Virus record (IMG/VR): IMGVR_UViG_3300019889_000017
Location: 1-60,897 of that record
Source of the DNA: a virus
Length of the DNA: 60,897 bases
Reading direction: 5' to 3' (one strand)
Position 1 is the stretch's first letter. The number at the start of each line of letters is the position of its first letter. The translations under genes were made by a program, and so were the position numbers. Positions 1 through 60,897 of the stretch are shown piece by piece. The notes below the pieces were generated by a model that saw only the letters and a list, made by a program, of their open reading frames with translations, was not told the DNA's origin and did no database searches.

Positions 1-6
1 ATGTAG

Positions 7-210
7 ATCGGTGACCGGGAGCAGCGGTGCGCGACGGTGAGCGGATACCTGGTGCTTCAGAGCGGCAAGACCTCGTCCGGCGTTCGTGTCGAGTTCGACT
101 GGCAGAAATGGGGCGGCCGCCGACACAAGATCGAGTCGGCACCCGACTGGGTCAAGGCCCTCTGCACGGACGCGCCGTCGAACGTCACTGAATGGCCGGT
201 TAGAGGCTGA
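7..210 (+). CDS. C-terminal part of a junction-spanning hypothetical protein
   Basis: This is the 3' part of the gene that begins at 60632. Positions 12-137 repeat the right end of the window exactly, so the frame continues 60632-60897 and then 138-210, giving 112 residues. The first 11 bases differ from the right-end copy and create a false ATG-TAG, which I read as a contig-end artefact. The protein ends with an acidic and Trp-containing tail (TEWPVRG) and is followed directly by the GTG of the next gene. I recognise no family. Confidence 0.75.
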   Translation: MGDREQRCATVSGYLVLQSGKTSSGVRVEFDWQKWGGRRHKIESAPDWVKALCTDAPSNVTEWPVRG

Positions 211-354
211 GTGAGCATCTTCGGGTCCGGCAAGCCCAAGAAGCCGCGGAAGCGGCGCACCGTGCCACCGGCCACGCCGAAGCAACCGGCGCCGCGCCGG
301 AGCACCCAGACACCCAAACGGGGCCGGAAGCCTCCCGGTCCTCCGGCGACGTGA
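211..354 (+). CDS. Small basic Pro/Lys/Arg-rich protein
   Basis: A 47-residue ORF starts at GTG directly after the preceding stop codon and ends in a GTGA overlap with the next gene, so translation is probably coupled. It is very rich in Lys, Arg, Pro and Thr (KPKKPRKRR near the N terminus) and probably disordered and nucleic-acid binding. No family is recognised. Its place in a tightly packed plus-strand operon is the main support. Confidence 0.6.
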   Translation: MSIFGSGKPKKPRKRRTVPPATPKQPAPRRSTQTPKRGRKPPGPPAT

Positions 355-515
355 TCCCGGGAACCGGGCCCGGCCGTGGTCTGCCGTGGTGGCGGCACAT
401 CCAGGTGCTTCGCCATCGGCATGACCCGGGCGATCGCGTAATGCAGCGGCTGTTTCCGCTTCCCCGTCCGGGACGCGTCGTCCACGTGATCGGACCGACT
501 GGAATTGACACTTAG
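351..515 (+). CDS. Small hypothetical protein, last gene of the junction operon
   Basis: A 54-residue ORF begins at a GTG overlapping the previous stop by 4 bp. It contains a His/Trp-rich stretch (PWWRHIQVLRHRHDP) and a C-terminal hydrophobic turn. The stop codon lies inside promoter 505-533, so the next gene is transcribed separately. Function unknown. Confidence 0.5.
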   Translation: MIPGTGPGRGLPWWRHIQVLRHRHDPGDRVMQRLFPLPRPGRVVHVIGPTGIDT

Positions 516-533
516 ATGTCATGCCTGTAAGGT
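505..533 (+). promoter_or_regulatory. TTGACA-N17-TAAGGT promoter
   Basis: TTGACA at 505-510 and TAAGGT at 528-533 are 17 bp apart. The spacer carries the half-site seen in the other phage promoters (ATGTCATGCCTG). It precedes the gene at 573. Confidence 0.8.
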
Positions 534-572
534 TATCACCGAGCAGCACGGAGCTGCAGGAATGGGGAGAGA

Positions 573-749
573 ATGCCCAGGCACAGCGAGTCGAGCGGAG
601 CGGGGTCGCCGAGCACCGGCAACGGGCGCACCGGCGGCAAGAAGCCCAAGGCTCTGAACGTCACCCAGCGGACCAGCACCGGCACCATCCTCTGGAAGGC
701 CACGGCCGCACTCTTCGGCAAAGGTAAGAGCGGTAAGGGCAGGAAGTAG
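573..749 (+). CDS. Small basic glycine/lysine-rich protein
   Basis: A 58-residue protein starts at ATG 573 behind a GGGGAGA ribosome-binding site. The N-terminal half is Ser/Gly/Lys-rich and probably disordered. The C-terminal half (TILWKATAALFGKGKSGKGRK) could form a short amphipathic helix with a basic tail. It has its own promoter (505) and a strong terminator (799-838), so it is a single-gene unit. Function unknown. Confidence 0.65.
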   Translation: MPRHSESSGAGSPSTGNGRTGGKKPKALNVTQRTSTGTILWKATAALFGKGKSGKGRK

Positions 750-798
750 CAGAACTGCTACAGTCCGAACTCTTGCGAAGTACAGGGTCTGACGAGTG

Positions 799-838
799 AA
801 GGAGCCCCCGCCGAACCGGCGGGGGCTCCTTCTGTTTT
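799..838. terminator. Bidirectional intrinsic terminator
   Basis: A 15-bp perfect stem (799-813/817-831) with an AAC loop is followed by CTGTTTT on the plus strand. It lies between the convergent gene 573-749 (+) and the lysis operon (-), and can serve both. Confidence 0.9.
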
Positions 839-847
839 CCCGGCAGC

Positions 848-1186
848 CTACTGGATCGACCGCGGGTCCGCCTGAGGCGTGGCCTGATCGCGGATCCCCA
901 GCAGCGCGAACCCGGCGAGGATGATCCCGCCCAGGCCGGTCACCGCGGCGTCGGACCACTGGAGCCCGTACTCGGCGAACATCGCCGCACCGGCGGCCGT
1001 CGCGGCCACGAACAGCGCCGGAGCCACCGGGCGGGTGGTGAGCGCGATGACCACGCCCGTGACGAAGGTGACGATGGCAGTGGCCTGACCGGCGTTGAGC
1101 CAGTCCAGGCCGAGGCTGACACCCCAGGTGAGACCGGCGCCGATCAGCGCCAGCCACAAAGCCGGTTCCCGGCCGAAGATCCTCAT
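848..1186 (-). CDS. Putative holin (small membrane protein)
   Basis: This 112-residue protein has three or four hydrophobic segments (residues about 9-27, 36-52, 55-72 and 82-98) and a charged C terminus, as expected for a holin that opens the host membrane for the endolysin. It starts 14 bp after the endolysin gene, with an AGGGGGAGAGGG ribosome-binding site before ATG 1186. The assignment rests on topology and the endolysin neighbour, not on a specific motif. Confidence 0.7.
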   Translation of the reverse strand: MRIFGREPALWLALIGAGLTWGVSLGLDWLNAGQATAIVTFVTGVVIALTTRPVAPALFVAATAAGAAMFAEYGLQWSDAAVTGLGGIILAGFALLGIRDQATPQADPRSIQ

Positions 1187-1199
1187 TTTCCCTCTCCCC

Positions 1200-1985
1200 C
1201 TAAGCCGTGCGGGCGTGGATCTCGTCCACTACCGCGTCGGCGATCTCTTCCGGCAGCGCGGCCGCGATCGCCTGTGGCGTGAGCGTGGCGAGCAGGCCGG
1301 TCACGATGGCGTTCTCGTCCACGTCGACGCCGCTGAGCCGGTTCACGGCGTCTCGAATCAGGAACATCACCGTCAACGTGCTCGGCTCACTCCCGCCCGA
1401 ACCGGCGCCCTGCTGCCACGGGGCGACACGGAGCTGCTTCAGCGCCTTGCTGGGGGTGGACGCGAGGTAATCCATCCGCGTCGTCCACCAGGCGTCCATC
1501 AGGACATTGAACTGGGCCTGTGTCATATCGTCCTCTCCAGCTCTGATCGAGGCCGCGAAAGCGGCCACCTGGGCCCGGGAGCCGATGATCTCCCAGTGCA
1601 TCGGGTCGGGGCGGCTGAAGTCGCCACCCCAGCGCAACGTGCCCCCCGACGCCGCCTCGATGGCGTGGCACGCCGCGATCTCGCGCGCGGTCATGTTCGA
1701 GCCGGTCGGCGGGCCCATCGGGTGTTCCGGCGCGTTGATGTCCCACGCGGTGCCGCTGGCGTGGTTGGACCACTGGTCGGAGCCCTGGATCTTCTTCGGG
1801 TCCCAGCCCCAGCAGGTGCCCGGGACGATCGACTCCACGGTGGCCTTGTAGCGGCGCATCTGCCACCGGGCGATGGTCGCGACGTCACCTCTCAGGATGC
1901 CGTTCGGGAACATCACGCCCTCGAACGGTCCCAGGTCACACGAGATCTTGGCGACCACCGGCCAGCCGTTCTGTGAAGCAGCCAT
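1200..1985 (-). CDS. Endolysin, peptidase M15 (VanY-like) family
   Basis: This 261-residue protein carries the zinc peptidase M15 signature SNHASGTAWD (73-82; H75 and D82 as metal ligands) and MHWE (129-132; catalytic or ligand H130). Such enzymes cleave L-Ala-D-Glu or D-Ala peptide bonds in peptidoglycan. The C-terminal 100 residues (from about 155) form a separate helical region and may bind the cell wall. There is no signal peptide, so release needs the adjacent holin. The catalytic call is firm; bond specificity is not. Confidence 0.88.
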   Translation of the reverse strand: MAASQNGWPVVAKISCDLGPFEGVMFPNGILRGDVATIARWQMRRYKATVESIVPGTCWGWDPKKIQGSDQWSNHASGTAWDINAPEHPMGPPTGSNMTAREIAACHAIEAASGGTLRWGGDFSRPDPMHWEIIGSRAQVAAFAASIRAGEDDMTQAQFNVLMDAWWTTRMDYLASTPSKALKQLRVAPWQQGAGSGGSEPSTLTVMFLIRDAVNRLSGVDVDENAIVTGLLATLTPQAIAAALPEEIADAVVDEIHARTA

Positions 1986-2021
1986 ACTCCTCTCCCTCCT
2001 GTCAACTTCACAGTAACAGCT

Positions 2022-2207
2022 TCAGCGCTTGGACCGCCGGGTGCGCGCGGCCTTACGCGCCATCCGGCTGCGCTGGGCGTGTGACCTGCCCGCGTTGCTG
2101 ATCTTCGCCGCTACGGTCTTGCTCTTCCCCTTGCGCCTCAGCGCCCTGTACGCCCGGTGCCGGGACCTGTAGACGAACCCTTTGCGACCACCCGCTGAGC
2201 TGACCAC
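2022..2207 (-). CDS. Small Arg/Lys-rich protein
   Basis: A 61-residue protein starts at GTG 2207 after a strong AGGAGGTGAT ribosome-binding site. It is extremely basic, with a core of the type YRALRRKGKSK followed by AAKISNAGRS and a tail of Ala/Arg repeats. Small proteins of this type are common in actinophages and their hosts; I know no proven function. The charge suggests DNA or RNA binding. Confidence 0.75.
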   Translation of the reverse strand: MVSSAGGRKGFVYRSRHRAYRALRRKGKSKTVAAKISNAGRSHAQRSRMARKAARTRRSKR

Positions 2208-2256
2208 GGGGCATCACCTCCTGTCTCATATGGTCTACCCGGCGTCGGGCACGAGG

Positions 2257-2284
2257 AAGCCCTGACCCGTTCAGGTCAGGGCTT
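2257..2284. terminator. Hairpin terminator
   Basis: An 11-bp perfect stem (2257-2267/2274-2284) with a 6-nt loop lies just after the stop of gene 2301-2603 (-). It abuts the palindrome at 2283. Confidence 0.7.
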
Positions 2285-2300
2285 GACACTCGACTGTCAA
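2283..2300. promoter_or_regulatory. Stand-alone TTGAC-N8-GTCAA operator
   Basis: TTGACACTCGACTGTCAA is a perfect 5-bp-arm palindrome with an 8-nt centre, identical in form to the operators inside the phage promoters. I see no -10 box at the right distance. It could be a repressor or stoperator site next to a terminator. Confidence 0.6.
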
Positions 2301-2603
2301 TCAGCGCACCAGCTGCACCGACGCGATCACCACCACCGTCATCAGCGCAGCGGCACCGTTGCTGACGGTCAGGAACCGGTCTCGTAGGAAGTAGCCGTGC
2401 AGGGAGAACCCGGCCTGCACGAGAAAGATCAGGAGGAGGAACAGTGTCGAGACACCGGCCGCCTCCCGGTCCTGCCACAGCTTGACGATCTGCGGGATGG
2501 CCACCAGCGGGTTGACCACGCTGATGATCGTGACGATCTTGTCCCAGTGGATCGCCGCACGGACATGGTCACGAGACGTGTTCTTCGTATCCTGTTCGGT
2601 CAT
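2301..2603 (-). CDS. PQ-loop (SemiSWEET-like) membrane protein
   Basis: A 100-residue protein starts at ATG 2603, exactly 7 nt after the -10 box, so its mRNA is leaderless. Residues about 22-45 contain the PQ-loop motif (VNPLVAIPQIVKLW, then GVS), followed by two hydrophobic segments. The size and three-helix layout match SemiSWEET-type half transporters, which act as dimers and move sugars. I infer an envelope-embedded protein that could alter host membrane transport or block superinfection. It stands alone between a terminator and its own promoter. Confidence 0.7.
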   Translation of the reverse strand: MTEQDTKNTSRDHVRAAIHWDKIVTIISVVNPLVAIPQIVKLWQDREAAGVSTLFLLLIFLVQAGFSLHGYFLRDRFLTVSNGAAALMTVVVIASVQLVR

Positions 2604-2610
2604 TCCCGAT

Positions 2611-2639
2611 ACATTACCGTCATCACTGTAAGGTGTCAA
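2611..2639 (-). promoter_or_regulatory. TTGACA-N17-TAATGT promoter (leaderless)
   Basis: On the minus strand TTGACA (2639-2634) and TAATGT (2616-2611) are 17 bp apart. Seven bases separate the -10 box from ATG 2603. Confidence 0.85.
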
Positions 2640-2675
2640 ACGAGACCTGGTGCCCTACTCTGGTCGCGGGCATGG

Positions 2676-2714
2676 AGAAGGCCTCGCCGGAGAACCCGGA
2701 GAGGCCTTCTTCCA
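2676..2714. terminator. Hairpin terminator downstream of the I36-like gene
   Basis: AGAAGGCCTC (2676-2685) pairs with GAGGCCTTCT (2701-2710). The 15-nt loop holds a second short CCGG stem. It lies 3' of gene 2786-3253 (-). Confidence 0.6.
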
Positions 2715-2785
2715 CGTCTACTTCCCGCCGCTGCCGGGTGTCGGTCTCGGCCGTGGTGGGCAGGGGTCAGGATCGTGTCGCGCCA

Positions 2786-3253
2786 TCAGCACGTACCGCC
2801 GGTGCGCCCGGGCACCGTGTTGACGCTGCTGATGACGGCGTTGTAGATGCCCAGCGACGCGTCCGACTCGCCCGGCTGCATCGTCCAGTAGTTGTTGCCG
2901 GTGCAGTTGTGGTTGTCCCAGTACCGAATGACGCTTCCGCTCTTGTTGTAGAGCGACCGGAAGGCGTTGTCGGACCGGCCCGCCAGCGGGAAACCGTCCT
3001 CCTGCCAGATGTACCCGGCAGTCCACTGGTAGATGCGGCCGGTCGCGCCGACACCGGTCCACCCGCAGGCGTAGCCGATGAGGCAGTCAGCGGTGCCGAT
3101 GCTCGGCGCGTCGCCCACCAGCAGCGGGGGCCGGACGGCGTTCCATTCGTTGCCCGCCACCGGCGTGGTCGCCTGGGCGGAGGTCTGGGTCACGAAGCCG
3201 AGCCCGGCGGCGAACACCACCGCGGCCAAGAGCAGCTTGGTCCTGTTCAGCAT
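2786..3253 (-). CDS. Secreted peptidase-inhibitor-I36-like protein
   Basis: This 155-residue protein has a clear Sec signal peptide (NRTKLL, hydrophobic core 8-20, cleavage near 27). The mature part has paired cysteines and aromatic blocks (CLIGYACGWT; FRSLYN; VIRYWDNHNCTG), typical of the beta/gamma-crystallin-like I36 proteins secreted by Streptomyces. It would be exported from the infected cell. Whether it inhibits a protease is not shown. It has its own promoter (3290-3318) and terminator, as a moron-type accessory gene would. Confidence 0.72.
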   Translation of the reverse strand: MLNRTKLLLAAVVFAAGLGFVTQTSAQATTPVAGNEWNAVRPPLLVGDAPSIGTADCLIGYACGWTGVGATGRIYQWTAGYIWQEDGFPLAGRSDNAFRSLYNKSGSVIRYWDNHNCTGNNYWTMQPGESDASLGIYNAVISSVNTVPGRTGGTC

Positions 3254-3289
3254 GTCATCCCTCTCGTTGGAATCGTGTGCTCCGCGGCA

Positions 3290-3318
3290 ACCTTAACAGT
3301 CATGACGTCAAGGTACAA
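3290..3318 (-). promoter_or_regulatory. TTGTAC-N17-TAAGGT promoter
   Basis: Minus-strand -35 TTGTAC (3318-3313) and -10 TAAGGT (3295-3290). The spacer contains GTCATGACTG, as in other promoters of this genome. It drives gene 2786-3253. Confidence 0.75.
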
Positions 3319-3540
3319 TCAGGGGATGAGGTGATTGACCCGGCAGCACGGACAGGAATTGATGAAGACCCCGTCCCCGCACCGGCTCAACCCGCAGGCC
3401 CAGCAGAGCTGTGCCTCGGTGCGCTGCACCTCCCGGCCAGCCTCGCGGATCGCGGCGGCCATCTTCCTGACCCGGTACCACAGCTTGGTCACGACTTCTC
3501 GAATCCGCAGCTCAGGCCGGAGGCCCGAACGCCCTGTCAC
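3319..3540 (-). CDS. Small cysteine-rich (zinc-ribbon-like) protein
   Basis: A 73-residue ORF ends in a cysteine cluster (CWACGLSRCGDG and CPCC), which suggests a zinc-binding fold. The longest start, GTG 3540, overlaps the previous gene by 29 bp. A GTG at 3492 after GAGAAG would give 57 residues and is an equal candidate. It closes the terminase operon. Function unknown. Confidence 0.6.
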   Translation of the reverse strand: MTGRSGLRPELRIREVVTKLWYRVRKMAAAIREAGREVQRTEAQLCWACGLSRCGDGVFINSCPCCRVNHLIP

Positions 3541-3838
3541 GTGCCCGCTGCAGGACCTTGACCAGCCGGTTACAGTCGCTCCAGTTGTCCAGCATCGCCC
3601 ACCAACCGTCGAAACCAGGTTCGTACGGCATCGCGGCCTTCAGCTTGGCCAGGTCGATGGTCGGCTCTCCGGCATCGCTCAGCCAGTCGTTGACGATGCG
3701 GACGATCCGAGCCGTCGGATCCTCCACACCCTCGCGGGTGGCAGCCTGGGTCACTACCTGGACCGTGCCGTCGGACTCGTCGTTTCCCCAGCTCACACGT
3801 ACGTTCACGTCGTGGCCGCGGATCACTTCAGAAGGCAT
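3512..3838 (-). CDS. Conserved actinophage protein of the terminase operon
   Basis: A 108-residue protein of the type often found beside terminase genes in actinophages. It has a beta-rich N-terminal half with VRVSWG and a helical end with the block CNRLVKVLQRARDRAFG. ATG 3838 is preceded by CGGGAGA. No enzyme motif is visible and the function is unknown. Confidence 0.7.
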   Translation of the reverse strand: MPSEVIRGHDVNVRVSWGNDESDGTVQVVTQAATREGVEDPTARIVRIVNDWLSDAGEPTIDLAKLKAAMPYEPGFDGWWAMLDNWSDCNRLVKVLQRARDRAFGPPA

Positions 3839-3896
3839 CGCGCCGTCTCCCGTCTCGGGGTTGAACCACCGGCCTCTCACCGGCTTGGAGCCGAGC

Positions 3897-5378
3897 CTAC
3901 CGGAGGCCACGGCCAAGCGGCGAGAGGCCGGTACTGGGGAGCGAGCCCACCGGCTGGACGAACGACCCGATCCCGGTGTGCAGATCCGCCCACATGGCCA
4001 TGGCGATGGCATCTCCCCGGTCCGACGACCGGCCGAGCACCTCCACCACCTTGTCCTTCGCCAGGATCTTGTACTTCGGCGGCGACCCGGAGGTGATCTC
4101 CCAGGTCGGAGTGGTCAGGTCACTGATCATCAGGTCGTCCGGAGGCAGCGCCAGCACCGGCTCATACGCCGGGTCCAGCAGCTCGCGCAGGTTCCAGTAG
4201 GCCGCGCTCCGGACGTTGACGAACCCGTACTTGCCGGACCGGTCCCGGTGACCGGTCTTGCCTGAGCCGGTGTACGCGAGCGGCCGCGCGCCCACCTCGC
4301 GGAGCCGGTCGTACACACCGGCGCCCACGCCGATCACGTCCACGATCGCGCGCCCGGCCAGGCCCTGGACCTCGCCCACCTGGCTCATGGTGTCGCGCCG
4401 CCGGTTGCCGGTCAGCGTGATCGCCCAGCCGTCACGCAGGGCGAGCACCGAGTCGTCACCTCCCCGGCCGACGTCGATCCCGGTCCAGAGCGGCCCACCC
4501 GGGGAAGGACGACCGGCCCGGTCCCAGTCGTACCACCGCTCGATCGCAGCCTCCAGCCAGGCCAGCGGGATGACGCTGTCCTCGTCGCTGGCGTGGAACT
4601 CCCCCAGCACCCGGTTGTGGTAGACCGCGCTGTCCTCGCCCCACTGCAGCCGCCGCTGCTCGGCCCACAGTCGCGAGATCCTCCCCGAGGCGATGGCCTC
4701 CGCCAGCGTGACGTGCCGGGTCCACCAGTCCTCGTAGCCGGGCGCCCGCCGGTGGATGTCGTAGAAGCGGCCGGACGGCGGGCCCGGGGTGCTCATGGCC
4801 AGGGCGTAGGCGTTCTGCGCGGTGTCCGTTCCGGCGCCGGAGAAGGCGCCCTCAACGGAGTCCCAGGTGGCTGGCGGGATGATCTTGGCCTCGTCCAGCA
4901 GGTAGAGCAGCTCGTCGGCGTGCGCGCCCTCGATACGCTCAGGGGTGTTGCTGGCCACCGCGGTGGCCGCGCCGTGGTTCAGCTTCAGGCGCAGATCCAG
5001 CAGCTCCGTCCGCGGGTTGTACGGCGCCCGGCCCAGCGTGGCGAAGTCGATCCGGTCCGCCCACTTGTGGATCTCCGGCCAGAGGTAGACCTCCAGGTGC
5101 CGCCACGCCGAGGCGGTGGTGATGATCTTCCATTCGAGCCCCACCAGGTCCCGGGTGGTGGCGAACCAGTTCACTACGATGGCGCCCAGGAACGACTTCC
5201 CAAGGCCGTGGGGACCTCGTAACGCCACGCGTTTCTTTTGGACGATCGCGTTCAGGACCTCGCCCTGGTAGCCGGTCAGCTGGACGTTCAGGCACTCGTC
5301 AGCCCAGGCCACCGGCGAGTTGATCCAGCGGGCGAGCCGGGTCCGGCTGATCACCTTGCCCGCCAGGTCGACCCTCAC
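3897..5378 (-). CDS. terL: Terminase large subunit
   Basis: This 493-residue protein is the packaging ATPase-nuclease. Walker A is GPHGLGKS (55-62) and Walker B is LLYLLDEAK (about 157-165, with the catalytic Glu following Asp). The C-terminal RNase H-like nuclease starts near residue 295 with the acidic block WTGIDVGRGGDDS. Length and order match the family. It directly follows the putative small subunit, sharing one base at 5378. It translocates DNA through the portal (gene 55779-57698). Confidence 0.93.
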   Translation of the reverse strand: MRVDLAGKVISRTRLARWINSPVAWADECLNVQLTGYQGEVLNAIVQKKRVALRGPHGLGKSFLGAIVVNWFATTRDLVGLEWKIITTASAWRHLEVYLWPEIHKWADRIDFATLGRAPYNPRTELLDLRLKLNHGAATAVASNTPERIEGAHADELLYLLDEAKIIPPATWDSVEGAFSGAGTDTAQNAYALAMSTPGPPSGRFYDIHRRAPGYEDWWTRHVTLAEAIASGRISRLWAEQRRLQWGEDSAVYHNRVLGEFHASDEDSVIPLAWLEAAIERWYDWDRAGRPSPGGPLWTGIDVGRGGDDSVLALRDGWAITLTGNRRRDTMSQVGEVQGLAGRAIVDVIGVGAGVYDRLREVGARPLAYTGSGKTGHRDRSGKYGFVNVRSAAYWNLRELLDPAYEPVLALPPDDLMISDLTTPTWEITSGSPPKYKILAKDKVVEVLGRSSDRGDAIAMAMWADLHTGIGSFVQPVGSLPSTGLSPLGRGLR

Positions 5379-6082
5379 TAGGTCTTCTCCCCGCCCATCG
5401 CGGTCACGTCGATGGTGCCGAGATGCGCCTGGACCAGAATCGGCACCCTCGCCTGCTGCTCAGGGGAGAGGTTCAGCTCGTCCAGCATGGTGGAGATCCG
5501 GGTGGCCACGACGTCACCCCAGCGCTCGGCCAGCGCGGTGAGCCGGTCGGAGATCCCCATCTTGTGGGCAGCCTCGGCATACTTGACCACCCGGTCCCGT
5601 TCGGACGCCTCCAGGGCGACCAGCGCCCGAACCTCCTCGCTCTGCGCGAAGATGTGGCCGTCCTTACCGGCAGCGCCGTACCGGTGCCCGATCAGGCCAC
5701 CGGTGTCCGGCCCGTTCTCCAGCACCACCTGACGCCGCAGAAGGTCGGAGTAGGCGCCGAGCCGGAGCCACGACATCTGCAGGATCCCGAGTACGGCCAT
5801 CGAGCTGGTCACGTTCTCGGCGGCGTTCACGTCGCCGACCGCGGACCAGGCGCTGATCCGGGCCTCACCCTTCACCTTGGCCACCGCCAGGGAGGCCCCG
5901 ACGTGCCGCTGACAGCCGTCCGTACCGCGGACGGCCAAGGCGTGGCAGGAGCCGCGGCCCCTGCTCCTGTTCTTCGTGCACTCCATCCGGCGGTGGTCTT
6001 CGCACCACCGGGCCCCGCCGGGGTTGAAGGTGCGCGTAATCGGCCTGAGACCTTCCGGATTCACGACGCCCTTTCGGTACAT
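5378..6082 (-). CDS. Putative terminase small subunit
   Basis: This 234-residue protein lies immediately upstream of the large subunit. The N terminus has a cysteine/histidine cluster (CEDHRRMECTKN, CHALAVRGTDGCQRH) likely to bind zinc. The rest is helical, with a C-terminal segment EQQARVPILVQAHLG. Position and helical, DNA-binding-like composition suggest the DNA-recognition subunit. Upstream is a YGAGATGTCC motif and TAGGATGGCACC before ATG 6082. The family is inferred from context. Confidence 0.65.
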   Translation of the reverse strand: MYRKGVVNPEGLRPITRTFNPGGARWCEDHRRMECTKNRSRGRGSCHALAVRGTDGCQRHVGASLAVAKVKGEARISAWSAVGDVNAAENVTSSMAVLGILQMSWLRLGAYSDLLRRQVVLENGPDTGGLIGHRYGAAGKDGHIFAQSEEVRALVALEASERDRVVKYAEAAHKMGISDRLTALAERWGDVVATRISTMLDELNLSPEQQARVPILVQAHLGTIDVTAMGGEKT

Positions 6083-6112
6083 GGTGCCATCCTATCCTGA
6101 AGTCAGAGGACA
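6083..6112 (-). promoter_or_regulatory. Candidate late promoter with GAGATGTCC motif
   Basis: Reading the minus strand, GAGATGTCC is followed after about 13 nt by TAGGAT, then GGCACC and ATG 6082. Nearly the same order precedes the gene at 42937 (TAGGGTGGCACC-ATG), and a looser version precedes 58007. It lacks a TTGACA box, so it may be a second promoter class. Confidence 0.4.
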
Positions 6113-6131
6113 TCTCGGTGTCCCGGACAGC

Positions 6132-6175
6132 GCCGAGCCCACCTGGGAACGGGGAAGTGACCAGGTGGGCTCGGG
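6132..6175. terminator. Hairpin terminator
   Basis: CCGAGCCCACCTGG (6133-6146) pairs perfectly with 6161-6174 across a 14-nt loop. It lies 3' of gene 6221-7075 (-). Confidence 0.7.
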
Positions 6176-6220
6176 CAGGGCGGCAACCCCCACGAAAGGC
6201 GCCGCTACCTGGAGGTGAGA

Positions 6221-7075
6221 TCAGGCGGCGAAGTCCACCTTGCGGCGCCGCGAGAGCACGATCAGAAATGCTCCGGTAGCGGCGACCATGACTCCGACAG
6301 CGATCAGGACGCCGGTACCGGCGCCGGTGACCGGCAGGCTGGGCCCGCTGATACCGGCGCCGCCGGTGGGCAGCGGCGCCGGAGCCGTCGGTCCCGGCTG
6401 GGTCGCCGTGGCGCTCGCGCTGGGACTCGGGCTTGAGCTCGGCGTCGGGCTGGCGCTCGGGGAGGGGCTGGGCGGGTAGCAGGCCAGCGGGTAGATCTTG
6501 CCGTCGAACGTCACCGACTTGACCAGTGCGGAGTTGCCGGTGTCCTTGGCGTAACCGACGCCGAACGTGCCGACCACGGTTGCGGCCGTGTAGTTCCACA
6601 GCCCCACCAGGTCACCGGCGGTGTCCACCGGGTTGGACTGGCCGCCGACATCGGCAGCGCCGATCTTGCTCGACCAGAACTTGCCGCCCGCGGTGACGTT
6701 GACCGTGGAGTACGGATTCGCCGTCTCCATCTTGAACAGCGGGAGCGCGCCTACTTTGAGCGCGGCCGTGAACGACCCCGCCTCGACGTCGGCCAGCTTG
6801 ATCCCGGTCGGGCTCGCGGTGTGGTGGTGGATGATGCTCGGGCCGTTGAACAGGAACCCGGCGGGCTTCTGCTCGGGTCGCAGGTCCACGGTGTCCGCGG
6901 TGGGCTGGCCGTCGCCGTTCTCGTCCACGTTGACGTACCAGCCGGAGGCGTTCGGGCAGTTCGCCGAGCCGGTGGGGCTGTAGCCGATCTCGGTGGCCTG
7001 CGCCGGGCCGCTCATCGCGAGGGCGCCGACCAGCACGCCGAGCGAGACAGCAGCCAGCCTAGTATTGATCTTCAT
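6221..7075 (-). CDS. LPxTG cell-wall-anchored surface protein
   Basis: This 284-residue protein has a Sec signal peptide (1-27, AQA cleavage site), an ectodomain of about 170 residues, a long Pro/Ser/Thr-rich stalk (about 200-245), and a complete sortase sorting signal: LPVTG at 247-251, a hydrophobic helix and a basic tail (SRRRK). Host sortase would link it covalently to the cell wall. I infer a role at the infected-cell surface, for example blocking superinfection. It has its own promoter (7111-7140) and terminator. Confidence 0.85.
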   Translation of the reverse strand: MKINTRLAAVSLGVLVGALAMSGPAQATEIGYSPTGSANCPNASGWYVNVDENGDGQPTADTVDLRPEQKPAGFLFNGPSIIHHHTASPTGIKLADVEAGSFTAALKVGALPLFKMETANPYSTVNVTAGGKFWSSKIGAADVGGQSNPVDTAGDLVGLWNYTAATVVGTFGVGYAKDTGNSALVKSVTFDGKIYPLACYPPSPSPSASPTPSSSPSPSASATATQPGPTAPAPLPTGGAGISGPSLPVTGAGTGVLIAVGVMVAATGAFLIVLSRRRKVDFAA

Positions 7076-7110
7076 GTATGTCTCTTCCCCTGTCGGTTGG
7101 GTCGGGCGGA

Positions 7111-7140
7111 ACCTTACAGCATCTACGGGGAGGTGATCAA
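7111..7140 (-). promoter_or_regulatory. TTGATC-N18-TAAGGT promoter
   Basis: Minus-strand -35 TTGATC (7140-7135), -10 TAAGGT (7116-7111), spacing 18 bp. It precedes the LPxTG gene. Confidence 0.7.
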
Positions 7141-7144
7141 GCGG

Positions 7145-7840
7145 TCAGGCAAGCGTGACTACGACGTCACGGTCGAACAGGAATCCGTCCGTGCTCACCA
7201 CCGCGCGCACCGCCTTGACGCCCTTGGGCAGGTCGTAGAAGGCGTATGCGCGGATCGAGTTGCCGGGGTTCAGCTCCGTGTACCAGCCGGTCAGGTCCTT
7301 GTTCCCGAAGATGTTGGCCGTGCCGTCCGCGCTGAACTGCCGACCGGCGGCGTCCTCGACCTTGATCCGGCCGTCGGCGTCGAAGTACATCGGCTGGTCG
7401 CCGACGTTCTTCACGGTGACGTCCAGCCGGGTGTACACGCCCTGCGCCTTCTGCCGGTTGTATTGGCCGCCCACCTGCGTGAGGCCGGTCTTCACCCCGT
7501 GGAACGTGTACTGGAAGTCGCCGGAGAGGAACGTCTTACCGACGGTGTAGGCGGCCGGGCCCTTGTCCGCGCCCAGGCTCTTCTCGGCAGCCGGAGCCGC
7601 GGGCATGGTGGTGAACCCCGCCTTCGGGTCACCGCTGCCTCCGGCGATCCCGATGACGGCCACGGCCGAGAACATCAGGAAGAGCCCGCCGAGCACGACC
7701 AGAATGATCGCCCAGACCGGGAAGCCCTTCTTCCTCCCCGCGGTCTCGGTCGGCAACAGCAGCGCGGCGGAGGCCGGGCCGGGCGAGATGGGGGCCGAGG
7801 TCCGGTCCAGGCTGATAAGTGTCTTCAGTGGGTCGCTCAT
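7145..7840 (-). CDS. Membrane-anchored DUF4352-like protein
   Basis: This 231-residue protein starts at ATG 7840. A cytoplasmic N terminus of about 45 residues is followed by one transmembrane helix (WAIILVVLGGLFLMFSAVAV) and an extracytoplasmic beta domain whose block YTRLDVTVKNVGDQP is typical of DUF4352/telokin-like domains of actinobacterial envelope proteins. Together with the LPxTG, I36-like and PQ-loop genes it forms an envelope-modifying set. The biochemical role is unknown. Confidence 0.75.
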   Translation of the reverse strand: MSDPLKTLISLDRTSAPISPGPASAALLLPTETAGRKKGFPVWAIILVVLGGLFLMFSAVAVIGIAGGSGDPKAGFTTMPAAPAAEKSLGADKGPAAYTVGKTFLSGDFQYTFHGVKTGLTQVGGQYNRQKAQGVYTRLDVTVKNVGDQPMYFDADGRIKVEDAAGRQFSADGTANIFGNKDLTGWYTELNPGNSIRAYAFYDLPKGVKAVRAVVSTDGFLFDRDVVVTLA

Positions 7841-7947
7841 TGTTCGGTCTCCTTGATACGTAATTGTCAAAGTTTGGGGTGCCCGGACTCGGGACGTGTG
7901 CGTTCTGGATGTTGGGACGGCCCTGGTCCCGAGCCGGACGAGACGTT

Positions 7948-7977
7948 ACCTTACAGTCATGACGTACATGTAGTCAA
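7948..7977 (-). promoter_or_regulatory. TTGACT-N18-TAAGGT promoter
   Basis: Minus-strand TTGACT (7977-7972) and TAAGGT (7953-7948). The spacer holds GTCATGACTG. It begins right after the hairpin at 7978 and gives gene 7145-7840 a leader of about 100 nt. Confidence 0.8.
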
Positions 7978-8033
7978 CCCAGGGCAGGGCGCTTCTGCAA
8001 TAGGTATCGAGCCGAGATTGGCCCCGCCCCGGG
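7978..8033 (-). ncRNA. TIGR-like hairpin 3' of the polymerase gene
   Basis: CCCAGGGCAGGGC (7978-7990) pairs with 8021-8033 around a 30-nt loop (gcttctgcaa, TAGGTATCG at 8001-8009, agccgagattg). Its two mismatches become G-U pairs on the minus strand. It starts 4 nt after the polymerase stop codon. It has the same design as the array units at 18.1-18.8 kb, with a different GC-rich stem. Confidence 0.75.
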
Positions 8034-8037
8034 AAGA

Positions 8038-11000
8038 TCATTTCTCGTAGCAGCGTGACCAGTCGGTTCCCGCCGGGCTCACATCCGCCAGGATGGGGAC
8101 CCCACGCCACTCGAACGACAGCGCTTCGACCACCGCGCGGCCGACGTCCACCGCGTCCTCCTCCGGCACGCTGAGGACAATCTCGTCGTGCACCTGCGCC
8201 CGCAGCATCGGCAGCACCTCGGCGGGGAGGCGCAACATCCCCTCCATCATGAGGTCGCGAGCCGCACCCTGGCCCATCAGCGCCGGGCCCTGGGTGTGGG
8301 CGCGCCGCGGGTCGGGCCGCATCATCCGGCCGAACCCGTTGTCCAGCAGCTGGCCGGACTCGGCGAGCACGCGAACCTCCTGCTGCCATTCGACCAGCCG
8401 GGGGAAGCGCTCGCGCATCGACGCGTCGAACCGACGGACCAGCGCTGGCTCGATGTCGTTCTCCATGCCGATCCGGCGCAGCGACTCCCCGTAGTTCCAG
8501 CCGTGCCCGATCGGCTTGGCGACCTCCCGGAACGAGCGGTCGCCGAACAGCGCCAGCGCCAGCTCGGCGTGGGGATCCTCCTCGTGCAGCATCGCGATGT
8601 ACGCCTGGTCCTGTGACAATCCCGCGACGGCGCGCATATCGACCTGCGAGAGGTCGACCGAGATCAGCACCTCCCCGGGATCGGGCAGCAGCACGGCGCG
8701 CTCGACGTGCCGGCCGTTCCGCTTGCCCATCACCGTGAGCCCCGGATCGGTCAGCGACCAGCGGCCGGTGGCCTGCTTGAACGACACCCTGGGGTGTACC
8801 CGGCCGTCCGGCGCCATGCTGTTGGCAATGGTCTCGTAGACGGTCCGCGCCGAGACGATCCGGTAGACCTCCTTGACGATGGCGCAGACCGCGGGCAGGT
8901 GGTGGTACTCCTGCCCCAGGTGGAGCATGTGGTCGGCGCTGACCTGGATCTCACCGGAGCTGGGCGTGGTCCAGATCGAGGTGGCCCCAGCCGCACGGAG
9001 TGCCTTCTCCAGCGCGGCCTTCCCCGGCTTGGTGGACAGCGGAGATAGGTAAGCCTTACCTTTGGCGTCCTCGGTCGGGATCGCACAGTGCTCGACCAGC
9101 GACTCCATGGCCCGGGCCTTACGGTCCCGGATCCCGTTCATCCGGACGGCGAGCAGACCCTGGTCCACCAGGAAGCCGTTGATCGAGATCTGCGCGGCGA
9201 GCGCGGCCACCCGGTGCTCCCGCACCAGGTACTCCGGCAGGCTTCCTCCCAGCTCCTCCAGGAGCTTGGAGTACAACCGCCGGGACAGCTCGACGTCCTG
9301 GACCATGTAGTCCTTGAAGGCCCGGCCGTCCTCAGAGTCATCGATCGGAATGTGCCACCAGCCGCCGTACTTCTTGGCCAGCCTCTTGGACACGTCGGTG
9401 AGCTTGGCACCCAGCCCGTACTTCTCGGCGAGCGTGCCGAGGTCGTACTTGCGGTCGGCGTCCACACCCTTGTCCCGGGCCATCGGCGGGTCCAGGAACC
9501 GGGCCACCACCAGCGCGTCGAAGAGTTTGCCGTCGGCGGCGTCGTGGTGGATCTGCTCCATGGTGATCTTTCGCGCCCGCACCAGCGCGGGGAGGTCGAA
9601 GGCCATGATGTTGTGGCCGGTAATGGTGCCCGCATTCTGGAGTCGACGCGCCACATACTCGGCGGTCCGATCGTGTGTGTACGAGACCACCGGATCATCA
9701 CCCCGGGCAGTCCCGCCGATTCGGACGTACTCGCTCCCCGGGGTGCGGTAGAGGTCGGCCGCGTCGCCGGTCTCCAGGTCGAACGTAACGACGTCGGCGG
9801 TTGACGCTGAAGTGTCAGGCTCCGGACCGTCCGGCGCGTACGTCAGGGCATACCCATCCGGGTGCATCTTGGGCTCGGCTCGCGGACCGTAATCCACAGG
9901 CTGTGGATCCACCGACGTTGGAGCGTCGGGCTCAGGGTCCGACGGCCCGGGTGCCGGCTCCGGCTCGGCGCCGGGCGCCGGGGGGAGGTCATCCTCCTCG
10001 AAAACCCGCCACTGGCTCACATGACCGAACGCGGAACCGACACGTTCGATCCACATTCCGTCGTACCGGCGCCCCTTCAGCCGCGAGTAGGCCTCGCCGA
10101 GCGCCTTGGTATAACCCTTCTCGCTCGGGTCGTCCAACTTGGGCGGGGCCATGTACGCAGCCGGATCGGCGAGCGCCTTCCCCTTGACGTCGGAGGCCCG
10201 GAACGTGTTGTTCGAGAACTGCTCTCGGAGCCAGCCCAGGTGGCCATGCCAGTACTGGGTGTCGAAGTCGCTCTCCGACCGCCAGATCTTGAGGTTCTTC
10301 AGGAAGCCGTCCAGCCCGGCGGCCTCCACGATCCCGCTGACGATCCGCTCCCAGACCTCGAACGACCCGAAGGAGATGCTGCGCCTCGGCCGCGGGGCAC
10401 CCTGGGCGAACCAGGCCCGGACCAGCGTGAGGATGGCCACCATCAGCTGGCGCCGGTTGGCCCGGCTCCAGCTCACCAGGTCCAGCCCCGAGATTCCGGG
10501 GTGGCGGAAGGAGCTGGACGGCCGGTCCTGCGGGTTGGCGTAGTCGGGCCTGATCGAGATCCGGTAGACCCGGCGGGTGAGGTCGCCGCGAACCTGGACC
10601 TGGTTCCCGAGGGATATCCAGGTGACCCGGTTCGGGAAGTTGGCCATCGTGCTGACGCCCAGGATCCGGTCCTGCCACGTCTCGGCGGTGAGCGCCTGGG
10701 CCAGCGGTGCGCCCTCGATCGTGTGCGCCTCATCGAAGACGAAGAACTCCTTGCCGGTGCGGAAAGCGCTGGTGATCTGCTTGCGCAGCTCCTCGGGCTC
10801 GGACACCCAGTTCATCGGCTCGGCCGCCGATCCGGTGTAGACCGAGATGATCGAGTCGGCGATCAGGTTCTTCCCCACGCCCGCCTGCAGGCCGTCGACC
10901 ACCGCGAGCGGCACCTTGGGGACCATGCCGCGGATGGCCGGGGTGACGATCAGCGCCAGCAGATTGGCCCGGTCGGCGTCCGTCTCGAACGGCATGTCGC

Positions 11001-12327
11001 CGAACCACTCGCTGAGAATCAGCTCGCGCGCGGCGGTGATCTCCTCCGGGCTCGGATTCTCGGGGACGGTCAGGCCCTCCAGCACCGGGTCCGCCAGAAG
11101 GATGGTCTTGGTGGCCTCGTCGTAGCCGGGCTCGGTGACGATCGTCCCGTCCGGCCGTACGAACGGGGCGTGCGCGACCCTCTCCAGCGGGGAGAACTTG
11201 GCTGACCGGCTGGTCACCGCGGCGATGGTGCCGGGGTCGGGCCACGTAAAGCTGTAGGTGACGCCGCCCTGGGCGTCGGAATTCTCGTTGACCGTGACCG
11301 CGGTCTCCTGGATCACGTCGTGGAAGGTCCCCCGGTCGACCGGGGACATGCCGGTTGCGGTCAGCCGGGAGATGACACCGCCGTGGTTGAACAGCTCCTT
11401 GCCGTCCCACCGGCTGATCAGCGCGCTGGTCAGGTCGTTGATCACCGACAGCCTGTCCCGGTTGCACACGACCGTGGTCCGGCCGTCCTTCCCCGTCGGC
11501 GCCTCCGAACCACGCCTGCGGGGCTTGGGCTTGGAGTCGGCGGGCTTCGGCTTGGCGCCCGCCAGGATCCGGGAGAAGTAAGCTGCCCGCCGTTCGGGCG
11601 CGCGCCCGGCGAGCACGTCGTCCAGGCCTGCCTTGGCGTCGTCCCCGGGGAGGCGGGTGAAGCTGATCTTGGTGGCGCCCTCCATCGCGAGGGCTTCGGC
11701 GAGCCCGGTTCCGGCCTGATAAACGTCAGGGTTGCTTGACGCATCGGCGTCCAAGATCACGACCACCGTACAGCCGTCGGCCAGGGCGAGGTCCGGAATC
11801 GGGCGGCCGTCGACCTGCCACATCCGGCAGCCCGCCATGCCGTACACCGCCCAGCCCTCGGGCGCGTAACTGGCGGCCGCTAGACACTGCTTGGTGCCCT
11901 CCACGATCAGCATCCGGTCGGCTTCCGGCGCCGAGCGCACGGCCCAGAGCACCGGTTCCATGCCCTTGCGGAAGACGTACTTACGGGTCCGGCCGCGACC
12001 GTCCTCGGTCGGGTCGTCCGGGCGGATCTGGTACTCGACACGCTCGCCGAGGTCGTCGGTCCAGGGGAAGAGGATGGCCGGAAAGTTGGCCCAGTTCTCC
12101 CACACCCCGCCGAGGCCCTTGGTGTCCTCTGGACTGACCAGCGACCGGACGCCGAGCGACCGGGCCAACTGCACGTCAACGGCCTGCGCCGTCAGGTACT
12201 CCTCGTGCGCCGCGGCCAGTTCTCCGACCACATGGCCGCCGTGCATCGCACCCTCGGTGCGCTTCAGCAGCTCTATGCCATCGACCAAACGCTGTTCATC
12301 CGGACGAATCATGTTATCGTCGCTCAC
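8038..12327 (-). CDS. Primase-like/helicase/family A DNA polymerase fusion
   Basis: This 1429-residue protein combines several replication activities. A TOPRIM-like domain has MLIVEGTKQ (139-147) and VVILDADAS (189-197). A P-loop ATPase has Walker A GLQAGVGKN (479-487) and Walker B FVFDEAH (529-535). After a Pro-rich acidic linker (about 780-840) comes a 3'-5' exonuclease (VVTFDLETGD, D850/E852; GHNIMAFD 904-911). The polymerase follows, with motif A ISVDLSQVD (from 1222), motif B KPIGHGWNYG (1271-1280) and motif C VHDE (1379-1382). Start GTG 12327 follows AGAGGAAG. It is the main replicase. Confidence 0.93.
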   Translation of the reverse strand: MSDDNMIRPDEQRLVDGIELLKRTEGAMHGGHVVGELAAAHEEYLTAQAVDVQLARSLGVRSLVSPEDTKGLGGVWENWANFPAILFPWTDDLGERVEYQIRPDDPTEDGRGRTRKYVFRKGMEPVLWAVRSAPEADRMLIVEGTKQCLAAASYAPEGWAVYGMAGCRMWQVDGRPIPDLALADGCTVVVILDADASSNPDVYQAGTGLAEALAMEGATKISFTRLPGDDAKAGLDDVLAGRAPERRAAYFSRILAGAKPKPADSKPKPRRRGSEAPTGKDGRTTVVCNRDRLSVINDLTSALISRWDGKELFNHGGVISRLTATGMSPVDRGTFHDVIQETAVTVNENSDAQGGVTYSFTWPDPGTIAAVTSRSAKFSPLERVAHAPFVRPDGTIVTEPGYDEATKTILLADPVLEGLTVPENPSPEEITAARELILSEWFGDMPFETDADRANLLALIVTPAIRGMVPKVPLAVVDGLQAGVGKNLIADSIISVYTGSAAEPMNWVSEPEELRKQITSAFRTGKEFFVFDEAHTIEGAPLAQALTAETWQDRILGVSTMANFPNRVTWISLGNQVQVRGDLTRRVYRISIRPDYANPQDRPSSSFRHPGISGLDLVSWSRANRRQLMVAILTLVRAWFAQGAPRPRRSISFGSFEVWERIVSGIVEAAGLDGFLKNLKIWRSESDFDTQYWHGHLGWLREQFSNNTFRASDVKGKALADPAAYMAPPKLDDPSEKGYTKALGEAYSRLKGRRYDGMWIERVGSAFGHVSQWRVFEEDDLPPAPGAEPEPAPGPSDPEPDAPTSVDPQPVDYGPRAEPKMHPDGYALTYAPDGPEPDTSASTADVVTFDLETGDAADLYRTPGSEYVRIGGTARGDDPVVSYTHDRTAEYVARRLQNAGTITGHNIMAFDLPALVRARKITMEQIHHDAADGKLFDALVVARFLDPPMARDKGVDADRKYDLGTLAEKYGLGAKLTDVSKRLAKKYGGWWHIPIDDSEDGRAFKDYMVQDVELSRRLYSKLLEELGGSLPEYLVREHRVAALAAQISINGFLVDQGLLAVRMNGIRDRKARAMESLVEHCAIPTEDAKGKAYLSPLSTKPGKAALEKALRAAGATSIWTTPSSGEIQVSADHMLHLGQEYHHLPAVCAIVKEVYRIVSARTVYETIANSMAPDGRVHPRVSFKQATGRWSLTDPGLTVMGKRNGRHVERAVLLPDPGEVLISVDLSQVDMRAVAGLSQDQAYIAMLHEEDPHAELALALFGDRSFREVAKPIGHGWNYGESLRRIGMENDIEPALVRRFDASMRERFPRLVEWQQEVRVLAESGQLLDNGFGRMMRPDPRRAHTQGPALMGQGAARDLMMEGMLRLPAEVLPMLRAQVHDEIVLSVPEEDAVDVGRAVVEALSFEWRGVPILADVSPAGTDWSRCYEK

Positions 12328-12358
12328 GTTCGGTCTTCCTCTCGCAGGTTGATCTCTG

Positions 12359-12393
12359 GGCCGGTCAGGTGGGTCTCCTCCCCCTGACCGGCC
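12359..12393. terminator. Intercistronic hairpin
   Basis: GGCCGGTCAGG (12359-12369) pairs with 12383-12393 around a 13-nt loop. It lies between the coiled-coil gene and the polymerase gene and may attenuate transcription. The short loop shows it is not one of the 30-nt-loop hairpins. Confidence 0.5.
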
Positions 12394-12412
12394 TTCTCCG
12401 TGTCTGCCGACC

Positions 12413-13009
12413 TTACGCCTGCGACGTTGGCTCGGACGGCGAATCAGACCACGGAGCCGTCAGCTCCTGGATCCTTTGGATGTTGATCACCGAAGAAACG
12501 TCCGGAAGAGTGGCCCGGGTGACCAACAGGCGCGCCAGGCGGGCCACGTCGGTGAGCCGATGCTCCGCCGTATCAAGGCTGTGCCGCTGGTCAGCACTGG
12601 AGGCCCGCAACTGGTCCAACCTCTGGGCCAGATCCTTGCGGTCCATGTTGAACGCCTGGGCTTTGCTCTCCGACTTCAAGAACCTGTCTTTGAGCTTTTC
12701 CAGGCTGGCTTCAGCCACATTCAACTTCTCGGCTAGAAGATCATTGTTCTTAAAGAGCTCTTTGACCCTGTCCTCTGCTCGCTCGGCCCACTGCCGGTTG
12801 GAGCGCCTGCCGAGCTGCTCTTTATCGGCACGCTTGGTTTCCTCAGCCAGCTGGTCCTCCAGGACCACGACCCGATCCTTAAGGCCCACCTCGTCTGAGG
12901 TGGACAGCCGTTCGAGGACCTCGGTCGCCTCCTCTCGGTCGCCTGCCGTGATTTCGATGGTCACGTGCGAATCGTGAAACTCTTTCGCAGTCTTGATGCG
13001 GATCTCCAT
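12413..13009 (-). CDS. Coiled-coil protein
   Basis: This 198-residue protein is almost entirely charged heptad-like helix from about residue 45 to 165 (DRVVVLEDQLAEETKRADKE and on). The N terminus is a short beta segment (MEIRIKTAKEF), possibly a small ligand or partner-binding fold. It sits between helicase and polymerase with its own promoter (13040-13069), so a scaffold or accessory role in replication is possible. No family is recognised. Confidence 0.8.
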   Translation of the reverse strand: MEIRIKTAKEFHDSHVTIEITAGDREEATEVLERLSTSDEVGLKDRVVVLEDQLAEETKRADKEQLGRRSNRQWAERAEDRVKELFKNNDLLAEKLNVAEASLEKLKDRFLKSESKAQAFNMDRKDLAQRLDQLRASSADQRHSLDTAEHRLTDVARLARLLVTRATLPDVSSVINIQRIQELTAPWSDSPSEPTSQA

Positions 13010-13039
13010 CGGACTCCCCGTCCTGTTGTTAGGTCTCGA

Positions 13040-13069
13040 ACCTTACAGGCTAGACGTTGAGGTGGTCAA
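13040..13069 (-). promoter_or_regulatory. TTGACC-N18-TAAGGT promoter
   Basis: Minus-strand TTGACC (13069-13064) and TAAGGT (13045-13040). It abuts the hairpin at 13070, the same arrangement as at 7948/7978. Confidence 0.75.
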
Positions 13070-13123
13070 CCGGGGCCGGGCGGCACTGGTTTGGGTATCG
13101 AAGCCCTTCTGGCCCAGCCCCGG
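13070..13123 (-). ncRNA. TIGR-like hairpin 3' of the SF2 helicase gene
   Basis: CCGGGGCCGGGC (13070-13081) pairs with GCCCAGCCCCGG (13112-13123). Its single mismatch is a G-U pair on the minus strand. The 30-nt loop is ggcactggtt, TGGGTATCG (13092-13100), aagcccttctg. It begins 5 nt after the helicase stop codon. Confidence 0.8.
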
Positions 13124-13128
13124 AAGCT

Positions 13129-14808
13129 CTATCGGACTGCCAGCTTCCTGACCGCCCGGCGCCCGCTGATCCGGGTGATCAGGTCGGCCGCCTCACCACG
13201 GGTGCGCACCTTGCCGAGCTTGGCCTCCGGCAGGCCCTCGCGCAGCAGGCGGCCGCGCTGCTGGTCACTGACCGGCTGGCGCAGCCAGCGCGCGTCACGT
13301 TCGACAAGCTTTTGAAACGCCTTGGCACGGTCCTCACCGATCCCCATCGCCCAGTCGGCCGGGAGCTGCTCGTGCAGGATCTCCAGCTTGGCGTTCCGGT
13401 ACGCAGCCAACCGCCAGGTGTCGACCCCCGCCGGGACCATGACGACGATCTCCTGACCGGCGCCGAGGCACCAGCCGTCCTCGACGGGTAACCAGCGCAA
13501 CCGTGAAGCGCCGAACACGTCGACCTTCCCGGCCTTGCCAGCATCGCAGTTGTCATGCCGGTGGCCGTTCTCCGAGACCACCCGGGCGGGGAGGTAGCGG
13601 CGGCACAGCGAACACCGGTGCCAGGTGACCTCACACGGCTCCCCGCACGTCGGGCACGCCTGAGCTTCGGCCTCTCCGTCGAGCTTCTTCTTGCGCTTGG
13701 TGTCAAACCCCTCGTCCCCGAGGTCGACCCTCGTGACGATGTCATGGCGCCGGGTGGCGCCGACGAAGTCAACGATCAGCAGGTCGGCCTTCCCCGGGGA
13801 CAGCCGGGTCCCGCGGCCCGCCATCTGGACGTACAGGCCGTGGCGCACGGTGGCCCGTGCGATGGCTACGCAGTCGATCGACGGCTCGTCAAAGCCCTCG
13901 ATGAAGACTCCGCAGTTGACCACGCACTGGGTCTCGCCGGTCTTCAGCCGCTTCTTGGTCGCCGTCCGGAGGTCGGTCTCGGTGTCGCTCTCCACCGCCT
14001 CAGCAGCCATGCCGCGCTTGACCAGGGCGGCCGCGAGAGCGTGTGCGGTCTTGACCGTCGGTGTGAAGGCGAGAATCTTGCGGTCACCGGCGTGCTCGAT
14101 CAGCCCGTCCGCGATCTCCTCGATGGCGCCGGAGTCCTCCATCTCACGGCCGAGGTCGCCACCGGAGAGGTCGCCGTCGCCACCCTTGCGCACCCGGGTG
14201 AGGTCCATCTTGGTCTCGACCACCACCGCCGGGAGGATCGGCACCAGGTAGCCGCCGAAGATGGCCTCCCGAATTGACATGTAAGAGACAACTTTCTCCC
14301 ACACGCCGAGCGTCTTCCCCTCCCGCTCCGGAGTGGCGGTGAAGCCGACCGCCAGAGGGCCGTGCGGGTGGAATGCGCCGAGCCCCTTCAGGAACTTCGT
14401 CCAGCTCGGCGATGGTGCGTGGTGGGCTTCGTCCACGATGATCGTCCCGAACGGCCGGCGCCCGGCCGACTCGACCAGCCGCCGGAGCCGTTCGTCGCGG
14501 TGCGCGGTAGGGATGGAGGCCACCACGCAGTCCGCGTCCACCTCGTCCCGCTCCGCCTTGACGATGCCGGTCGAGAGGTGTGGCGCCTGCCAGTCCAGTT
14601 TCTCGATGAACTGGTCGGCCAGCTCTTCGCGGTGCACACCGACGATCGTCCGGCCGCGGTCGGCGCGCCGGGTGGCGGCCGCGCCCATCACCACGCCCTT
14701 TCCGGTGCCGGTCGGGTGGACCACCAGGGGGCGGCGAACACCCTCGCGCTCGGCCGTCTCGATGGCGTCCAGAGCCTTGACCTGGTAGTCGCGGAGCTGG
14801 ATGTCCAT
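13129..14808 (-). CDS. SF2 (DEAH-box) helicase
   Basis: This 559-residue protein has helicase motif I HPTGTGKG (31-38), motif II DEAH (126-129), motif III GFTATPERE (155-163) and motif VI QMAGRGTR (328-335), in the order of XPB/RecG-type SF2 enzymes. A zinc-binding cluster follows (CPTCGEPC, then CSLC, 385-402). The C-terminal 150 residues are basic with little similarity I can name. Probably used in replication or recombination, downstream of an OB-fold-like protein in the same transcript. Confidence 0.9.
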   Translation of the reverse strand: MDIQLRDYQVKALDAIETAEREGVRRPLVVHPTGTGKGVVMGAAATRRADRGRTIVGVHREELADQFIEKLDWQAPHLSTGIVKAERDEVDADCVVASIPTAHRDERLRRLVESAGRRPFGTIIVDEAHHAPSPSWTKFLKGLGAFHPHGPLAVGFTATPEREGKTLGVWEKVVSYMSIREAIFGGYLVPILPAVVVETKMDLTRVRKGGDGDLSGGDLGREMEDSGAIEEIADGLIEHAGDRKILAFTPTVKTAHALAAALVKRGMAAEAVESDTETDLRTATKKRLKTGETQCVVNCGVFIEGFDEPSIDCVAIARATVRHGLYVQMAGRGTRLSPGKADLLIVDFVGATRRHDIVTRVDLGDEGFDTKRKKKLDGEAEAQACPTCGEPCEVTWHRCSLCRRYLPARVVSENGHRHDNCDAGKAGKVDVFGASRLRWLPVEDGWCLGAGQEIVVMVPAGVDTWRLAAYRNAKLEILHEQLPADWAMGIGEDRAKAFQKLVERDARWLRQPVSDQQRGRLLREGLPEAKLGKVRTRGEAADLITRISGRRAVRKLAVR

Positions 14809-15200
14809 CAGTGCCCTCTCTGCACGTTGGCGCTGAACCGCTTATACGACCGACCGTGTGTCGTGTGGCCCAGACGGTCGATCGTGGCCTTTCCGTCGAA
14901 CCGGACCTGGAGCCGGTCCCCGATCAGGGCCGCGCCCTGGGTCAGCGCGTGCTGGAGTCCGGGGGCGTAGGCCATCACGCGGACTCGTCTGGTCCCGCCT
15001 CGCCACAGGTCCACGAACGGAACCGGTCCGAACTCGGTTGAGACCTCACCCTGGCGGAGCACCACCCCTCTGATCGTCGCGCCTTCGACGGTCGGATTCC
15101 AGGTGGCCGCCGGGTCGCCCTCGGTCAGTGCGCGGACGGCACACATCAGGCAGTCCGCCTCGTGGTCCTGGGCTGCCGTGTCGTGCTTCTCTGTCGTCAT
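14808..15200 (-). CDS. OB-fold-like protein (leaderless)
   Basis: A 130-residue protein starts at ATG 15200, 7 nt after the -10 box, so the mRNA is leaderless. An N-terminal CLMC motif is followed by a beta-rich domain (IRGVVLRQGEVSTEFG, VPFVDLWRGG, RVRVMAYAPGLQ). The same layout appears in the protein at 18791-19243, so they look like distant paralogues. I infer single-stranded nucleic-acid binding. The stop overlaps the helicase start. Confidence 0.7.
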   Translation of the reverse strand: MTTEKHDTAAQDHEADCLMCAVRALTEGDPAATWNPTVEGATIRGVVLRQGEVSTEFGPVPFVDLWRGGTRRVRVMAYAPGLQHALTQGAALIGDRLQVRFDGKATIDRLGHTTHGRSYKRFSANVQRGH

Positions 15201-15207
15201 GCCGGAA

Positions 15208-15236
15208 ACCTTACTGTCATCACTGCAAGGTGTCAA
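15208..15236 (-). promoter_or_regulatory. TTGACA-N17-TAAGGT promoter (leaderless)
   Basis: Minus-strand TTGACA (15236-15231) and TAAGGT (15213-15208), 7 nt from ATG 15200. Probably drives the helicase operon. Confidence 0.85.
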
Positions 15237-15435
15237 CGTGCGGTACGCACGGAACGAATGTGCAGCCACCGCCGCACGTGCCCATGTCGTGGGCCTCGCG
15301 CATCCGATCGACCCACTCCCGCAACCGACGGTCATCGTCGGTCATCCGCTGGTCAGCCTCCTGCAACCGAATCCGGCGCTGAGCCAGGTACGTACGTGAG
15401 AGCCGGTTGTAGGCCCAGTCGGGGAGCCGGATCAC
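15220..15435 (-). CDS. Small hypothetical protein
   Basis: A 71-residue protein starts at GTG 15435, over the stop of the upstream gene (GTGA). It has a helical basic middle (RRIRLQEADQRMTDDDRRLREW) and a cysteine-containing tail (CGGGCTFVPC). The coding region covers promoter 15208-15236. Function unknown. Confidence 0.65.
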   Translation of the reverse strand: MIRLPDWAYNRLSRTYLAQRRIRLQEADQRMTDDDRRLREWVDRMREAHDMGTCGGGCTFVPCVPHVDTLQ

Positions 15436-15734
15436 TCCTGCTCCCCGGTCTTGGTGCTATCGGCCCACAGTCGCGGCGGCCACAGGTACTCCGCCTCGGT
15501 CAGGATCTTGACCCATTCGACCAATCGGCCGTCCCGTTCCAGCCAGCGCTCGACAGCCAGCCACCCGGCGGCGATCGGCACCCGGCCGCTACCGGTCACG
15601 TACCACAGGCCGCCCGCCTTCAGCATCGCGTAGGTGAAGGCGCGGCTGTGGCTCATCCCCGAGTAGCTGATACCGAACAGCAGCACCGTGTCGTCATCGA
15701 TCTTCTTGCTGTCGAAACCGAACTTCATCGTCAT
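15432..15734 (-). CDS. Small hypothetical protein
   Basis: A 100-residue protein with N-terminal MTMKFGFDSKKI and a Trp-rich C-terminal half (WLAVERWLERDGRLVEW). A possible -10 TAACAT lies 7 nt before ATG 15734, as in the leaderless promoters, but no good -35 is visible. Function unknown. Confidence 0.65.
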   Translation of the reverse strand: MTMKFGFDSKKIDDDTVLLFGISYSGMSHSRAFTYAMLKAGGLWYVTGSGRVPIAAGWLAVERWLERDGRLVEWVKILTEAEYLWPPRLWADSTKTGEQE

Positions 15735-15807
15735 GCCTTCTATGTTAGCAGTGAGAACCCCGGACCGGGCGCGAAGATGATGGGTGACATTCCTCGGTCC
15801 TGGCGAG

Positions 15808-15837
15808 TTGACACTTCACAGTCAAGCCTGTTAAGCT
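15808..15837 (+). promoter_or_regulatory. TTGACA promoter with complete operator
   Basis: TTGACA (15808-15813) and TTAAGC or TAAGCT (from 15831). The sequence TTGACACTTCACAGTCAA is a perfect TTGAC-N8-GTCAA palindrome over the -35 box. Seven bases separate TTAAGC from ATG 15844. Confidence 0.8.
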
Positions 15838-15843
15838 TCTCCC

Positions 15844-16023
15844 ATGAAGAAGCGAGCGACACCGAAGCCCCTCTCCCCCGCCCAGATCAAGGCACTGACC
15901 AAGCTGGCGGACGGCGGTAGCAGTAACCAGATGCGCCGCGGCACCAACGACGCTCTCCACGACATGGGCCTCATGGAGCGGGGCCAGATCACCGCCGCTG
16001 GCCTCGCAGCCATCAGCCGCTGA
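15844..16023 (+). CDS. Small winged-helix-like protein (leaderless)
   Basis: A 59-residue basic protein (MKKRATPKPLSPAQ...) ends in the pattern HDMGLMERGQITAAGLAAISR, reminiscent of the wing end of small winged-helix proteins. Layout and regulation resemble gene 24841-25050: plus strand, operator promoter, 7-nt gap, then a terminator. A role in regulation is inference only. Confidence 0.65.
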   Translation: MKKRATPKPLSPAQIKALTKLADGGSSNQMRRGTNDALHDMGLMERGQITAAGLAAISR

Positions 16024-16030
16024 ACGAGAC

Positions 16031-16055
16031 AGGCCCCGGGGAAACCCCGGGGCCT
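16031..16055. terminator. Hairpin terminator
   Basis: An 11-bp perfect GC stem (16031-16041/16045-16055) with an AAA loop lies after gene 15844-16023 and before the next promoter. Confidence 0.8.
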
Positions 16056-16060
16056 AGCGG

Positions 16061-16089
16061 TTGACACTTCACAGTCAAGCCTGTAACGT
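16061..16089 (+). promoter_or_regulatory. TTGACA-N17-TAACGT promoter with operator
   Basis: TTGACA (16061-16066) and TAACGT (16084-16089), with the full TTGAC-N8-GTCAA palindrome. The transcript has a 40-nt leader with GAGGAGG before ATG 16129. Confidence 0.9.
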
Positions 16090-16128
16090 CGTATCCGTCA
16101 GCAGGGCCACACCGAGGAGGCACCGATC

Positions 16129-16356
16129 ATGATCGCTCACATCGCCGGTTACCAGATCAACGTCTACGCCGACGCAGATGCACTCCGCACCAACCGTGAG
16201 CCGGTCGAATCGATGCCCTGTGACGCCAAGGTCGGCGGGACCCGGAGCGCGGCGGTTCAGCTCATGTCCCACGGATACCTTCCCACCTCGGGGTTCGACT
16301 TCATACCGTGTGCGGTTCCGAACACCTGGACCATCGAAGTCATCAAGGTCGCCTGA
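16129..16356 (+). CDS. Small hypothetical protein
   Basis: A 75-residue protein starts behind a GAGGAGG ribosome-binding site. It has an alternating hydrophobic pattern typical of a small alpha/beta fold (YQINVYADADALRTN; NTWTIEVIKVA). It is a single plus-strand gene between two terminator-like hairpins and next to the Tas-like locus. Function unknown. Confidence 0.7.
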   Translation: MIAHIAGYQINVYADADALRTNREPVESMPCDAKVGGTRSAAVQLMSHGYLPTSGFDFIPCAVPNTWTIEVIKVA

Positions 16357-16363
16357 CGGACGG

Positions 16364-16393
16364 GGCCCCCGCCCCGGAAGGGGGGAGGGGGCC
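16364..16393. terminator. GC-rich hairpin
   Basis: GGCCCCCGCCCC pairs imperfectly with GGGGGAGGGGGCC around GGAA. It follows the plus-strand gene and abuts the first hairpin of the 16.4-kb cluster. Confidence 0.5.
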
Positions 16394-16394
16394 G

Positions 16395-16644
16395 CCACGG
16401 TGTTCACTTGCTGGGTACCAGAGAAGGTGTTGACCGTGGAGTGTGGCCCCCGAGCTGGGTGGGCCGCCATTGGGTAGCGAGACGAATATGACCCAGCTCG
16501 GGGAGTCTATGAAGTTGAGCCTCCGGTCCGCGGTGGTTCGTGTATGGGTACCGAAGCGACCTTGACCGCGACCCGGAGGGGTGTGAGCCCCGAGCTGGGT
16601 GTGCGGCAAATGGGTATCGAGCGATCGATGACCCCAGCTCGGGG
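16395..16644 (-). ncRNA. Cluster of four TIGR-like hairpins 3' of the Tas-like gene
   Basis: Four hairpins carry the motif at 16412 (TGGGTACCA), 16471 (TGGGTAGCG), 16545 (TGGGTACCG) and 16611 (TGGGTATCG). Stems are CCACGGT (16395-16401/16433-16439), CCCCGAGCTGGGT (16448-16460/16491-16503), a 15-bp imperfect stem (16520-16534/16565-16579), and again CCCCGAGCTGGGT (16588-16600/16631-16644). Loops are 30 nt (31 in the first). Flanks such as gggccgccat/agacgaatatg and gtgcggcaaa/agcgatcgatg are all different. Hairpins 2 and 4 share stems. The last begins 6 nt after the stop codon of the Tas-like gene. Confidence 0.8.
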
Positions 16645-16650
16645 AGTCTC

Positions 16651-17490
16651 CTAGTCGTTCGCAGCGTGCCAGTCCCGGGCCGCGATCCAGAGATCCTTCA
16701 GCACGGTCTTGCTGACGATCCTCAGCGCGTCGGCGTGCTGGTGGCCCGGCCGCCACGGGGCGGTGATCAGCTCCGTCTTACCGGCGCCGTTGCACTGCGG
16801 GCACGGCCGGTCGTGGACCTTCTCCGCGGTCACCGCCCGGCGCTTGTCGTAGACCTCGCGGTACGGGGAGCGAGCCTGCTTGACGCAACTCTCCGAGATC
16901 AGGTAGGCGCGCGTCTTGGCGTCCGTCGACCAGTTCGACTTCTGGCCCTTCCTGCGCCGGGCGGCACCCCGAATGCTGGCATTCTGGGTGTCGAGCTCTA
17001 TTTGACCCGAGATGCCGCCCGGCTGTTCATCCCCGCCGATGCTCCGACCTTGAGCACCGCTAGGTGTATGAACGACGGGGATCGTGTGCAGGCCACTGTA
17101 GGCCCAGAGTTCACTGACGGTGCGCGGCCGGTCGTGGAGGATGTTCCAGTACGGGTCGCCGATGGTGGCCAGTAGGCGCGCCAGCTGCTTCTCCCCGATC
17201 CCGATCTGTTCCTTCTGCCACGGCCCCAGCGGGTGCTTCCGCATCGCTCGCTGAAGGCCGAGGATGACGGCGTGCTCCAGTTTGGCGAGGTTCTCCCCGG
17301 CAACGCGGATGGCCGCGACGTCGGGGTCGTCCGGCGACAGGCCCATCCCCCGCATCTCGTCGTCCGAGTCGACTTCGGACCGGGTGGCCTGCCGGAACCG
17401 GTTGTCCGTGGCCTTGCGTAGCTCCTCCAGACCGTCGAGCTGGGCGGCCAGCAGGAAGATCGCGGTGTTGCCGCGCAACATCTCACTCAT
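16651..17490 (-). CDS. Tas-like (IS110 C-terminal/Nop-type) protein, nuclease-less
   Basis: This 279-residue protein resembles the C-terminal domain of IS110-family transposases: the helix-hairpin block IGIGEKQLARLLATIGDP (96-113) with SELWAYSGL (126-134), then RRRKGQKSNWS and KTRAYLISESCVKQ (178-205) with SPYREVYDKRR (208-218). The N-terminal RuvC-like DEDD domain of a transposase is absent; residues 1-95 are helical. A CPQC pair (230-233) and HQH (250-252) near the end may bind zinc. No HNH or RuvC motif is visible. Hairpin arrays on both sides fit a guide-RNA-binding TasA-type protein. ATG 17490 overlaps the upstream gene by 8 bp. Confidence 0.75.
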   Translation of the reverse strand: MSEMLRGNTAIFLLAAQLDGLEELRKATDNRFRQATRSEVDSDDEMRGMGLSPDDPDVAAIRVAGENLAKLEHAVILGLQRAMRKHPLGPWQKEQIGIGEKQLARLLATIGDPYWNILHDRPRTVSELWAYSGLHTIPVVHTPSGAQGRSIGGDEQPGGISGQIELDTQNASIRGAARRRKGQKSNWSTDAKTRAYLISESCVKQARSPYREVYDKRRAVTAEKVHDRPCPQCNGAGKTELITAPWRPGHQHADALRIVSKTVLKDLWIAARDWHAAND

Positions 17491-18055
17491 CGCACAGCAC
17501 CTCTTCGACCTGCTCATCGGAGAGGTCGGCGACGACCTCGACGTGGTGTTGCTGCATCACCTTGACCAGCTTGCGGTACTTGCGCGCCGTGGTGGCGTTG
17601 GCCTCGGACTGCCGGTCCGACTCGGCCGCGGCGAACTCCAGGTCCGCAATCGTGCACCGCTCGATGTCACGGTACGTCTTGTTGCCCAGCCAGAGGGACA
17701 GCCGGACGCGGTGCTTCCGGAACAACGCGACGCGGGAGTTCCGGACGTTGCCGCCACCGGGGAGGACGCCGGCTGATTGGGCAGCGATGCGGGTTTGGTC
17801 CTCCCCGGTGACGGTGCTTTGACCCGGCTCGATGGTGTCCCTCTGGGTATCGGCTGCCAGTTGATCGGGCCGGGAGTCCTTGCGCGGGACGGTGGCCAGT
17901 TCCCGGCGGACCGTCTCGGTCAGCGCCTGGCGGTAGGCCTCGCTCGTTGCGGCCTTGGGCGTGCGTTCGAAGATCAGGTTGGCCAGGGTGTCCAGGTTCT
18001 CCTCGGTGGTGTCCGTGAGGATCGCCCGGATGTGCTGGCGGAGGTCGAATTTCAT
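17483..18055 (-). CDS. Conserved hypothetical protein between the array and the Tas-like gene
   Basis: A 190-residue protein starts at ATG 18055. The frame stays open upstream through the hairpin array, but the ATG after GGAGAGGAACC is preferred because the upstream part is repeat RNA. It has an N-terminal helical domain (LTDTTEENLDTLANLIFERTPK), a variable linker (100-135) and a basic C-terminal helix bundle (TARKYRKLVKVMQQ). Translation is coupled to the Tas-like gene, so it may be a partner, though it could equally be an ordinary replication-module gene. Confidence 0.7.
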   Translation of the reverse strand: MKFDLRQHIRAILTDTTEENLDTLANLIFERTPKAATSEAYRQALTETVRRELATVPRKDSRPDQLAADTQRDTIEPGQSTVTGEDQTRIAAQSAGVLPGGGNVRNSRVALFRKHRVRLSLWLGNKTYRDIERCTIADLEFAAAESDRQSEANATTARKYRKLVKVMQQHHVEVVADLSDEQVEEVLCDE

Positions 18056-18087
18056 GGGTGTTCGGTTCCTCTCCGTTGGTCCATGGG

Positions 18088-18783
18088 CCGGTACGAATGG
18101 CGACGCTATGGGTATCGTATGGGCTGTGATTCGTACCGGGTCAAGAACAGACGGTGCGCTGCATTTGGGTATCGGCGGTGTATTGACCGTCTGCTCATGA
18201 CCCGGTACGAATGTAGAGTGGTTGGGTATCGGTGGGACTTTGATTCGTACCGGTTCAAGAACAGACGGTGTGCCGAGCTTGGGTATCAGCGAACCTGTGA
18301 CCATCTGCTCATGATCCGGTACGAATGTAGGAAACATGGGTATCGGACCCGCTTTGATTCGTACCGGTTCAAGAACAGACGGTGGGACGACTTTGGATAT
18401 CGGGAGGACTATGACCGTCTGCTCATGACCCGGTACGAATGGTGTCCCCATGGGTATCGGATCCGCTTTGATTCGTACCGGTTCAAGAACAGACGGTGCT
18501 TTGCCTTTGGGTATCGGAGAACCTTTAAACCGTCTGCTCATGACCTGGTACGAATGCGGGGAGCTTGGGTATCGAATCTTCACTGATTCGTACCGGCTCA
18601 TGAGCAGACGGTGCGTTCCTTATGGTTGACGGTGTCACCTTGACCGTCTGCTCATTGACCGATGTGAATGATTGATCCGTGGGTATCGCCGATACAATGA
18701 TTCACACCAGTGAATGAACAGACGGGGTTCCCCGGGGCGGTGATCGAACTCTGGATATCGCCACCATCTTGACCGCCCCGGGG
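18088..18783 (-). repeat. TIGR-like array: 12 tandem hairpins with variable 30-nt loops
   Basis: The loop motif (TGGGTATCG or one to three changes) occurs at 18109, 18166, 18223, 18280, 18337, 18394, 18451, 18508, 18566, 18623, 18680 and 18752, a 57-bp period up to the irregular last unit. Between loops lie 27-nt edges that alternate between ATTCGTACC...CAGACGGT and its near reverse complement ACCGTCTG...GGTACGAAT. Variable flanks (plus strand) include ggcgacgcta/tatgggctgtg, gcgctgcatt/gcggtgtattg, gtagagtggt/gtgggactttg, gtgccgagct/gcgaacctgtg, gtaggaaaca/gacccgctttg, gggacgactt/ggaggactatg, ggtgtcccca/gatccgctttg and gcggggagct/aatcttcactg. The right flank usually ends in TG. Stem mismatches are mostly G-U on the minus strand. 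It begins 7 nt after the stop of gene 18791. Confidence 0.9.
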
Positions 18784-18790
18784 AGGTCGA

Positions 18791-19243
18791 CTACTTCTCG
18801 ACGTGCCTGACAGCGACCCCGAAATGCCTGTATGGCTTCCCGGCGTACGGGCCGGTACGGGCGATCTTCTCGCCGAAGAACTTGACCGCCATACGGTCGC
18901 CGAGCTCGGCGTCCGCGTCCAGCAGCTCCCGCTTCAGCACGGAGCTGTAGCCGATGACACGGTACTTCGTGCCGTCCTTGGTCTGGATCGTGACCGTGGG
19001 AACCATCGGGTTGTCGCCGGGCTTGGCGTAGTCCGACCGGGTCTCGCCCACCTTGATCACCAGGCCGGAGATACCCTCGCCGTGCTCGGTGGGGACCCAG
19101 CCTTCGGAGTCGTCCTCCTCAACCGAGTCCAGCAGGTCATCGAAGTCATCCTCCGAGACTTCCTTGGCGGTGTCCGTCAGGCTTTCGAACAGCTCGTCCG
19201 CCTCGTCCTTGGCGGGGGGAGTCTTACTGGTGCTTCCGGCCAC
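18791..19243 (-). CDS. OB-fold-like protein with acidic N terminus
   Basis: A 150-residue protein has a very acidic N-terminal 50 residues (DDFDDLLDSVEEDDSEGW) and a beta-rich domain (ISGLVIKVGETRSDY, VPTVTIQTKDG, YRVIGYSSVLKREL, MAVKFFGE). Domain order and the GY/AY...L block match the protein at 14808-15200. I infer a single-strand-binding or clamp-like accessory protein. It starts behind GAAGGAGGG and is preceded by a hairpin leader (19286-19333). Confidence 0.7.
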   Translation of the reverse strand: MAGSTSKTPPAKDEADELFESLTDTAKEVSEDDFDDLLDSVEEDDSEGWVPTEHGEGISGLVIKVGETRSDYAKPGDNPMVPTVTIQTKDGTKYRVIGYSSVLKRELLDADAELGDRMAVKFFGEKIARTGPYAGKPYRHFGVAVRHVEK

Positions 19244-19285
19244 GAGGGCCCTCCTTCAGTGAGCTGGCTAGTTAGTTGTCCCGAT

Positions 19286-19333
19286 CCGGCTGGACGGCTT
19301 CCTCAATACGCGTAGGCAGTGCCGTCCAGCCGG
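19286..19333. other. 13-bp hairpin in the leader of gene 18791-19243
   Basis: CCGGCTGGACGGC (19286-19298) pairs perfectly with 19321-19333 around a 22-nt loop that contains CGCGTA. The loop lacks the TGGGTATCG motif. It may be an attenuator or RNA-stability element. Confidence 0.6.
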
Positions 19334-19419
19334 ACCAGTTCGGGTCTCTTAACGCCACCCGCGTAGCGCGTCCGCCTTGAGTTGATCAGACCGGTCTTGG
19401 GCGAACCTCGGACCGCTCG

Positions 19420-19494
19420 CCCCCCGCCGTGGACTCGAACCACGGTGGCCCCTCATACGCCATTCTTGGGGCTGACAACTGCCTATCCAGGGAG
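19420..19494 (-). other. tRNA-like 75-nt segment
   Basis: On the minus strand, CTCCCTG at the 5' end can pair with CGGGGGG at the 3' end (two G-U pairs). A canonical T arm is present (CCGTGG-TTCGAGT-CCACGG), and GGC-AGTTGTCA-GCC resembles a D arm. A T followed by GGC lies where U33 and the anticodon should be, but the anticodon stem does not pair. It could be a decayed or mimic tRNA, or chance. The rest of 19244-19603 holds the hairpin at 19286 and promoter 19559. Confidence 0.3.
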
Positions 19495-19558
19495 CCGGAC
19501 CGACCGCGAAACCGGCCCGGATGCTGGCCCTAAGGGGTCTGTCGAACCAGCGAGTCAT

Positions 19559-19587
19559 ACCTTACAGTGCCGCCGTCAACGTTGCAA
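19559..19587 (-). promoter_or_regulatory. TTGCAA-N17-TAAGGT promoter beside palindromes
   Basis: Minus-strand TTGCAA (19587-19582) and TAAGGT (19564-19559). Immediately upstream are two perfect palindromes: a 14-bp AACGTT-GC-AACGTT and a 16-bp TGACACTT-AAGTGTCA (19591-19606), the second overlapping the stop of the exonuclease gene. It drives the tRNA-like segment and gene 18791-19243. Confidence 0.65.
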
Positions 19588-19603
19588 CGTTGACACTTAA
19601 GTG

Positions 19604-20677
19604 TCACTTCAGCGCCCGGATCGTCATCGCCCGGTAGTGGCTGACCACCGTGCAGGCCTCGGCCACCTCCGGGTAGTCCCGGCGCAGCGCCTCGACGCTG
19701 ATCCGGCTGGACTTGATCTCGGGGTAGCTGACGATCTTCCGCTCGCCCAGGTAACCCGCACCGGCGTCGCCGACCTGCATCCGGAAGTAGTTCTTGATCT
19801 CGTCCAACCTGGCCGAGGCCTTGTCGGCCGCCAGCTTGGCCGTCTTGTAGTCGGCCAGCCACTCCTCCGCATCCTCGGGGAGCTGGATCGACGGGACCAC
19901 GATCGACGGGTGTAGCTGCTTCAGCAGCTCCTCGGTCTTCGGGTGGCGCAGGTTGTGCATCGGCGGTTCGTCGCCGAGCACGTTGACTACCCAGAACCGC
20001 TCAGCCTCGTCGGCCAGCTCCTTGAACCAGGTCTTGTCGAAGAAGGTCTCCACCGTGAAGAACTGGCGCTCGTGCCCCAGCACCAGGCAGCCCAGGTAGC
20101 ACACCGGCAGGCCGATGATGCCCATCTGCCACTGAGCCTGGGCCTGGTAGCTGAGCGGCGCCGAGCCGGTTCCCTGGCCGCCGGGCGTGATCGTGCCGCT
20201 GGCCCAGTGCTCGTCGTCCCCGGAGGTCTTGCACTCGATCAGCGCCCTGGCCTTCCACTGGCGCGGCTTGCAGGCGAACCGGTCCGGCGTCACCCGGAGG
20301 AAGTCGCGCTCACGGTCGGCCCACAGACCGCCCGCGAACCGCGAGACCAGGCCGATCTCCTCTGCTGTCTTCAGAGCCACGACGTCCTCCAGCCGGTGAC
20401 CCCACTCGACGGCCGCCAGGCCGGACAGATCTTTTCCACCACGTTTCTTGGTGTTCCAGACGCTGAACGTGGTGTCGTACTCCGACACGCCCACCAGGGC
20501 GCCGACCTCGGAGCCGCCGATCCCGCCCATCCTGGCTGCGAGCCAGGGCCCGCGACCGGCACACTCGGGGAGGATGACCTCGGCCGGGGAGTTGTCGACG
20601 GTGGCCATCCGGTGCGCCGGGTGCGGGCAGGCGAGACGCCCACCCGACCGGGAGAGATGACGCCGCGCCGCGGTCAC
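19604..20677 (-). CDS. YqaJ-type (lambda exonuclease-like) viral recombinase
   Basis: A 357-residue protein of the PD-(D/E)XK alkaline-exonuclease family. GIGGSEVGALVG (about residues 52-63) is the YqaJ N-terminal signature, and LIECKTS (about 146-152) supplies the E-x-K catalytic pair. A helical C-terminal region follows. It would resect double-stranded ends for annealing. The start is taken as GTG 20677, overlapping the upstream stop (GTGA); an internal ATG at 20608 is possible. No beta-type annealing protein is obvious nearby, though the OB-fold-like proteins could assist. Confidence 0.88.
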   Translation of the reverse strand: MTAARRHLSRSGGRLACPHPAHRMATVDNSPAEVILPECAGRGPWLAARMGGIGGSEVGALVGVSEYDTTFSVWNTKKRGGKDLSGLAAVEWGHRLEDVVALKTAEEIGLVSRFAGGLWADRERDFLRVTPDRFACKPRQWKARALIECKTSGDDEHWASGTITPGGQGTGSAPLSYQAQAQWQMGIIGLPVCYLGCLVLGHERQFFTVETFFDKTWFKELADEAERFWVVNVLGDEPPMHNLRHPKTEELLKQLHPSIVVPSIQLPEDAEEWLADYKTAKLAADKASARLDEIKNYFRMQVGDAGAGYLGERKIVSYPEIKSSRISVEALRRDYPEVAEACTVVSHYRAMTIRALK

Positions 20678-20895
20678 TTGGCCGCCAGCCAATCCGCCAG
20701 TTTGATGTGGAGGTCAGCGATCCTTACGGCACAGAGAGCTACCTGGATGGTGTCCCGGCTATCGTCACCATGCGGGAGAGGCCCTGCAGAAAGGGCTGTT
20801 TCTTCAGCCTTCTTCAGCCACTTCTGAGCAGCCGTCCGATGCCTCTCTTCATTTTTTATTTGGTTAAGCAGTGCGTCGAGTTCATCGCCCATCAT
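20674..20895 (-). CDS. Small helical protein
   Basis: A 73-residue protein behind an AGGAGAAAGGAAG ribosome-binding site. It is helical and charged at the N terminus (LDALLNQIKNEERHRTAAQKWLKKAEE) and ends in an amphipathic helix. Translation is coupled to the exonuclease. Codon use is a little less GC-rich than in neighbours. Function unknown. Confidence 0.7.
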   Translation of the reverse strand: MMGDELDALLNQIKNEERHRTAAQKWLKKAEETALSAGPLPHGDDSRDTIQVALCAVRIADLHIKLADWLAAK

Positions 20896-20925
20896 TTCTT
20901 CCTTTCTCCTGGCAACGGGCCGCGC

Positions 20926-21171
20926 TCACTCAGATTCCCCAGGGAGCTCTGTATTGGTGTAATTCACAGTTTTGGCCATCTTATAGATATCGCTCAGCTC
21001 ATCTATAAGGGACTCCAGCCCGTTCAGGTCGAAAGACCTCGTGTCACCCATCCCGATCAGAATGATCTGCGTGTACGGCTCTGTCTCCTCTTCCACGTAG
21101 TTAATCTTGGCCGCCATATTGCCGACCATTCCGGTGAACTTGAAACCTGCGTGTTCGGTCCTCACGGTCAT
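20926..21171 (-). CDS. Small hypothetical protein
   Basis: An 81-residue acidic protein with a beta-strand pattern (PYTQIILIGMGDTRSFDLN) followed by a helix (LESLIDELSDIYKMAK). It has noticeably lower GC and more AT-ending codons than its neighbours (TATAAG, AATTAC), which hints at a different origin. The start overlaps the upstream stop (ATGA). Confidence 0.7.
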   Translation of the reverse strand: MTVRTEHAGFKFTGMVGNMAAKINYVEEETEPYTQIILIGMGDTRSFDLNGLESLIDELSDIYKMAKTVNYTNTELPGESE

Positions 21172-21524
21172 TCTCCGTAGTAGTCGGTCTCAGGGTCTGT
21201 CCAGGTCGCCAGCATCCTGGCGAGACGGCGCCGCGCGTAGCTGAACGGGCTGACCGAGTCCAGCAGCATCTCGTCCAAGGTCCGCACGTGGCCGGTCTCA
21301 ACCTCCTTGAGCAACCGGCTCAAGGCGTCCGTATCCGGTCGGTGGCGACACGGTGTCATCAGCACCCCAGCACAGCAGCCGAACCAGGGTGCCGCCGGGT
21401 CCTTCCCCCGCTCCGCCTCGCAGCTGGCCAGCGTGCAGCCACATCCCTCACACGGCGCGTCATCACGGATCTGCCGACGTCGCTCGGCGACCGCCTTCCT
21501 CATATCCTCGTCCGCCACGGTCAT
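21168..21524 (-). CDS. Cysteine-rich hypothetical protein
   Basis: A 118-residue protein starts at ATG 21524. The cysteine/histidine pattern CEGCGCTLASC ... WFGCC ... CRHRPD suggests a zinc or iron-sulphur site. The C-terminal half is helical. It belongs to a run of overlapping small genes upstream of the exonuclease. It could be a WhiB-like or zinc-finger regulator, but the spacing does not match WhiB clearly. Confidence 0.65.
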   Translation of the reverse strand: MTVADEDMRKAVAERRRQIRDDAPCEGCGCTLASCEAERGKDPAAPWFGCCAGVLMTPCRHRPDTDALSRLLKEVETGHVRTLDEMLLDSVSPFSYARRRLARMLATWTDPETDYYGE

Positions 21525-21892
21525 CAATCTGCCCTCCCCTCAGGTAGCGGGTCGCCGTAGCCGGACGACCTCAGCAGCCAGACCATGTGGTCCAGCGTGG
21601 TGAACACCGGCCAGATCCCGAGCTGGGCCGGCCCGACGCCGTTGGGCCGGAGCAGGACCAGGGGGAGGTTGTCCCCGGCGTTGCGGACCGCCTGGCGCAG
21701 ATTGGCCATCGGCTCGAACCCTGCTCGGGCCTTGACCTCCCACCCCAGCCCGGGTGTTCCGGTGATGTCGACACCGGACGCCCCGGCGCCGGTCGGCATG
21801 GCGTAGGGCCAGCCGTGCTCGGCCAGGTAGCGCGCGGCCAGCAGCTCCGTCGTCCGGCCGCGGCGCTTCCTCGCCTGAGGGGTGCCGGTCAC
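21524..21892 (-). CDS. VRR-NUC/Holliday-junction-resolvase-like nuclease
   Basis: A 122-residue protein starting at GTG 21892 (GTGA overlap). The pattern GRTTELLAARYLAEHGWPYA, then GVDITGTPGLGWEVKARA, contains the E...D-x(n)-E-x-K core of small PD-(D/E)XK nucleases of the VRR-NUC or Hjc type. The size is right for a single-domain resolvase. It would process recombination intermediates together with the nearby exonuclease. Confidence 0.78.
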   Translation of the reverse strand: MTGTPQARKRRGRTTELLAARYLAEHGWPYAMPTGAGASGVDITGTPGLGWEVKARAGFEPMANLRQAVRNAGDNLPLVLLRPNGVGPAQLGIWPVFTTLDHMVWLLRSSGYGDPLPEGRAD

Positions 21893-22320
21893 CGGTGTTC
21901 CTGACCGGAGCATCCACAGCCCGGGATCTGACACGAGTCCTCTTCCAGGAGCTGATCCAGGGCGTGCCGTTTCTCCGGGATGACCGGGCCGGTGGTGAAC
22001 TTGCCCGGTCCGACGGTCCAGTACGGGCATTCCGGCGCGTGGTTGTCGTCCCGGGGAGAGCGCTCGAAACCACAGAACGCGCAGTCGTTCCGGACCTGCT
22101 GTTGCCCTGCGCCCGGGGCCACGAACTCCAGCCGCTTCCAGATCCGGATCAGGTGCTCCGGCGCCATCTCGATGTGACGGTGCACGTGACCGTGCTCGAA
22201 CACGACGCACACGGTCGAGGCGTACCGCGACAGGTCGCCGTAGCCTCTGGCCGGGAGCGTCTCCTGCACCACGTCGAACTGGAAGTCGCTGAGATCTCCG
22301 ATCGTCATCTGTACCCGCAC
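21889..22320 (-). CDS. Hypothetical protein with zinc-finger-like cysteines
   Basis: A 143-residue protein starts at GTG 22320 behind GGAAGGGG. The N-terminal domain is beta-rich (FEHGHVHRHIEMAPEHLIRIWKR); the second half has CAFCGFERSPRDDNHAPEC and ends in CQIPGCGCSG. Both groups could bind zinc. Promoter 22365-22393 drives it and the genes that follow. Function unknown. Confidence 0.65.
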   Translation of the reverse strand: MRVQMTIGDLSDFQFDVVQETLPARGYGDLSRYASTVCVVFEHGHVHRHIEMAPEHLIRIWKRLEFVAPGAGQQQVRNDCAFCGFERSPRDDNHAPECPYWTVGPGKFTTGPVIPEKRHALDQLLEEDSCQIPGCGCSGQEHR

Positions 22321-22364
22321 GGTGTCGGACCCCTTCCTGTCGGCTTCTCAAGCTTGCCCGTCAT

Positions 22365-22393
22365 ACCTTACCGTCAAGACTGTGAGGTGTCAA
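22365..22393 (-). promoter_or_regulatory. TTGACA-N17-TAAGGT promoter
   Basis: Minus-strand TTGACA (22393-22388) and TAAGGT (22370-22365). It heads the operon running down to the exonuclease at 19604. Confidence 0.85.
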
Positions 22394-23112
22394 TCAGAGG
22401 ATCTGGTCGAGCGGCTCGGCATGTACTGGTGGGCGAACGGCCGGGTACGCACGATGACCCCCGAGCCCGCCGCGTCCAGGCTGATCCGGCCGCCGTCATC
22501 CGGGCGCCAGGAGCCGTTCGGCCGATCCAGCCAGGCCAGCAGCGAGCGCCGGTCGCTGGCGCTGAGCTGGACGTGGTGGTCCCGGTCCGCGATGACGCGC
22601 GCCAGCGTGGCGCGGTAGACCGCCTCGGCCACTCTCTGAGCCTCGCGCTGGCCGCCGGAGCCCGCATCCTCCCAGTTGACCGTGTAGACCAGGTGCCGGT
22701 TGTTGCCCATCCGGACCTCCAGGTCCCGGTTGTCACCCTCGTCCACGTGGAGCGCCAGGCCGTAATGCGGGTTGTGGAGCTGGACCAGGGCCTCCTCGCC
22801 GGTCCAGGGGTAGGCCAGGATGGCGCCCAGCTCCTCGGCCACCGTGGCCGGTGAGACGTAGTCCCCGTGCCGAGACTCCAGGTCGTTCACGTAGCGCCGG
22901 AGCGCGTCGGCCAGCGTCGTGGGCTCGCCCTCGGTCAGGCTCAGGACATCCTCCTGATCCATCGACGCCAGCGCGTCGATCATGTCCACGATCGTCTCCC
23001 GGCCCTCGCCGGTCTGGGCCATCGTGTTGCGGATGACGCGCTCCCGCACAAGCGCGGCTTGCCAGGCTCCGAGGTCGTCAGCTCCAGCCAGCAGGTCCTG
23101 TAGTTCGCTCAT
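22390..23112 (-). CDS. Hypothetical protein
   Basis: A 240-residue acidic protein starts at ATG 23112 behind GGGGGAGGT. The N-terminal half is helical (QDLLAGADDLGAWQAALVRERVI); the middle has an aromatic beta segment (VQLHNPHYGLALHVDEGDNRDLEVRMG). It is transcribed alone from promoter 23153-23182. No family is recognised. Confidence 0.7.
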   Translation of the reverse strand: MSELQDLLAGADDLGAWQAALVRERVIRNTMAQTGEGRETIVDMIDALASMDQEDVLSLTEGEPTTLADALRRYVNDLESRHGDYVSPATVAEELGAILAYPWTGEEALVQLHNPHYGLALHVDEGDNRDLEVRMGNNRHLVYTVNWEDAGSGGQREAQRVAEAVYRATLARVIADRDHHVQLSASDRRSLLAWLDRPNGSWRPDDGGRISLDAAGSGVIVRTRPFAHQYMPSRSTRSSD

Positions 23113-23152
23113 CTCTACCTCCCCCAACGGCGAGTCTCTCCCACCGTGTCAT

Positions 23153-23182
23153 ACATTACCGTCATGCCTGTTAGGTTGTCAA
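23153..23182 (-). promoter_or_regulatory. TTGACA-N18-TAATGT promoter
   Basis: Minus-strand TTGACA (23182-23177) and TAATGT (23158-23153), followed by a 40-nt leader with a strong ribosome-binding site. Confidence 0.8.
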
Positions 23183-23185
23183 TAA

Positions 23186-23217
23186 GGGGAGGCCAGCCGA
23201 TTCCAGCTGGCCCCTCC
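23186..23217. terminator. Hairpin terminator
   Basis: GGCCAGC (23191-23197) pairs with GCTGGCC (23206-23212), and the flanking G-rich and C-rich ends extend the stem. It lies 5 nt after the stop of gene 23222-24688 (-). Confidence 0.6.
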
Positions 23218-23221
23218 TCGA

Positions 23222-24688
23222 TCAGCGTTCCTCGAACAGGTGGTCACACCCGTCACACCGGATGTTGGTCTTCTCGATCACCTTGCGGCTGGCACGGATG
23301 ATGTTGGGCTCATCGCACGTGCACGTCAGTTTGATGTTGCCCGTACTGGACTCGGTGGTGCCGGGCTTCTTCTGACCGCGGCCGATCTGCTCGCCACCCT
23401 CGGTCTCCTCGTCCGAGCTACCGAGCCACAGGGGGAGGTGGACGACCAGCCGGATCGCCGCGTCCAGCTCGGCCAGCAGGTCGGCGTACTGCTCGACAGT
23501 CTCTTCCTTCAGGGTGACCTCGGAGAAGCCGATCGAGGGGCTGGCCTGAGCATCCCGGTACTCCAAGCCCAGCTCTTCGGCGAGCTGCTTGAACTTGGCG
23601 TTGTGCCACCGGTTCTGGCGGCTGGTGTCCTGGATGTCGCGGACCTTGGCCAGGGTGTGGGCCGCCTCGTGGAGCATGGTCTGCAGTACCTGCTTAGCGC
23701 CCTTGGCCAGGGTCTCCCCTGCCATGAACATCTCGCCCATCTGCAGGTTGGTGATCGCACTCTCGCCTTCAGCGCGAGTCTTCCAGCCGTTCGGCCGGAA
23801 GTGGCCCCAGCGCGCCGGGCCGATCATGCCCGAGCCGGTCACCATGACTACGGCCGGAAGCTCCGAGTGGTTCCCGCGGATCCGGTCCCAGACCGTCTCC
23901 AGGAGCTGGACCACCGCGGAACCGGCCATGTCGCCGGTCACGGTCGACATCTCTCGGTCGGCAAGGTGCGCGGCGATCTTCGCGGCGCCGCTCGGCGTGA
24001 TCGTCATCCTCCCCTTGGCGGTCACCTCCTCCTGGACCACAGCGGAACCGGCCATGTCGCCGCGACCCCGGGCGAGTACCGTCCCGCCAAACTTCACCAG
24101 GTGGGTCTTCCAGGACTTACCGGCAGCGGCCACCTTGCCGCGCGCCCAGTCCTCGCGCATCGCCTCGTACATCAGAGTCTCGGTGGCGGCTTCGTCCAGC
24201 CGGGCCTCCTCGGCCTCCCATGCGTGATCGATCGCCTCGCGGTCGTCCGGGGTGGCGGTGGGCTCGCCCCGGTAGGGGTACTCGGTGCCCTCGGTCGCCC
24301 ACTGGCGGGGATCTCCGGCGGCGCGCTCCGCGTCCTCCAGCTCGGCCTCAGCGTGGTACTTGTCCATGACCTCAGACACAACCTCGCGCCGCACGTCCTC
24401 GGTCAGAGCCTCGGCGTGCGCCCGCTTGACTCCGGCCGCATCCTCCGGCGCCAACCACATGGTCTGAACCGGTGCGGCGTAGAACGTCCCAGCAGTCGTC
24501 TCGATCATGTAGCCGCGCCGATTGACGCACTTGTCCTTGCCAACAACCCGGGCGACTCGAACGCCTTCGCCGGTCTTGGTGGCGCTCTCACGGATGCTCT
24601 CGTGGCCCTCGGAGTTGTAGGCGAACTTCACGAGGATCCGGTCCCCGGCCTGGACGTCGCTGGCGTTGATCTTTCCCTTGGCGGTCAT
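23222..24688 (-). CDS. SprT-like zinc metalloprotein
   Basis: A 488-residue protein with HEAAH (340-344, HExxH zinc site) and a downstream NRWHNAKF (His 362, likely third ligand), as in SprT/Spartan proteases. A C-terminal zinc ribbon follows (CTCD ... RCDGCDHLFEER). The N-terminal 200 residues resemble no domain I can name. An identical ten-residue block, GDMAGSAVVQ, occurs at 210-219 and 252-261. Possible roles are removing protein from DNA or processing a phage protein. It has its own promoter (24730-24758). Confidence 0.82.
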   Translation of the reverse strand: MTAKGKINASDVQAGDRILVKFAYNSEGHESIRESATKTGEGVRVARVVGKDKCVNRRGYMIETTAGTFYAAPVQTMWLAPEDAAGVKRAHAEALTEDVRREVVSEVMDKYHAEAELEDAERAAGDPRQWATEGTEYPYRGEPTATPDDREAIDHAWEAEEARLDEAATETLMYEAMREDWARGKVAAAGKSWKTHLVKFGGTVLARGRGDMAGSAVVQEEVTAKGRMTITPSGAAKIAAHLADREMSTVTGDMAGSAVVQLLETVWDRIRGNHSELPAVVMVTGSGMIGPARWGHFRPNGWKTRAEGESAITNLQMGEMFMAGETLAKGAKQVLQTMLHEAAHTLAKVRDIQDTSRQNRWHNAKFKQLAEELGLEYRDAQASPSIGFSEVTLKEETVEQYADLLAELDAAIRLVVHLPLWLGSSDEETEGGEQIGRGQKKPGTTESSTGNIKLTCTCDEPNIIRASRKVIEKTNIRCDGCDHLFEER

Positions 24689-24729
24689 CGCTCGCTCCCT
24701 GTTCTCCGTGCTCGCTGCTGATACGGAGG

Positions 24730-24758
24730 ACTTTACAGGCGTGACAGTGGAGTGTCAA
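24730..24758 (-). promoter_or_regulatory. TTGACA-N17-TAAAGT promoter
   Basis: Minus-strand TTGACA (24758-24753) and TAAAGT (24735-24730). Divergent from the promoter at 24805, with 46 bp between the -35 boxes, so both could respond to one regulator. Confidence 0.85.
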
Positions 24759-24804
24759 CCTCAACGGCATGCCGATGAAGTAAGTCACACAGGTGCTCAG
24801 AGAG

Positions 24805-24833
24805 TTGACACTTTACTGTCACGCCTGTAAAGT
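24805..24833 (+). promoter_or_regulatory. TTGACA-N17-TAAAGT promoter (leaderless)
   Basis: TTGACA (24805-24810) and TAAAGT (24828-24833). ATG 24841 follows after exactly 7 nt. Confidence 0.9.
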
Positions 24834-24840
24834 AGTTCTC

Positions 24841-25050
24841 ATGACGAAGACAGCAGCACTTCCCAAGACTCAGGCAGCGGCCATGGAAATCCTGGTGGAC
24901 GGCATGAGCCGGGACGAGTGGAGCGAAGCAGGAGCGAACCTCAACGCGATCGGCAGCCTGAGCCGAAAGGGCCTGGTCCGGCGCGAGGGTGACCCGCGCA
25001 AGGTGGTCAGCGACAGGTTCGAGATCGTCCGGTACTTCCGGGTCGCCTGA
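24841..25050 (+). CDS. Small winged-helix-like protein (leaderless)
   Basis: A 69-residue protein read from a leaderless mRNA. The pattern GSLSRKGLVRREGDPRKVVSDRFEIVRYF resembles the recognition helix and wing of small winged-helix proteins, and MEILVDGMSRDEWSEAG could be the preceding helices. It matches gene 15844-16023 in size, orientation and regulation. A candidate autoregulatory DNA-binding protein, by inference. Confidence 0.65.
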   Translation: MTKTAALPKTQAAAMEILVDGMSRDEWSEAGANLNAIGSLSRKGLVRREGDPRKVVSDRFEIVRYFRVA

Positions 25051-25058
25051 CACAGCAC

Positions 25059-25090
25059 GAGGGCCCGGAGGATAGTCCCTCCGGGCCCTC
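25059..25090. terminator. Bidirectional hairpin terminator
   Basis: GAGGGCCCGGAGG (25059-25071) pairs perfectly with 25078-25090. It lies between the convergent genes 24841 (+) and 25104 (-). Confidence 0.85.
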
Positions 25091-25103
25091 AGCTTCGGAC
25101 AGG

Positions 25104-25403
25104 TCAGGCTGCAGCGGACACCAGGTCCGTGCGCGCGCCCTGGCCTGGGCGGCCGGCCTTCCACTCGTCCAGGCTGGCCCGGGTGAAAACGGGCAGGTTG
25201 TACTGACCCTCTGCCTTCCGGTCGGGGTTGGCCTCCGGCCCGATGCCGCGCGCGACGTAGCTGGAGAGGGTGTTCCGCTTCAGGCCCAGGTACTCGGCCG
25301 CCGGACCGTACCCGACGAATTCATCGGGAAGGTCAGACAAGATCTCCGTGGATCTCGCACCCATGATGGTCTGGCCTCCCTGATCAACTCGCAGTCCAGT
25401 CAC
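25104..25403 (-). CDS. Helix-turn-helix protein (excisionase/MerR-like)
   Basis: The block GYGPAAEYLGLKRNTLSSYVARGIGPEA is a typical HTH_17/AlpA-like DNA-binding motif, followed by FTRASLDEWKAGRPG, the usual end of such domains. GTG 25403 lies 7 nt after a -10 box and would give 99 residues from a leaderless mRNA. ATG 25364 after GGGAGG would give 86 and is also possible. A transcriptional regulator; whether it reads the phage operators is unknown. Confidence 0.78.
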   Translation of the reverse strand: MTGLRVDQGGQTIMGARSTEILSDLPDEFVGYGPAAEYLGLKRNTLSSYVARGIGPEANPDRKAEGQYNLPVFTRASLDEWKAGRPGQGARTDLVSAAA

Positions 25404-25410
25404 AGCTGTT

Positions 25411-25439
25411 ACTTTACCGGCGCGCCTGTCAAATGACAA
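25411..25439 (-). promoter_or_regulatory. TTGTCA-N17-TAAAGT promoter
   Basis: Minus-strand TTGTCA (25439-25434) and TAAAGT (25416-25411), 7 nt before GTG 25403. The AT-rich stretch 25455-25475 just upstream is otherwise featureless. Confidence 0.75.
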
Positions 25440-25487
25440 GCCCGCCACTTACTTGTATCGGCACATAATAAAAGTTCGCCGGGGAGG

Positions 25488-25790
25488 TCAGCCGCACGGA
25501 AGAGTGGCCCGGTACGCGGCCATCGCGGCCGCGATGACGCGGCCACGCTCCCCCGCCGGGCCAGCCGGTGGCGGTGGCCCGGTGGTGAAGAGATCCAGAA
25601 CAGCGCACATGGCCTGGTCCTGATCACGCTGAACCTTCGCGTTCTCAGCATCCTGGTCACGCTCGTTCTTCCAGATCCAGAAGGACAGCAGGCTGGCGAT
25701 GAGCAGGACCGCCAGGCCCCACGACAGCAGGATCGTCCAGACGGGGCGCGGTATGTCCCAGCGCGCGGAGAGTCTCACACGCCGGATCAT
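25488..25790 (-). CDS. Small membrane protein
   Basis: A 100-residue protein with one clear transmembrane helix (VWTILLSWGLAVLLIASLLSF, about 17-38), a charged helix and a Pro/Ala-rich tail. It starts in an ATGA overlap with the upstream membrane gene. Two consecutive small membrane genes could form a second holin-type pair, but there is no lytic enzyme beside them. Confidence 0.65.
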   Translation of the reverse strand: MIRRVRLSARWDIPRPVWTILLSWGLAVLLIASLLSFWIWKNERDQDAENAKVQRDQDQAMCAVLDLFTTGPPPPAGPAGERGRVIAAAMAAYRATLPCG

Positions 25791-26056
25791 GCCTCAGCCC
25801 CCGAGGGAGCGCTGGACGACCCAGGCGAGGAGGAGGACCGCGGCCCCAGCGGCTCCGACGGCTCCGACGGCAGACTGACCCGCGTACCGGGCCCGGAGAG
25901 CCAGAGCCTGAGAAAACCAGGGCCGAGCATCGTCGCCGCGCTGATCAGCATCAACGGCCACGGCCCGGCGGTCAGGACCGTCCACGTTCCCCACGCGCCT
26001 CCGAGGACCAGGAAAAAGAGATCCCGTTGGAGGGGCGGCAGTGCTCGCCTGCTCAC
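25787..26056 (-). CDS. Small membrane protein
   Basis: An 89-residue protein starts at GTG 26056, overlapping the upstream stop. Two hydrophobic segments (LFFLVLGGAWGTWTVL and PWPLMLISAATMLG) precede a Ser/Pro-rich tail. It is in the same transcript as the glycosyltransferases, so it might anchor or assist envelope or virion modification. Function unknown. Confidence 0.65.
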   Translation of the reverse strand: MSRRALPPLQRDLFFLVLGGAWGTWTVLTAGPWPLMLISAATMLGPGFLRLWLSGPGTRVSLPSEPSEPLGPRSSSSPGSSSAPSGAEA

Positions 26057-26799
26057 TCACTTTTCCCTGCCTTCCCGGTCCGCCGAGCTGTTGTCGCCGA
26101 GCGTACGCGAGAGGGGCCTGAGCGCGTCCCGGTGCGGCGCAGCAGCATGGGATCGGTCACCACCGGCCCGGACCACGACAAATCCAGCGCCGAGCCGTAG
26201 TGCCACTTGCGCGCCACCCGGTCAGCTGCCCGGTGTTTCGTCAGGCTGGGGATGGACAGGTGGTCCACCAGTGACGGCCAGGTGTACCAGACCTCACGAT
26301 CGTTGCGCTTCGCCCAGCCGCCCACCCGCATGTCGTCCGGGACCCCGCCGCGCCGGGAGGACCACTCGATCATCGCCGGTATGTCGGCTGTCGGAACCGC
26401 CAGGCTCACGCCCCACATCACGCGCTCGCCGCGGACCCAGGATGCGTGCACGGCGTCGGCACGCACCGTCAACACGTCCCAGCGGGCCGGAGCCATCCGC
26501 CCGGTGCCGAGGTAGGGCGAGACCACCGCCCCGTCAGGGACGAACTCCAGGGCCTTCTCCAGCCCCGCGAGGTAGTCGCCGCACGGAACCGCGTCGTCCT
26601 GGATCAACACGTGGTAGTCGGCCGCCGGGTCGAACAGTGACCAGGCCTCGCGCGCCACGTTCCACACGCGCTCGGCGTTGCCGGACGGCGGGCCGTTGTC
26701 GTCCCAGTAGATCTCCACCGGGCGGTCCAGCGCATCGCGAAGTTCTTTCACGTACCTCGCCCGGTCCGGGTGGGCCATGATGCTGGCGCTGACCCTCAC
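26053..26799 (-). CDS. Glycosyltransferase-like protein
   Basis: A 248-residue protein with a GT-A-like layout: VSASIMAHPDRARYVKEL at the N terminus, VEIYWDDNG, YHVLIQDDAVPC (an acidic motif in the DxD position) and WGVSLAVPTADIP. This resembles family-25-type glycosyltransferases. It probably modifies virion proteins, host glycans or DNA together with the next two genes. The stop of the upstream gene overlaps its GTG start. Confidence 0.7.
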   Translation of the reverse strand: MRVSASIMAHPDRARYVKELRDALDRPVEIYWDDNGPPSGNAERVWNVAREAWSLFDPAADYHVLIQDDAVPCGDYLAGLEKALEFVPDGAVVSPYLGTGRMAPARWDVLTVRADAVHASWVRGERVMWGVSLAVPTADIPAMIEWSSRRGGVPDDMRVGGWAKRNDREVWYTWPSLVDHLSIPSLTKHRAADRVARKWHYGSALDLSWSGPVVTDPMLLRRTGTRSGPSRVRSATTARRTGKAGKSE

Positions 26800-28598
26800 T
26801 CGCCGTCCCGCAATGCCTGCAGCATCGACTCCCGCAGATCCTTGCGGGGGCCGAGCCGGATCCCGCGGGCGCGCGCGAGCGCGCGGAGCTGGCCTGTGTT
26901 CAGGTCCTCGGTCGACGTTCCCGGCCTCACGCTCCCCAGTTCGCCCTCATGCACGATGAACCAGAGCGGCGGCGCCTCGGCCACCGGCATCGGCTCAGCC
27001 AGGTTAGGTTGCGGCTCCGGACCAGGCTCCTCCCCAGTGGCCCAGCCGGGAGAAGGCGAGACGCCCTCGCTCGTGATGGCGGTGACCGCGTGCAGCCCCT
27101 CGGACCCGGCCGCCCGGAGATTGGCGTCCACTATGGCGGCCGACTCCTCCGGAGTCTCCTGACGAATGGCCAGCTGAGTCACGGCGAGGTGGTCGTGGAA
27201 GATCTTGATCGGTTCCAGAAAGCCCTCCGCCACCATCTCGTCCACCGCCTCAGCCACGCCGGGCCAGTCGGGGTGGCCGTAGTCGTCCAGCGCGATCACG
27301 GCGTTGGGCGCGAGGTGCGGCGCCCACAGCTCGACGTCGGCCAGAGCGCCCTCCTTGCTGTGGTCGCCGTCGATGAAGATCAAACCCACCTGCCGGTTGC
27401 CGTAGCCGACCAGATCCGGGGAGGTGACCCAGTCCCGGGCCACGTTGGCGCTGAAGTCGTGGACCAGCGTGATCGAGCTGTTGTAGCCGAGCGCCATCAC
27501 GTTGTACTCGGCCCAGCGCCGCGAGCCCTCCTCGTTGAACGGCGGGGCATAGGTGTTGCCCGCCTTCTCCCACAGGTCGACACCCCACAGGTGCGCTCCG
27601 TTCCCCTGGCGCGCTCCCCAGGCCATCAGCAGCGCGGTCCGGCCCTGGAACACGCCGATCTCCACGATCGCCTGATCCGAGGGCACCTGGGCGGCGAAGT
27701 CGGCCAGCGCGACCCCGATCTCATCCGGGGTAGCGCCGCGGACCTTCTTGAAGTGCCGGGGGATCGAAAGCCTCGTCATACGGTTGCCTCTCGGTCTCGG
27801 AGTCACCGACCGCGGCATGGTGCCGGGCCGAAGTCTGGACTGGACCGACTTCTCAGGCCGGACGTCCGGCCTGAGAAGTCGGTCCAGTCCAGACTTCGGC
27901 CCGGCGGTCAGCATCGTGTGGCCGCGCCAGTCCTCATACCGAAGCTTGTCCCGCTTGAACTGGTCCCGGTGGTTGACCCGCTGGTACTGGGCGTCGCTCT
28001 CGGCCTTCCCCGCGATCGGGTGCATGTGCTCGATCCGCACCTCGGGGAGGTGGCGCAACGCCCCGGCTCCGCCGAACAGGTCCATCATCGCGTTGTCGCA
28101 GTACATGTGCTCCACCGGTGCCGGGACCATCCGGCCGAGCGCGCGGACCGCGTCAGCGGTCACCGCCCATTCGGTGCTGAGGTTCTGGCCCTGGTAGCCG
28201 TCGTCCCCGTAGACCATGCCGGTGCCCAGCTCGTGCAGGACGGCGAGGTAGCGCTCAGCCCAGCCGATCGTCTGGGGGAGGTGATCGTCGCCGGCGAATC
28301 CGAGGGCGAAGTATGAACTGTCCACGATCAACTGGCTGACCGTCCGCTCCAGCTTGTGCACCATCGGCATCCACTCGGTAAACGTGATCATCTTGAGCGG
28401 GCTGGGCGTGTCATCCGGCGTGTCGTCCAGGAACTCATCCAGGACCGCGCCGTATTCGTAGTACCTCGGGTCGTCGGCATCCACGGCCAGCACAAGGTCC
28501 GCGACGTCCCAGGCGTTGGTGAAGTCCCAGGCGGCGATCAGGCGCCGGATGTTCCCCGGGCGGCCGCGGGTGGGGACGAGAACAGCCAGCTCAGGCAC
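26796..28598 (-). CDS. Glycosyltransferase-methyltransferase fusion
   Basis: A 600-residue protein. Residues 1-230 are a GT-A-type glycosyltransferase (LAVLVPTRGRPGNIRRL; VLAVDADDP). Residues about 275-440 are a class I SAM-dependent methyltransferase (IVEIGVFQGRTALLMAWG as motif I; GLIFIDGDHSKEGALAD), of the cephalosporin-hydroxylase/macrocin-O-methyltransferase type. The C-terminal 120 residues are acidic and low complexity, ending in a SAP-like LRALARARGIRLG. An 84-bp perfect palindrome encodes residues 232-259, between the enzyme domains. An internal ATG (27780) with AGAGG before it could start a separate methyltransferase. Confidence 0.8.
   Translation of the reverse strand: MPELAVLVPTRGRPGNIRRLIAAWDFTNAWDVADLVLAVDADDPRYYEYGAVLDEFLDDTPDDTPSPLKMITFTEWMPMVHKLERTVSQLIVDSSYFALGFAGDDHLPQTIGWAERYLAVLHELGTGMVYGDDGYQGQNLSTEWAVTADAVRALGRMVPAPVEHMYCDNAMMDLFGGAGALRHLPEVRIEHMHPIAGKAESDAQYQRVNHRDQFKRDKLRYEDWRGHTMLTAGPKSGLDRLLRPDVRPEKSVQSRLRPGTMPRSVTPRPRGNRMTRLSIPRHFKKVRGATPDEIGVALADFAAQVPSDQAIVEIGVFQGRTALLMAWGARQGNGAHLWGVDLWEKAGNTYAPPFNEEGSRRWAEYNVMALGYNSSITLVHDFSANVARDWVTSPDLVGYGNRQVGLIFIDGDHSKEGALADVELWAPHLAPNAVIALDDYGHPDWPGVAEAVDEMVAEGFLEPIKIFHDHLAVTQLAIRQETPEESAAIVDANLRAAGSEGLHAVTAITSEGVSPSPGWATGEEPGPEPQPNLAEPMPVAEAPPLWFIVHEGELGSVRPGTSTEDLNTGQLRALARARGIRLGPRKDLRESMLQALRDGE
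27822..27905. repeat. 84-bp perfect inverted repeat without loop
   Basis: Positions 27822-27863 are the exact reverse complement of 27864-27905, centred on GGACGTCC. It lies in frame at the junction of the two enzyme domains of gene 26796-28598. It could be a cruciform-forming element, a recent inverted duplication or an assembly or amplification artefact. Confidence 0.95.
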
Positions 28599-28752
28599 CT
28601 TGACCTTCTTTCTGCTGGTCCTCGAACCGTTGCCGAGCAGCAGTCGTCACAGGCACGCCCTTGCACGAATGAGTTACAAACCAGACAAACTTGCCGCAGG
28701 TCTCACACTCGGTGCGACCGTCGCCAGGGTCCGTGTGCGGGTGATCAATCAT
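28591..28752 (-). CDS. Small zinc-finger-like protein
   Basis: A 53-residue protein starts at ATG 28752, sharing a base with the upstream stop (an in-frame ATG at 28755 gives one more residue). CETCGKFVWFVTHSC fits a C-x2-C...H-x2-C zinc site. It overlaps the start of the following fusion gene by 8 bp. The phage has several such mini zinc proteins. Function unknown. Confidence 0.65.
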   Translation of the reverse strand: MIDHPHTDPGDGRTECETCGKFVWFVTHSCKGVPVTTAARQRFEDQQKEGQGA

Positions 28753-29420
28753 CATTTGCTCCAGGTGAAGTACGGGTTGTCGATCACGGACCGCTGTATG
28801 CCGGGCCGGATCAGCCGTGGGTTCTCCCAGCGCGAGCCCCGGCCGTCGGCCCGGGACGTCGAGTACAGGTAGTGGTACATGATCCGGGGGACGACCACCT
28901 CGGTCTGCAACAGCCCGCTACGGCGGAGCTGGGCGACCCAGGCCCGATCCTCCGGGGACCCCTTGCGGGCCCGGCGGAAGTCGGCGCTCCGCGCGATCCG
29001 GGACAGCATCGGGTTGATGTGCGAGATGTCGCGTTCATGGCGGCCGCGCATGTTCCGCCAGTGGCCGTAGGCCAGCGAGTGGTAGGCCACCGCGGTGGGC
29101 ATGTCGTCGGAGTAGCACTGGACCTGGAACCCGACGTAGTCGCGGCGGTGGTCCAGCGCGCGCATGACCTCGTCCACGAAGAACGGGCTCACCATGTCGT
29201 CGTCGTCCACGAACGAGAGGTAGTCCGTCGCGGTGTCCAGGACCATCCGCTGGCGGATCTCGGGGAGCGACGGGTGGCCGTTGTTCCACCACGCGACGAC
29301 GCGCACCCGGCCCTCGTACGGGTGGAGCTGGGGCAGCAGCCCGGTCATCAGCCGCTCGAACAGCGGGCGCCGCTCGCCCAGGGTCGGCACGAGGATCGTC
29401 CAAGAAGGCGCGGCTGTCAT
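28752..29420 (-). CDS. Family 2-type glycosyltransferase
   Basis: A 222-residue GT-A enzyme. WTILVPTLGERRPLFERL is the N-terminal nucleotide-binding strand and YLSFVDDDDMVSPFFV contains the metal-binding DxD. It uses a nucleotide sugar to glycosylate an unknown acceptor. It is the first gene of the modification operon and is preceded by the AT-rich repeat region 29463-29720, which probably carries its promoter. Confidence 0.8.
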   Translation of the reverse strand: MTAAPSWTILVPTLGERRPLFERLMTGLLPQLHPYEGRVRVVAWWNNGHPSLPEIRQRMVLDTATDYLSFVDDDDMVSPFFVDEVMRALDHRRDYVGFQVQCYSDDMPTAVAYHSLAYGHWRNMRGRHERDISHINPMLSRIARSADFRRARKGSPEDRAWVAQLRRSGLLQTEVVVPRIMYHYLYSTSRADGRGSRWENPRLIRPGIQRSVIDNPYFTWSK

Positions 29421-29462
29421 GTTGCCACTGTAGCGGAGCCGAGGCCATCTCGGGAGCCGAGG

Positions 29463-29647
29463 CGATTTGCCCTAGAACTACTATGGTTTCTCCCAGAATA
29501 TATCTGGTTTGCCCCGATCTAGGGGACAGGGGACCCTGGGGAGCGTCAACCCCCTCGCGCCCATACGCGTATTACGTGTGTGCGCCAAGATCAACTAATG
29601 ACAACTTTTTCCATACGCGTAGGTGGTTGGGGTCCCCAGGGGTTCCC
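29463..29647. repeat. 185-bp direct repeat, copy 1 (downstream of the structural operon)
   Basis: This copy differs from 58163-58347 at five positions, exactly 28,700 bp apart. It contains GAATATATCTGG in a GGTTT...GCCCC context, two ATACGCGTA palindromes (29561 and 29612 regions), facing GGACCC/GGGTCC arms and an AT-rich core (AACTAATGACAACTTTTT). It is non-coding between gene 29734 (-) and gene 29420 (-). Candidate promoter, replication or segregation element. Confidence 0.9.
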
Positions 29648-29666
29648 TTTACATCCCCGCATAACA

Positions 29667-29720
29667 GGGCGAACCATATATATTTCGGGATGTACCATAG
29701 TAGTTCTAGGGCGAATCGCC
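29667..29720 (+). repeat. Inverted copy of the AT-rich motif
   Basis: GGGCGAACC, TATATATTTCGGG and TAGTAGTTCTAGGGCGAAT repeat, in the opposite orientation, the motif at 29463-29518. The two copies enclose the core of the direct repeat as a 250-bp inverted-repeat cassette. Confidence 0.75.
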
Positions 29721-29733
29721 ACAGGCCTGGCGC

Positions 29734-30423
29734 TCACCAGGTCGGAACGCCGGGAAACTTACTGATGTCCCCAACGTCGTATACTTCTAGATTGCGAGGT
29801 GTGCCCGCACTTGCGAAATGGCTGCCTCCGGCGACCGAGAACGAGCCTTGAAGCTGGACGGCACCGGTCACGTTTCCCGCATCACTGACGGAGAAGTACA
29901 CGCCACTCCCCGTAGCGTTGAATGCCGCGTTCGCCGCGGTGATCGGGAAGCGGTAGTACTCCCCCAGCTGTGCACCGGCCGACTTGAACACCCGGAGATC
30001 CGCGTAGGTGTTGGCCGTGCCGTGCGAAACCCCGCCGTGGGTCTTCATCTCGTAGACCCGGTTGCGGATGAATGTCACGCTGGCCGTGGTCAGCAGAGCC
30101 GTCAGGCTGATACCGATGGCGGTCTGGCTGGAGGTGGCCTGGGCCCTGGCCCACATGCCCACGCCGTCCGACTCAGCCGAGTCAGCCGACCGCCCGATGA
30201 TCATCAGCGACCCGCGGTAGCTGATCATCTGGACGACGGCGCCCTCCATGACCGAGGCTTCGGCCAGCCGGGGGACTCCGGTCAGGATGATGCCGGAGAT
30301 CGCGACGTCCGCGGTGCCGTCCGTATTGACCGCGTCCACCACCCCGACCCGCAGGGTGAGCGTGTCCTCTCCGTCCAGCGAGGGGCGGAGCTTCTTCATC
30401 AGCTTGGTGTAGTCGAGCGCCAT
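29734..30423 (-). CDS. Minor tail protein
   Basis: A 229-residue protein, last gene of the structural operon. The N-terminal half is a beta domain (TLTLRVGVVDAVNTDGTADVAISG; MISYRGSLMIIGR) common in distal tail or base proteins of actinophages. The C-terminal half is a Gly/Ala/Ser-rich beta domain that may contact carbohydrate. It shares one base with the upstream minor tail gene. Assigned mainly by position. Confidence 0.65.
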   Translation of the reverse strand: MALDYTKLMKKLRPSLDGEDTLTLRVGVVDAVNTDGTADVAISGIILTGVPRLAEASVMEGAVVQMISYRGSLMIIGRSADSAESDGVGMWARAQATSSQTAIGISLTALLTTASVTFIRNRVYEMKTHGGVSHGTANTYADLRVFKSAGAQLGEYYRFPITAANAAFNATGSGVYFSVSDAGNVTGAVQLQGSFSVAGGSHFASAGTPRNLEVYDVGDISKFPGVPTW

Positions 30424-31496
30424 CAGAGTTCCCGCACCTGGAGAGAGGTGTCGCCGGTGAGGTCGAGCGTTACAGCGTCCACGGCGTAGACCGCACCGTT
30501 ATCGCTGACCACGTCCCCCGCGGTGATCGTCGGGTCGTACGGCCGGATCAGGGTGTAGGTGGCGCCGGCGCCGATGTTCTGGCTGAGGATCGTCTGTGCG
30601 GCGCTCTGAGCCTGCGGGACGGTGAGCAGCAGTGGGGAGCTGAAGAACTGGGTCACGCGCCCGTAGGGGCTGGTCCCCGGCCCGGTCCCGGCGTAGGTCG
30701 GGGAGGAAGGATCGTCATCGACGGCGACCGCCTGGACCGGAACCGAGCCGTCCTGGGACTCGCCGCGGGCCACGATCACGTTGGGCGGCCGGGTGTCGAA
30801 GTTGGCCGACAGGCTGGTGAGCTGGTCGAGAGGGTACGAACTGGTGGGATCCGGGACCAGGGTGCCGACCTGGATGTGGCCTACCCGGTCGTACCAGGCG
30901 GTGCGGCTGAAGCTGCTCAGGATGTCCAGGATCTCCGACCACGGCGCGGTCCCGGTGTCGAGCCCGAGCACCCGGGCCACGCCCAGGGCGGCGCCGACCG
31001 GCGTCACGCCGGGGTTCACGCCGGTCCGGTTGGTGACCACCGTATTGATCATGGTGCCCAGGTCGGTACCGGACGCGATGGTCAGCGGCGTCTCGAACCG
31101 GTACCGCTCCACATCGTCCGAGATGTCTATCAGGCCTACGTCCACCATCCGCTGACCCGCGCGCACGTCGGTCTTGGCGGAGCTGATCTCGTAGGTCCCG
31201 TAAGGCACGCTTGACACTGAATCGTCAAGGAGCTGGACGCCAAGCTCTACCTCGACGGTGGTGCCGAACGGGGTCAGCAGGTCCCCCGGCCTGCGCGGCA
31301 ACAGGTCGTCGCCGGCGAACGAGAGGCGTCCGTCCCACCGTCCGTTGCGCCGGGCGTCCTGGGTGAAGCTGCCCGCGACCGGTTCCAGCTCCTGGGTCAC
31401 ACCTCCCCGGCTGAAGGTGAAGCGGCTCCACCGCCGGTAGCCGGTCGGGGTGCCGAGCGCGGCTTGTGCTCGCGCTGAAGCGAACTGGGTGCTCAC
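30423..31496 (-). CDS. Minor tail protein (DUF5047-like)
   Basis: A 357-residue protein starting at GTG 31496. GYRRWSRFTFSRGG, VEVELGVQLLDDS, MVDVGLIDISDDVERYRF and a C-terminal PYDPTITAGDVVSDNG match the layout of DUF5047-type tail proteins of siphoviruses. It probably forms the tail tip or baseplate hub. The coding sequence contains a TTGAC-N8-GTCAA site at 31209-31226. Confidence 0.7.
   Translation of the reverse strand: MSTQFASARAQAALGTPTGYRRWSRFTFSRGGVTQELEPVAGSFTQDARRNGRWDGRLSFAGDDLLPRRPGDLLTPFGTTVEVELGVQLLDDSVSSVPYGTYEISSAKTDVRAGQRMVDVGLIDISDDVERYRFETPLTIASGTDLGTMINTVVTNRTGVNPGVTPVGAALGVARVLGLDTGTAPWSEILDILSSFSRTAWYDRVGHIQVGTLVPDPTSSYPLDQLTSLSANFDTRPPNVIVARGESQDGSVPVQAVAVDDDPSSPTYAGTGPGTSPYGRVTQFFSSPLLLTVPQAQSAAQTILSQNIGAGATYTLIRPYDPTITAGDVVSDNGAVYAVDAVTLDLTGDTSLQVREL
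31209..31226. promoter_or_regulatory. Intragenic TTGAC-N8-GTCAA site
   Basis: TTGACACTGAATCGTCAA lies within the minor tail gene. Same palindrome as the promoter operators, with no -10 box. Possible stoperator. Confidence 0.5.
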
Positions 31497-31579
31497 CGTG
31501 CACGTCCTTTGTGGATGATCAAGTTTCCCGCTCCGGATAGACCACTGTGGACGATCCGCAGATCACTGGCCAGGGGCAT
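31493..31579 (-). CDS. Possible 28-residue peptide between tail genes
   Basis: ATG 31579 overlaps the stop of the upstream fibre gene (TAATG) and its stop overlaps the next GTG (GTGA), so translation could be continuous. The peptide is MPLASDLRIVHSGLS and a basic tail. Without it there would be an 82-bp gap between tightly packed tail genes. Support is only positional. Confidence 0.45.
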   Translation of the reverse strand: MPLASDLRIVHSGLSGAGNLIIHKGRAR

Positions 31580-34395
31580 TACAAGAACTCCGATGGGTCG
31601 GGTGTGGTCGGCCACGGCTGCCGGACGAGCACCAGGCTCAGCACCTTGACCGTGCTCACTGGGCCCTTGACGGTCCAGCCCTGCGGGGCGAACCAGCCGG
31701 GCATACCACCCAGAGGTGAGTAGTAGATCCGGTCGGCACTGAGTAGTGCCTCCAGCCGGTTGATGGCAGCTCGGCCCTCGACAGCGATCGACAGGCTGAG
31801 GTCCTCCCCGGTCAGGGTCGTGGACACCGAGTGCAGCCCGCCGTCCAGCGGGATGGAGTCAACCACCAGCCGCGGGAATGCGCTGGTCCGATCGGTGGCC
31901 ACGGCCATCTTGTCGGTCAGGCTCGCGATCCGGTCCAGGTTGTCGGTGTAGGTGAAGGCCGGAACCGTGGAGCTGGAGAAGTCGCTCACCTTCAGCTCCG
32001 GCACGGCCAGCGGGCCACCGGAGATCGTGCCGTCCAGCCGGACGAAATGAGCCTCCTTGTAGACCGGAACGTGACTGGCGCTGGTCGTGGTGCCCGACCC
32101 GTTGGACGCGATGCCCGGGGTCGCCGAGCCGGAGTTGCCGCTGGTGTGGGTGTGGCCGGTGGTCGGAGAGTCGCCCAGGTCGCCGGAGGTCGGCCGCTCG
32201 AAAGAGCCGGTCCCCGAGACGGCGACGTTCGTGTCGTGGCTGTGCGAGCCCATCCCGTGGGTGTGGCTGCCCGCGGTGTGGGTGTGCGACGAGGACCCGC
32301 CGGTGCTGTTCACCGAGTCGGCGCCGACGTCCCGGGCGAACCAGGTCCGCATGTCCGGGGTCCCGCTGTTGCCGTCGCACAACGTCAGCAGCGGATCGAG
32401 CGCAGCCACCGTGCCGAGGTACAGGCCGATGATCCGGGTCTGAGTGCCACCCCCGGAATTGACCAGCGTGCGGAGCCTCCGGTTCGGCGGATCCAGGGAG
32501 GCCGCGCTGGTCGCACCTCCGGACGCCGAGCTCAAGTCTCCGGAGTCCGCGTTCGTCACGGTCATCGGGTGGTTGTGCCTCGGCAGCCAGCGAGGGGAGG
32601 AGGAGCCGAATCCGGCCTCCTGGCTGGAGACCGGGTTGCTCAGGCTGGTGTTGCTCAGCGAGTGGGCATGGATGAACCCGTCGTGCGTGTGCGCGGCCAC
32701 GGTGTGCGTGTGGGTGGCCGTGCCAGTGCTCGCCCCGCCGTTGCCCGCTGCAGCAGCGCCGCGCAGGTACCTCCCCGAACTGGGTGCGTCGGTGTCCCAG
32801 CCGGACACGCTCTCGGTGGCCCAGCCGAGTACCCCGGTGGGGTAGTTGGCCTGTGAGCCGTCCGACTCGATCCAGATCACCTCGCGCGTGGACGGCAGGT
32901 TGTTGGCGGAGTTCGTCGCGGGGGTAGCCAGGCCGGACAGGAACGCGTCCCGGACACCGGTCGCGCTCGGCCGGGTGTGCGAGTGCGGCTGGTCAGCCTG
33001 AGGCTGGCTGGCCCCGTTGAACCGGGCGCTGGTGGTGGAGCTGTTGGACGTGCCCGTGTTGCCACCAACGCTGTGGCTGTGGGCGCCGATCGTGTGGCCG
33101 TGGCTGGTGGCCATCGAGTGGCTGTGGCTGGCCGTCCCTCCGGTTGCACTAGGTGCGCCGGTGCCGGTCGCCCCACGCGGGTAGAAGCCGTCCAGTGCGG
33201 CCACCCGGGTCCAGCCGGACGGGATGCTGGCGATCGTGCTCGGCCAGGCCAGGATCATGTCCGCCGGGATGGTGTCCGGCAGTTCCACGAACGTCGAGAC
33301 GTAACCCCAGTACCGGACCCGGTAGGTGATGTCACAGGCCTCGTCCGACGGCTCGCAGTCGGGGCCGCTCAGCTGCGGGTCCAGCTGTGGAATCGCCAGA
33401 TCCAGGTAGGAGCCGTTGAGCCCGTCCGGCACGGTCGCGATCCGGGACGACCCGGTGCAGTCGTCGCGGTAGACCTCGGCCACGACGTAGTCGTTGTCCC
33501 ACATCTGGCCGCCGGGGTTCTCCCAGGTCACCCGGTACCCGCCGAATTCAGGCGTGACCGTGACAAGGGGAGGTGAAGGCGGGGGGATGGTGTTCTCGAT
33601 GCTGAACGCGAGAATCTGTGTGTGCTCGAACGGGTCGGCTCCCCGGATGGTCGAGCGGACCACGAAGGTTGCGGTGTACGTGCCGTCGGGCAGGCCGGTG
33701 GTGACCGGCACCGTACCGGGCGGAGTGCCCGAGCCGGAGCTGGAGAACACAGTCACGGCCGCGCCGTTCTTCACTGTGACGGCCCAGCTCAGGGGAGGTA
33801 GACCGTCGTATCCGACGCCGCCGAAGAACAGATCCGGCTGGTTAGTGTCGGTGACCGTGCCGCCGGTCTGGTCGACGCCCGCATTGTCCTGGATCTCGGG
33901 GCTGTAGTCAGGTTGCAGGCGGGTATCGACATCGACGTACATCTCCGCCGTGCGCGTTTCGGTGGCGCCGTCCTCCGGCTGGTCGAACCAGCCACCGCCG
34001 ATGTTCAGGTCGGACAGGGCGCCCGCGGTGCTGAGCCCGTACTCGGCGTCCTGGTACCACGATCCGGACTGCTCGGTGAACACGGCGGTGACCGGCACCG
34101 TGTCGAACCCGATGAAGTCGTCGGTCCCGCGGCCGAGGTCGATGTCCTCGGTGCACGTCCCGGCGTCGGCTCGGATCCGGATCCGGCCGCGGACCCGGTG
34201 CCGCCCGTAACCGGCCGCGGGTGTGTGCGGGCCCACCCTCAGGTTGTAGTTGTCGCTGGAGTCGGCCTCGTTGAAATCCACGTACGTGGCATCGGAGTTG
34301 TCCGAGGTCACAGCCGCCAGAGTGCCCGAAGGTACGGCGGTTCCACCTCCCGTCTTACGGACGGAGACGGGCCTCAGAACGTCGACAACAGCCAT
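31579..34395 (-). CDS. Tail fibre/minor tail protein with HxH repeats
   Basis: A 938-residue protein. An N-terminal beta domain (1-180) is shared with the upstream gene. Ig-like domains follow, then a His-rich region with many SHSH, HTHT and HSHS elements (about 410-760), which in phage fibres can bind metal ions in collar- or needle-like trimers. A C-terminal domain ends in PWPTTPDPSEFL. Together with its paralogue it probably forms the receptor-binding fibre. Confidence 0.8.
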   Translation of the reverse strand: MAVVDVLRPVSVRKTGGGTAVPSGTLAAVTSDNSDATYVDFNEADSSDNYNLRVGPHTPAAGYGRHRVRGRIRIRADAGTCTEDIDLGRGTDDFIGFDTVPVTAVFTEQSGSWYQDAEYGLSTAGALSDLNIGGGWFDQPEDGATETRTAEMYVDVDTRLQPDYSPEIQDNAGVDQTGGTVTDTNQPDLFFGGVGYDGLPPLSWAVTVKNGAAVTVFSSSGSGTPPGTVPVTTGLPDGTYTATFVVRSTIRGADPFEHTQILAFSIENTIPPPSPPLVTVTPEFGGYRVTWENPGGQMWDNDYVVAEVYRDDCTGSSRIATVPDGLNGSYLDLAIPQLDPQLSGPDCEPSDEACDITYRVRYWGYVSTFVELPDTIPADMILAWPSTIASIPSGWTRVAALDGFYPRGATGTGAPSATGGTASHSHSMATSHGHTIGAHSHSVGGNTGTSNSSTTSARFNGASQPQADQPHSHTRPSATGVRDAFLSGLATPATNSANNLPSTREVIWIESDGSQANYPTGVLGWATESVSGWDTDAPSSGRYLRGAAAAGNGGASTGTATHTHTVAAHTHDGFIHAHSLSNTSLSNPVSSQEAGFGSSSPRWLPRHNHPMTVTNADSGDLSSASGGATSAASLDPPNRRLRTLVNSGGGTQTRIIGLYLGTVAALDPLLTLCDGNSGTPDMRTWFARDVGADSVNSTGGSSSHTHTAGSHTHGMGSHSHDTNVAVSGTGSFERPTSGDLGDSPTTGHTHTSGNSGSATPGIASNGSGTTTSASHVPVYKEAHFVRLDGTISGGPLAVPELKVSDFSSSTVPAFTYTDNLDRIASLTDKMAVATDRTSAFPRLVVDSIPLDGGLHSVSTTLTGEDLSLSIAVEGRAAINRLEALLSADRIYYSPLGGMPGWFAPQGWTVKGPVSTVKVLSLVLVRQPWPTTPDPSEFL

Positions 34396-34400
34396 GACTT

Positions 34401-37400
34401 CTATGCTCCCACGTCAGCTAGTTGGGGAGGCGGCTGTGGGCCGGTGCCGATGAAGTCGGCGGTCACCTGCCGGATGCGGCCGATCTTGACGATGCGCACC
34501 GACTCCGCGACCGGCGCGGCCCAGACCTCCTCGGCGTCACTCGGCGAGATCAGTACCAGCGGCCGGGACAGCACAGCGTGCAGGACGGCCAGCTCGGCCT
34601 CCGATTCCACGGCCGCGCTCATGTGGAGGTTCCGGCCGCCCGGCGCGGCCGAGGTGACGAACCGGGAGCCCATCACGCCGTTGGCCGCGGTGAACGGCCG
34701 CACAACGTCCCACTCGAACTTGCCCGCCACCGGCGCCCACATCGGCCCGTCCGGGCCGAGCGTGCGGATCAGGTGCCAGTCCTCATCCCACTCCAGGCAG
34801 AACAGGTCCGGCGTCGGCGGGGGCGTCGGTGTCTCCATGAGCTGGACGAACGCGACCTCCTCGTGAAGCGGCTCACTCGTGGTGCTGGCGAGCGTGCCGG
34901 AGGTGACGCTGGCGACGGTCGGCGTGGTGCTGTCGGTGTTGGTGCCGGTGTGGGTGTGCGTGCCGGTGGCCACACTGACCGTGACGGTGACGCTGGAACC
35001 CTGAGTGACCGCGGCCGCCGACGCGATGGTCTCGGAGTGGGCGTGCCCGGTGGTCGTGTGGTTGTGGCTCGGCGTCGTGTGGTCATGCGGATTGAGCGAC
35101 CCGCCGGTCCCGCCGATCGATGCGGTGGCGCCGCGGGGGTGGACACCGAACAGGTCCAGCGTGCCGTTGGTCCCGTCGCACAGCTGCCAGAAGTCCGGGA
35201 TCGAGCCGATCGACCCGCGCCAGGCGCAGATCAGGCCGACGGGGAGGTCCGGCACGCCGAGCGTGTTCTCTTTAACCCGCACGTTGCGATAAGGCGGGTC
35301 GTTGCCCGCGCTGTTGCCGGACGTCCCCGACCCGCCCGAGGCCAGGGCTTGGGTGGAGGTCGACGCGGCGCTGATCGGGTGCGTGTGCGATGCGGTCCAG
35401 AGGACCTGCTGGGCTCCGGCAGTCAGCGTGTTGGCGCTGCTCACGGAGCCGGTGGTGCCGGTGTGCACGTGGGCGGTCCCGGTGTGGGTGTGCGCGTCCA
35501 CGCTGTGGTTGTGGTTGTCGAGCGCGCTCGCAGCCGTCGCTCCCCCGTTGCCAGCTGCAGCGGCACCCTTCAGGAACCGGTTCGTAGCGTCGGCGTAGTC
35601 CGTCCATCCTGACACTGAAATGTCCGGCATGAACCCGAGGGCGCCGTCCGGAACCCCCAAGGGAGTTCCGTCCGACTCCATGAAGATCACTGTCAGCCGG
35701 GCGGGATCGTTGGTCTCCGTGTCGCTGGTCGGGGCGGTGGCGCCGCTGACCACGGTGGCGGAGTTCAGCGCGGGCCGGGTATGCGTGTGGGTGGCCAGTA
35801 CGGCGACCGCACCAGCGGAGTTCGGCGTGCTGTTCAGCGCTCCCACCGCGGCCGAGGTGGCACCGGTGTGGGCGTGCACGTGGCTGGTGTCGTGCGTGTG
35901 AGTGGGCACGACGTGCGCGTGCGTGGCCACGCCTGCGACAGTCCCCGGCTGGGTTGAGCCGTCCGGTACGCCCTTCAGGTAGTGGCCGTCCAGGTCGGTG
36001 GTCCGGCGGAAACCGTCCGGGACGGTGGCGTCGGTGGACGGCCACATCACGATGAGGCCCAGCGGTATCGCAGGGTCGAAAGCATCGGACCAGTTCGAGA
36101 TCCGCAGATCCCCGTCGATCCGGCCGACGGTGCGCGCCCGGTAGTAGGAGCAGCACGGCTCCGGATCGTGGTCGCACACGCTGGAGGGACCGGTCCGGGG
36201 AAGGGTGTAGTCCACCCATTGGGCGCACTCGGCGGTGGCCAACGGGCCCAGCATGGCGATCGTCGCGGTGCTGACCGGGCTCACGATCGCCGCGGGGTTG
36301 TGGACCGTCCAGAGATTCCCCTGGGTGTCGGTGAACTCGCTCGTCCCGTCCAGGTGGCCGGTGAAGTCCGGCGCCGCGAGGATCACCCCGGCAGCGCCGT
36401 CGCGGATCTCAGCCGAGTAGATCCGGCCCGTGTAGATCTGGACCGGAGCACCGGCCAGCAGGAAGGCGCCGACGGTGAACGGCGCCGTGCTGTCGAACAG
36501 CGATGTAGTTCCTCCCCCGCTGTTGCTGAGCACGTCGCCGAGCTGAACCCACGGCCCGTCGATCTCGTTCTGGGTCTCGTAGGTGACCGTCCAGCCTCCG
36601 GCGCCGTCGTCGGTAACCAGAGTCACCCGGAGCCGGACCGCACCGAACGGGTCGATGGTCGGCCGCTCAGTGGCCTCGGCGAACGTCAGGGCGGAGGTGC
36701 CGTCTTCACTCCAGCCGAGCAGCGGGAGGCCGATGGTCCCGATCATCAGCCGCCAGGATCGCTGGTTCGAGCCGGTGTCGTAGTGGGCGACCAAGGTCTC
36801 CTCGGCGGCCGGGTACCAGGAGTCGTCGCGCTGGGCGTGGATTGTCACCTGGAGGCCGGTCATCGCCGGGCCGGGATCCGGGGTCGACGCGTAGCCGTTG
36901 CCGGTGACCAGCTGGCCGGGGATGGAGAGGTAGCCACCGACGGGGCAGTCGACGCGCTGGATCTCGATGTAGCCGACCGCCCCGTCGAAGTCGCCGACGT
37001 ACGGCGCGCACGCCTCCAGGTTGTAGAACGGCGTGCCGTCCTCCGGGTCCACCGTTGGGTTCTCCGGCACCGGGACGAGTCCCACCAGGACGGTAAAGTC
37101 CAGCATCTCCTCGACCGAGGGGTACTCGGTGTTGCTGCCCAGCGTCGTCCAGATCTGGAAGTGGGCGACGTAGGTGCCGTTGTCCAGGGGTGCGGCCAGG
37201 CGGTCGACCGGCGCACCCGAGACCAGCCCGGTGTCCGAGACCACCGCGCCGTGCAAGGTCACCCAGTAGCGGTACTGACGGGCTGACAAGCCGTCCAGGT
37301 CTACGGCGTCCGCCCGGAGCGTCGGCTGGGTGGTGTCGGAGATCGTGGTCGTCGCGGTGCCGGAGCCGTCGAGAATCTGCGGCGTGAAGGTCGGCGCCTC

Positions 37401-37823
37401 CCGCGAGTCCATGTCCAGGTACAGCTCGTTGATCTTGACCCCGGCGGACTGGCCGGTCACGTACGTGTAGAGCACGGTCGACCCGTCCGGCGGGGCGCCG
37501 AACCCCCAGGAGCCGGTCACGGTTCCCGGGGAGAGGGAGAACGAGGCGGCAGCACCGGCGACCAGCGCGCCGGAGCTGAGGCGCACCGCCCACCAGGCGT
37601 CGCCGTCCTCCCCGCGCGCGCGCAAGCGCACCTGGTGCCGCCGCTCGCCCGCCGGCGGGGCGTCCGGCGGGGTCGCCAGGATCAGGGCAGAGCCGTCTCC
37701 GGACCAGGTGGCGTACGTCGCGTCCGAGTCGTCCGAGGTGACGCCGTGCAGCGTGCCCGTGCTCGGCGTCCAGCCGACCCCCGAGGATGTGGCTGAGGGC
37801 CGGAGGGTGGTGATCGTGGCGAT
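34401..37823 (-). CDS. Tail fibre/minor tail protein with HxH repeats, probable ATC start
   Basis: A protein of 1140 residues. No ATG, GTG or TTG is available before residue 65. The frame upstream is open to the stop of the tape-measure gene and contains AGGAGG-TACGAGCC-ATC. Translated from that ATC, IATITTLRP aligns exactly with MAVVDVLRP at the start of the paralogue 31579-34395, and the match continues (GTLHGVTSDDSDATY versus GTLAAVTSDNSDATY). The rest has Ig-like domains, HxH repeats and a C-terminal domain, as in the paralogue. A sequencing error at the start codon is the alternative. Confidence 0.82.
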   Translation of the reverse strand: MATITTLRPSATSSGVGWTPSTGTLHGVTSDDSDATYATWSGDGSALILATPPDAPPAGERRHQVRLRARGEDGDAWWAVRLSSGALVAGAAASFSLSPGTVTGSWGFGAPPDGSTVLYTYVTGQSAGVKINELYLDMDSREAPTFTPQILDGSGTATTTISDTTQPTLRADAVDLDGLSARQYRYWVTLHGAVVSDTGLVSGAPVDRLAAPLDNGTYVAHFQIWTTLGSNTEYPSVEEMLDFTVLVGLVPVPENPTVDPEDGTPFYNLEACAPYVGDFDGAVGYIEIQRVDCPVGGYLSIPGQLVTGNGYASTPDPGPAMTGLQVTIHAQRDDSWYPAAEETLVAHYDTGSNQRSWRLMIGTIGLPLLGWSEDGTSALTFAEATERPTIDPFGAVRLRVTLVTDDGAGGWTVTYETQNEIDGPWVQLGDVLSNSGGGTTSLFDSTAPFTVGAFLLAGAPVQIYTGRIYSAEIRDGAAGVILAAPDFTGHLDGTSEFTDTQGNLWTVHNPAAIVSPVSTATIAMLGPLATAECAQWVDYTLPRTGPSSVCDHDPEPCCSYYRARTVGRIDGDLRISNWSDAFDPAIPLGLIVMWPSTDATVPDGFRRTTDLDGHYLKGVPDGSTQPGTVAGVATHAHVVPTHTHDTSHVHAHTGATSAAVGALNSTPNSAGAVAVLATHTHTRPALNSATVVSGATAPTSDTETNDPARLTVIFMESDGTPLGVPDGALGFMPDISVSGWTDYADATNRFLKGAAAAGNGGATAASALDNHNHSVDAHTHTGTAHVHTGTTGSVSSANTLTAGAQQVLWTASHTHPISAASTSTQALASGGSGTSGNSAGNDPPYRNVRVKENTLGVPDLPVGLICAWRGSIGSIPDFWQLCDGTNGTLDLFGVHPRGATASIGGTGGSLNPHDHTTPSHNHTTTGHAHSETIASAAAVTQGSSVTVTVSVATGTHTHTGTNTDSTTPTVASVTSGTLASTTSEPLHEEVAFVQLMETPTPPPTPDLFCLEWDEDWHLIRTLGPDGPMWAPVAGKFEWDVVRPFTAANGVMGSRFVTSAAPGGRNLHMSAAVESEAELAVLHAVLSRPLVLISPSDAEEVWAAPVAESVRIVKIGRIRQVTADFIGTGPQPPPQLADVGA

Positions 37824-37835
37824 GGCTCGTACCTC

Positions 37836-40505
37836 CTATCGGACCAGGGTGGCTTGACCGAGGCGCTCCAGGATGGCCTCCGCGGCCTCCTCGCCAGCTT
37901 CCTCACCCTGACCCTGGATGAGGATGGCGCCGGGCGCGATAGTGATGGTGATGTTGCCCAGCGCCGCGCCGTCGCCACCCCGGACCGGCCCGGCGGTGAA
38001 CGAGGGGAGGTCGCCGGTGAGATCGGCAAGGGTGTCCTGGATCATCTTGCGCCGATCCGTCAGGCCCTCCTCGAACCCCTGCATCACCAGTTGGCCGGAC
38101 TTGCGAAGGATGTTCATGTCCACCGAGGCCGGACCCTTCCAGTCCGGCAGCAGCGAGGTCAACCGGGACAGCAGCCCTCTCACCCGGTCGAACCCGGACT
38201 GGATGCCCGAGATCAGGCCGTCGATGATCCGTCGCCCAGCACTGACCAGCCACGACCCGGCACCCGCGAACGCGCCGACGATCGCTCCCCGGACCGCGTT
38301 CGTAGCCTTGATCGCGGCATTCAACCCGGTCGCGGTCATCGACTGGCCGAACCGGGTCATCAGCGAGACCCCGGCCGACGACATGGATCCGAGCGCCGAC
38401 AGCAATCCGGAGACGACCGCCGCATTGATCTTGAACACCGCACCGACCAGCGAGGGGATGGCTTTGGTGAACGCGACAATCAGAGCGGCCATCAGCTGGG
38501 CACCGGCCCCGGCTATCTGAGGCGCGTTCGCCACCAGCGTGTCGACCACGATCGGGATCAGGACACCTGAGACGAACTGGACGATCAGGCCCAGGCTGTC
38601 GGCCATCGCTTGGATGATCGTCAATATGATGTTGATCGCCGCGTCGATGACCTGGGGGTTATCCCGCAGGAAGGCGGTGATCTGTGGGATAAGGGTGCCG
38701 GTGATGAACGTGGTCAGCAGGCCGATGTTGGTCGACCACGCATTGAGCAGCGACTGGAACACGTCGAGCCCGGCCTGGAGGAACTGCGGGTTGTCCCGGA
38801 ACATCTTCGTGATCGCGGGGATGATCTGCGTCGTGATGATCGTGACGATCAGCCCGACGTTGTTGACCCAGCCCTGCATGAACTGCTGGACCGCGAGTAG
38901 GCCCTGCTCTATCAGCGCCGGGCCCTGGGTCTGCAGCGTGCTCAGCAGCGCGGGGATGACCTGGGTCTGGATCGTGCTGATCAGCTGGGGCAGCGCGTTG
39001 GCGAAGCCCTGCACGACCGCCAGCAGCAGGTTGGTCCCGAGTAGCAGCAACTGCGGGACGGCGCTGATCAGCGCAGACACGATCTTGGGGATGGCGCTGA
39101 TCAGCGCGATCGACAGGGCGGGCAGCGCGCCTAGGACGCCCTCTATCAGGCCTTGGACCAGCCGGAGCCCGGCGGCGATGATGATCGGGATCAGCCCGAT
39201 GATGCCGGTGACCAGCGTGGTTACGATCTGGATCACCGCCGGGAGCAGTATCGGCAGCGCGGCCACGATCCCGTCCACCAGGCCGTTGATCAGCTCGCCC
39301 GCTGCAGCCACGATCTTCGGGGCCGCGGTAACCAGCCCGTTGACCATCGCGGTGATCACCTGGACCAGCGACTGGATCACGTTCGGGATGATCGTCGGGA
39401 GCGCGTCGGCAATGCCCAGGGCCAGCTCCACGGCCGCGTCCAGGACCGCGGACTTCATCTCCAGGAACCCGGCGATCAGGTCCGGCAGGTGGCTGACCAC
39501 GAAGTCCAGGCCGTCGGTGACCAGGCCTCGGAGAGCCTCGACGGCGCGGTCGAAGAACCCGGGCCCGAACCCGCCGAGGAAGGTCTTGACCGCGACGTAG
39601 GCCTCACTCAGGAACGCGATGGCCTTGCCCAGGCCGACGATCACCGCGCCCAGGCCCTTGACGAAGTCCTGGAAGAAGATCGTCGCGTCCGGGCCGCTGG
39701 CGGCGATCAGTTCGAAGAAGGTGCCCAGATCGTCCCCGAGCCCGGGGAGGACGGCTGCCATGCCTTTGAGGAACGGAGCGGCCGCGGCGATCAACAGGTT
39801 GAATCCCGGCAGGGAGTTCTTGACCAGGTCGGCCAGCCCGGCCGCGAACGGCACGATGGCCGGGCCTATGTCCTTGAACGCTTCCTTGACCTGCGGGCCG
39901 ATCTGAACTACCAGCTTCTGGAATACGCCGAGCGCGTCGATCAGCGGCTTGAGGATCGGCTGAGCCGCATCGGTGAAGACCTTCTTCATCGACTCGGTCA
40001 ACTTGGTGGCTGCAGCCTTGAGGGCGGGCTCCTCCTTCAGCAGGAACGCGCCGAGGCCGATGACACCCAGGCCACCGGCGGCGAGCACCGCGCTGGCGAT
40101 TGCGGCGCCGAGCGCCGGGCCGACCACGGCCGCGATGCCGGCGACGATGCCCAGGCCCACCACGATGAGCGCGGGCCCGATCAGACTCGGGATGGCGGAC
40201 AATCCGCCGGTGAGGCTCTTGGCGAACAGCTTGATCGCCGTTTCGCCGGAGTTCTCCAGGTTTCTGGAGAAGCTCTTACCTGAGTCGTCGGCAGCATCGT
40301 TGAGCGCTTTACCGATCAACTTCCCGGCGGCGCGCGCTTTCACCACGGTCCGGGCGAGATCGGCGTCATCGACCTCCACAGGAACCTTGACCGGATCGAG
40401 GCGCATCCGGGCCAGCGCAGCATTGATCTTGGCCTCGGCCTCTTTGGCGAAAGCCTTCACGTCCCCCGTGATCAGGACGCGCGCTGAACCGACATCGGTA
40501 GCCAC
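37836..40505 (-). CDS. Tape measure protein
   Basis: An 889-residue protein, with length and composition typical of a siphovirus tail-length ruler: long helical and hydrophobic stretches (LIGPALIVVGLGIVAGIAAV), repeated near-periodic segments (VQGLANAL, VITAMVNGLV, IIPAITKMF), and a soluble C-terminal part. At about 0.15 nm per residue it predicts a tail near 130 nm. It starts at GTG 40505 after the tail assembly genes. Confidence 0.9.
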   Translation of the reverse strand: MATDVGSARVLITGDVKAFAKEAEAKINAALARMRLDPVKVPVEVDDADLARTVVKARAAGKLIGKALNDAADDSGKSFSRNLENSGETAIKLFAKSLTGGLSAIPSLIGPALIVVGLGIVAGIAAVVGPALGAAIASAVLAAGGLGVIGLGAFLLKEEPALKAAATKLTESMKKVFTDAAQPILKPLIDALGVFQKLVVQIGPQVKEAFKDIGPAIVPFAAGLADLVKNSLPGFNLLIAAAAPFLKGMAAVLPGLGDDLGTFFELIAASGPDATIFFQDFVKGLGAVIVGLGKAIAFLSEAYVAVKTFLGGFGPGFFDRAVEALRGLVTDGLDFVVSHLPDLIAGFLEMKSAVLDAAVELALGIADALPTIIPNVIQSLVQVITAMVNGLVTAAPKIVAAAGELINGLVDGIVAALPILLPAVIQIVTTLVTGIIGLIPIIIAAGLRLVQGLIEGVLGALPALSIALISAIPKIVSALISAVPQLLLLGTNLLLAVVQGFANALPQLISTIQTQVIPALLSTLQTQGPALIEQGLLAVQQFMQGWVNNVGLIVTIITTQIIPAITKMFRDNPQFLQAGLDVFQSLLNAWSTNIGLLTTFITGTLIPQITAFLRDNPQVIDAAINIILTIIQAMADSLGLIVQFVSGVLIPIVVDTLVANAPQIAGAGAQLMAALIVAFTKAIPSLVGAVFKINAAVVSGLLSALGSMSSAGVSLMTRFGQSMTATGLNAAIKATNAVRGAIVGAFAGAGSWLVSAGRRIIDGLISGIQSGFDRVRGLLSRLTSLLPDWKGPASVDMNILRKSGQLVMQGFEEGLTDRRKMIQDTLADLTGDLPSFTAGPVRGGDGAALGNITITIAPGAILIQGQGEEAGEEAAEAILERLGQATLVR

Positions 40506-40566
40506 GCGACTAGCGTACGTGCCCTGCTACTCAGGACACAGAGGGCATTTCAGCTAGGATGGCTGT

Positions 40567-40995
40567 GTGGATGTCTCGCGCGCCCAGCTCTCGAACACCG
40601 GGGACATGGTTCAGCTGTCCGATCCGGAGTTTCCCTGGACGGTCGACGTCTACCTGGCTGAGGGCACCGAACGTCCTGAGGTCCGAGGGCTGGTCATCTG
40701 GGCGCGCAACGGCCAGCCGATCACTTCCACCGTGTTGGCCCAGCTGCCGGTCCGCCAGCTGGCCAGCGTGGCCGCCAGCGCGCTGCTCGGGGAGGGGGAG
40801 GCGCAATACCGGATGCTCGCCCTCCCGCGGCCGCCGGGATCCCGCAGCTGGCCACCGGACCACTTTGACCGGGTCGCGCGCGTGGGCGCGTGGGCGCTCG
40901 CTACGGGGCGTCCTGGCGGTGCGGCTGGAGCCGTTGCAGAGTTCTGGGGCGTTCACTATCGGACGGCGCGCCGGTGGCTGTCAGGCCACCAGTAG
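40567..40995 (+). CDS. Plus-strand protein with C-terminal HTH-like end
   Basis: A 142-residue protein starts at GTG 40567, about 6 nt after a TAGGAT box, so possibly leaderless. Third positions are strongly GC, supporting real coding. The N-terminal domain (LSDPEFPWTVDVYLAEG) and the C-terminal GAVAEFWGVHYRTARRWLSG resemble proteins of Streptomyces chromosomes and mobile elements. It overlaps the 3' end of the convergent tail gene by 95 bp. Likely an accessory gene with a DNA-binding end. Confidence 0.72.
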   Translation: MDVSRAQLSNTGDMVQLSDPEFPWTVDVYLAEGTERPEVRGLVIWARNGQPITSTVLAQLPVRQLASVAASALLGEGEAQYRMLALPRPPGSRSWPPDHFDRVARVGAWALATGRPGGAAGAVAEFWGVHYRTARRWLSGHQ

Positions 40996-41530
40996 GTTTC
41001 GGCCCGGCCAGGCTCTCGAACTCTGCGGTGATCTTCCCGCGGTCCGGAGCCCGGCGCTTGCCTGTGGTCAGCGCCTCGTTGTCCAGCAGCCGGACGAACT
41101 TTTCCCGTGCATCCTTGTCCAGGTTACCGGCCACCAGCATGTAGATCGCGTCGAGCGCGGCAGCGATCGGCATGACGTCCCAGCGGAACCCGTGCTGCGC
41201 CAGCTGCCCGTTGATCATCGACCAGTGGGTGGTGGCCACCGTGGCAAGCACCAGCGTGGCGTGGAAAGAGCGCCCGGCGACCTGTTCGACAGCTTCCACC
41301 AGAGCGGCTTTCAACTCGGCGCTGTCGACCTCCGCGGACAGGAGGAGATCGTCAAGGCTGTCCCCGTCCTCAGGACTTGACCTTAAGAGGTCAAGAACCT
41401 CGGACGGGTCGCCCGATGCGATCACCGGGAACCAGTCGGCCGCCGGGAGAGCCGGGATCTCGAACTCCCGGCCGCCGATGTCCAGCGTGACGGCCCAGAG
41501 CTTCAGCGAAGCAACCGGGTCCACGTCCAT
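40901..41530 (-). CDS. Putative tail assembly chaperone
   Basis: A 209-residue protein upstream of the tape measure gene. The N-terminal domain (WAVTLDIGGREFEIPALPAADWFPVI) and the acidic helical centre (DDLLLSAEVDSAELKAALVEAVEQVAGR) are of the kind seen in actinophage tail assembly chaperones. It contains a TTGAC-N8-GTCAA site (41384-41401). The 3' end is antisense to gene 40567-40995. No frameshift extension is evident here. Confidence 0.6.
   Translation of the reverse strand: MDVDPVASLKLWAVTLDIGGREFEIPALPAADWFPVIASGDPSEVLDLLRSSPEDGDSLDDLLLSAEVDSAELKAALVEAVEQVAGRSFHATLVLATVATTHWSMINGQLAQHGFRWDVMPIAAALDAIYMLVAGNLDKDAREKFVRLLDNEALTTGKRRAPDRGKITAEFESLAGPKPTGGLTATGAPSDSERPRTLQRLQPHRQDAP
41384..41401. 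promoter_or_regulatory. Intragenic TTGAC-N8-GTCAA site
   Basis: TTGACCTTAAGAGGTCAA lies within the putative tail assembly chaperone. No -10 box is in position. Possible stoperator. Confidence 0.5.
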
Positions 41531-41531
41531 G

Positions 41532-42068
41532 TCAGGGCGCCATGCTCCGGGCCAGCTCCAGGAGCCGGTCTACCGTAGCGGTCGGCGACGCGCCGTCCCA
41601 CTTGGGCGCGTGCTCCAGCTCGGGCACCGAGGCGAAGTCGTCCCAGTGCGACAGCTTGTAGTGATAGGTGATCACTCCCGTGGGGAGGTTGATCCCCACG
41701 ATGAAATAGCCGCCCTCGAACATCGGGTCGTCGTCCGGATGGTGAGCCTTGCTCCGCCAGGAGTCACCCGCCTTGTCGGCCGCAACCGCGGCCAGCACAG
41801 CGGTCAGCGCGCGGCGGTGGTCGTACAGCTGCCCGAACGTGTGGAACCCGTCGCTGATCTCGTCCGAGCCCCCGGACAGCGCCCGGAGGGTCTGGCCCAG
41901 GAGAGCGCGGATCGTGCCGGTCTCGTGGTCCGAGGCCACCCGGAGATTCAGCGGGTCGATCGACGTGGCGACCACGAATGCGTACGGCATCCCGTTGGCG
42001 AACGTCTCCAGGACCCGGCCCTCCGCGTCGTCCGGGTCGGCATAAGTCTCGATGTAGTCGACGGTCAT
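41532..42068 (-). CDS. Conserved phage protein (WDxF...APxWDG type)
   Basis: A 178-residue protein with blocks YDHRRALTAVL, YFIVGINLPTGVITYHYKLSHWDDF and ELEHAPKWDGASP, which recur in many unrelated phages. Such proteins are usually not structural; I know no proven function. Its place inside the tail operon, with a similarly non-structural neighbour, suggests an inserted accessory pair, perhaps counter-defence. ATG 42068 shares a base with the upstream stop. Confidence 0.65.
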   Translation of the reverse strand: MTVDYIETYADPDDAEGRVLETFANGMPYAFVVATSIDPLNLRVASDHETGTIRALLGQTLRALSGGSDEISDGFHTFGQLYDHRRALTAVLAAVAADKAGDSWRSKAHHPDDDPMFEGGYFIVGINLPTGVITYHYKLSHWDDFASVPELEHAPKWDGASPTATVDRLLELARSMAP

Positions 42069-42427
42069 CAGTCAGTCCGGCTCGGGTGGTCGGCGAACAA
42101 CGGTGGGTCGACCACAGTCGGCGGCCGAGGCACCGAACCGGCGCGGCCGGTGTCGTGCTTGATCCCGGCACGCATCGCGTTGTCCTTGGCCGCTATCAAC
42201 TTGTTCAGCGCAGTGGTCAGCTCAGGCGAGTCGGTGGTGATCCATCCGACCAGCTCCACCCCGGTCTGGTAGAACGGCCGCGAGTACCTCTGCAGCTGCG
42301 GGGGGAGGTGCGAGAACGTCAGCCACTGGAGCGCATCGCATACACCCGGGTGGCGTCCCTGAGTAATGCGCTCGGCGTGCTCACGCGTTCCCAGGGTGTC
42401 GGCGAGATCTCGATGGGGTCGGGACAT
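42068..42427 (-). CDS. Conserved small phage protein, two-helix type
   Basis: A 119-residue protein starts at ATG 42427 behind GAGGAG. The centre (HPGVCDALQWLTFSHLPPQLQ) and end (DSPELTTALNKLIAAKDNAMRAGI) fit a pair of long helices. The PELTxALxKLxxAKD block resembles small phage proteins, some of which sequester cyclic nucleotides (Acb2-like); that comparison is from memory and weak. It overlaps the next gene by one base. Confidence 0.6.
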   Translation of the reverse strand: MSRPHRDLADTLGTREHAERITQGRHPGVCDALQWLTFSHLPPQLQRYSRPFYQTGVELVGWITTDSPELTTALNKLIAAKDNAMRAGIKHDTGRAGSVPRPPTVVDPPLFADHPSRTD

Positions 42428-42558
42428 GATCAGGGTTTCTCCTCTTCTTGACGCGGTAACTGAGCTGGATCGGCAGGAGCTTGCGCCGTGCGGCCTTCTC
42501 CACCCGCCGTTCGTCGGCGCGCCGCTGGACACGGCGCGCCCTGGAGTTCACGCCCGTT
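42381..42558 (-). other. Possible -1 frameshift extension of the tail assembly chaperone
   Basis: If ribosomes slip -1 at AGG-AAA-CGG near the end of gene 42548-42937, reading continues with a basic sequence (SRARRVQRRADERRVEKAARRKLL ... VKKRR) to a stop at 42381. Frameshifted chaperone pairs are usual before tape measure genes. The slip site is not a textbook heptamer, so this is tentative. Confidence 0.35.
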
Positions 42559-42937
42559 TCCTGGCCGCGGCCTTCTTGGCAGGCGCCGCCTTCTTGGCGA
42601 CACGGCGACTGGCGCGGTTGTCATCCTGCGCGAACGCGCTCAAGGCCAGCGGGATGATATCGGCCGACTGCTGGAGATCGAGGTCCCCGGCGAGCATCTG
42701 GTCATCCATCCAATCGATGTCTGCCTGGTTCAGGATCACCGAGTCGACAATGTTGCGGAGCCGCTCCAGCGAAGCCATGACCTGCTCGCCGGTCCAGTTC
42801 TCGGTGGCCTGGAGCCGGACGAGTATCCGCTTCCACACCAGGATCTGCTCAGGCCTGGGCATCTTGACCCAGATTTTGCGGTTCCGGAACTCGATCTCGC
42901 GCTCCGGGACCTCAGTAGCTCCCTGCTGTTCGGTCAT
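42548..42937 (-). CDS. Tail assembly chaperone (first frame)
   Basis: A 129-residue protein with the typical layout of an actinophage chaperone: a beta start (EREIEFRNRKIWVKMPRPEQILVW), helices (LERLRNIVDSVILNQADIDWMDDQML) and an Ala/Lys-rich tail (AKKAAPAKKAAARKRA). It binds the tape measure during tail assembly in related phages. The upstream motif GAGATGTCC ... TAGGGTGGCACC precedes the ATG, as at the terminase gene. Confidence 0.75.
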   Translation of the reverse strand: MTEQQGATEVPEREIEFRNRKIWVKMPRPEQILVWKRILVRLQATENWTGEQVMASLERLRNIVDSVILNQADIDWMDDQMLAGDLDLQQSADIIPLALSAFAQDDNRASRRVAKKAAPAKKAAARKRA

Positions 42938-42968
42938 GGTGCCACCCTACCCTGGAGGAGCGGACATC

Positions 42969-43064
42969 TCAGGGCCAGATGCCGATCGCCAGCCCGATCA
43001 CGAACACGGCGACGACGAGATTGATCACCATGCAGACCAGCGCTATGCGGATCACCGGGTCCAC
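42969..43064 (-). CDS. 31-residue membrane peptide
   Basis: GTG 43064 lies 3 nt after the upstream stop. The peptide is one hydrophobic helix (VIRIALVCMVINLVVAVFVIGLAIGIW). No strong ribosome-binding site is visible. Composition and position between two genes of the operon support it weakly. Confidence 0.5.
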   Translation of the reverse strand: MDPVIRIALVCMVINLVVAVFVIGLAIGIWP

Positions 43065-43067
43065 AGG

Positions 43068-43484
43068 TCAGCCGATCGTCACGGTGAAGTCCGGGGCACC
43101 GCCCGCGACCTGCTCAAGTGCCTCGTACAACCAAGGGCGTGGCGCTCGTGCCGGCTGGTGGACCCACTTGGCGTAGACAACCTTCCCGCCCACGGTGAAA
43201 CGCAGCTTGCCACCCGGATTCTTAGGGAAGATCGTGAGCGATCGGCGGCCGTTGTGTATGGCCGCCGCATACTCGGCCGTGTAGACGATCGTGCCGACTA
43301 CGGTCGACGCCTTGACGTCCACGCTCATCTGGCCCGAGGCGCGAAGGTTTCCCGTATCCACCGGAGTCAGCACCTGGGAGCGGTTGAACGTCCGGCGAGT
43401 GACGCGGGTGACCAGGCTCTTCGCACGCCGCATACCCACGCCGCGGAGCTTGGCACGGTCCAGCTTGAGCACGTGGGCGACCAT
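43068..43484 (-). CDS. Head-tail connector protein (HK97 gp10-like)
   Basis: A 138-residue basic protein. LTPVDTGNLRASGQM, followed by VGTIVYTAEYAAAIHNGRR, is the signature of HK97 gp10-type tail-completion proteins. It probably forms part of the head-tail joining ring. The start is ATG 43484; the ribosome-binding site is weak, and a GGGGAGG lies too far upstream. Confidence 0.8.
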   Translation of the reverse strand: MVAHVLKLDRAKLRGVGMRRAKSLVTRVTRRTFNRSQVLTPVDTGNLRASGQMSVDVKASTVVGTIVYTAEYAAAIHNGRRSLTIFPKNPGGKLRFTVGGKVVYAKWVHQPARAPRPWLYEALEQVAGGAPDFTVTIG

Positions 43485-43500
43485 CTTTCGAGCGTACCGG

Positions 43501-43529
43501 TTGATACCTCCCCGGCATAGCGGTAAGGT
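43501..43529 (+). promoter_or_regulatory. TTGATA-N17-TAAGGT promoter, plus strand
   Basis: TTGATA (43501-43506) and TAAGGT (43524-43529) point into the non-coding interval 43530-44100, against the surrounding operon. Confidence 0.65.
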
Positions 43530-44100
43530 AACCACAGCTGAAAGTGGTTCGTGGATGACACGCAGGCTCAACGGCCCGTGCCCGGCTGTTGCTGCATCGG
43601 GCACGGTACGGACGCGCAGGAATCCGCCGAGAACGGCATGAGATCGCCGTGACATCCCGGAGAGACGGGAGGTGGCTCCGCTGGGGGACCAGTTAATTAG
43701 GCGGTTTCAAGTACCGTCCGGAGCACGAGGTGACCGACGTTTGCGCATCGCAAGAAGAGGGCGGGACGTGGCTGGCATCTCTCGGCCGCCGGCATCGTGG
43801 CGGGGACGGCCACCAGAGGTGGTGCTCAGAGCGTGGAGCGAGGGTAAAAACTCACGTGAGGTTTCCGGGTCCTCTTCAAACCGGGGACGGCCACCAGAGG
43901 TGGCAACGTGGCACTCCGGGATATTGCCCGGAGCCGGGACGCTGGAGCCACGTTTTGCGATGGCGAGGGAGCGGCAGTACGGCCTCTGCTGGAAACAAGC
44001 GCGCGAGGAAATCGATAGGCAACCGCGTCAGTACGGCTCCCGAACCAAAATCGTCAGACATCTACCGATCATGAAGCCATCACTGTAAGGTGAGTCGTAG
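43530..44100 (+). ncRNA. Candidate structured RNA
   Basis: This gap between minus-strand genes has its own plus promoter. It begins with a hairpin (AACCAC-AGCTGAAA-GTGGTT), followed by a 9-bp stem CCGTGCCCG (43579-43610 region). The sequence GGGACGGCCACCAGAGGTGG occurs twice (from 43802 and 43887), each able to fold as CCACC-AGA-GGTGG. A third stem is CTCCGGG-ATATTG-CCCGGAG near 43914. ORFs in it are poor: unusual codons, no good ribosome-binding sites. A peptide from ATG 43960 cannot be excluded. Confidence 0.45.
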
Positions 44101-44151
44101 ATACAGCGGAGGCTCCGGACGAGGATCGATCTCCCCGGGGCTTCCTGCTGA

Positions 44152-44700
44152 TCAGGACGATTCCGGTCCAGCCTCGGCGCAATCGCAGATCGGGCCGCGG
44201 ACCGTGACCGGCAGGATGCCGCCGACACACCCGCCCTGCACACTCAGCGGCTGCCAGATCCCCGGCAGCACCACCTTGGCGCGGCCAGGCTTGGCGTCGA
44301 TGAAGCAGCACAGCGCGCGGCGCATGGCAGCCGCATCGTCCATCACGGCCTGAGTGACAGCGTCCCACTGGTCGCCGCTTGGGATCGAGTTCTCGTCCGG
44401 TGTCGGTGCGCACCGTACGGACCCCATCTCCAGCGTGACGGCCCATGCCAGAACGCCTTTCGGCAACGGCACCTCGTCCTGGTTCGGGAACACCGCTGAA
44501 CTGGGGAAGAACCCGCCGGGCCGGACCCAGGCGAGTCCGTCGCAGCACTCGTCATCAGAAGTTGACAGCAGATGGTCAACCACGGTGCCGGGCCGGAGCT
44601 GGACGTACCGGGGTGGGTTCAGAACTTTGGCGATCTCCTGGTCCAGGCACTCCAGCAGCTCGCGCGCGAGCGGCATCACCAGCGGGTCGGCGACCGGCAT
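44152..44700 (-). CDS. Head-tail connector/neck-type protein
   Basis: A 182-residue protein in the connector position. PLARELLECLDQEIAKVLNPPRYVQLRPG and WVRPGGFFPS are followed by a beta region ending in cysteines. The start TGATG overlaps the upstream stop. It contains a TTGAC-N8-GTCAA site (44563-44580). Assignment is by gene order between capsid and tail genes. Confidence 0.6.
   Translation of the reverse strand: MPVADPLVMPLARELLECLDQEIAKVLNPPRYVQLRPGTVVDHLLSTSDDECCDGLAWVRPGGFFPSSAVFPNQDEVPLPKGVLAWAVTLEMGSVRCAPTPDENSIPSGDQWDAVTQAVMDDAAAMRRALCCFIDAKPGRAKVVLPGIWQPLSVQGGCVGGILPVTVRGPICDCAEAGPESS
44563..44580. promoter_or_regulatory. Intragenic TTGAC-N8-GTCAA site
   Basis: TTGACAGCAGATGGTCAA lies in the neck-type gene, with no promoter elements around it. 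Possible stoperator. Confidence 0.5.
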
Positions 44701-45515
44701 CAAGACCCACCCGCCCAGACCGTCATCCGGTCACACGACTCGGGGAGGTCAGGCGAGAGCAGCAGCGGTGGGCTCCTCCGTTTGCTCGGGTTGAGCATCG
44801 CCACCACGTCATCGACCAGCTTGATGCCGCTCTTGTCATCCGTAGGATCCGGGGCGGCGACCTCGACTTCGACACCCTGGCGGGACAGCCGGGTCATCTT
44901 GGCCGGCAGCGAGCACGCCTCCCCGGCGATGCTCTTGCCGTACTGGCAGGCGAGGACCGCGGTAGCGATGGCCAGGACCTCGGGGACCTCACGGCCGAGC
45001 CCGTACGTCACCGAGAACGAGCCGGGCTCGCCCTCGTCGGCTGTGAAGTTCTGACACGTCGGCCAGCACTCGCCGTCCCGTCGAACCAGCAGGTAGACGC
45101 CACGGGTGATGTCCACCCGGTAGGCGCTCGGGGAGACTTCCTCGTCCCCGACCATGACTTCCTCGACACTGTTGACCGGGCCGCGGAGCACGACTGCGCA
45201 CGCCTGGTCACCGCAGCACGCCGAGGCGCACCCGGCGTTGAACCACCGGCCGCCGAACAGGAACGGCCCACCCGGCTGGCCGAGTCCGGCCTGGCTGCCC
45301 GGGATCACCTCGAACGTCTGGTAGGCCAGCTCCGCCCGGTGGTTCTGGCTGGGCCGGACAGTCACCGGGCAGACGCCGTATTGGCGGCCGGTGGCAGCCC
45401 ACAGCCAGGTAGACGCCAGCCAGAGCGCTGAGTCCTTGGTGGCCTGCGGGTAGGCGGTCCAGCCGGGGCACATCTCGGACGGGATCACCACGTCCCACGC
45501 GCACGGAATCGTCAT
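44700..45515 (-). CDS. Head-tail adaptor-like protein
   Basis: A 271-residue protein with several cysteines (CASACCGDQAC; CWPTC), a beta centre (YRVDITRGVYLLVRRDG), and a helical end (LAIATAVLACQYGKSIAGEACSLP) as in head completion adaptors that bind under the portal. ATG 45515 overlaps the upstream stop. No catalytic motif. Assignment by order and general layout. Confidence 0.6.
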   Translation of the reverse strand: MTIPCAWDVVIPSEMCPGWTAYPQATKDSALWLASTWLWAATGRQYGVCPVTVRPSQNHRAELAYQTFEVIPGSQAGLGQPGGPFLFGGRWFNAGCASACCGDQACAVVLRGPVNSVEEVMVGDEEVSPSAYRVDITRGVYLLVRRDGECWPTCQNFTADEGEPGSFSVTYGLGREVPEVLAIATAVLACQYGKSIAGEACSLPAKMTRLSRQGVEVEVAAPDPTDDKSGIKLVDDVVAMLNPSKRRSPPLLLSPDLPESCDRMTVWAGGS

Positions 45516-46507
45516 GGCTGGTCTACCTCCTGGAACGAGCGTACGGGACGTGGTGTCCAGGGGTAGGTGCTGACGGGGTTCTGGGGGAAGGGCCAGGGCG
45601 TGACCGGCCGCCCGCTCTGCCCGTTCGATCCGCTGGCAGCGACGGCCAGGTTGAGCCCGAGCGTGGCCGAGCCGCGGGCCGGTCGGCCGCCGGCCGCCGC
45701 CGGCGCCAGACCCAGGCCTAGGGCAGCGGAGCCGCTGGCGGGCCGGGCGCCGCTGGCGGCCACCGCGAGATTCAGCGCGAGCGCTACCATGCCGCTGGCG
45801 GGCTGGGCGCCGCTGGTAGCCACCGCGAGGCCGAGGCCTAGGGCGGCAACACCGTCGCTGTCGCGCGCACCCGTACCCGCGAGCGCGAGGCCGAGGCCCA
45901 GGGCGGCAACACCGTCGCTGTCACGGGCGCCGGTGGCGGCCACTGCCAGGTTGAGGCCGACGTCTGCCGTGCCCTCGGCCGGGTCCGGCGCCTCGCTGGA
46001 CGACGAGTTGCCGTCCGCCCCGTCCCAGACCCACCCGGCGGTGTCGCCGTCCGCGTAGGTCGCCGTCTCCCCGTACCTCACGGCGGTAACGGAGATGTCC
46101 GCCGGAAGGTTGTCGATGATCAGGAATATCCCGTCGGCCAGAGCCGGGGCGGCGCCGGTGGTGAAAGAGGCGCGCTGCACGGTGCCGTCAGGCCCCAGGG
46201 CCGCGGTGTTGAAGTTCTCCGGGAAGTCTTCTCCACCGCCGGACAGGGTGTAGCCGACGAAGACCTGATTGCCGCCGCTGATCGTGCCGCCGGTGCTGTT
46301 CTTGATATCGAAGCTGACAGTGGTCACGTCGCCCGTGGCGACCACGCCGGTCGGCGGCCGGACGAACCCGCCGGAGCTAGTGGTCGTGATGCCGGTGGCT
46401 CGGGACATGCCGGTGAGACCGGTGCTGCGAACGAAAGATGAGGATGAGCTGCCGTACCCCGCGGTGTCGTTCTTAGCCGCGGGGTTGGGGCACAGGTTCC
46501 GCGCCAC
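45512..46507 (-). CDS. Virion surface protein with six 20-residue repeats
   Basis: A 331-residue protein starting at GTG 46507. The N-terminal half is a carbohydrate-binding-like beta sandwich (NLCPNPAAKNDTAGYG; VVATGDVTTVSFDIKN). The second half has six tandem repeats of about 20 residues, consensus G-xAALGLGLAxAxxGARxSD. The DNA repeats are of 60 bp, so copy number could change by slippage. Probably displayed on capsid or tail and involved in surface attachment. Confidence 0.65.
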   Translation of the reverse strand: MARNLCPNPAAKNDTAGYGSSSSSFVRSTGLTGMSRATGITTTSSGGFVRPPTGVVATGDVTTVSFDIKNSTGGTISGGNQVFVGYTLSGGGEDFPENFNTAALGPDGTVQRASFTTGAAPALADGIFLIIDNLPADISVTAVRYGETATYADGDTAGWVWDGADGNSSSSEAPDPAEGTADVGLNLAVAATGARDSDGVAALGLGLALAGTGARDSDGVAALGLGLAVATSGAQPASGMVALALNLAVAASGARPASGSAALGLGLAPAAAGGRPARGSATLGLNLAVAASGSNGQSGRPVTPWPFPQNPVSTYPWTPRPVRSFQEVDQP

Positions 46508-46513
46508 AGGACG

Positions 46514-46849
46514 CTACGTGGACGAGCCGGTGATGGTGAGCGCGGTCAGGTCGTACTCCCCGGCTGCGTTGAACGCCTGGTCACCGCTGAGCGCGTCGAA
46601 ACCGTAGAAGGTTCCGGCCGCGTTGGCGCTGAAGAACAGCGCGTGCGTGGCGCCGTCGAGCGGGGTGCCGGTGAACGAGTAGGGCACGCCGGTCGCTGTG
46701 ATGACCCCGGCGGCCACCGTGCTGGTGAGCTGGACGCGCGCCGCACTGGTCTGGTCCCCGGCGGTCGCTCCGTCACCGATGGCGACCCAAACCACGGCCT
46801 CGTTGCCGTCCTCCAGGAACGCGTTGATTCCTGCGGTGTTCAGGGCCAT
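46514..46849 (-). CDS. Small virion (head decoration/fibre-like) protein
   Basis: A 111-residue protein with the pattern MALNTAGINAFLEDGNEAVVWVAIGDG and beta strands rich in Ala, Gly and Thr, typical of small actinophage decoration or tail-tube-like proteins. It lies next to the repeat protein and may work with it. The family is not certain. Confidence 0.6.
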   Translation of the reverse strand: MALNTAGINAFLEDGNEAVVWVAIGDGATAGDQTSAARVQLTSTVAAGVITATGVPYSFTGTPLDGATHALFFSANAAGTFYGFDALSGDQAFNAAGEYDLTALTITGSST

Positions 46850-46894
46850 GGCCCACCTCCCCTGTCTCGGCTCAACTTAGCAGGTCAGGCAGCG

Positions 46895-46923
46895 TTGACA
46901 CTTCACAGTCAAGCCTGTAACGT
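46895..46923 (+). promoter_or_regulatory. TTGACA-N17-TAACGT promoter with operator (leaderless)
   Basis: TTGACA (46895-46900) and TAACGT (46918-46923), with the complete TTGAC-N8-GTCAA palindrome and 7 nt to ATG 46931. Confidence 0.9.
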
Positions 46924-46930
46924 ATCCCTC

Positions 46931-47158
46931 ATGAGGACTTATGGATCGGGCCGCAAGAGTGGCCAACAGCGGGTAGTCAATATCTACTTCGAGGGAACCG
47001 CCGAAGAATTCGTCCGATTGTCTGACGAACTGGAGAGACTGGCTGAACTGGCTGACGGGAAAGGCTCTCCTGCCCTGGCTGAGGTCGCGCGACAGATCAA
47101 CTACTGGTCCGGTAACCAGGTCGACTACCCAACCCCTACCGGCCAGATTCAGATATGA
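46931..47158 (+). CDS. Accessory protein on the plus strand (leaderless)
   Basis: A 75-residue protein with a beta start (QQRVVNIYFEGTAEEF) and a helical middle (LSDELERLAELADG). Its own operator promoter, leaderless start and terminator make it a self-contained unit inserted between virion genes of the opposite strand, the pattern of a moron. Lower GC than neighbours. Function unknown. Confidence 0.75.
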   Translation: MRTYGSGRKSGQQRVVNIYFEGTAEEFVRLSDELERLAELADGKGSPALAEVARQINYWSGNQVDYPTPTGQIQI

Positions 47159-47163
47159 CCGTC

Positions 47164-47197
47164 GAGAAGCCCCCGGTCAACTGGCCGGGGGCTTCTC
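47164..47197. terminator. Bidirectional terminator
   Basis: GAGAAGCCCCCGG (47164-47176) pairs perfectly with 47185-47197 around an 8-nt loop, between convergent genes 46931 (+) and 47227 (-). Confidence 0.9.
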
Positions 47198-47226
47198 GCT
47201 GGCAACGGGCGATCTCCGTGCCGAGA

Positions 47227-47919
47227 CTAGCTCGACAGCGACTGGCAGCCGCAATCCGCCACCGGCGGCGCGAGCTGGACCCAGATCGGCAGGTGGTGCG
47301 TGTCGGTCGGGATGGCCGTGAACAGCGGCGACGGGTCGCCCACGGCATCCCGAACGACGTCGTAAGGGCCGACACCCCACGGCGTGCCCTTGCGCGTCCG
47401 GCCGACCACCGTGAAGGTGATCAGGTCGTTGGTAATGGTGATGTCCTCGGACAGCGCACCCTCCACCACCCACGGCAGCAGGTTGTAGCCGAAGAACGGA
47501 AGCGGATCACCGGGGAGGCACTCCTCCTCGGCGTTGCCCATCCAGGCCTCCAGCGCGAAGTTCGCCGTCGCGTAGTCGGACTCGGTGACGGGGAATCCGA
47601 TCACGTTGCCCTGGTCATCCTCATACGGCTGCAGACCTGTGATGATCGTGAACAGCTCCGGGTCGACCTCCTGGAAGACCATCGACACGTCGTACCAGTT
47701 CAGCGACGGGGCGGACCGCTGATTCACGATCGCCACGCCCTTGGCGTTGCGCTGGAGGAAGCGCTCGCCCTCCTCCACGTTGGGCGTGAGCGTGACGCTC
47801 ACGTATCCGTCCGAGACGCCGTATGCACACTCCCCGAACTCCGGGTTGCCACACTCGTCCAACCGGGTGACCCGGATCGTCTCCCCCTGAAGGGGCTTTG
47901 CACAGACAAGGTTCGTCAT
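47227..47919 (-). CDS. Major tail protein
   Basis: A 230-residue protein of the size and beta-rich pattern of actinophage tail-tube proteins: VSVTLTPNVEEGERFLQRNAKG, LNWYDVSMVFQEVDPELFTIITG and ITITNDLITFTVVGRTRKG. It forms the tail tube around the tape measure. It overlaps the upstream gene by 4 bp. Confidence 0.75.
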   Translation of the reverse strand: MTNLVCAKPLQGETIRVTRLDECGNPEFGECAYGVSDGYVSVTLTPNVEEGERFLQRNAKGVAIVNQRSAPSLNWYDVSMVFQEVDPELFTIITGLQPYEDDQGNVIGFPVTESDYATANFALEAWMGNAEEECLPGDPLPFFGYNLLPWVVEGALSEDITITNDLITFTVVGRTRKGTPWGVGPYDVVRDAVGDPSPLFTAIPTDTHHLPIWVQLAPPVADCGCQSLSS

Positions 47920-48731
47920 GGTGAGGTGACCTCCAGAGGATCGAATTCAGCGCGCCCGGCGAAGCAGTCGTACGCGACCGAGTAAGGGCGCTCGGCCACC
48001 AGGAGCATCTCGTTCGTGGTGGTCTCGAACGACTGGTAGACCTGGATCTCCGGCGACCGCCACAAGGTGGTCTGGCCGGTGATGATCATCGACCCGGCGG
48101 GGTACGCGCCGAACGACCAGACCGAGCCCATCGGGGTGACCTTGCGGGCCCCGTCCATCAGGATCAAGCCCGCCTCGAACGCGAAAGCTGCCACCTCGAC
48201 CGGTGCATGGATGTACGCCTGGTAGCCATAACCCTGCAGCGTGTAGGCATACCGTTCCAGCGCGCCCAGCACGTCGGTGACCAGGCCGGGGTCATAACCG
48301 GCGGGGATGTTCTCGGCCCCTGCGTTCAGCGAGCGGATGTCCAGGTCGTTGCCTTCGAAGTCGAGCCCGGTCCAGAACGCGTTCTCGACGGTGGCCTGCT
48401 CGCTGGTCTCCAGGCTACGCCGGACCTTGGCCTCCAGCTCAGCCGACGTGTAGCCGACCGCGCCACAGTTGAGCGTGGAGACAGCGAGGAACACGCCGGT
48501 GTCGACCTCGGTGTTATCGCCGTCGAGAGGCTTCTCCGGCGCCGGGTTGTCGACGTCGTAACAGGTGACCCCATATGCGATGGAGTTTCCGCAGCTCACG
48601 GGCACGTAGCGGACGCCACCGCCCTCCCCGTGCGGGGGGAGATCGAGCGGCCCCGCGGCTGCGTCGAAGAGCCCGTACCGGCGCCGGAGCGGTTCCGGCG
48701 CGGTGATCAGTGGTGCTGGGACGATTGTCAT
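47916..48731 (-). CDS. Virion structural protein after the major capsid gene
   Basis: A 271-residue protein between the major capsid and major tail genes. It has capsid-like alternation of helix and strand (LEAKVRRSLETSEQATVENAFWTG; GYGYQAYIHAPVEVAAFAFEAG; EIQVYQSFETTTNEMLLVAERPY). It might be a second capsid-fold, cement or head-completion protein. I cannot assign the family. ATG 48731 lies beyond the hairpin 48761-48817. Confidence 0.55.
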   Translation of the reverse strand: MTIVPAPLITAPEPLRRRYGLFDAAAGPLDLPPHGEGGGVRYVPVSCGNSIAYGVTCYDVDNPAPEKPLDGDNTEVDTGVFLAVSTLNCGAVGYTSAELEAKVRRSLETSEQATVENAFWTGLDFEGNDLDIRSLNAGAENIPAGYDPGLVTDVLGALERYAYTLQGYGYQAYIHAPVEVAAFAFEAGLILMDGARKVTPMGSVWSFGAYPAGSMIITGQTTLWRSPEIQVYQSFETTTNEMLLVAERPYSVAYDCFAGRAEFDPLEVTSP

Positions 48732-48760
48732 GCCGTGCTCACCTCCTCAGCGGTGATGCT

Positions 48761-48817
48761 CCCCGGGCCAGGAGCTGTGTACTTGGGTAACGGCCTTGTT
48801 CTGGCTCAAGCCCGGGG
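48761..48817 (-). ncRNA. Degenerate TIGR-like hairpin 3' of the major capsid gene
   Basis: CCCCGGGC...GAGC (48761-48775) pairs with GCTC...GCCCGGGG (48804-48817). The loop of about 28 nt contains TGGGTAACG (48784-48792) followed by gccttgttctg, 11 nt ending in TG, as in the other hairpins. It lies 15 nt after the capsid stop codon. It is the only member I found in the late region. Confidence 0.6.
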
Positions 48818-48832
48818 AAGCGGAGGTGAGAA

Positions 48833-50530
48833 CTACGGGCAGCAGCCGACGACGCCGGAGGTGTCCATCGTGGCCGAGTAGAGCCGCGAGTCGGCGCACA
48901 TCTGCAGGACGTTGAAGCCGTCCTCAGCGAACAGCGCGGTATACTGATTCTGGGTCAAAAGGGCGTTATCGTACACCGTGTCCAGAGACACGACGTCGCG
49001 GACGACCTTGACCCAGGTGCCCGCCGGGTAGATCAGAAACTGGACCGTAGAGGGCCAGGTTGTGATCGCCACCTGCGCGCCGGGTCCGCCGGAGAGGCCC
49101 GAATACGCGTCCTGCCAGTCGTAGACGAAACGCGGGACCGCGTGCCTGGTGGTGAAGGCGGCGAGGATGTCGGAGTCCGAGATGTTGATCTCCGCGACAC
49201 CCGCCCGGCGGGAGAGCGCCGCGCGGATGGGCGCGATGACCCAGGCCGGGAGTACGACCTCGATGGTCGCGTTGCGGGCCATCCGGTTGCGATATTTCAT
49301 GTCTTCGATTCCCAGCTCAACGGCCGAGAGCAGCGCCGACGCGGCGTCGTCTCCCGAGGCGTCAGCCGAGATCGCGATGATCGAACCGGAACCGGCGACG
49401 ATCCGCGCGATGACGCTTTCGTTGACCTTGTGGGCGAGCGCGACCATGGCGCCCTGGCTGAACCGGGTCACGGCCTCCGGGTATCCCCGGCGCTGCAGCA
49501 GCGAACCGGTGATGCAGATGTAGGCCACGTCCAGCCGGACCTCTACGAAGTCCGGGCAGGGGATCTCAACACAGACCTTGTCGGCACCGTTCTCCACGTC
49601 GTACTCGGTGAGGATGACGTCGCCGTCGTCCCCGATGGAGTCGAAGATGACGGAGAAGTTCGGCCCGCCGTTCTCGGGGATGAAGAAGCCGCCGCGGGTG
49701 GCCTGGACCTCGGCGATGTCCAGCATCCCCTCCAGGGTCTCCAGCGCGCACAGGTCGTAGAGCGTCTCGGACGGTGCGCACCAGCCGACCGCCGCGGTGA
49801 GCGACTTACCGGCCGCCACCTGGGCGGTCATGGCCGCGGTCAGCGAGCCGCCGACGAGCCGGGACTCTGAGGCCGCGTAGTCCAGAACCTTGGTCGCGTC
49901 CTTGGTGTCGGTGATCCGGAGGTTGTCCGGGAACTCGCGCCGGAACGCGATGTTGCTGTGCCGGGCCAGGGTGCGCCCGCCCATCTTGAACCGGCCGTTG
50001 CCGATCGCGCGGCCTTCGGCGAGCACCTTGCTGCCACCGGCCGAGTAGCTGGCCAGGCGCCGCTCGATCAGGGCGCCCGCCTCGGCGAACGAGGTCAGCT
50101 CGGTCCCGGCGTTGTGTGCGTCGGAGCTGGCGACCATCACGGCGTAGCGCTCGGCCGGAGCCTCGGGCGCCGGGTCGATGGTGCTGGCCGCGGTGACCGG
50201 CTCGACAGCCGCCGGAGCGGGCTCGACAGCCGCCGGGGCAGGCTCGGGGACGGCCGGAGTGGGCTCGGCGGGGACGACCGGTGCCGGAGCGAGGCCGGTC
50301 GCCAGCTCGGCGCGAGCGGTGGTCGCCGCGGCGACCTGCTCGGTCCGGCGGGTCTCTTCGGTCCTCACGGTGCTGAACAGGTCACGGGTCGCGGTCAGCG
50401 CGTCGGCGGAGCTGGCCTCGTCGGCGACCACCGTCTGTGCGTGGGCGTGGACCAGGGCTGCGAATGTCGCGAACTCGTCCGCGCTGAGAGCGGTCAGGTC
50501 GGCCGGAATGTCGAACGGGAACGTGTACAT
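48833..50530 (-). CDS. Major capsid protein with N-terminal scaffold-like domain
   Basis: A 565-residue protein starts at ATG 50530 behind AAAGGA. The N-terminal 100 residues are helical (delta/scaffold-like). An Ala/Pro/Glu linker (about 105-160, EPAPAAVEPAPAAVEP) follows, then an HK97-type shell domain (EFPDNLRITD; VEVRLDVAYICITGSLLQRRGYPEAV; ARNATIEVVLPAWVIAPIRAALSRRAG). The linker is where the adjacent protease would cut. It ends in CCP. Confidence 0.82.
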   Translation of the reverse strand: MYTFPFDIPADLTALSADEFATFAALVHAHAQTVVADEASSADALTATRDLFSTVRTEETRRTEQVAAATTARAELATGLAPAPVVPAEPTPAVPEPAPAAVEPAPAAVEPVTAASTIDPAPEAPAERYAVMVASSDAHNAGTELTSFAEAGALIERRLASYSAGGSKVLAEGRAIGNGRFKMGGRTLARHSNIAFRREFPDNLRITDTKDATKVLDYAASESRLVGGSLTAAMTAQVAAGKSLTAAVGWCAPSETLYDLCALETLEGMLDIAEVQATRGGFFIPENGGPNFSVIFDSIGDDGDVILTEYDVENGADKVCVEIPCPDFVEVRLDVAYICITGSLLQRRGYPEAVTRFSQGAMVALAHKVNESVIARIVAGSGSIIAISADASGDDAASALLSAVELGIEDMKYRNRMARNATIEVVLPAWVIAPIRAALSRRAGVAEINISDSDILAAFTTRHAVPRFVYDWQDAYSGLSGGPGAQVAITTWPSTVQFLIYPAGTWVKVVRDVVSLDTVYDNALLTQNQYTALFAEDGFNVLQMCADSRLYSATMDTSGVVGCCP

Positions 50531-50652
50531 GCGCGCGTCCTTTGCCGTCGTGATCGGTTCCGGCCGGTCCGAGGCACTGACACCGGTACGTCTGAGCTGG
50601 AGCTTAGCACCGGACGCGGCCAATTCACGTGAGATGTCCGCCGGACCGGGCC

Positions 50653-50681
50653 TTGACACCTCACAGTCATGACGGTAACGT
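50653..50681 (+). promoter_or_regulatory. TTGACA-N17-TAACGT promoter
   Basis: TTGACA (50653-50658) and TAACGT (50676-50681). It starts the plus-strand accessory operon 50687-51789. Confidence 0.9.
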
Positions 50682-50686
50682 AACTG

Positions 50687-50962
50687 GTGTCAGCGAGGCG
50701 GAGCGAAAGGGGCATCGGCAAGATGGGGAAGGCATACGAGAAGGGCATCCGGCGCGCCCAGGAGGTTGTGGCCTCGGTCGGTGCGCCGCACGAGCGGACC
50801 GAGCCTCGCACCCGCAGAGAGATCGAATCGTTCCTGAGGGGTTTCGGGATGAGCACGGCCGCCACCCGGCGGATCGTGGACGAATGGATGGCTGACCGGG
50901 CCAGGATCCGTGCCGCTGCCCAAGCGGAGTGCTGTGAGTCCGAATACGGCCATCCGTACTGA
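50687..50962 (+). CDS. Small helical protein of the accessory island
   Basis: A 91-residue protein read from GTG 50687, almost at the predicted transcript start (leaderless). An internal ATG (50723, MGKAYEKG) with AAAGGGG before it is an alternative. The centre (TRREIESFLRGFGMSTAATRRIVDEWMADRARI) fits a helix-turn-helix or three-helix domain. Function unknown. Confidence 0.68.
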   Translation: MSARRSERGIGKMGKAYEKGIRRAQEVVASVGAPHERTEPRTRREIESFLRGFGMSTAATRRIVDEWMADRARIRAAAQAECCESEYGHPY

Positions 50963-50977
50963 GAACAGGGAGGGCGA

Positions 50978-51253
50978 ATGGAGGTCCTGAAAATCCGGCC
51001 TGCGCGTGTGAGCGCGGCACTGGTCGCGATCGGCGACATGCTGGTGTCCAGCCCGGTCGGGGCGGACGGCCCCCGGGCGAGCCGGTGGATCGGCGCGGTG
51101 ACCGAGCACATCATCGTGAACGGAGAGGGCGTTTCGAAGTCGGAGGACTGGCGCCAGTGGCGCATCGGGCTGGTGGACGGCACCAGTACCGAGAGTGCCG
51201 TGATCCCGGCGGACGGCTGGGTCTGGGTGCACCTGCCGGTGGTGACCGGATGA
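50978..51253 (+). CDS. Hypothetical protein of the accessory island
   Basis: A 91-residue protein behind GGGAGGG. A beta-rich pattern with Trp residues (WRQWRIGLVDGTS; WVWVHLPVVTG). It overlaps the next start by 4 bp (ATGA). No family is recognised. Confidence 0.68.
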   Translation: MEVLKIRPARVSAALVAIGDMLVSSPVGADGPRASRWIGAVTEHIIVNGEGVSKSEDWRQWRIGLVDGTSTESAVIPADGWVWVHLPVVTG

Positions 51254-51435
51254 CCGCGCTGAAGGTAGGAGATCGAGTCAAGATCCCGTTGTGGGACGAA
51301 GGCGTGGGAGTTGTGCGCAAAGTCGGCCCCGACGGCGAAGTGTGGGTTGAAACCGGGTGCAACATGTGGCGCAACTACCCGCCGGAGATGTTCGTCAAGA
51401 CGAGCGAGCCGCTCCCTCTGGGAATTCAGCCATGA
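51250..51435 (+). CDS. SH3-like small protein
   Basis: A 61-residue protein, MTALKVGDRVKIPLWDEGVGVVRKVGPDGEVWVE, with the strand and turn pattern of KOW/SH3-like beta-barrels. Its stop overlaps the next ATG. Such domains often bind RNA or proteins. Function unknown. Confidence 0.65.
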   Translation: MTALKVGDRVKIPLWDEGVGVVRKVGPDGEVWVETGCNMWRNYPPEMFVKTSEPLPLGIQP

Positions 51436-51668
51436 CCGGCATCGAAATCCAAGTCGGTTCGACCATCACGAACAGTTCCAGCGCGCTGCGGATCATCGAA
51501 CGAATCGGAAAGGACGTCCGTTGGGAGGTGTCCGGCTGGCGCGGCATATGCATCCCGCTGGAACAGTTCGGCGGTAACCCGGGGATGATTGAATTCGTCC
51601 CCGACTACCTGGTGAGCAGCTGGTGGCACGTACCGTTCGGTGGTCTACAACGGGAACTATTTCTGTGA
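51432..51668 (+). CDS. Hypothetical protein of the accessory island
   Basis: A 78-residue protein starting MTGIEIQVGSTITNSSS with a Trp-rich end (SWWHVPFGGLQREL). It may also be a small beta-barrel. It overlaps the previous gene by 4 bp. Confidence 0.62.
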   Translation: MTGIEIQVGSTITNSSSALRIIERIGKDVRWEVSGWRGICIPLEQFGGNPGMIEFVPDYLVSSWWHVPFGGLQRELFL

Positions 51669-51789
51669 CGGCTGGGTCTGGCCCGGCCCGGCGCGCGAGG
51701 AGGGCGAGTGCGAGTGGGCGCTGGCACACCCGGCCACGACCAAGCGGGATCGCGCTGTATGCGACCTGATCGGGATCGACTACGGATGA
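51640..51789 (+). CDS. Small acidic Trp-rich protein
   Basis: A 49-residue ORF starts at GTG 51640 inside the end of the previous gene. Sequence VVYNGNYFCDGWVWPG, then EEGECEWALAHPATT and a helical end with CDLIGIDYG. The frame is open and strongly GC3-biased. There is no clear ribosome-binding site, so coupling is presumed. Confidence 0.55.
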   Translation: MVYNGNYFCDGWVWPGPAREEGECEWALAHPATTKRDRAVCDLIGIDYG

Positions 51790-51792
51790 CGC

Positions 51793-51821
51793 TTGACACT
51801 TAGCTGTCACGCCTGTAAAGT
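51793..51821 (+). promoter_or_regulatory. TTGACA-N17-TAAAGT promoter
   Basis: TTGACA (51793-51798) and TAAAGT (51816-51821), with a near-complete operator (TTGAC-N8-GTCAC). Drives the last two genes of the island. Confidence 0.88.
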
Positions 51822-51853
51822 TCCTCTCACAACAGCAAAGCGGCACCGGGGTA

Positions 51854-51955
51854 GTGAACCGGGGGTTGAGCAACCCCGGGAGGTACGACCTGCGGGAGCG
51901 GCTCCGCCACCCAGGCGGATGCGCGCTGATCTCGGTGCCGCTGCTCCCGGACTGA
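51854..51955 (+). CDS. 33-residue leader peptide
   Basis: GTG 51854 opens a basic peptide (VNRGLSNPGRYDLRERLRHPGG ... VPLLPD). It ends 14 nt before ATG 51970. The same DNA can form hairpins (GGGGTTGAGCAACCCC; outer GGCACCG/CGGTGCC), so it could instead be a structured leader controlling the next gene. Confidence 0.5.
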   Translation: MNRGLSNPGRYDLRERLRHPGGCALISVPLLPD

Positions 51956-51969
51956 GGGGTATACCGATC

Positions 51970-52290
51970 ATGAGCGAGACCGCCACCCTGCACGTTCACC
52001 TCTGCGCCGAGCGCCGGGGTTACAACGTGACCTTCTCGACCGAGGCTCAGGCCATCGCGTTCCTGGAGCCCAAGAGCAAAACCCACACCTGGTGGGAGCT
52101 GAACACCGAGAACAGCGCCGGTGCCACCGGTTCGGTACCGGCCACCTGGACCAAGCTTGAGGAGTTTCTTTACCCGACCTGCGAGCACGGCATGGATCTC
52201 CAGAGCTGCTATGGCCCCCAGCACTTCATGAGCGCCGATCAGGAGCGCGCGATGGGTTGGGACCACTCAGACGCACCGAGCGGATTCTGA
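51970..52290 (+). CDS. Hypothetical protein of the accessory island
   Basis: A 106-residue protein, SETATLHVHLCAERRGYNVTFSTEAQAIAFLEP, with a beta/alpha start and a cysteine- and histidine-containing second half (CEHGMDLQSCYGPQHFM). It ends directly before the terminator at 52304. Function unknown. Confidence 0.68.
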   Translation: MSETATLHVHLCAERRGYNVTFSTEAQAIAFLEPKSKTHTWWELNTENSAGATGSVPATWTKLEEFLYPTCEHGMDLQSCYGPQHFMSADQERAMGWDHSDAPSGF

Positions 52291-52303
52291 CACTTAAGCA
52301 TCA

Positions 52304-52336
52304 AAGAGCCCCGGACCAGTGGTCCGGGGCTCTCTT
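52304..52336. terminator. Bidirectional terminator
   Basis: AGAGCCCCGGACC (52305-52317) pairs perfectly with 52321-52333 around AGT, between convergent gene 51970 (+) and gene 52349 (-). Confidence 0.9.
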
Positions 52337-52348
52337 CCGTCATGCAGC

Positions 52349-52834
52349 CTACGCGTCGGGAGTGACCTCGGTCGGCTCACCGGCGACGACCGCGATGCGC
52401 TCCGCGAGCCCGGCCACGACCACGATCGCGAGATCACCGGCCACCTCCTGGCCGTCGAGCATCGCCACGACGTGCACGTTGGCCGTGCCCAGCACGCCCA
52501 CGGCTGCAGCCACGGCGGTGCCGTCGCTGTTGTCGGTCAGCTGGATGACAGCCGGATCGTCCACGGTGAAGGTGACGGCCGCGCCGTCCGGAGTGGGTAC
52601 CGGATTCCCCATCTCGTCGGTGAACTCGACGGTGAGCGGTACCTGCTGGTCTGCCTGCAGATCCATGATGACGTCTCGCTTTCCTGTCCTCTGTGCATAC
52701 GGCGGGTGCCTGATGAACCTATCGGCGGGGACGGTGTCACGCACCACCCCGATCCTCCAGATGAGCCGGTAGCGTCTGCGTCCCTTGACGCGGAGGTTGA
52801 ACTCCGCAACGACGTCTCCTAGATCCAGATTCAC
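52349..52834 (-). CDS. Ig-like virion protein with N-terminal extension
   Basis: A 161-residue ORF starts at ATG 52834 behind GGAGGGG. The first about 35 residues (NLDLGDVVAEFNLRVKGRRRYRL) resemble separate small phage proteins. From residue 57 (MDLQADQQVPLTVEFTDEMG, possible start ATG 52666) it is a bacterial Ig-like domain (VTFTVDDPAVIQLTDNSDGTAVAAAVG), common in head decoration proteins. It may be one fused gene or two overlapping products. Confidence 0.65.
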   Translation of the reverse strand: MNLDLGDVVAEFNLRVKGRRRYRLIWRIGVVRDTVPADRFIRHPPYAQRTGKRDVIMDLQADQQVPLTVEFTDEMGNPVPTPDGAAVTFTVDDPAVIQLTDNSDGTAVAAAVGVLGTANVHVVAMLDGQEVAGDLAIVVVAGLAERIAVVAGEPTEVTPDA

Positions 52835-52868
52835 CGATGGCCCCTCCGTCGACTCGCCTCAGGGTAGA

Positions 52869-53012
52869 TCAAGCCGCGAGCTTGATCACCTTGGCACCGG
52901 GATGCTTGGCCGCGAACTGAAGTGCTGCAGCCTCCGTGGTCTTGGAGATCTTCAACCCGCCGGGGAGCTGGACCTGGTAGCTCCTCTTACCCTTCTTGCA
53001 GCTGCAGGCCAT
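52869..53012 (-). CDS. 47-residue protein of the head operon
   Basis: ATG 53012 follows GGGGAG. Sequence MACSCKKGKRSYQVQLPGG with an Ala/Lys-rich helical end (TTEAAALQFAAKHPGAKVIK). Small proteins with this CxCK start and ending occur next to capsid genes in other actinophages. Function unknown. Confidence 0.68.
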   Translation of the reverse strand: MACSCKKGKRSYQVQLPGGLKISKTTEAAALQFAAKHPGAKVIKLAA

Positions 53013-53015
53013 GGC

Positions 53016-54464
53016 TCAACTCCCCTGGAGAGCAGCGGCCAGCGCGCGACGACGCTCCTCCACCTGGGTATTCAGAACAGCCGCCAGTCCGGCTCGGGCG
53101 AGCAACGCGGCCCGGTCCTCGGCCAGAGCCCGGCGTACGGCGCTCTGAAGGTCGACGCCGTTCGCTCTGAGGAGGGTGACAGCCGAGCCGGGGTCGACGT
53201 TCGGCCCGAGCGCGGCCGTGAGAGCGGTCTGGCGGCCGTTGTGGCTGAACGTGCCCGGCACCGGGAAGCCCGGCTCGGCGTGCGCCCGCGACCCCGGGGA
53301 GAGGGCGAGAACCTCCACCAGGCTGAGCCCGCCGGGCGTCTCGCGCCAGTCGCCGGACACCTTGCGCCGGTCCAGCACCGCGCGCTCGGTAGCGGTCAGG
53401 CTGGGCTCGACCACCCCGGCCACGACGATGCCGTGCTGGTCCTCGTACGCGCGCACGTGCGCGGCCACCGTCTTGCCGTCGTAGGCGGCCATCGCCTGCG
53501 AGGCGGCCAGCTCCAGCCCGGCGTGGCGGCCGCCGACGGTGATGCGCCCGGCCCACACGGTGCCTCCGTCCTGAGTTTCGACCGGGAAGCGGTTGAACCA
53601 TCCGTAACCGTCGGGTCCGGACTGGGGAGCGGTGACGCACACGTCCGAGTAGCCGACGTGGCAGGTCTGCCAGGTGGCAATGTGGCCGTAGACGACGCCG
53701 CGATCCCAGTCGAAGGTGATCGGCGTGGGGCCGGTCAGCGCGGGGATGTCGAAGTCGGCGGCGAGTGGCCGGGTGACGGTGGTCGCCACGCTGGCGATCA
53801 GGCTCGCCAGCCGGTGTTCCGCGTCGACCTCGTCAGTCAGGTAGACGTGGGGATCCCCGCCTTCCGCAGCGACCACGGCGGCGTCGTCAACGATCAGCTC
53901 CATCGGGCGGCTGGTCTCGGCGAACGCGGGGATGGACACCAGCGTGGCTGCGCGCACCCGCGCGGCCGTGACCAGCAGTTCGATCCTGGGCTCTTCCCCG
54001 GTCTCTTCGAAATGGGCCTCGATGTCCTCCCAGGTGATCGGCTCGTCCGTGCCCTCCATCACCGGTACGCCCTCGAACGAGTCCAGATCCACCGAGGGGC
54101 CGAGCGTGCCGGCCCCGATCAGATGCATGGCCTCGGCGACGTCCTCGGCCAGCCGGGGCGTGTCTTCACGGCTGGCGTCATCGAAGAGTTCGCCGGTGGC
54201 CCAGACCGCCTCCAGATCGGACGGCATCCCTTTGGCCGCGTCGGCGGAGATGAGCCCGGCGGCCACGGCTTCCTTGACGGTGGCCACGGTGGCGGTCTGC
54301 ACGGCGCCGACCGACACGGCGCCGTCGTGGCCGCCCTCGCGGGAGCGCACCCATTCGAACGGCATCGGCAGGTCGGCCAGGCTGATACCGCCTGCCTGGA
54401 ACCGGCGGCCGTCCCCGGTGCTCAGCCCGATCGGCGCGAGCATGGTGCGGAACTTCGTACCCAT
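53016..54464 (-). CDS. Capsid maturation protease
   Basis: A 482-residue protein between MuF-like and capsid genes. The N-terminal 200 residues carry a prohead-protease-like strand pattern (LLVTAARVRAATLVSIPAFAE is the conserved end). The middle has GVVYGHIATWQTCHVGYSDVCV and AGRITVGGRHAGLELAASQAMAAYDG. The helical C terminus (LRANGVDLQSAVRRALAEDRAALLARAG) could act as scaffold. It is expected to trim the capsid N-terminal domain. Confidence 0.8.
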   Translation of the reverse strand: MGTKFRTMLAPIGLSTGDGRRFQAGGISLADLPMPFEWVRSREGGHDGAVSVGAVQTATVATVKEAVAAGLISADAAKGMPSDLEAVWATGELFDDASREDTPRLAEDVAEAMHLIGAGTLGPSVDLDSFEGVPVMEGTDEPITWEDIEAHFEETGEEPRIELLVTAARVRAATLVSIPAFAETSRPMELIVDDAAVVAAEGGDPHVYLTDEVDAEHRLASLIASVATTVTRPLAADFDIPALTGPTPITFDWDRGVVYGHIATWQTCHVGYSDVCVTAPQSGPDGYGWFNRFPVETQDGGTVWAGRITVGGRHAGLELAASQAMAAYDGKTVAAHVRAYEDQHGIVVAGVVEPSLTATERAVLDRRKVSGDWRETPGGLSLVEVLALSPGSRAHAEPGFPVPGTFSHNGRQTALTAALGPNVDPGSAVTLLRANGVDLQSAVRRALAEDRAALLARAGLAAVLNTQVEERRRALAAALQGS

Positions 54465-54485
54465 GACTTCCTCCTCCTGCTCAGG

Positions 54486-55316
54486 CTACCGGCCGCGCCG
54501 GGTCTGTCGATCGCTCATGTCCACGTCCTCGCCGACCTCGACCAGCAGCGAGACGCATCTGCACTGGATGACCTCCTGCGGTGGCCCGGTCGGGTCGCCG
54601 GGGAACATCAGCTCGAATCCGCCGACGATGAACGGCTGGCCGACCGGCACCCGCTGGCCTTCCGCCTCGCGATGATTCGGCCGAGTGCGGCTGTCATCGG
54701 TCGCCAGCCACATCTTCTCCAGCTCCGGCTCGTCTTCGTCGCGCTCGTCCTCGAACGCGCTGAAGGCGTCGTTGCGCCCGGCGTTAAGCGCGCCGATCAC
54801 CTCGGTCCGGGCAATCACCGTGGCCCGGTTCGGCCACCGCTCGCTCTCCGTCGTTGACAGAACATTGTCAACCCGATCGGCCAGCTTCGGTATCCCCTCG
54901 CCCAGGTTGACACCGGTTGACATCTCACCGGCCACCAGATCGAACACCTCGTCCGGCACCCGGACCAGCCGATTGGTCACCTCGGTCAGGTAACCGGTCA
55001 CCGCCAGCCGCCGGTCCCACGCGAAGTCGTCGCCCAGCAGGCGCCGGTACGCCAGGCCCAGAGCCTTGTGGATCTCGCCCTGGACGACGTGCTGCACAGC
55101 GTCGCGCCAGAGGGGGGCGAGGGCGTGGACGGCATGCGGATCCGGCCGCTCGCCGGTGCGCAGCACCCGCCGGGCCACCGCCACCAGCCAGCCGGACAGC
55201 GCCGCCCACACCGCGCGCCGGATGTCCCGCTCCGCCTGGGCGGCGTCGGTGCGCGCGGCCAGCCGGGCGGTCAGCCACGGGTCGACACCGGTGCCGTCCC
55301 ACACCGGCCCGGTCAT
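54486..55316 (-). CDS. MuF-like head morphogenesis protein
   Basis: A 276-residue protein immediately after the portal block. The C-terminal half has the MuF core: RATVIARTEVIGALNAGRNDAF, then WLATDDSRTRPNHREAEGQRV and PQEVIQCRC. MuF proteins bind the portal and shape the prohead. A TTGAC-N8-GTCAA site lies in the gene (54853-54870). ATG 55316 overlaps the upstream stop. Confidence 0.85.
   Translation of the reverse strand: MTGPVWDGTGVDPWLTARLAARTDAAQAERDIRRAVWAALSGWLVAVARRVLRTGERPDPHAVHALAPLWRDAVQHVVQGEIHKALGLAYRRLLGDDFAWDRRLAVTGYLTEVTNRLVRVPDEVFDLVAGEMSTGVNLGEGIPKLADRVDNVLSTTESERWPNRATVIARTEVIGALNAGRNDAFSAFEDERDEDEPELEKMWLATDDSRTRPNHREAEGQRVPVGQPFIVGGFELMFPGDPTGPPQEVIQCRCVSLLVEVGEDVDMSDRQTRRGR
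54853..54870. promoter_or_regulatory. Intragenic TTGAC-N8-GTCAA site
   Basis: TTGACAGAACATTGTCAA lies inside the MuF-like gene; adding one base on each side (GTTGAC...GTCAAC) extends the palindrome. Possible stoperator. Confidence 0.55.
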
Positions 55317-55636
55317 CCCGGCTCCATCGGAGGGTGCGTCGGCCAGTGCGGCCCGTCGACCTCGCACCGGTCCGGCGGGCACACCTCGCCGTCGGCGTCC
55401 TGGCACTGGCCAGCGTGGATGGAAAGGTCCCAGGCCTCCGGCACCTCTCCGCTGACGGTGAGGTGCCGGAGCACGCTGGCAAGCTCGTCCGGGAAGGCGT
55501 TCAGCGCCTCAACCACGGCCCGGCCGAGGAACGCCGTGTCCATCGTGCCGACCTGCTCATCGGCGTCCGAAGGCTCCGGCCCGGCCTGGATGTAGATCGT
55601 CCGAGAGTTGCGCCGTCCGGTCCGATACCTGCTCAT
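55313..55636 (-). CDS. Small protein of the head operon
   Basis: A 107-residue protein with a basic start (SRYRTGRRNSRTIYIQ), a helical centre (LGRAVVEALNAFPDELASVLRHL) and a Cys/His end (CQDADGEVCPPDRCEVDGPHW). Overlaps genes on both sides by 4 bp. Function unknown. Confidence 0.65.
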   Translation of the reverse strand: MSRYRTGRRNSRTIYIQAGPEPSDADEQVGTMDTAFLGRAVVEALNAFPDELASVLRHLTVSGEVPEAWDLSIHAGQCQDADGEVCPPDRCEVDGPHWPTHPPMEPG

Positions 55637-55782
55637 CGCACCTTCCCCGTCCCCGCGCAGTTGTCACAGCGCGCCGATATCACGCCCCGGTTCCGGCACG
55701 TCGAACAGCCTTTCCCACGGCACGCGTCACAGCGGACGTTCATCTGTCCCGACCCCCGGCACAACCTGCACCAGGCGCTCAT
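55633..55782 (-). CDS. Mini DnaJ-type zinc-finger protein
   Basis: A 49-residue protein made almost wholly of four C-x2-C-x-G-x-G-like repeats (CRLCRGSG, CDACRGKG, CSTCRNRG, CDNCAGTG), the pattern of the DnaJ central zinc domain, with no J domain. ATG 55782 overlaps the portal stop and its stop overlaps the next ATG. It could help fold portal or capsid proteins. Confidence 0.78.
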   Translation of the reverse strand: MSAWCRLCRGSGQMNVRCDACRGKGCSTCRNRGVISARCDNCAGTGKVR

Positions 55783-57698
55783 GCGGCCACCAGCCCACGG
55801 CCCTGATTGGCGATGGTCAGCGCCGCGTACAGCAGGTCGTCGTGGTGCACCATGCCGCGGGTGAGCAGCTCCGTCACGTAGCCGCGCAGCAGGCGCTCCA
55901 GGTCGGCGGCGTCCACGCCCAGGTCGTCCGCCACGGCACCGCAGTGGTTGAACGCGCCCTCCAGCACCTTGCTCGCCTTCTCGGGCGTGATGGGCCCGAC
56001 CCGGCCGTGCAGCTCGTGACGCGGCACCTCGGCCCAGCGGCCCCGGCGCTCGGCCGGAGTGGCCAGCCGCCCGCCCGCCAGCTCCAGGGCGCGGAACACC
56101 ATGAGTTTGGAACTCGCGTTGAACACCATGTCCGGGGACGGAGGCGCCACAGAGCGGCTGGCCTGGATCCGCATGTCGAGCGCGGCCGTGATCGCGCGCG
56201 CCGAGTCGGCCTCGTCCGGCGCGGTGCCGCCGTTAGGGGGCCCGTCCGCCCCGCCGTCGTCCTCTTCGTCGTCATCCTGCCTCGGAGGTAGGGCGCGAGG
56301 CGCTGAACCGTCTACGGCGATCTGAGGCAGTCCGAGCGCGACTTGGACGGCCGGATCCAGCAGAAGGCCCGGCTGGCTCTGGACCACCTTGAAGAGAAGC
56401 TGAACGGCGCGCTCGGTGACCGAGGGCATCTGACCCGGGTCGAATGCTCCTGCTTTGACCGTCTCCTCATCGCTGATCAGGAACATCTCCCGCAGCTTGA
56501 GAGCGTCCTCAAGCCGGTTGGGCCGGGCGGCCAGGGTGGAGGTGTCGAACGCGAACGCGAACCGCTTGGGATCGGCGCCCGGCGCCACCCGGGGGATGGC
56601 CAGATGCAGGAACCCACGAGTCAGCGCGTCGGCGATCAGGCCCAGGTAACCCCTGATCCAGCGGATTCCCTCCTCGGTGATGAGCCACGCCGTCCAGTGG
56701 TTGGAGTCGGCGATGCCCATCAGGACCTCGTTCGGGATCTCCGCCGCACTGGCCAGGCGGGTGATCGCCTTGTCCTTCATCGGGGTGATCTCGGCGGACA
56801 GCTCGGACCAGAAGTTGATCGGCTTGATCTTGTCCAGGTGCTCCATCATCTGGTCCGGCACCGTGGCCATGATCGGCACCATGGCCGAAGCGCGGCTCTG
56901 GTCCGCCATGCTCGCCGCTGCCGCGCGCTGGATGTAGGCCATGAACCCGGCCATGTCCGCCGAATCTTCCGGATCCCGGGGGTAGTCGATGCCCTCGGGG
57001 AGGAACATGATCCCAGCGCCGGTGAGCCGCGAGTCCAGCTCGGCGAACTCCCGCTTGGTCAGCAGCTCGATCTCCCGCAACGGCACGATGGCCGAGCGCG
57101 TGAACGAGTCGGCCTGGTCCGTGTCGTTGGGGTGGGGCCGCCAGCAGCGGATCAGGATGTCCGTGCCGTCCTTGAGCACCAGCTTGGATCCACCGCGCTG
57201 CTGTGGCCGCTTGACGGTGACCTCGTCGCCCACCCGGGACAGCGCCGCGCCGGTCACCACGAACCAGGAGCCCTCGGCCTTCTCGGGGTTGGTGGCCGCG
57301 CCCTCGCCCACGATCCAGCACTCGCCGCCCACGGCCAGATCGATCCCGGCCAGGCGGAGACAGTCGTCGCGCTGGGAGCCGGTGCCAAGCGGGACGGCAG
57401 CCAGTCGGCGGATCGCCTCGTCCTCGACCTCGCCGGTCTCCTCGCCGGTGTCGTCCACCTCGGTCACGTACAGCCGGGCCTGAGCGATGCTGTCGCCGAT
57501 GCGGCCGGTCAGGAAGTGGTGCTCGGGGATGATGTCGTACAGCCGCCAGCCCTCTGCCTGCCACTCCTTGTTGCCGAACTTCCAGGTGCGCCAGGAGCTG
57601 TCACCCGTCAGGTCCACGATGGCGGTGGCCGCGGAGAGGCTGGCCGGGACACGCCGGGGCAGGTCCTCAGCGGTGGTGCGGAGGCGCTTCAGAGCCAC
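55779..57698 (-). CDS. Portal protein
   Basis: A 639-residue protein starting at GTG 57698, first large gene of the head operon. Features include FGNKEWQAEGWRLYDIIPEH, a beta/alpha core, and the helical clip and wing region (ITRLASAAEIPNEVLMGIADSNHW), typical of actinophage portals. It forms the dodecameric DNA channel that docks terminase. The C-terminal 150 residues are an acidic linker plus a helical domain. Confidence 0.85.
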   Translation of the reverse strand: MALKRLRTTAEDLPRRVPASLSAATAIVDLTGDSSWRTWKFGNKEWQAEGWRLYDIIPEHHFLTGRIGDSIAQARLYVTEVDDTGEETGEVEDEAIRRLAAVPLGTGSQRDDCLRLAGIDLAVGGECWIVGEGAATNPEKAEGSWFVVTGAALSRVGDEVTVKRPQQRGGSKLVLKDGTDILIRCWRPHPNDTDQADSFTRSAIVPLREIELLTKREFAELDSRLTGAGIMFLPEGIDYPRDPEDSADMAGFMAYIQRAAAASMADQSRASAMVPIMATVPDQMMEHLDKIKPINFWSELSAEITPMKDKAITRLASAAEIPNEVLMGIADSNHWTAWLITEEGIRWIRGYLGLIADALTRGFLHLAIPRVAPGADPKRFAFAFDTSTLAARPNRLEDALKLREMFLISDEETVKAGAFDPGQMPSVTERAVQLLFKVVQSQPGLLLDPAVQVALGLPQIAVDGSAPRALPPRQDDDEEDDGGADGPPNGGTAPDEADSARAITAALDMRIQASRSVAPPSPDMVFNASSKLMVFRALELAGGRLATPAERRGRWAEVPRHELHGRVGPITPEKASKVLEGAFNHCGAVADDLGVDAADLERLLRGYVTELLTRGMVHHDDLLYAALTIANQGRGLVAA

Positions 57699-57701
57699 GA
57701 G

Positions 57702-58007
57702 CTACCTCCCGAGGTTCGAGATCATGCCGGTTACCTGGCTGAACGCCAGCGCCATGGCGGGTATCAGCATGGCGGGTGAGTCACCCCAGAACCAGACCGG
57801 GGAGGCGGCGAGCAGGCCGACCCACATGCTCACGCACCACGGGCACTCGATCAGGCTGCCGACGAACGAGCCGAGTGTCTTGGGCCGGTCGTCCAGCCAG
57901 GCGATGAAGGCGTGCCGCAGATCCTCGGTGATCGTGTCGGCCGTGACCAGGCCGGTCAGGCGCGCCACCGCAAGGGCGTAGATCACGAGTGGCACGGCGT
58001 CGGTCAT
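57702..58007 (-). CDS. DUF1360-like membrane protein
   Basis: A 101-residue protein with the DUF1360 pattern: YALAVARLTGLVTADTITEDLRH, then LIECPWCVSMWVG (C-x2-C), and hydrophobic segments. Related proteins occur near phage head genes; the role is unknown. ATG 58007 follows a looser GAGATGTCC/TACGAT arrangement. Confidence 0.75.
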   Translation of the reverse strand: MTDAVPLVIYALAVARLTGLVTADTITEDLRHAFIAWLDDRPKTLGSFVGSLIECPWCVSMWVGLLAASPVWFWGDSPAMLIPAMALAFSQVTGMISNLGR

Positions 58008-58162
58008 GGCCTCATCGTACGGCGCCCGCGGACATCTCGGCTGAAGCGCCACCTTGACAAAGCGCGATTCGAGGGGAATCGAGGATCCATGAGGAAAACG
58101 GAGGGGTCCCTTCGTTTACGGCCTCCGGAGAAACGGGGGATCCCCCGTTTACAGCCACGGGT

Positions 58163-58347
58163 CGATTTGCCCTAGAACTACTATGGTTTCTCCCGGAATA
58201 TATCTGGTTTGTCCACATCTAGGGGACAGGGGACCCTGGGGAGCGTCAACCCCCTCGCGCCCATACGCGTATTACGTGTGTGCGCCAAGATCAACTAATG
58301 ACAACTTTTTCCATACGCGTAGGTGTTTGGGGTCCCCAGGGGTTCCC
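58163..58347. repeat. 185-bp direct repeat, copy 2 (upstream of the structural operon)
   Basis: 180 of 185 bases match 29463-29647. The copy lies 156 bp before the first gene of the structural operon, so with copy 1 it brackets that module. Same internal palindromes and AT-rich core. Confidence 0.92.
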
Positions 58348-58540
58348 CACAACGTCCCGTCCGCCGGGCGCGCGCGCGATACCATGGACCCCCTAGGGCT
58401 TGTCAACAGTCCGGCCGTACATCGCCCGTCATATCTTCGGTCACCGTCCTAGGATGATTCTGCGGCTGATCCGACGCCAGACCCGGCAGTCCGAGGCCCG
58501 AGCACCTCCGCCACCGGATCGGACATCTCAGGCACAGCAG

Positions 58541-58715
58541 GAGGAATGAAAGTAATACTAGGGCAAACCAGATATATTCTGGGGTGAACCGGGCACAGAA
58601 CCGGGGCGACCTCCCGCAGACCAGGAGGAATCAAAGTAATACTGGTGCGCTCCTCCCCATACCGGGAGGAATCAAAGTAATACCGGGGCAAACTAGATAT
58701 ATTCTGGGGCGAACC
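58541..58715 (+). repeat. Iteron-like cluster of the AT-rich motif
   Basis: GGAGGAAT-(G/C)-AAAGTAATAC occurs at 58541, 58625 and 58666. Two copies continue into GGGCAAAC(C/T)AGATATATTCTGGGG (58561 and 58685). They are inverted relative to the copy in 58163-58218. The rest of the interval 58348-58540 shows only a stretch of alternating GCGCGC near 58370 and a 25-codon minus ORF at 58449. Confidence 0.85.
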
Positions 58716-58721
58716 ACCCCG

Positions 58722-58955
58722 TCATCCGTGCTCCCACTCCCAGTCGTGCGGCACGACCCCCGACCCGTACATGGCCCGGCCCGACCCGGAGAGCCCCTCC
58801 TCGACCAACTCGTGGCCCCAGCGAGTCCTCCAGCTCGGACCGATATTGGCAGGATATGTCTCTCGGATCATCCGCCGGAACTGCTCGTGCGGGAGCGGGT
58901 CGAGCACACGCGTCCGGAATTGCTTGCCACCGTAGGTGATCGTCCAGTCCCTCAC
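58722..58955 (-). CDS. Small hypothetical protein
   Basis: A 77-residue protein starting at GTG 58955 over the upstream stop (GTGA). VRDWTITYGGKQFRTRVLDPLPHEQFRRMIRE and a Trp-rich end (HDWEWEHG). Last gene of the HNH operon, followed by the repeat region. Function unknown. Confidence 0.65.
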   Translation of the reverse strand: MRDWTITYGGKQFRTRVLDPLPHEQFRRMIRETYPANIGPSWRTRWGHELVEEGLSGSGRAMYGSGVVPHDWEWEHG

Positions 58956-59161
58956 GGTGCGCTCCGCTCGTCCCGGTACCACCGCAGCGCGGCCGAGACG
59001 GCCTGCAGGTGCCGCGAGAGGTGGGAATTCCGCTGCCTCCACACCGCGTTCACCTCGTCCCGCAACGGCTTCGGCAGCCGACTCCAGCACTGCAGACAGG
59101 CCAGCTTGACGTACGGCACCGCCGTCCCGCAGCCGCCCGGACAGGCGTGGCCAGCGCTCAT
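58952..59161 (-). CDS. Small zinc-binding protein
   Basis: A 69-residue protein, MSAGHACPGGCGTAVPYVKLACLQCWSRLPKPLRDEV. The CPGGC...CLQC pattern is a typical actinophage mini zinc finger, followed by a basic helix (HLSRHLQAVSAALRWYR). Overlaps genes on both sides. Confidence 0.72.
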   Translation of the reverse strand: MSAGHACPGGCGTAVPYVKLACLQCWSRLPKPLRDEVNAVWRQRNSHLSRHLQAVSAALRWYRDERSAP

Positions 59162-59544
59162 CTCCTCGTCCTTCCTCTTGTTCGGCCGCCGGTGGAGCTG
59201 TTGCACGGCGCGCAGGCAGGCCTGATGTTGTCGCGACGGTACGTCCCGCCCCGGCACCCGGGCTTGATCCGGTCCACCGTGACGGTGTCCGCGGTCAGCA
59301 GCACTCCGCACCGGTAGCACCGGCACGCCGGCACACCCAGGCCCAGCTCGGTGTGGAGCGCGTAGAGGAGCGGGAAGTCCAGCTCCACCGCGTCCACGTC
59401 CGCACGGTAGGTCTCGACCAGCCACTCCCGGCGACGGCGCCGGTCGTCACTGCCTCCCCTGGCGTTGCCGTTCGTCGTGCCTCTGCGAGTTGTCCCGGGC
59501 TCGTTCAGGAGGTGGAGAGCCTGGTCCACGTATGCACTCTTCAT
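59158..59544 (-). CDS. HNH endonuclease
   Basis: A 128-residue protein. CRCYRCGVLLTADTVTVDRIKPG, then GTYRRDNIRPACAPCNSS, gives the paired CxxC zinc sites and the VDRIKPG...DNIRPAC block of HNH nucleases; the first His of the motif is replaced by Asp-Arg (VDR), as in many phage members. Often needed with terminase for cutting concatemers. ATG 59544 overlaps the upstream stop. Confidence 0.85.
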   Translation of the reverse strand: MKSAYVDQALHLLNEPGTTRRGTTNGNARGGSDDRRRRREWLVETYRADVDAVELDFPLLYALHTELGLGVPACRCYRCGVLLTADTVTVDRIKPGCRGGTYRRDNIRPACAPCNSSTGGRTRGRTRR

Positions 59545-59825
59545 CGCCGACCCTGCCGATTCAGGAGTTCGATACTCTGGGCGATCTGGTCGGTGAGCTC
59601 CTGATACCGCTGCGCACCGAGGCGGCGTACCTGCTGGCGCAGGACGTGCCGGGCCAGTGTCTGCATGATCAGCATCATGGTCAGCAGCAGGCCGAGCACG
59701 AACCCGGCCACGTCCCGCCCGGTCTCGATACCCGCCCCGATCCACATCGTGGCGCCGAACGACACGGTGCTCAGTACGGTGCCGAGAACGATCGGCGCGG
59801 TACGCTGGTCCCGTCGGTGGATCAC
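59541..59825 (-). CDS. Small membrane protein
   Basis: A 94-residue protein from GTG 59825 behind AGGAGAGGAG. Two transmembrane helices (IVLGTVLSTVSFGATMWIG and VAGFVLGLLLTMMLIMQTLA) and a charged C-terminal helix (YQELTDQIAQSIELL). Topology is holin-like, but it is far from the endolysin. A terminator lies just upstream. Confidence 0.68.
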   Translation of the reverse strand: MIHRRDQRTAPIVLGTVLSTVSFGATMWIGAGIETGRDVAGFVLGLLLTMMLIMQTLARHVLRQQVRRLGAQRYQELTDQIAQSIELLNRQGRR

Positions 59826-59854
59826 GACATCTCCTCTCCTGTTCGTTCGCGGTG

Positions 59855-59881
59855 GCGCCCCGGGCCTCATGCCCGGGGCGC
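59855..59881. terminator. Hairpin terminator
   Basis: GCGCCCCGGGC (59855-59865) pairs with 59871-59881 around CTCAT. It lies 3' of gene 59890-60117 (-) and may partly separate it from the HNH operon. Confidence 0.75.
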
Positions 59882-59889
59882 GCTGCTTC

Positions 59890-60117
59890 TCAGTGGACGA
59901 CCGACGAGGGGTCGATCCCGACGACCGAGCCGTCGTGCCGGTCCACGTGGGCCTTGGCCGCGTCGATCGCGAACGGCTGGCCCCACCGGTGCATCGGCCA
60001 GCCGCACTCCGTGCACTCGCCGTACCAACCCTGGGCATGCCTGCCACCCGGCGCCTCGTACTCCAGCACGATGGCGATCGCCGGGTCCAGGTCGTGCTGA
60101 ACGACGATCTTCGCCAC
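59890..60117 (-). CDS. Small zinc-finger-like protein
   Basis: A 75-residue protein; GTG 60117 is 8 nt after GGGGAGG. A beta start (AKIVVQHDLDPAIAIVLEYE), then GWYGECTECGWPMH (C-x2-C and H) and HVDRHDGS at the end, suggesting a zinc site. First gene of the leftward operon from promoter 60150-60179. Confidence 0.65.
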   Translation of the reverse strand: MAKIVVQHDLDPAIAIVLEYEAPGGRHAQGWYGECTECGWPMHRWGQPFAIDAAKAHVDRHDGSVVGIDPSSVVH

Positions 60118-60145
60118 TGTCTCCACCTCCCCTCGGCTTCTTCGG

Positions 60146-60174
60146 TTGTACCTTACCGTCATGACTGGTATGTT
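60146..60174 (+). promoter_or_regulatory. TTGTAC-N17-TATGTT promoter, plus strand
   Basis: TTGTAC (60146-60151) and TATGTT (60169-60174) on the plus strand, overlapping the minus-strand promoter base for base. Leads to gene 60216. Confidence 0.6.
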
Positions 60175-60179
60175 GGCAA
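60150..60179 (-). promoter_or_regulatory. TTGCCA-N18-TAAGGT promoter, minus strand
   Basis: Minus-strand TTGCCA (60179-60174) and TAAGGT (60155-60150). It shares its bases with the plus promoter, so the two should compete. Confidence 0.65.
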
Positions 60180-60215
60180 CAGGCCTGGAGATACCGGGCC
60201 GGTGAGGGGAAGAGA

Positions 60216-60632
60216 ATGAGTGGCCAGACGTCCGGATCGATCAGCCTGGACACCTCCGCACTGACCGGCGCGGTGGTCCAGGGCCTGCAGCCGGTCATCG
60301 ATCAGGTCAACAGCAACCTGGAGCGCCTGGCGGGACTGCTCGCCTCGGTCGCCCTGGACGAGGACAGCGCGGTGGAGGTGCTGGCGCGTCACCTCCCCGA
60401 AGAGTTCTTCCTGCCCGACGGCGTCTTCCAGATTCGTGTGGCCGGCCACCTGGCCGAGCACCTCGCCCAGGCGGGTTACGCCCTCGTGGCGGTCGCCGGT
60501 CCGGCGCTGGAATTCGAGGCCCGCAAGAACGGCTTCCGCGGGGTGGTCGCCGACGTGGCGCCGGTGCTGGACCCGGTCACCGCCCAGGCGGTGCGCGAGG
60601 ACCAGTGGTTCGCGCCCGGTCGGGAGGCGTGA
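60216..60632 (+). CDS. Hypothetical protein, first gene of the junction operon
   Basis: A 138-residue acidic protein starts behind GAGGGGAAGAG. An N-terminal helical part (LTGAVVQGLQPVIDQVNSNLERLAGLL) and a C-terminal domain (AGYALVAVAGPALEFEARKNG) with a helix-rich layout. Its TGA overlaps the ATG of the next gene. No family recognised. Confidence 0.7.
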   Translation: MSGQTSGSISLDTSALTGAVVQGLQPVIDQVNSNLERLAGLLASVALDEDSAVEVLARHLPEEFFLPDGVFQIRVAGHLAEHLAQAGYALVAVAGPALEFEARKNGFRGVVADVAPVLDPVTAQAVREDQWFAPGREA

Positions 60633-60897
60633 TGCGCGCTCGCGTGGAGGAGGACGTGATCTCTCGGCAGATCGTGATCGGGGTCGAGGACGCGCCGGAT
60701 CTGGACGTCAGTGAGCCCTGGAACGCCAGGCCCAGGATCATCCGCCCGGACCGGCTGGTGATCGAGATCGTTGACCGGGAGCAGCGGTGCGCGACGGTGA
60801 GCGGATACCTGGTGCTTCAGAGCGGCAAGACCTCGTCCGGCGTTCGTGTCGAGTTCGACTGGCAGAAATGGGGCGGCCGCCGACACAAGATCGAGTC
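60632..60897 (+). CDS. N-terminal part of a junction-spanning hypothetical protein
   Basis: Starts at ATG 60632 (overlap with the previous stop) and is cut by the window end. It continues at 138-210 of the window because 60772-60897 equals 12-137, giving 112 residues in total. Beta-rich with DRLVIEIVDREQRCATVSGYLVLQSGK and VRVEFDWQKWGGRRHKIE. Function unknown. Confidence 0.75.
   Translation, partial: MRARVEEDVISRQIVIGVEDAPDLDVSEPWNARPRIIRPDRLVIEIVDREQRCATVSGYLVLQSGKTSSGVRVEFDWQKWGGRRHKIE

What the first reader, a model, noticed from the sequence alone, without database searches (positions are those of the whole stretch)
16395..18783. TIGR-Tas-like locus: hairpin array with dual variable spacers beside a nuclease-less Tas-like protein
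Seen: twelve tandem hairpins at 57-bp period (18088-18783) and four more (16395-16644). Each has a constant loop motif TGGGTATCG between about 10 and about 11 variable nt, with alternating reverse-complement edges. Between them lies a 279-residue protein with the IS110 C-terminal/Nop-type blocks and no RuvC or HNH domain. Known: TIGR arrays consist of edge, spacer A, loop, spacer B and edge, and Tas proteins share the IS110/Nop RNA-binding domain; TasA lacks a nuclease. Inference: this phage carries a TIGR-TasA-type RNA-guided DNA-binding system, perhaps for silencing competing phages or host genes.
Basis: partly seen in the sequence, partly recalled or inferred. Interest (0 to 1): 0.97.

Follow-up and report, generated by a model that had tools for sequence, protein, structure and literature searches.

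The report
Actinophage TIGR-TasA RNA-guide array
This bacteriophage carries a TIGR-TasA system, a recently discovered relative of CRISPR-like RNA guides that has no cutting enzyme; its guide sequences are also hidden inside its own genes, it always travels with an undescribed partner gene, and in sequenced mycobacterium phages the same kind of array shows its guides being swapped between phages, so its purpose can now be tested in the laboratory.

Summary
The 279-residue protein (16651-17490, minus strand) is a TasA: its profile matches TasR and TasH, and its model fits them best. The array is real: hairpins with exactly 30 nt between the arms, two 9-nt spacers and a constant loop stand far above background (14 versus 0-3 at other lengths). 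I count 25 units, not 16: 12+4 as reported, two nested in tas, two in the upstream gene, five scattered.

(2) An undescribed gene (P2, phrog_4604) lies upstream of tas in 37 of 38 loci and was not found in 249 genomes lacking TasA. (3) Nested units coincide with predicted disordered segments of TasA and P2, and the tas frame stays open through arrays between the genes in 17 of 24 loci. (4) In 13 cluster-A mycobacteriophages, arms and coding flanks are 93-100% identical while spacers are 35-44% identical and reassort.

No targets were found. What TasA does to a target is inference. TIGR-TasA stem-loop arrays were already described (PMC12045711), so this is a variant of a known kind with new parts.

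The parts
16651..17490 (-). tasA: solo Nop/IS110-type RNA-binding protein, 279 aa, no nuclease domain
   Evidence: phrog_4285 1.6e-88; profile vs PDB: TasR 9mty 4.7e-22, TasH 21kl 2.6e-11; AF2 pLDDT 85, Foldseek TasR 3e-7, TM 0.6
17486..18055 (-). P2: conserved partner gene directly upstream of tasA (190 aa, phrog_4604, function unknown); its end overlaps the tas start region
   Evidence: profile A3 finds it upstream of tas on the same strand in 37 of 38 loci; co-occurrence
18088..18783 (-). main guide array, 12 stem-loop units (RNA on minus strand), 57-bp period, edges alternating with their reverse complement
   Evidence: strand from wobble statistics
16391..16644 (-). second guide array, 4 units, just 3' of tasA
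16964..17082 (-). two guide units nested in the tasA coding sequence, encoding residues 136-176 (predicted disordered 140-172)
17757..17875 (-). two guide units nested in P2, encoding residues 60-100 (predicted disordered linker 61-104)
7885..7937 (-). dispersed solitary guide unit
7980..8032 (-). dispersed solitary guide unit, intergenic
13071..13123 (-). dispersed solitary guide unit, intergenic (between ORFs 12413-13009 and 13129-14808)
25328..25380 (-). dispersed solitary guide unit (box-D position T instead of C)
48763..48815 (-). degenerate solitary unit, intergenic; loop and spacing kept, inner arm pairs broken

Best explanation
A TIGR-TasA RNA-guided DNA-binding system of an actinobacterial phage, of the stem-loop-array type. 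Shown from sequence: the operon P2-tasA and its guide units lie on one strand; each unit is arm-(C/U)CA-spacer 1 (9 nt)-CGNNNNCCA-spacer 2 (9 nt)-C-arm, with pairing arms and box C/D-like motifs at both spacer ends. Inferred from the solved relatives: a TasA dimer binds one processed unit with its two pseudo-symmetric box C/D sites, and the two spacers pair with opposite strands of an adjacent roughly 18-bp DNA site, which is opened and bent but not cut. Inferred from the spacer pattern: the guides are kept diverse by recombination at the conserved arms, most likely because they act on variable foreign DNA, that is, competing phages or other mobile elements, by blocking transcription or replication. 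P2 is probably a second structural component or effector adaptor of this subtype. Likelihoods: TIGR-TasA identity about 0.95; guide-directed DNA binding about 0.85; inter-phage competition as purpose about 0.5.
For: TasA profile and fold match TasR, TasH and IS621. The unit grammar recurs with different spacers in about 37 loci: IMG/VR contigs, Gordonia and Mycobacterium phages, and prophages of Parafrankia, Actinomadura and Mycobacterium. Spacers are exactly 9-9 around a 9-nt loop in 177 of 200 unique units. Arms pair far above re-dealt arms (1900 Watson-Crick pairs against a shuffled maximum of 994; units had been selected for at least 7 of 9 pairs). Strand: 67 A-C against 26 G-T arm mismatches on the TG strand, so wobbles sit on the tas-sense strand (p=2.5e-5); 269 of 270 units are co-oriented with tas. 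P2 partner. Spacer turnover with conserved arms.
Against: No target found: none above shuffled-pair controls in tas-bearing loci, own host genomes of four prophages, 98 genomes of the genus Mycobacterium, or as exact 18-mers in 50,697 phage records for 12 cluster-A and 8 window units. No expression data. The + strand folds to lower free energy for the units tested, although that is partly base composition.
Confidence: 0.82

Rival explanations
1. The guides regulate the phage's own or the host's genes (RNA-guided repression or lysogeny control) rather than rival elements.
For: TasA lacks a nuclease, which suits repression; PMC12045711 lists gene regulation among possible roles.
Against: Spacers turn over completely between cluster-A phages whose flanking coding segments are 97-99% identical and which were isolated on one host; a conserved self or host gene would hold spacers constant. 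No self or host hits above control.
Confidence: 0.2
2. TasA-guide complexes bend DNA to help phage integration, recombination or genome maintenance.
For: TasR bends its target by about 180 degrees and PMC12045711 proposes this role for TasA; the loci lie among phage DNA-metabolism genes; tas lies next to a Cas4/RecB-like exonuclease gene in CactusRose.
Against: No spacer matches in the phage's own genome or the prophage hosts; no integrase was recognised among the window proteins scanned (not all were scanned).
Confidence: 0.12
3. The hairpins are selfish palindromic elements (REP-like, or like the palindromic elements inserted in frame into Rickettsia proteins) spread by an IS110-type transposase, not guides.
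For: Palindromic, dispersed, and in-frame inside genes at permissive loops; the protein family is annotated 'transposase' in many mycobacteriophages.
Against: The supposed repeat has invariant boxes but hypervariable 9-nt inserts of fixed length; arms differ between units while still pairing; the protein lacks the IS110 catalytic half; units at the same slot keep their arms and change only inside.
Confidence: 0.04
4. The hairpins are transcription terminators or attenuators and the TasA likeness is a coincidence of neighbourhood.
For: Strong GC-rich stems in intergenic positions.
Against: Loops of exactly 30 nt with conserved interior boxes do not suit terminators; units lie inside open genes; consistent association with tasA in the loci retrieved.
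Confidence: 0.01

Closest known systems
TIGR-TasA with stem-loop arrays (Faure et al. 2025, PMC12045711, section 9: Peromyscus gut contig)
   Same: Solo Nop protein; [quoted passage not shown]
   Different: Here the loop repeat is constant (CGNNNNCCA) and spacers are fixed at 9 nt; conserved partner gene P2; units nested in the coding sequences of tas and P2; solitary dispersed units. I found none of these in the sections of that paper that I read (supplements not read)
TIGR-TasR / TasH dual-repeat systems (PDB 9mty, 21kl)
   Same: Nop fold with TM about 0.6, CCA box C, two spacers, loop and edge repeats
   Different: Those carry RuvC or HNH nucleases and short edge repeats without long pairing arms; box D is UG in TasR and CG (or CA in edges) here
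IS110/IS621 bridge-RNA transposases
   Same: C-terminal RNA-binding half; guide with two short arms pairing to opposite strands
   Different: No DEDD catalytic domain; many guides per locus; fixed place in a phage operon
TIGR-TasParB operons (PMC12045711, section 44)
   Same: A second gene operonised with tasA, arrays upstream, between and downstream
   Different: P2 has no ParB match in Pfam and a predicted small helical fold without PDB relatives

Membership tests
TIGR-Tas | Protein with the Nop/IS110-type RNA-binding domain of the Tas family | tested here: met
   Profile hits TasR 4.7e-22 and TasH 2.6e-11; Foldseek TasR 3e-7, prob 1.00, TM 0.6
TIGR-Tas | TasA: no HNH or RuvC nuclease domain | tested here: met
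   279 aa; model starts with the coiled-coil helix 3-36; no Pfam nuclease match
TIGR-Tas | Adjacent array of units with two short variable spacers separated by a loop element | tested here: met
   25 units, 9+9 nt spacers
[quoted passage not shown]
   Loop CG....CCA: G2 223/224, C7 220, C8 221, A9 224; first arm pair C-G 185 or U-A 30 of 224. Box D is CG instead of UG
TIGR-Tas, stem-loop array subtype | Palindromic variable edges able to pair | tested here: met
   Arms paired in nearly all units, against about half when re-dealt
TIGR-Tas | Array transcribed and processed into small tigRNAs bound by Tas | not testable with these tools
   No RNA data
TIGR-Tas | Spacers direct binding to adjacent sites on opposite DNA strands | tested here: inconclusive
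   No natural targets found at the predicted geometry
TIGR-Tas | Array followed by a rho-independent terminator | not tested
   Reported as typical for dual-repeat arrays in PMC12045711; not examined
IS110 transposase | N-terminal DEDD/RuvC-like catalytic domain and transposon ends | tested here: not met
   N-terminal half absent; conserved operon position behind P2. Transposon ends were not searched for
TasParB operon | ParB-like partner protein | tested here: not met
   P2 matches only phrog_4604; no ParB in Pfam, no PDB sequence or fold match. The P2 model has pTM 0.35, so a remote relation is not excluded

The most novel reading that the evidence does not exclude
A distinct two-protein TIGR subtype in actinophages (P2 + TasA) whose guide units are dual-coding: they sit in frame in disordered segments of both proteins and in a translatable leader of tas, so that one mRNA is either translated or cut into guides (possibly self-limiting expression), and whose guide repertoire is renewed by exchange of spacer cassettes at conserved arms instead of by an adaptation machine.
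Probability: 0.45. Interest if true: 0.85.

Novelty: new variant of a known kind. Interest (0 to 1): 0.74.

Why it matters
PMC12045711 leaves open what TasA does, where spacers come from and how arrays change without adaptation genes. This locus leads to 74 sequenced phage records of M. smegmatis (a laboratory strain) with the same array in one fixed place, nearly identical flanks and different spacers: a natural allelic series in which TasA function, P2 function and guide exchange can be tested directly. It also shows that a gene commonly annotated 'transposase' in these phages is TasA.

Tried and rejected
Plus strand as the RNA strand: my first reading, because UG starts both repeats there; dropped when arm mismatches proved to be A-C rather than G-U on that strand and box C 'CCA' fitted the minus strand. 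Targets: all units against all tas loci at gaps -3 to +24 in four geometries with re-paired controls; four prophage hosts; 98 genomes of the genus Mycobacterium (20 cluster-A alleles); exact 18-mers in the phage collection (in the predicted geometry; in the reverse one); three window units in IMG/VR (1-3 hits each, about what chance gives by my estimate); nine mycobacteriophage or Gordonia phage genomes: the best hit is 16 of 18 in TM4 gp17 with both mismatches at the outer ends, but counts do not exceed controls. Gapped or mismatched targets could not be searched in the full phage collection. P2 as ParB: not supported. Rfam: no match in the window. PADLOC: no match for TasA or P2.

Full report
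OBSERVATION. The window is one virus record of 60,897 bp. Its arrays are as described: 12 units at 18088-18783 and 4 at 16391-16644. Reading on the plus strand, each unit is arm-G-9 nt-TGGGTATCG-9 nt-TG-arm. Counting hairpins by loop length gives 14 at 30 nt and 0-3 at any other length, on one strand only, so this is far beyond chance.

PROTEIN. The 279-aa protein matches phrog_4285 (1.6e-88). A family profile finds TasR (4.7e-22) and TasH (2.6e-11) among solved structures. An AlphaFold2 model (pLDDT 85, pTM 0.78) is closest to TasR and TasH (E 3e-7 to 1e-5, TM about 0.6), then to IS621 (3e-4), with weak hits to archaeal Nop5. No nuclease domain is present. This is a TasA.

RELATIVES. tblastn finds the family in 84 phage records: 76 of Mycobacterium, 5 of Gordonia, and single Arthrobacter, Rhodococcus and Microcystis records. 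Further loci came from IMG/VR and from genomes of Parafrankia, Actinomadura, Mycobacterium and others. Every retrieved locus scanned has at least one unit of the same grammar, nearly all several, with their own spacers. Of 200 unique units, 177 are exactly 9-9-9.

STRAND. On the TG strand, arm mismatches are A-C 67 times and G-T 26 times (195 distinct arm pairs, p=2.5e-5; units in one locus are not fully independent). The wobbles therefore belong to the other strand, that of tas. 269 of 270 units have this orientation (a few loci are duplicates). On that strand the loop is CGNNNNCCA with C7, C8 and A9 in at least 220 of 224 units, and the edges end in (C/U)CA, paired through C-G or U-A to the other arm. 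PMC12045711 reports UG and CCA as boxes D and C, with a Watson-Crick pair between them. The features agree, with C for U in box D. Free-energy folding alone would favour the plus strand; I give more weight to wobble statistics and co-orientation.

PARTNER GENE. The gene upstream of tas (17486-18055 minus, 190 aa, phrog_4604, here called P2) is found by profile upstream of tas, same strand, in 37 of 38 loci (three pairs of these loci are near-duplicates); in a few (for example L035, L036) the interval is longer than 1 kb. In the phage collection the CactusRose version matches 76 records: 75 Mycobacterium, including an M. abscessus prophage record, and Gordonia phage LonelyBoi; the 40 listed agree with the TasA carriers. 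Among 250 genomes of the order of G003 (a Mycobacterium), P2 occurs in one, the only one with a convincing TasA. P2 is predicted as a helical N-domain, a disordered linker and a small C-domain; it resembles nothing in the PDB and no Pfam family, ParB included. In the parts of PMC12045711 that I read, tasParB is the only partner mentioned; supplements could not be read.

NESTED GUIDES. The two units inside tas encode residues 136-176; the model's only very-low-confidence stretch is 140-172. The two inside P2 encode residues 60-100; the disordered linker is 61-104. Across relatives, the TasA proteins with the insertion are those with units in tas, and those without it have none. Altogether 51 units lie in tas and 12 in P2. 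In loci with an array between P2 and tas, the tas frame is open all the way in 17 of 24, the other two sense frames in 5 and 1. The array may thus be translated as a leader of TasA in many phages. In the window itself the P2 frame stays open through most of the 12-unit array, helped by its 57-bp (19-codon) period. Whether translation and guide processing compete is inference.

SPACER TURNOVER. 74 phage records carry the CactusRose array. In 13 of them I aligned the five-unit interval. Coding flanks are 97-99% identical; in the three slots measured, arms are 93-100%, loops 55-92% and spacers 35-44% identical. Alleles are shared between phages slot by slot and in conflicting combinations, and in slot 2, where the loop is long and conserved, the two halves reassort separately. 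The simplest explanation is homologous recombination at arms and loop. It is an answer, still to be tested, to how TIGR arrays change without adaptation genes; the ultimate source of new spacers remains unknown.

TARGETS. By the rule derived from TasR in PMC12045711 (spacers pair with opposite strands; 3' overhangs) and from my knowledge of IS110, the site should read spacer 1 + reverse complement of spacer 2. Searches listed under 'tried and rejected' gave nothing above re-paired controls. Either targets are unsequenced, or pairing is looser than 18 exact bases, or my geometry or gap is wrong.

MECHANISM. Most likely a TasA dimer with a processed hairpin guide binds and opens an 18-bp site without cutting, and interferes with rival mobile elements. 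Diversifying spacers in a conserved scaffold argue for a changing foreign target over self-regulation. Shown: the parts, their strand, grammar, partner and evolution. Inferred: expression, DNA binding, purpose and the role of P2.

NOVELTY. Membership in TIGR-TasA rests on tested features; processing and DNA targeting could not be tested. The kind is known since 2025. New here are the P2 partner, dual-coding nested units, solitary units, and the allelic series in culturable phages. Text searches found no other paper in the held library that treats actinophage TIGR arrays.

Noticed in passing
L006 40834-42720 (Mycobacterium phage CactusRose) and about 74 cluster-A phage records: Genes annotated 'transposase', 'HTH DNA binding' or hypothetical are TasA; in CactusRose the neighbour downstream is annotated Cas4 exonuclease (RecB-like).
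   Followed up: partly
window about 27833-27895: A perfect palindrome (CTGGACTGGACCGACTTCTCAGGCCGGACGTCCGGCCTGAGAAGTCGGTCCAGTCCAG, arms pairing for at least 25 bases) inside the predicted DNA methyltransferase gene; possible hairpin or assembly artefact.
   Followed up: no
window 26053-28598: Adjacent glucosyltransferase-like (phrog_854, 1.3e-47) and DNA-methyltransferase-like (phrog_2675, 2.1e-188) genes, suggesting modified phage DNA.
   Followed up: no
window 15807-15831 and 16060-16084: Identical 25-bp copies of GTTGACACTTCACAGTCAAGCCTGT, each just upstream of a short plus-strand ORF beside the array; look like duplicated promoters pointing against the main gene direction.
   Followed up: no
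window 18816-19392: 75% identical DNA to gene pas50 of Actinoplanes phage phiAsp2, which had no TasA match; hints at a host in or near Micromonosporaceae.
   Followed up: no
L028 6105-6399: Array with exactly 42-bp period in which 12-nt edges alternate with their reverse complement, so each edge serves two units: an intermediate between stem-loop and dual-repeat arrays.
   Followed up: no
L068 12210-12227 (Mycobacterium phage TM4, gp17): 16 of 18 match to the HarryOW slot-1 guide pair with mismatches only at the two outermost bases; not above control as a set.
   Followed up: partly

What the first reader, a model, noticed from the sequence alone, without database searches (positions are those of the whole stretch)
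18088..18783. Array edges alternate as near reverse complements, with exact 57-bp register
The 27-nt edges ATTCGTACC...CAGACGGT and ACCGTCTG...GGTACGAAT are reverse complements except for about two positions. So every loop is enclosed by inverted repeats while the loop motif keeps one orientation. Eight of the eleven steps are exactly 57 bp and two more follow a single 1-bp insertion; the last is 72. The last two units use new stems (GATGTGAAT and CCCCGGGGCGGT), which looks like an older end of the array.
Basis: seen in the sequence. Interest (0 to 1): 0.8.

Follow-up and report, generated by a model that had tools for sequence, protein, structure and literature searches.

The report
Phage guide-RNA array beside its effector
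The repeated hairpins are best read as an array of small guide RNAs (a stem-loop TIGR array) of a phage, next to the gene for the protein that should carry them; some guides even sit inside that protein's own gene, and closely related, laboratory-grown phages keep the hairpins but differ in the guide letters.

Summary
The repeat is real: 12 hairpins at 18088-18783, steps 57 (nine), 58, 72, all loop cores in one orientation. It is not a plain repeat array. Each unit is a covarying stem closing a 30-nt loop, read on the transcribed (minus) strand as CA-[9 nt]-CGAUACCCA-[9 nt]-C. About ten further units lie elsewhere in this phage. The neighbouring gene 16651-17490, a PHROG 'transposase', is a nuclease-less Tas (TasA): profile and fold searches hit TasR and TasH structures first. 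So this is a stem-loop TIGR-TasA system, a kind described by Faure et al. 2025.

Not found in that paper's main text: (1) units nested in frame inside tasA and its upstream partner gene, in linkers predicted disordered, adding about 18 residues per unit; (2) a partner gene upstream of tas in 52 of 63 loci; (3) the array region in 72 records of named Mycobacterium smegmatis phages, where sister phages keep stems (5' stems 0-6% different in the four variable unit groups of 10-15 members) but differ in spacers (46-67%).

No spacer target was found. Expression, processing, DNA binding and function are inferred. Known kind, new variant, directly testable in culturable phages.

The parts
18088..18783 (-). 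Stem-loop TIGR array, 12 units; RNA sense is the minus strand. Cores at 18109, 18166, 18223, 18280, 18337, 18394, 18451, 18508 (1-nt insertion beside its edge), 18566, 18623 (degenerate core), 18680, 18752; 5 units with stem A alternate with 5 with stem B, last two have private stems
16651..17490 (-). tasA: Tas protein without nuclease domain (279 aa), PHROG 4285
   Evidence: E 2e-88; TasR 9mty E 9.8e-18, TasH E 1.6e-11; pLDDT 88; top fold hits TasR, TasH, then IS621
17483..18055 (-). Partner gene (190 aa, PHROG 4604), between array and tasA; no known fold
   Evidence: homologue upstream of tas in 52 of 63 loci
16976..17013 (-). Unit nested in the tasA coding sequence (core 16985); inner stem imperfect, outer stem of about 11 bp
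   Evidence: tas residues 141-169 predicted disordered
17029..17082 (-). Second, weaker unit nested in tasA (core 17051)
   Evidence: box 9.3, stem 9.9
17750..17815 (-). Unit nested in the partner gene (core 17778)
   Evidence: residues 71-103 predicted disordered
17823..17874 (-). Unit nested in the partner gene (core 17844)
16448..16503 (-). Intergenic unit (core 16471) downstream of tasA
16520..16579 (-). Intergenic unit (core 16545)
16588..16644 (-). Intergenic unit (core 16611)
13070..13123 (-). Solitary unit (core 13092) between helicase gene and the next gene
7978..8033 (-). Solitary unit (core 8001) after the DNA polymerase gene
7888..7933 (-). Possible solitary unit (core 7906)
   Evidence: box 9.7, stem 11.0
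25323..25384 (-). Possible solitary unit (core 25349), weak box score
   Evidence: box 8.7, stem 15.6

Best explanation
A stem-loop TIGR-TasA system. The minus strand is transcribed with the operon. Each hairpin yields one guide RNA: stem, box C (..CA), spacer A (9 nt), loop repeat CGAUACCCA (box D-like start, box C end CCA), spacer B (9 nt), box D-like C, stem. A dimer of TasA would hold one such RNA; spacer A would pair with one strand and spacer B with the other strand of an 18-20 bp DNA target. Lacking a nuclease, TasA would bind and bend rather than cut, most likely to block transcription or replication of a competing mobile element or phage. Shown here: unit anatomy, covariation, association and identity of the Tas protein, co-orientation with tas, in-frame nesting in tas, spacer differences between sister phages. 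Inferred from the published family: transcription, processing, dimer, DNA targeting. Inferred without direct evidence: the biological target and the blocking role.
For: Anatomy: 83 non-redundant units from 12 loci; spacers of exactly 9 and 9 nt (stem-to-core spacing 10 and 11) in 42 of the 61 exact-core stem hits listed; spacer positions carry 0.0-0.2 bits, boxes 1.4-2.0; the six highest mutual informations are the six inner stem pairs. Covariation on 20 of the window's units: 96.9% of 160 cells paired, 8 of 8 pairs with double changes, score 1.07 against at most 0.21 when slid. Protein: PHROG 4285; PDB profile hits TasR 9mty E 9.8e-18 and TasH E 1.6e-11; fold hits ranks 1-10 are TasR/TasH, then IS621, weakly Nop5. 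Linkage: a blind all-against-all of 417 predicted proteins from 13 unit-bearing contig groups put this Tas family first, in 7 of 13. Conversely 63 loci fetched by the Tas protein hold 372 units against 4 in the reversed control, 362 of 372 in the same orientation relative to tas. Published anatomy of stem-loop TIGR arrays with TasA: PMC12045711. Sister phages: 5' stems 0-6% different, spacers 46-67% in the four variable groups of 10-15 members.
Against: No RNA or binding data exist here. No spacer target was found: at 16 or more of 18 matches, 138 hits for true spacer pairs against 137 for permuted pairs in 1.46 Mb; no excess in any of four geometries with 59 cultured-phage pairs in 2.54 Mb; 11 pairs had no exact 18-mer in 50,697 phage records (control 18-mer found in 41 records); two window pairs gave 1 and 3 hits in viral contigs, the 3 being one 45% GC phage, about what chance gives. 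Where immediate flanks are at least 85% identical, spacers are nearly as conserved as stems (0-2 of 18 different in 42 of 42 unit pairs). Free energies of six truncated hairpins are significantly better than shuffles in only one of six. The box D-like letters (CG/CR) differ from the UG of TasR arrays. 11 of 63 tas loci showed no partner gene and 7 of 63 no unit by the models used.
Confidence: 0.88

Rival explanations
1. Dispersed operator or stoperator-like sites: a repressor binds TGGGTATCG in double-stranded DNA; the palindromes are incidental.
For: Core is oriented one way relative to transcription and dispersed in intergenic spaces.
Against: Stems covary, spacing is fixed at 9 and 9 with variable letters, and the linked protein is a Tas protein, not a repressor.
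Confidence: 0.03
2. IS110-type element: the gene is a transposase and the hairpins are its bridge RNA or ends.
For: PHROG calls it transposase; one homologue has a weak Transposase_20 hit (E 0.18); IS621 is the next fold after Tas.
Against: No DEDD domain found (0 Pfam families for the window protein); many separate guides instead of one two-stem bridge RNA; Tas structures score better.
Confidence: 0.03
3. It is a stem-loop TIGR-TasA system, but its role is regulation of the phage's own genes or of its own operon, with the nested units acting as feedback: processing a nested guide cuts the tasA or partner mRNA.
For: Units nested in frame in tas in 23 of 63 loci and in the partner gene; window units lie in the replication and recombination operon.
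Against: No self-targets above the permuted null; spacers differ strongly between sisters, unexpected for self-regulation; feedback has no experiment behind it.
Confidence: 0.25
4. Transcription terminators or mRNA-stabilising hairpins.
For: Strong GC stems, many after stop codons.
Against: 30-nt loops, conserved loop core, no excess of terminator-like sites: 1 against 2.6 expected.
Confidence: 0.02

Closest known systems
Stem-loop TIGR arrays with TasA (Faure et al. 2025, Science, PMC12045711; abstract, sections 4 and 6-10 and figure legends read)
   Same: Nuclease-less Tas next to tandem palindromic units; [quoted passage not shown] variable stems in place of edge repeats; conserved loop repeat in some; phage location.
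   Different: Here the loop repeat is well conserved (CGAUACCCA), units are also solitary and spread over about 11 kb, and nested in frame in tas and in a conserved partner gene; box D-like letters are CG/CR rather than the UG given for TasR.
Dual-repeat TIGR arrays (TasR, TasH)
   Same: 9-nt spacer pair, box C CCA at the end of the loop repeat, homologous protein.
   Different: Palindromic stems instead of short edge repeats; no RuvC or HNH domain.
IS110/IS621 bridge-RNA transposases
   Same: Related protein fold, guide loops.
   Different: No DEDD domain found, no element ends looked like such, many single-loop guides.
CRISPR arrays
   Same: Periodic array with variable stretches of fixed length, effector nearby.
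   Different: Repeats are inverted partners that covary, spacers come in pairs of 9; the neighbouring effector is a Tas, not a Cas protein.

Membership tests
TIGR-Tas, stem-loop type with TasA | Nop-type Tas protein | tested here: met
TIGR-Tas, stem-loop type with TasA | No nuclease domain (TasA) | tested here: met
   0 Pfam families for the window protein; 279 aa, long helices in the N-terminal part; TasR/TasH profile alignments start inside those chains at residue 149 or later
TIGR-Tas, stem-loop type with TasA | Array adjacent to tas | tested here: met
TIGR-Tas, stem-loop type with TasA | Two spacers of 8-12 nt flanked by box C and D | tested here: met
   9 and 9 nt; box C ..CA / CCA, box D-like C+R
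TIGR-Tas, stem-loop type with TasA | Variable but palindromic edges | tested here: met
TIGR-Tas, stem-loop type with TasA | Array transcribed and processed to single units bound by Tas | not testable with these tools
   only co-orientation seen, 362 of 372
TIGR-Tas, stem-loop type with TasA | Spacers pair with both strands of a DNA target | tested here: inconclusive
   no target found
IS110 transposase | DEDD (RuvC-like) domain plus Transposase_20 | tested here: not met
Intrinsic terminator | short-loop GC hairpin followed by T run | tested here: not met
Any Rfam family | match at gathering score | tested here: not met
   0 in the window

The most novel reading that the evidence does not exclude
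Guide RNAs written inside the coding sequence of their own effector: stem-loop TIGR units inserted in one reading frame in a disordered linker of TasA and of a conserved partner protein, so that making the guides destroys the messages for the proteins (a built-in feedback), while the spacers are exchanged in place between sister phages with the stems kept, pointing to a dedicated way of replacing guides.
Probability: 0.35. Interest if true: 0.9.

Novelty: new variant of a known kind. Interest (0 to 1): 0.8.

Why it matters
Faure et al. call spacer origin, array expansion, natural targets and the function of TasA open. Here is a set of culturable M. smegmatis phages (72 records; SarFire, Pinto, CactusRose, Barriga and others; those opened are Fromanvirus) with the same small array in front of tasA and different spacers in otherwise alike stems. 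Spacer replacement, targets and function can be studied by ordinary phage genetics. Nesting of guides in the effector's reading frame would be a new kind of dual coding.

Tried and rejected
Rfam at gathering score: nothing; at E up to 5 only weak, mostly microRNA-type hits. No tRNA genes. The motif as a plain word in papers: 131 papers, the 20 listed are unrelated. The bacterial and archaeal genome collection: 66 stretches matched a two-core pattern; by the hairpin scan only two (L106, L135, contigs in planctomycete MAGs with shared units) carry a set of such units. First search for relatives of the partner gene by a single sequence found none; an HMM later found it in 52 of 63 loci. Targets: four geometries and permuted nulls, no signal. 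A 3-nt periodicity in spacers was considered as a sign of coding targets; in sister mycobacteriophages position 3 is not enriched and the reading frame of nested units does not fit, so it is left unexplained. The partner gene's frame is open for 188 codons through the array (to 18619), but a start with a ribosome-binding-like GGAGAGG sits at 18055, so translation of the array is not claimed. Similarity of A and B within units: lower than permuted in 412 units, higher in 39 mycobacteriophage units; left unexplained. Spacer replacement between near relatives: in 42 pairs with flanks at least 85% identical there was none; the contrast appears in the alignment of the sister arrays.

The 63 tas loci include duplicates or near duplicates (L170/L171, L204/L207, L217-L220, L222/L223), so locus counts are not independent; the linker analysis used 55 distinct proteins, 49 of which had both anchors. 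In one search, 3 of 19 sister sequences were dropped for lack of an anchor (L189, L262, L264) and one duplicate was merged. In L169-L171 nested units lie in a stop-to-stop stretch whose translation is not certain.

Full report
1. The observation. The array at 18088-18783 is as described, with small corrections: twelve cores, steps 57 x7, 58, 57, 57, 72, neighbouring edges complementary with 2-6 mismatches of 27. Exact TGGGTATCG occurs 11 times in the window against 0.19 expected, three of them outside the array.

2. Anatomy of the unit. A scan for stems around the core showed the same element at other places with unrelated stems. In 83 non-redundant units from 12 loci the anatomy on the strand opposite to the genes is stem-RRY | G N9 TGGGTATCG N9 TG | RYY-stem; the boxes carry 1.4-2.0 bits, the N9 stretches 0.0-0.2, and the six largest mutual informations are the six inner stem pairs. 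Spacing from stem to core is 10 and 11 in 42 of the 61 exact-core hits listed there. On 20 window units the 8 inner pairs give 96.9% paired cells of 160, 8 of 8 pairs with double changes, covariation 1.07 against at most 0.21 for slid partners. Minimum free energies alone are not remarkable (clearly below shuffles in one of six; the stems were cut short). A position-weight plus stem model finds 22 units in the window and 0 in the reversed window; unit 18508, with a 1-nt insertion, is missed by it.

3. The partner protein. Contigs with such units came from a pattern scan of viral contigs: 60 stretches, of which about a dozen contigs carry true units by the hairpin scan. In a blind comparison of 417 predicted proteins from 13 groups, the widest shared family (7 of 13) was the window's 16651-17490, next to the units. 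The window protein has no Pfam family and belongs to PHROG 4285 'transposase'. A profile of 7 sequences hits TasR (9mty, E 9.8e-18) and TasH (E 1.6e-11) among solved structures. The AlphaFold2 model (36 sequences, pLDDT 88) has TasR and TasH as its ten best fold matches, then IS621, and weakly Nop5. No nuclease domain was found: it is a TasA.

4. What is known. Faure et al. 2025 (PMC12045711; abstract, sections 4, 6-10 and figure legends read, passages of others; [quoted passage not shown] one locus was shown to be processed into single hairpin units. On the minus strand of the window the unit reads stem-RRY-CA-[9]-CGAUACCCA-[9]-C-RYY-stem: box C is CA/CCA as published, box D-like letters are CG/CR. 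The strand choice rests on co-orientation with tas (362 of 372 units) and on the CCA.

5. Linkage seen from the protein. 63 viral loci found by the Tas profile hold 372 units against 4 in reversed sequence; 7 loci had none by this model. A second gene (window 17483-18055, PHROG 4604) has a homologue upstream of tas in 52 of 63. Its model is partly confident (pLDDT 81, pTM 0.41) with no fold match. It has no Pfam match above threshold, so nothing links it to the parB-like gene that the paper mentions.

6. Units inside genes. 23 of 63 loci have units inside the tas reading frame. Successive nested units lie at multiples of 3 in 27 of 31 steps, against 75 of 172 outside (Fisher p 8e-6). In 49 of 55 distinct proteins with both anchors, the linker after LWxYxG is 15-24 residues with no unit and grows by 17.5 residues per unit (r 0.97); 45 of 46 nested units are in one frame, in which the core reads D-T-H/Q or similar. 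In the window the two nested units of tasA lie at residues about 146 and 168, and residues 141-169 are predicted disordered; the two in the partner gene lie at about 70 and 92, by the stretch 71-103 predicted disordered. Searches of the paper's main text for inside, intragenic, embedded, overlap and within the coding showed no mention of this; its supplements could not be read, and papers outside the held library were not searched (library searches: listings only).

7. Sister phages. The Tas protein has relatives in 84 of 50,697 phage records, 76 of them Mycobacterium phages; the array region is present in 72 records. Pinto's record, for example, has gene 71 (partner), 70 (tasA, annotated transposase) and 69 (exonuclease) (8 of these records were opened). 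The closest named relative over the neighbouring gene, Actinoplanes phage phiAsp2, has the pas50-pas53 stretch without the two genes annotated there. In 15 distinct sister sequences, in the four variable groups of 10-15 orthologous units, the 5' stem differs by 0-6% between pairs, the 3' stem by 0-13%, box letters by 6-28%, spacer A by 46-64% and spacer B by 60-67%; a fifth group of 4 is invariant, a sixth of 5 differs by 27-33% in spacers (alignment). Some units share A and differ in B (TATCTCCGG with three different B). In contrast, 42 of 42 unit pairs with flanks at least 85% identical keep their spacers, so replacement is not constant. Within the window's array A-type units differ by 0-4% in stems but 56-70% in spacers; B-type 3' stem figures there are inflated by the 1-nt shift of unit 18508.

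8. Targets. From the published 8-nt 3' overhang I deduced that one target strand reads A followed by the reverse complement of B (the paper's two statements on the cut site, disagree; the overhang polarity decides the order). No excess of matches over permuted pairs was seen in 1.46 Mb or 2.54 Mb, and 11 pairs had no exact 18-mer in the phage collection, where a control 18-mer was found in 41 records. Two window pairs gave 1 and 3 hits in viral contigs, about as many as chance.

9. Mechanism. Most likely: RNA-guided, non-cutting DNA binding against other mobile elements. Nested guides suggest feedback on TasA and its partner, an inference without experiment. Confidence is high that this is a stem-loop TIGR-TasA system, moderate for interference, low to moderate for feedback.

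Noticed in passing
window 17483-18055; 52 of 63 tas loci: A conserved partner gene (PHROG 4604, no known fold) directly upstream of tas; role unknown.
   Followed up: partly
spacers of 213 units outside tas: Spacer letters are position-dependent and alike in A and B: GC low at position 1 (0.33-0.39), high at 3 and 6 (0.68-0.74); chi-square p 3e-12 and 1e-20. Position 3 is not enriched in the mycobacteriophage set. Unexplained.
   Followed up: partly
84 phage records: TasA is annotated as transposase, DNA binding or hypothetical protein in named Mycobacterium and Gordonia phages.
   Followed up: yes
L161 2695-3441 (contig of a planctomycete MAG), also L135: A run of short-stem units about 51-54 bp apart in a contig binned with planctomycetes.
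   Followed up: partly
L080 6606-7150: Another viral contig has an alternating two-stem array at about 54 bp steps, like the window's A-B alternation, with unrelated stems.
   Followed up: partly
sister mycobacteriophage unit with stem GGACCGGACC: Its loop repeat is 18 nt with a small inner hairpin (CACGGCAACTCGCCGCCA) instead of about 9 nt.
   Followed up: no
window 45805-45958: 2.6 copies of a 60-bp repeat.
   Followed up: no
window around 19304: A strong hairpin (CTGGTCCGGCTGGACGGC arm) upstream of the pas50-like gene, not a TIGR unit.
   Followed up: no
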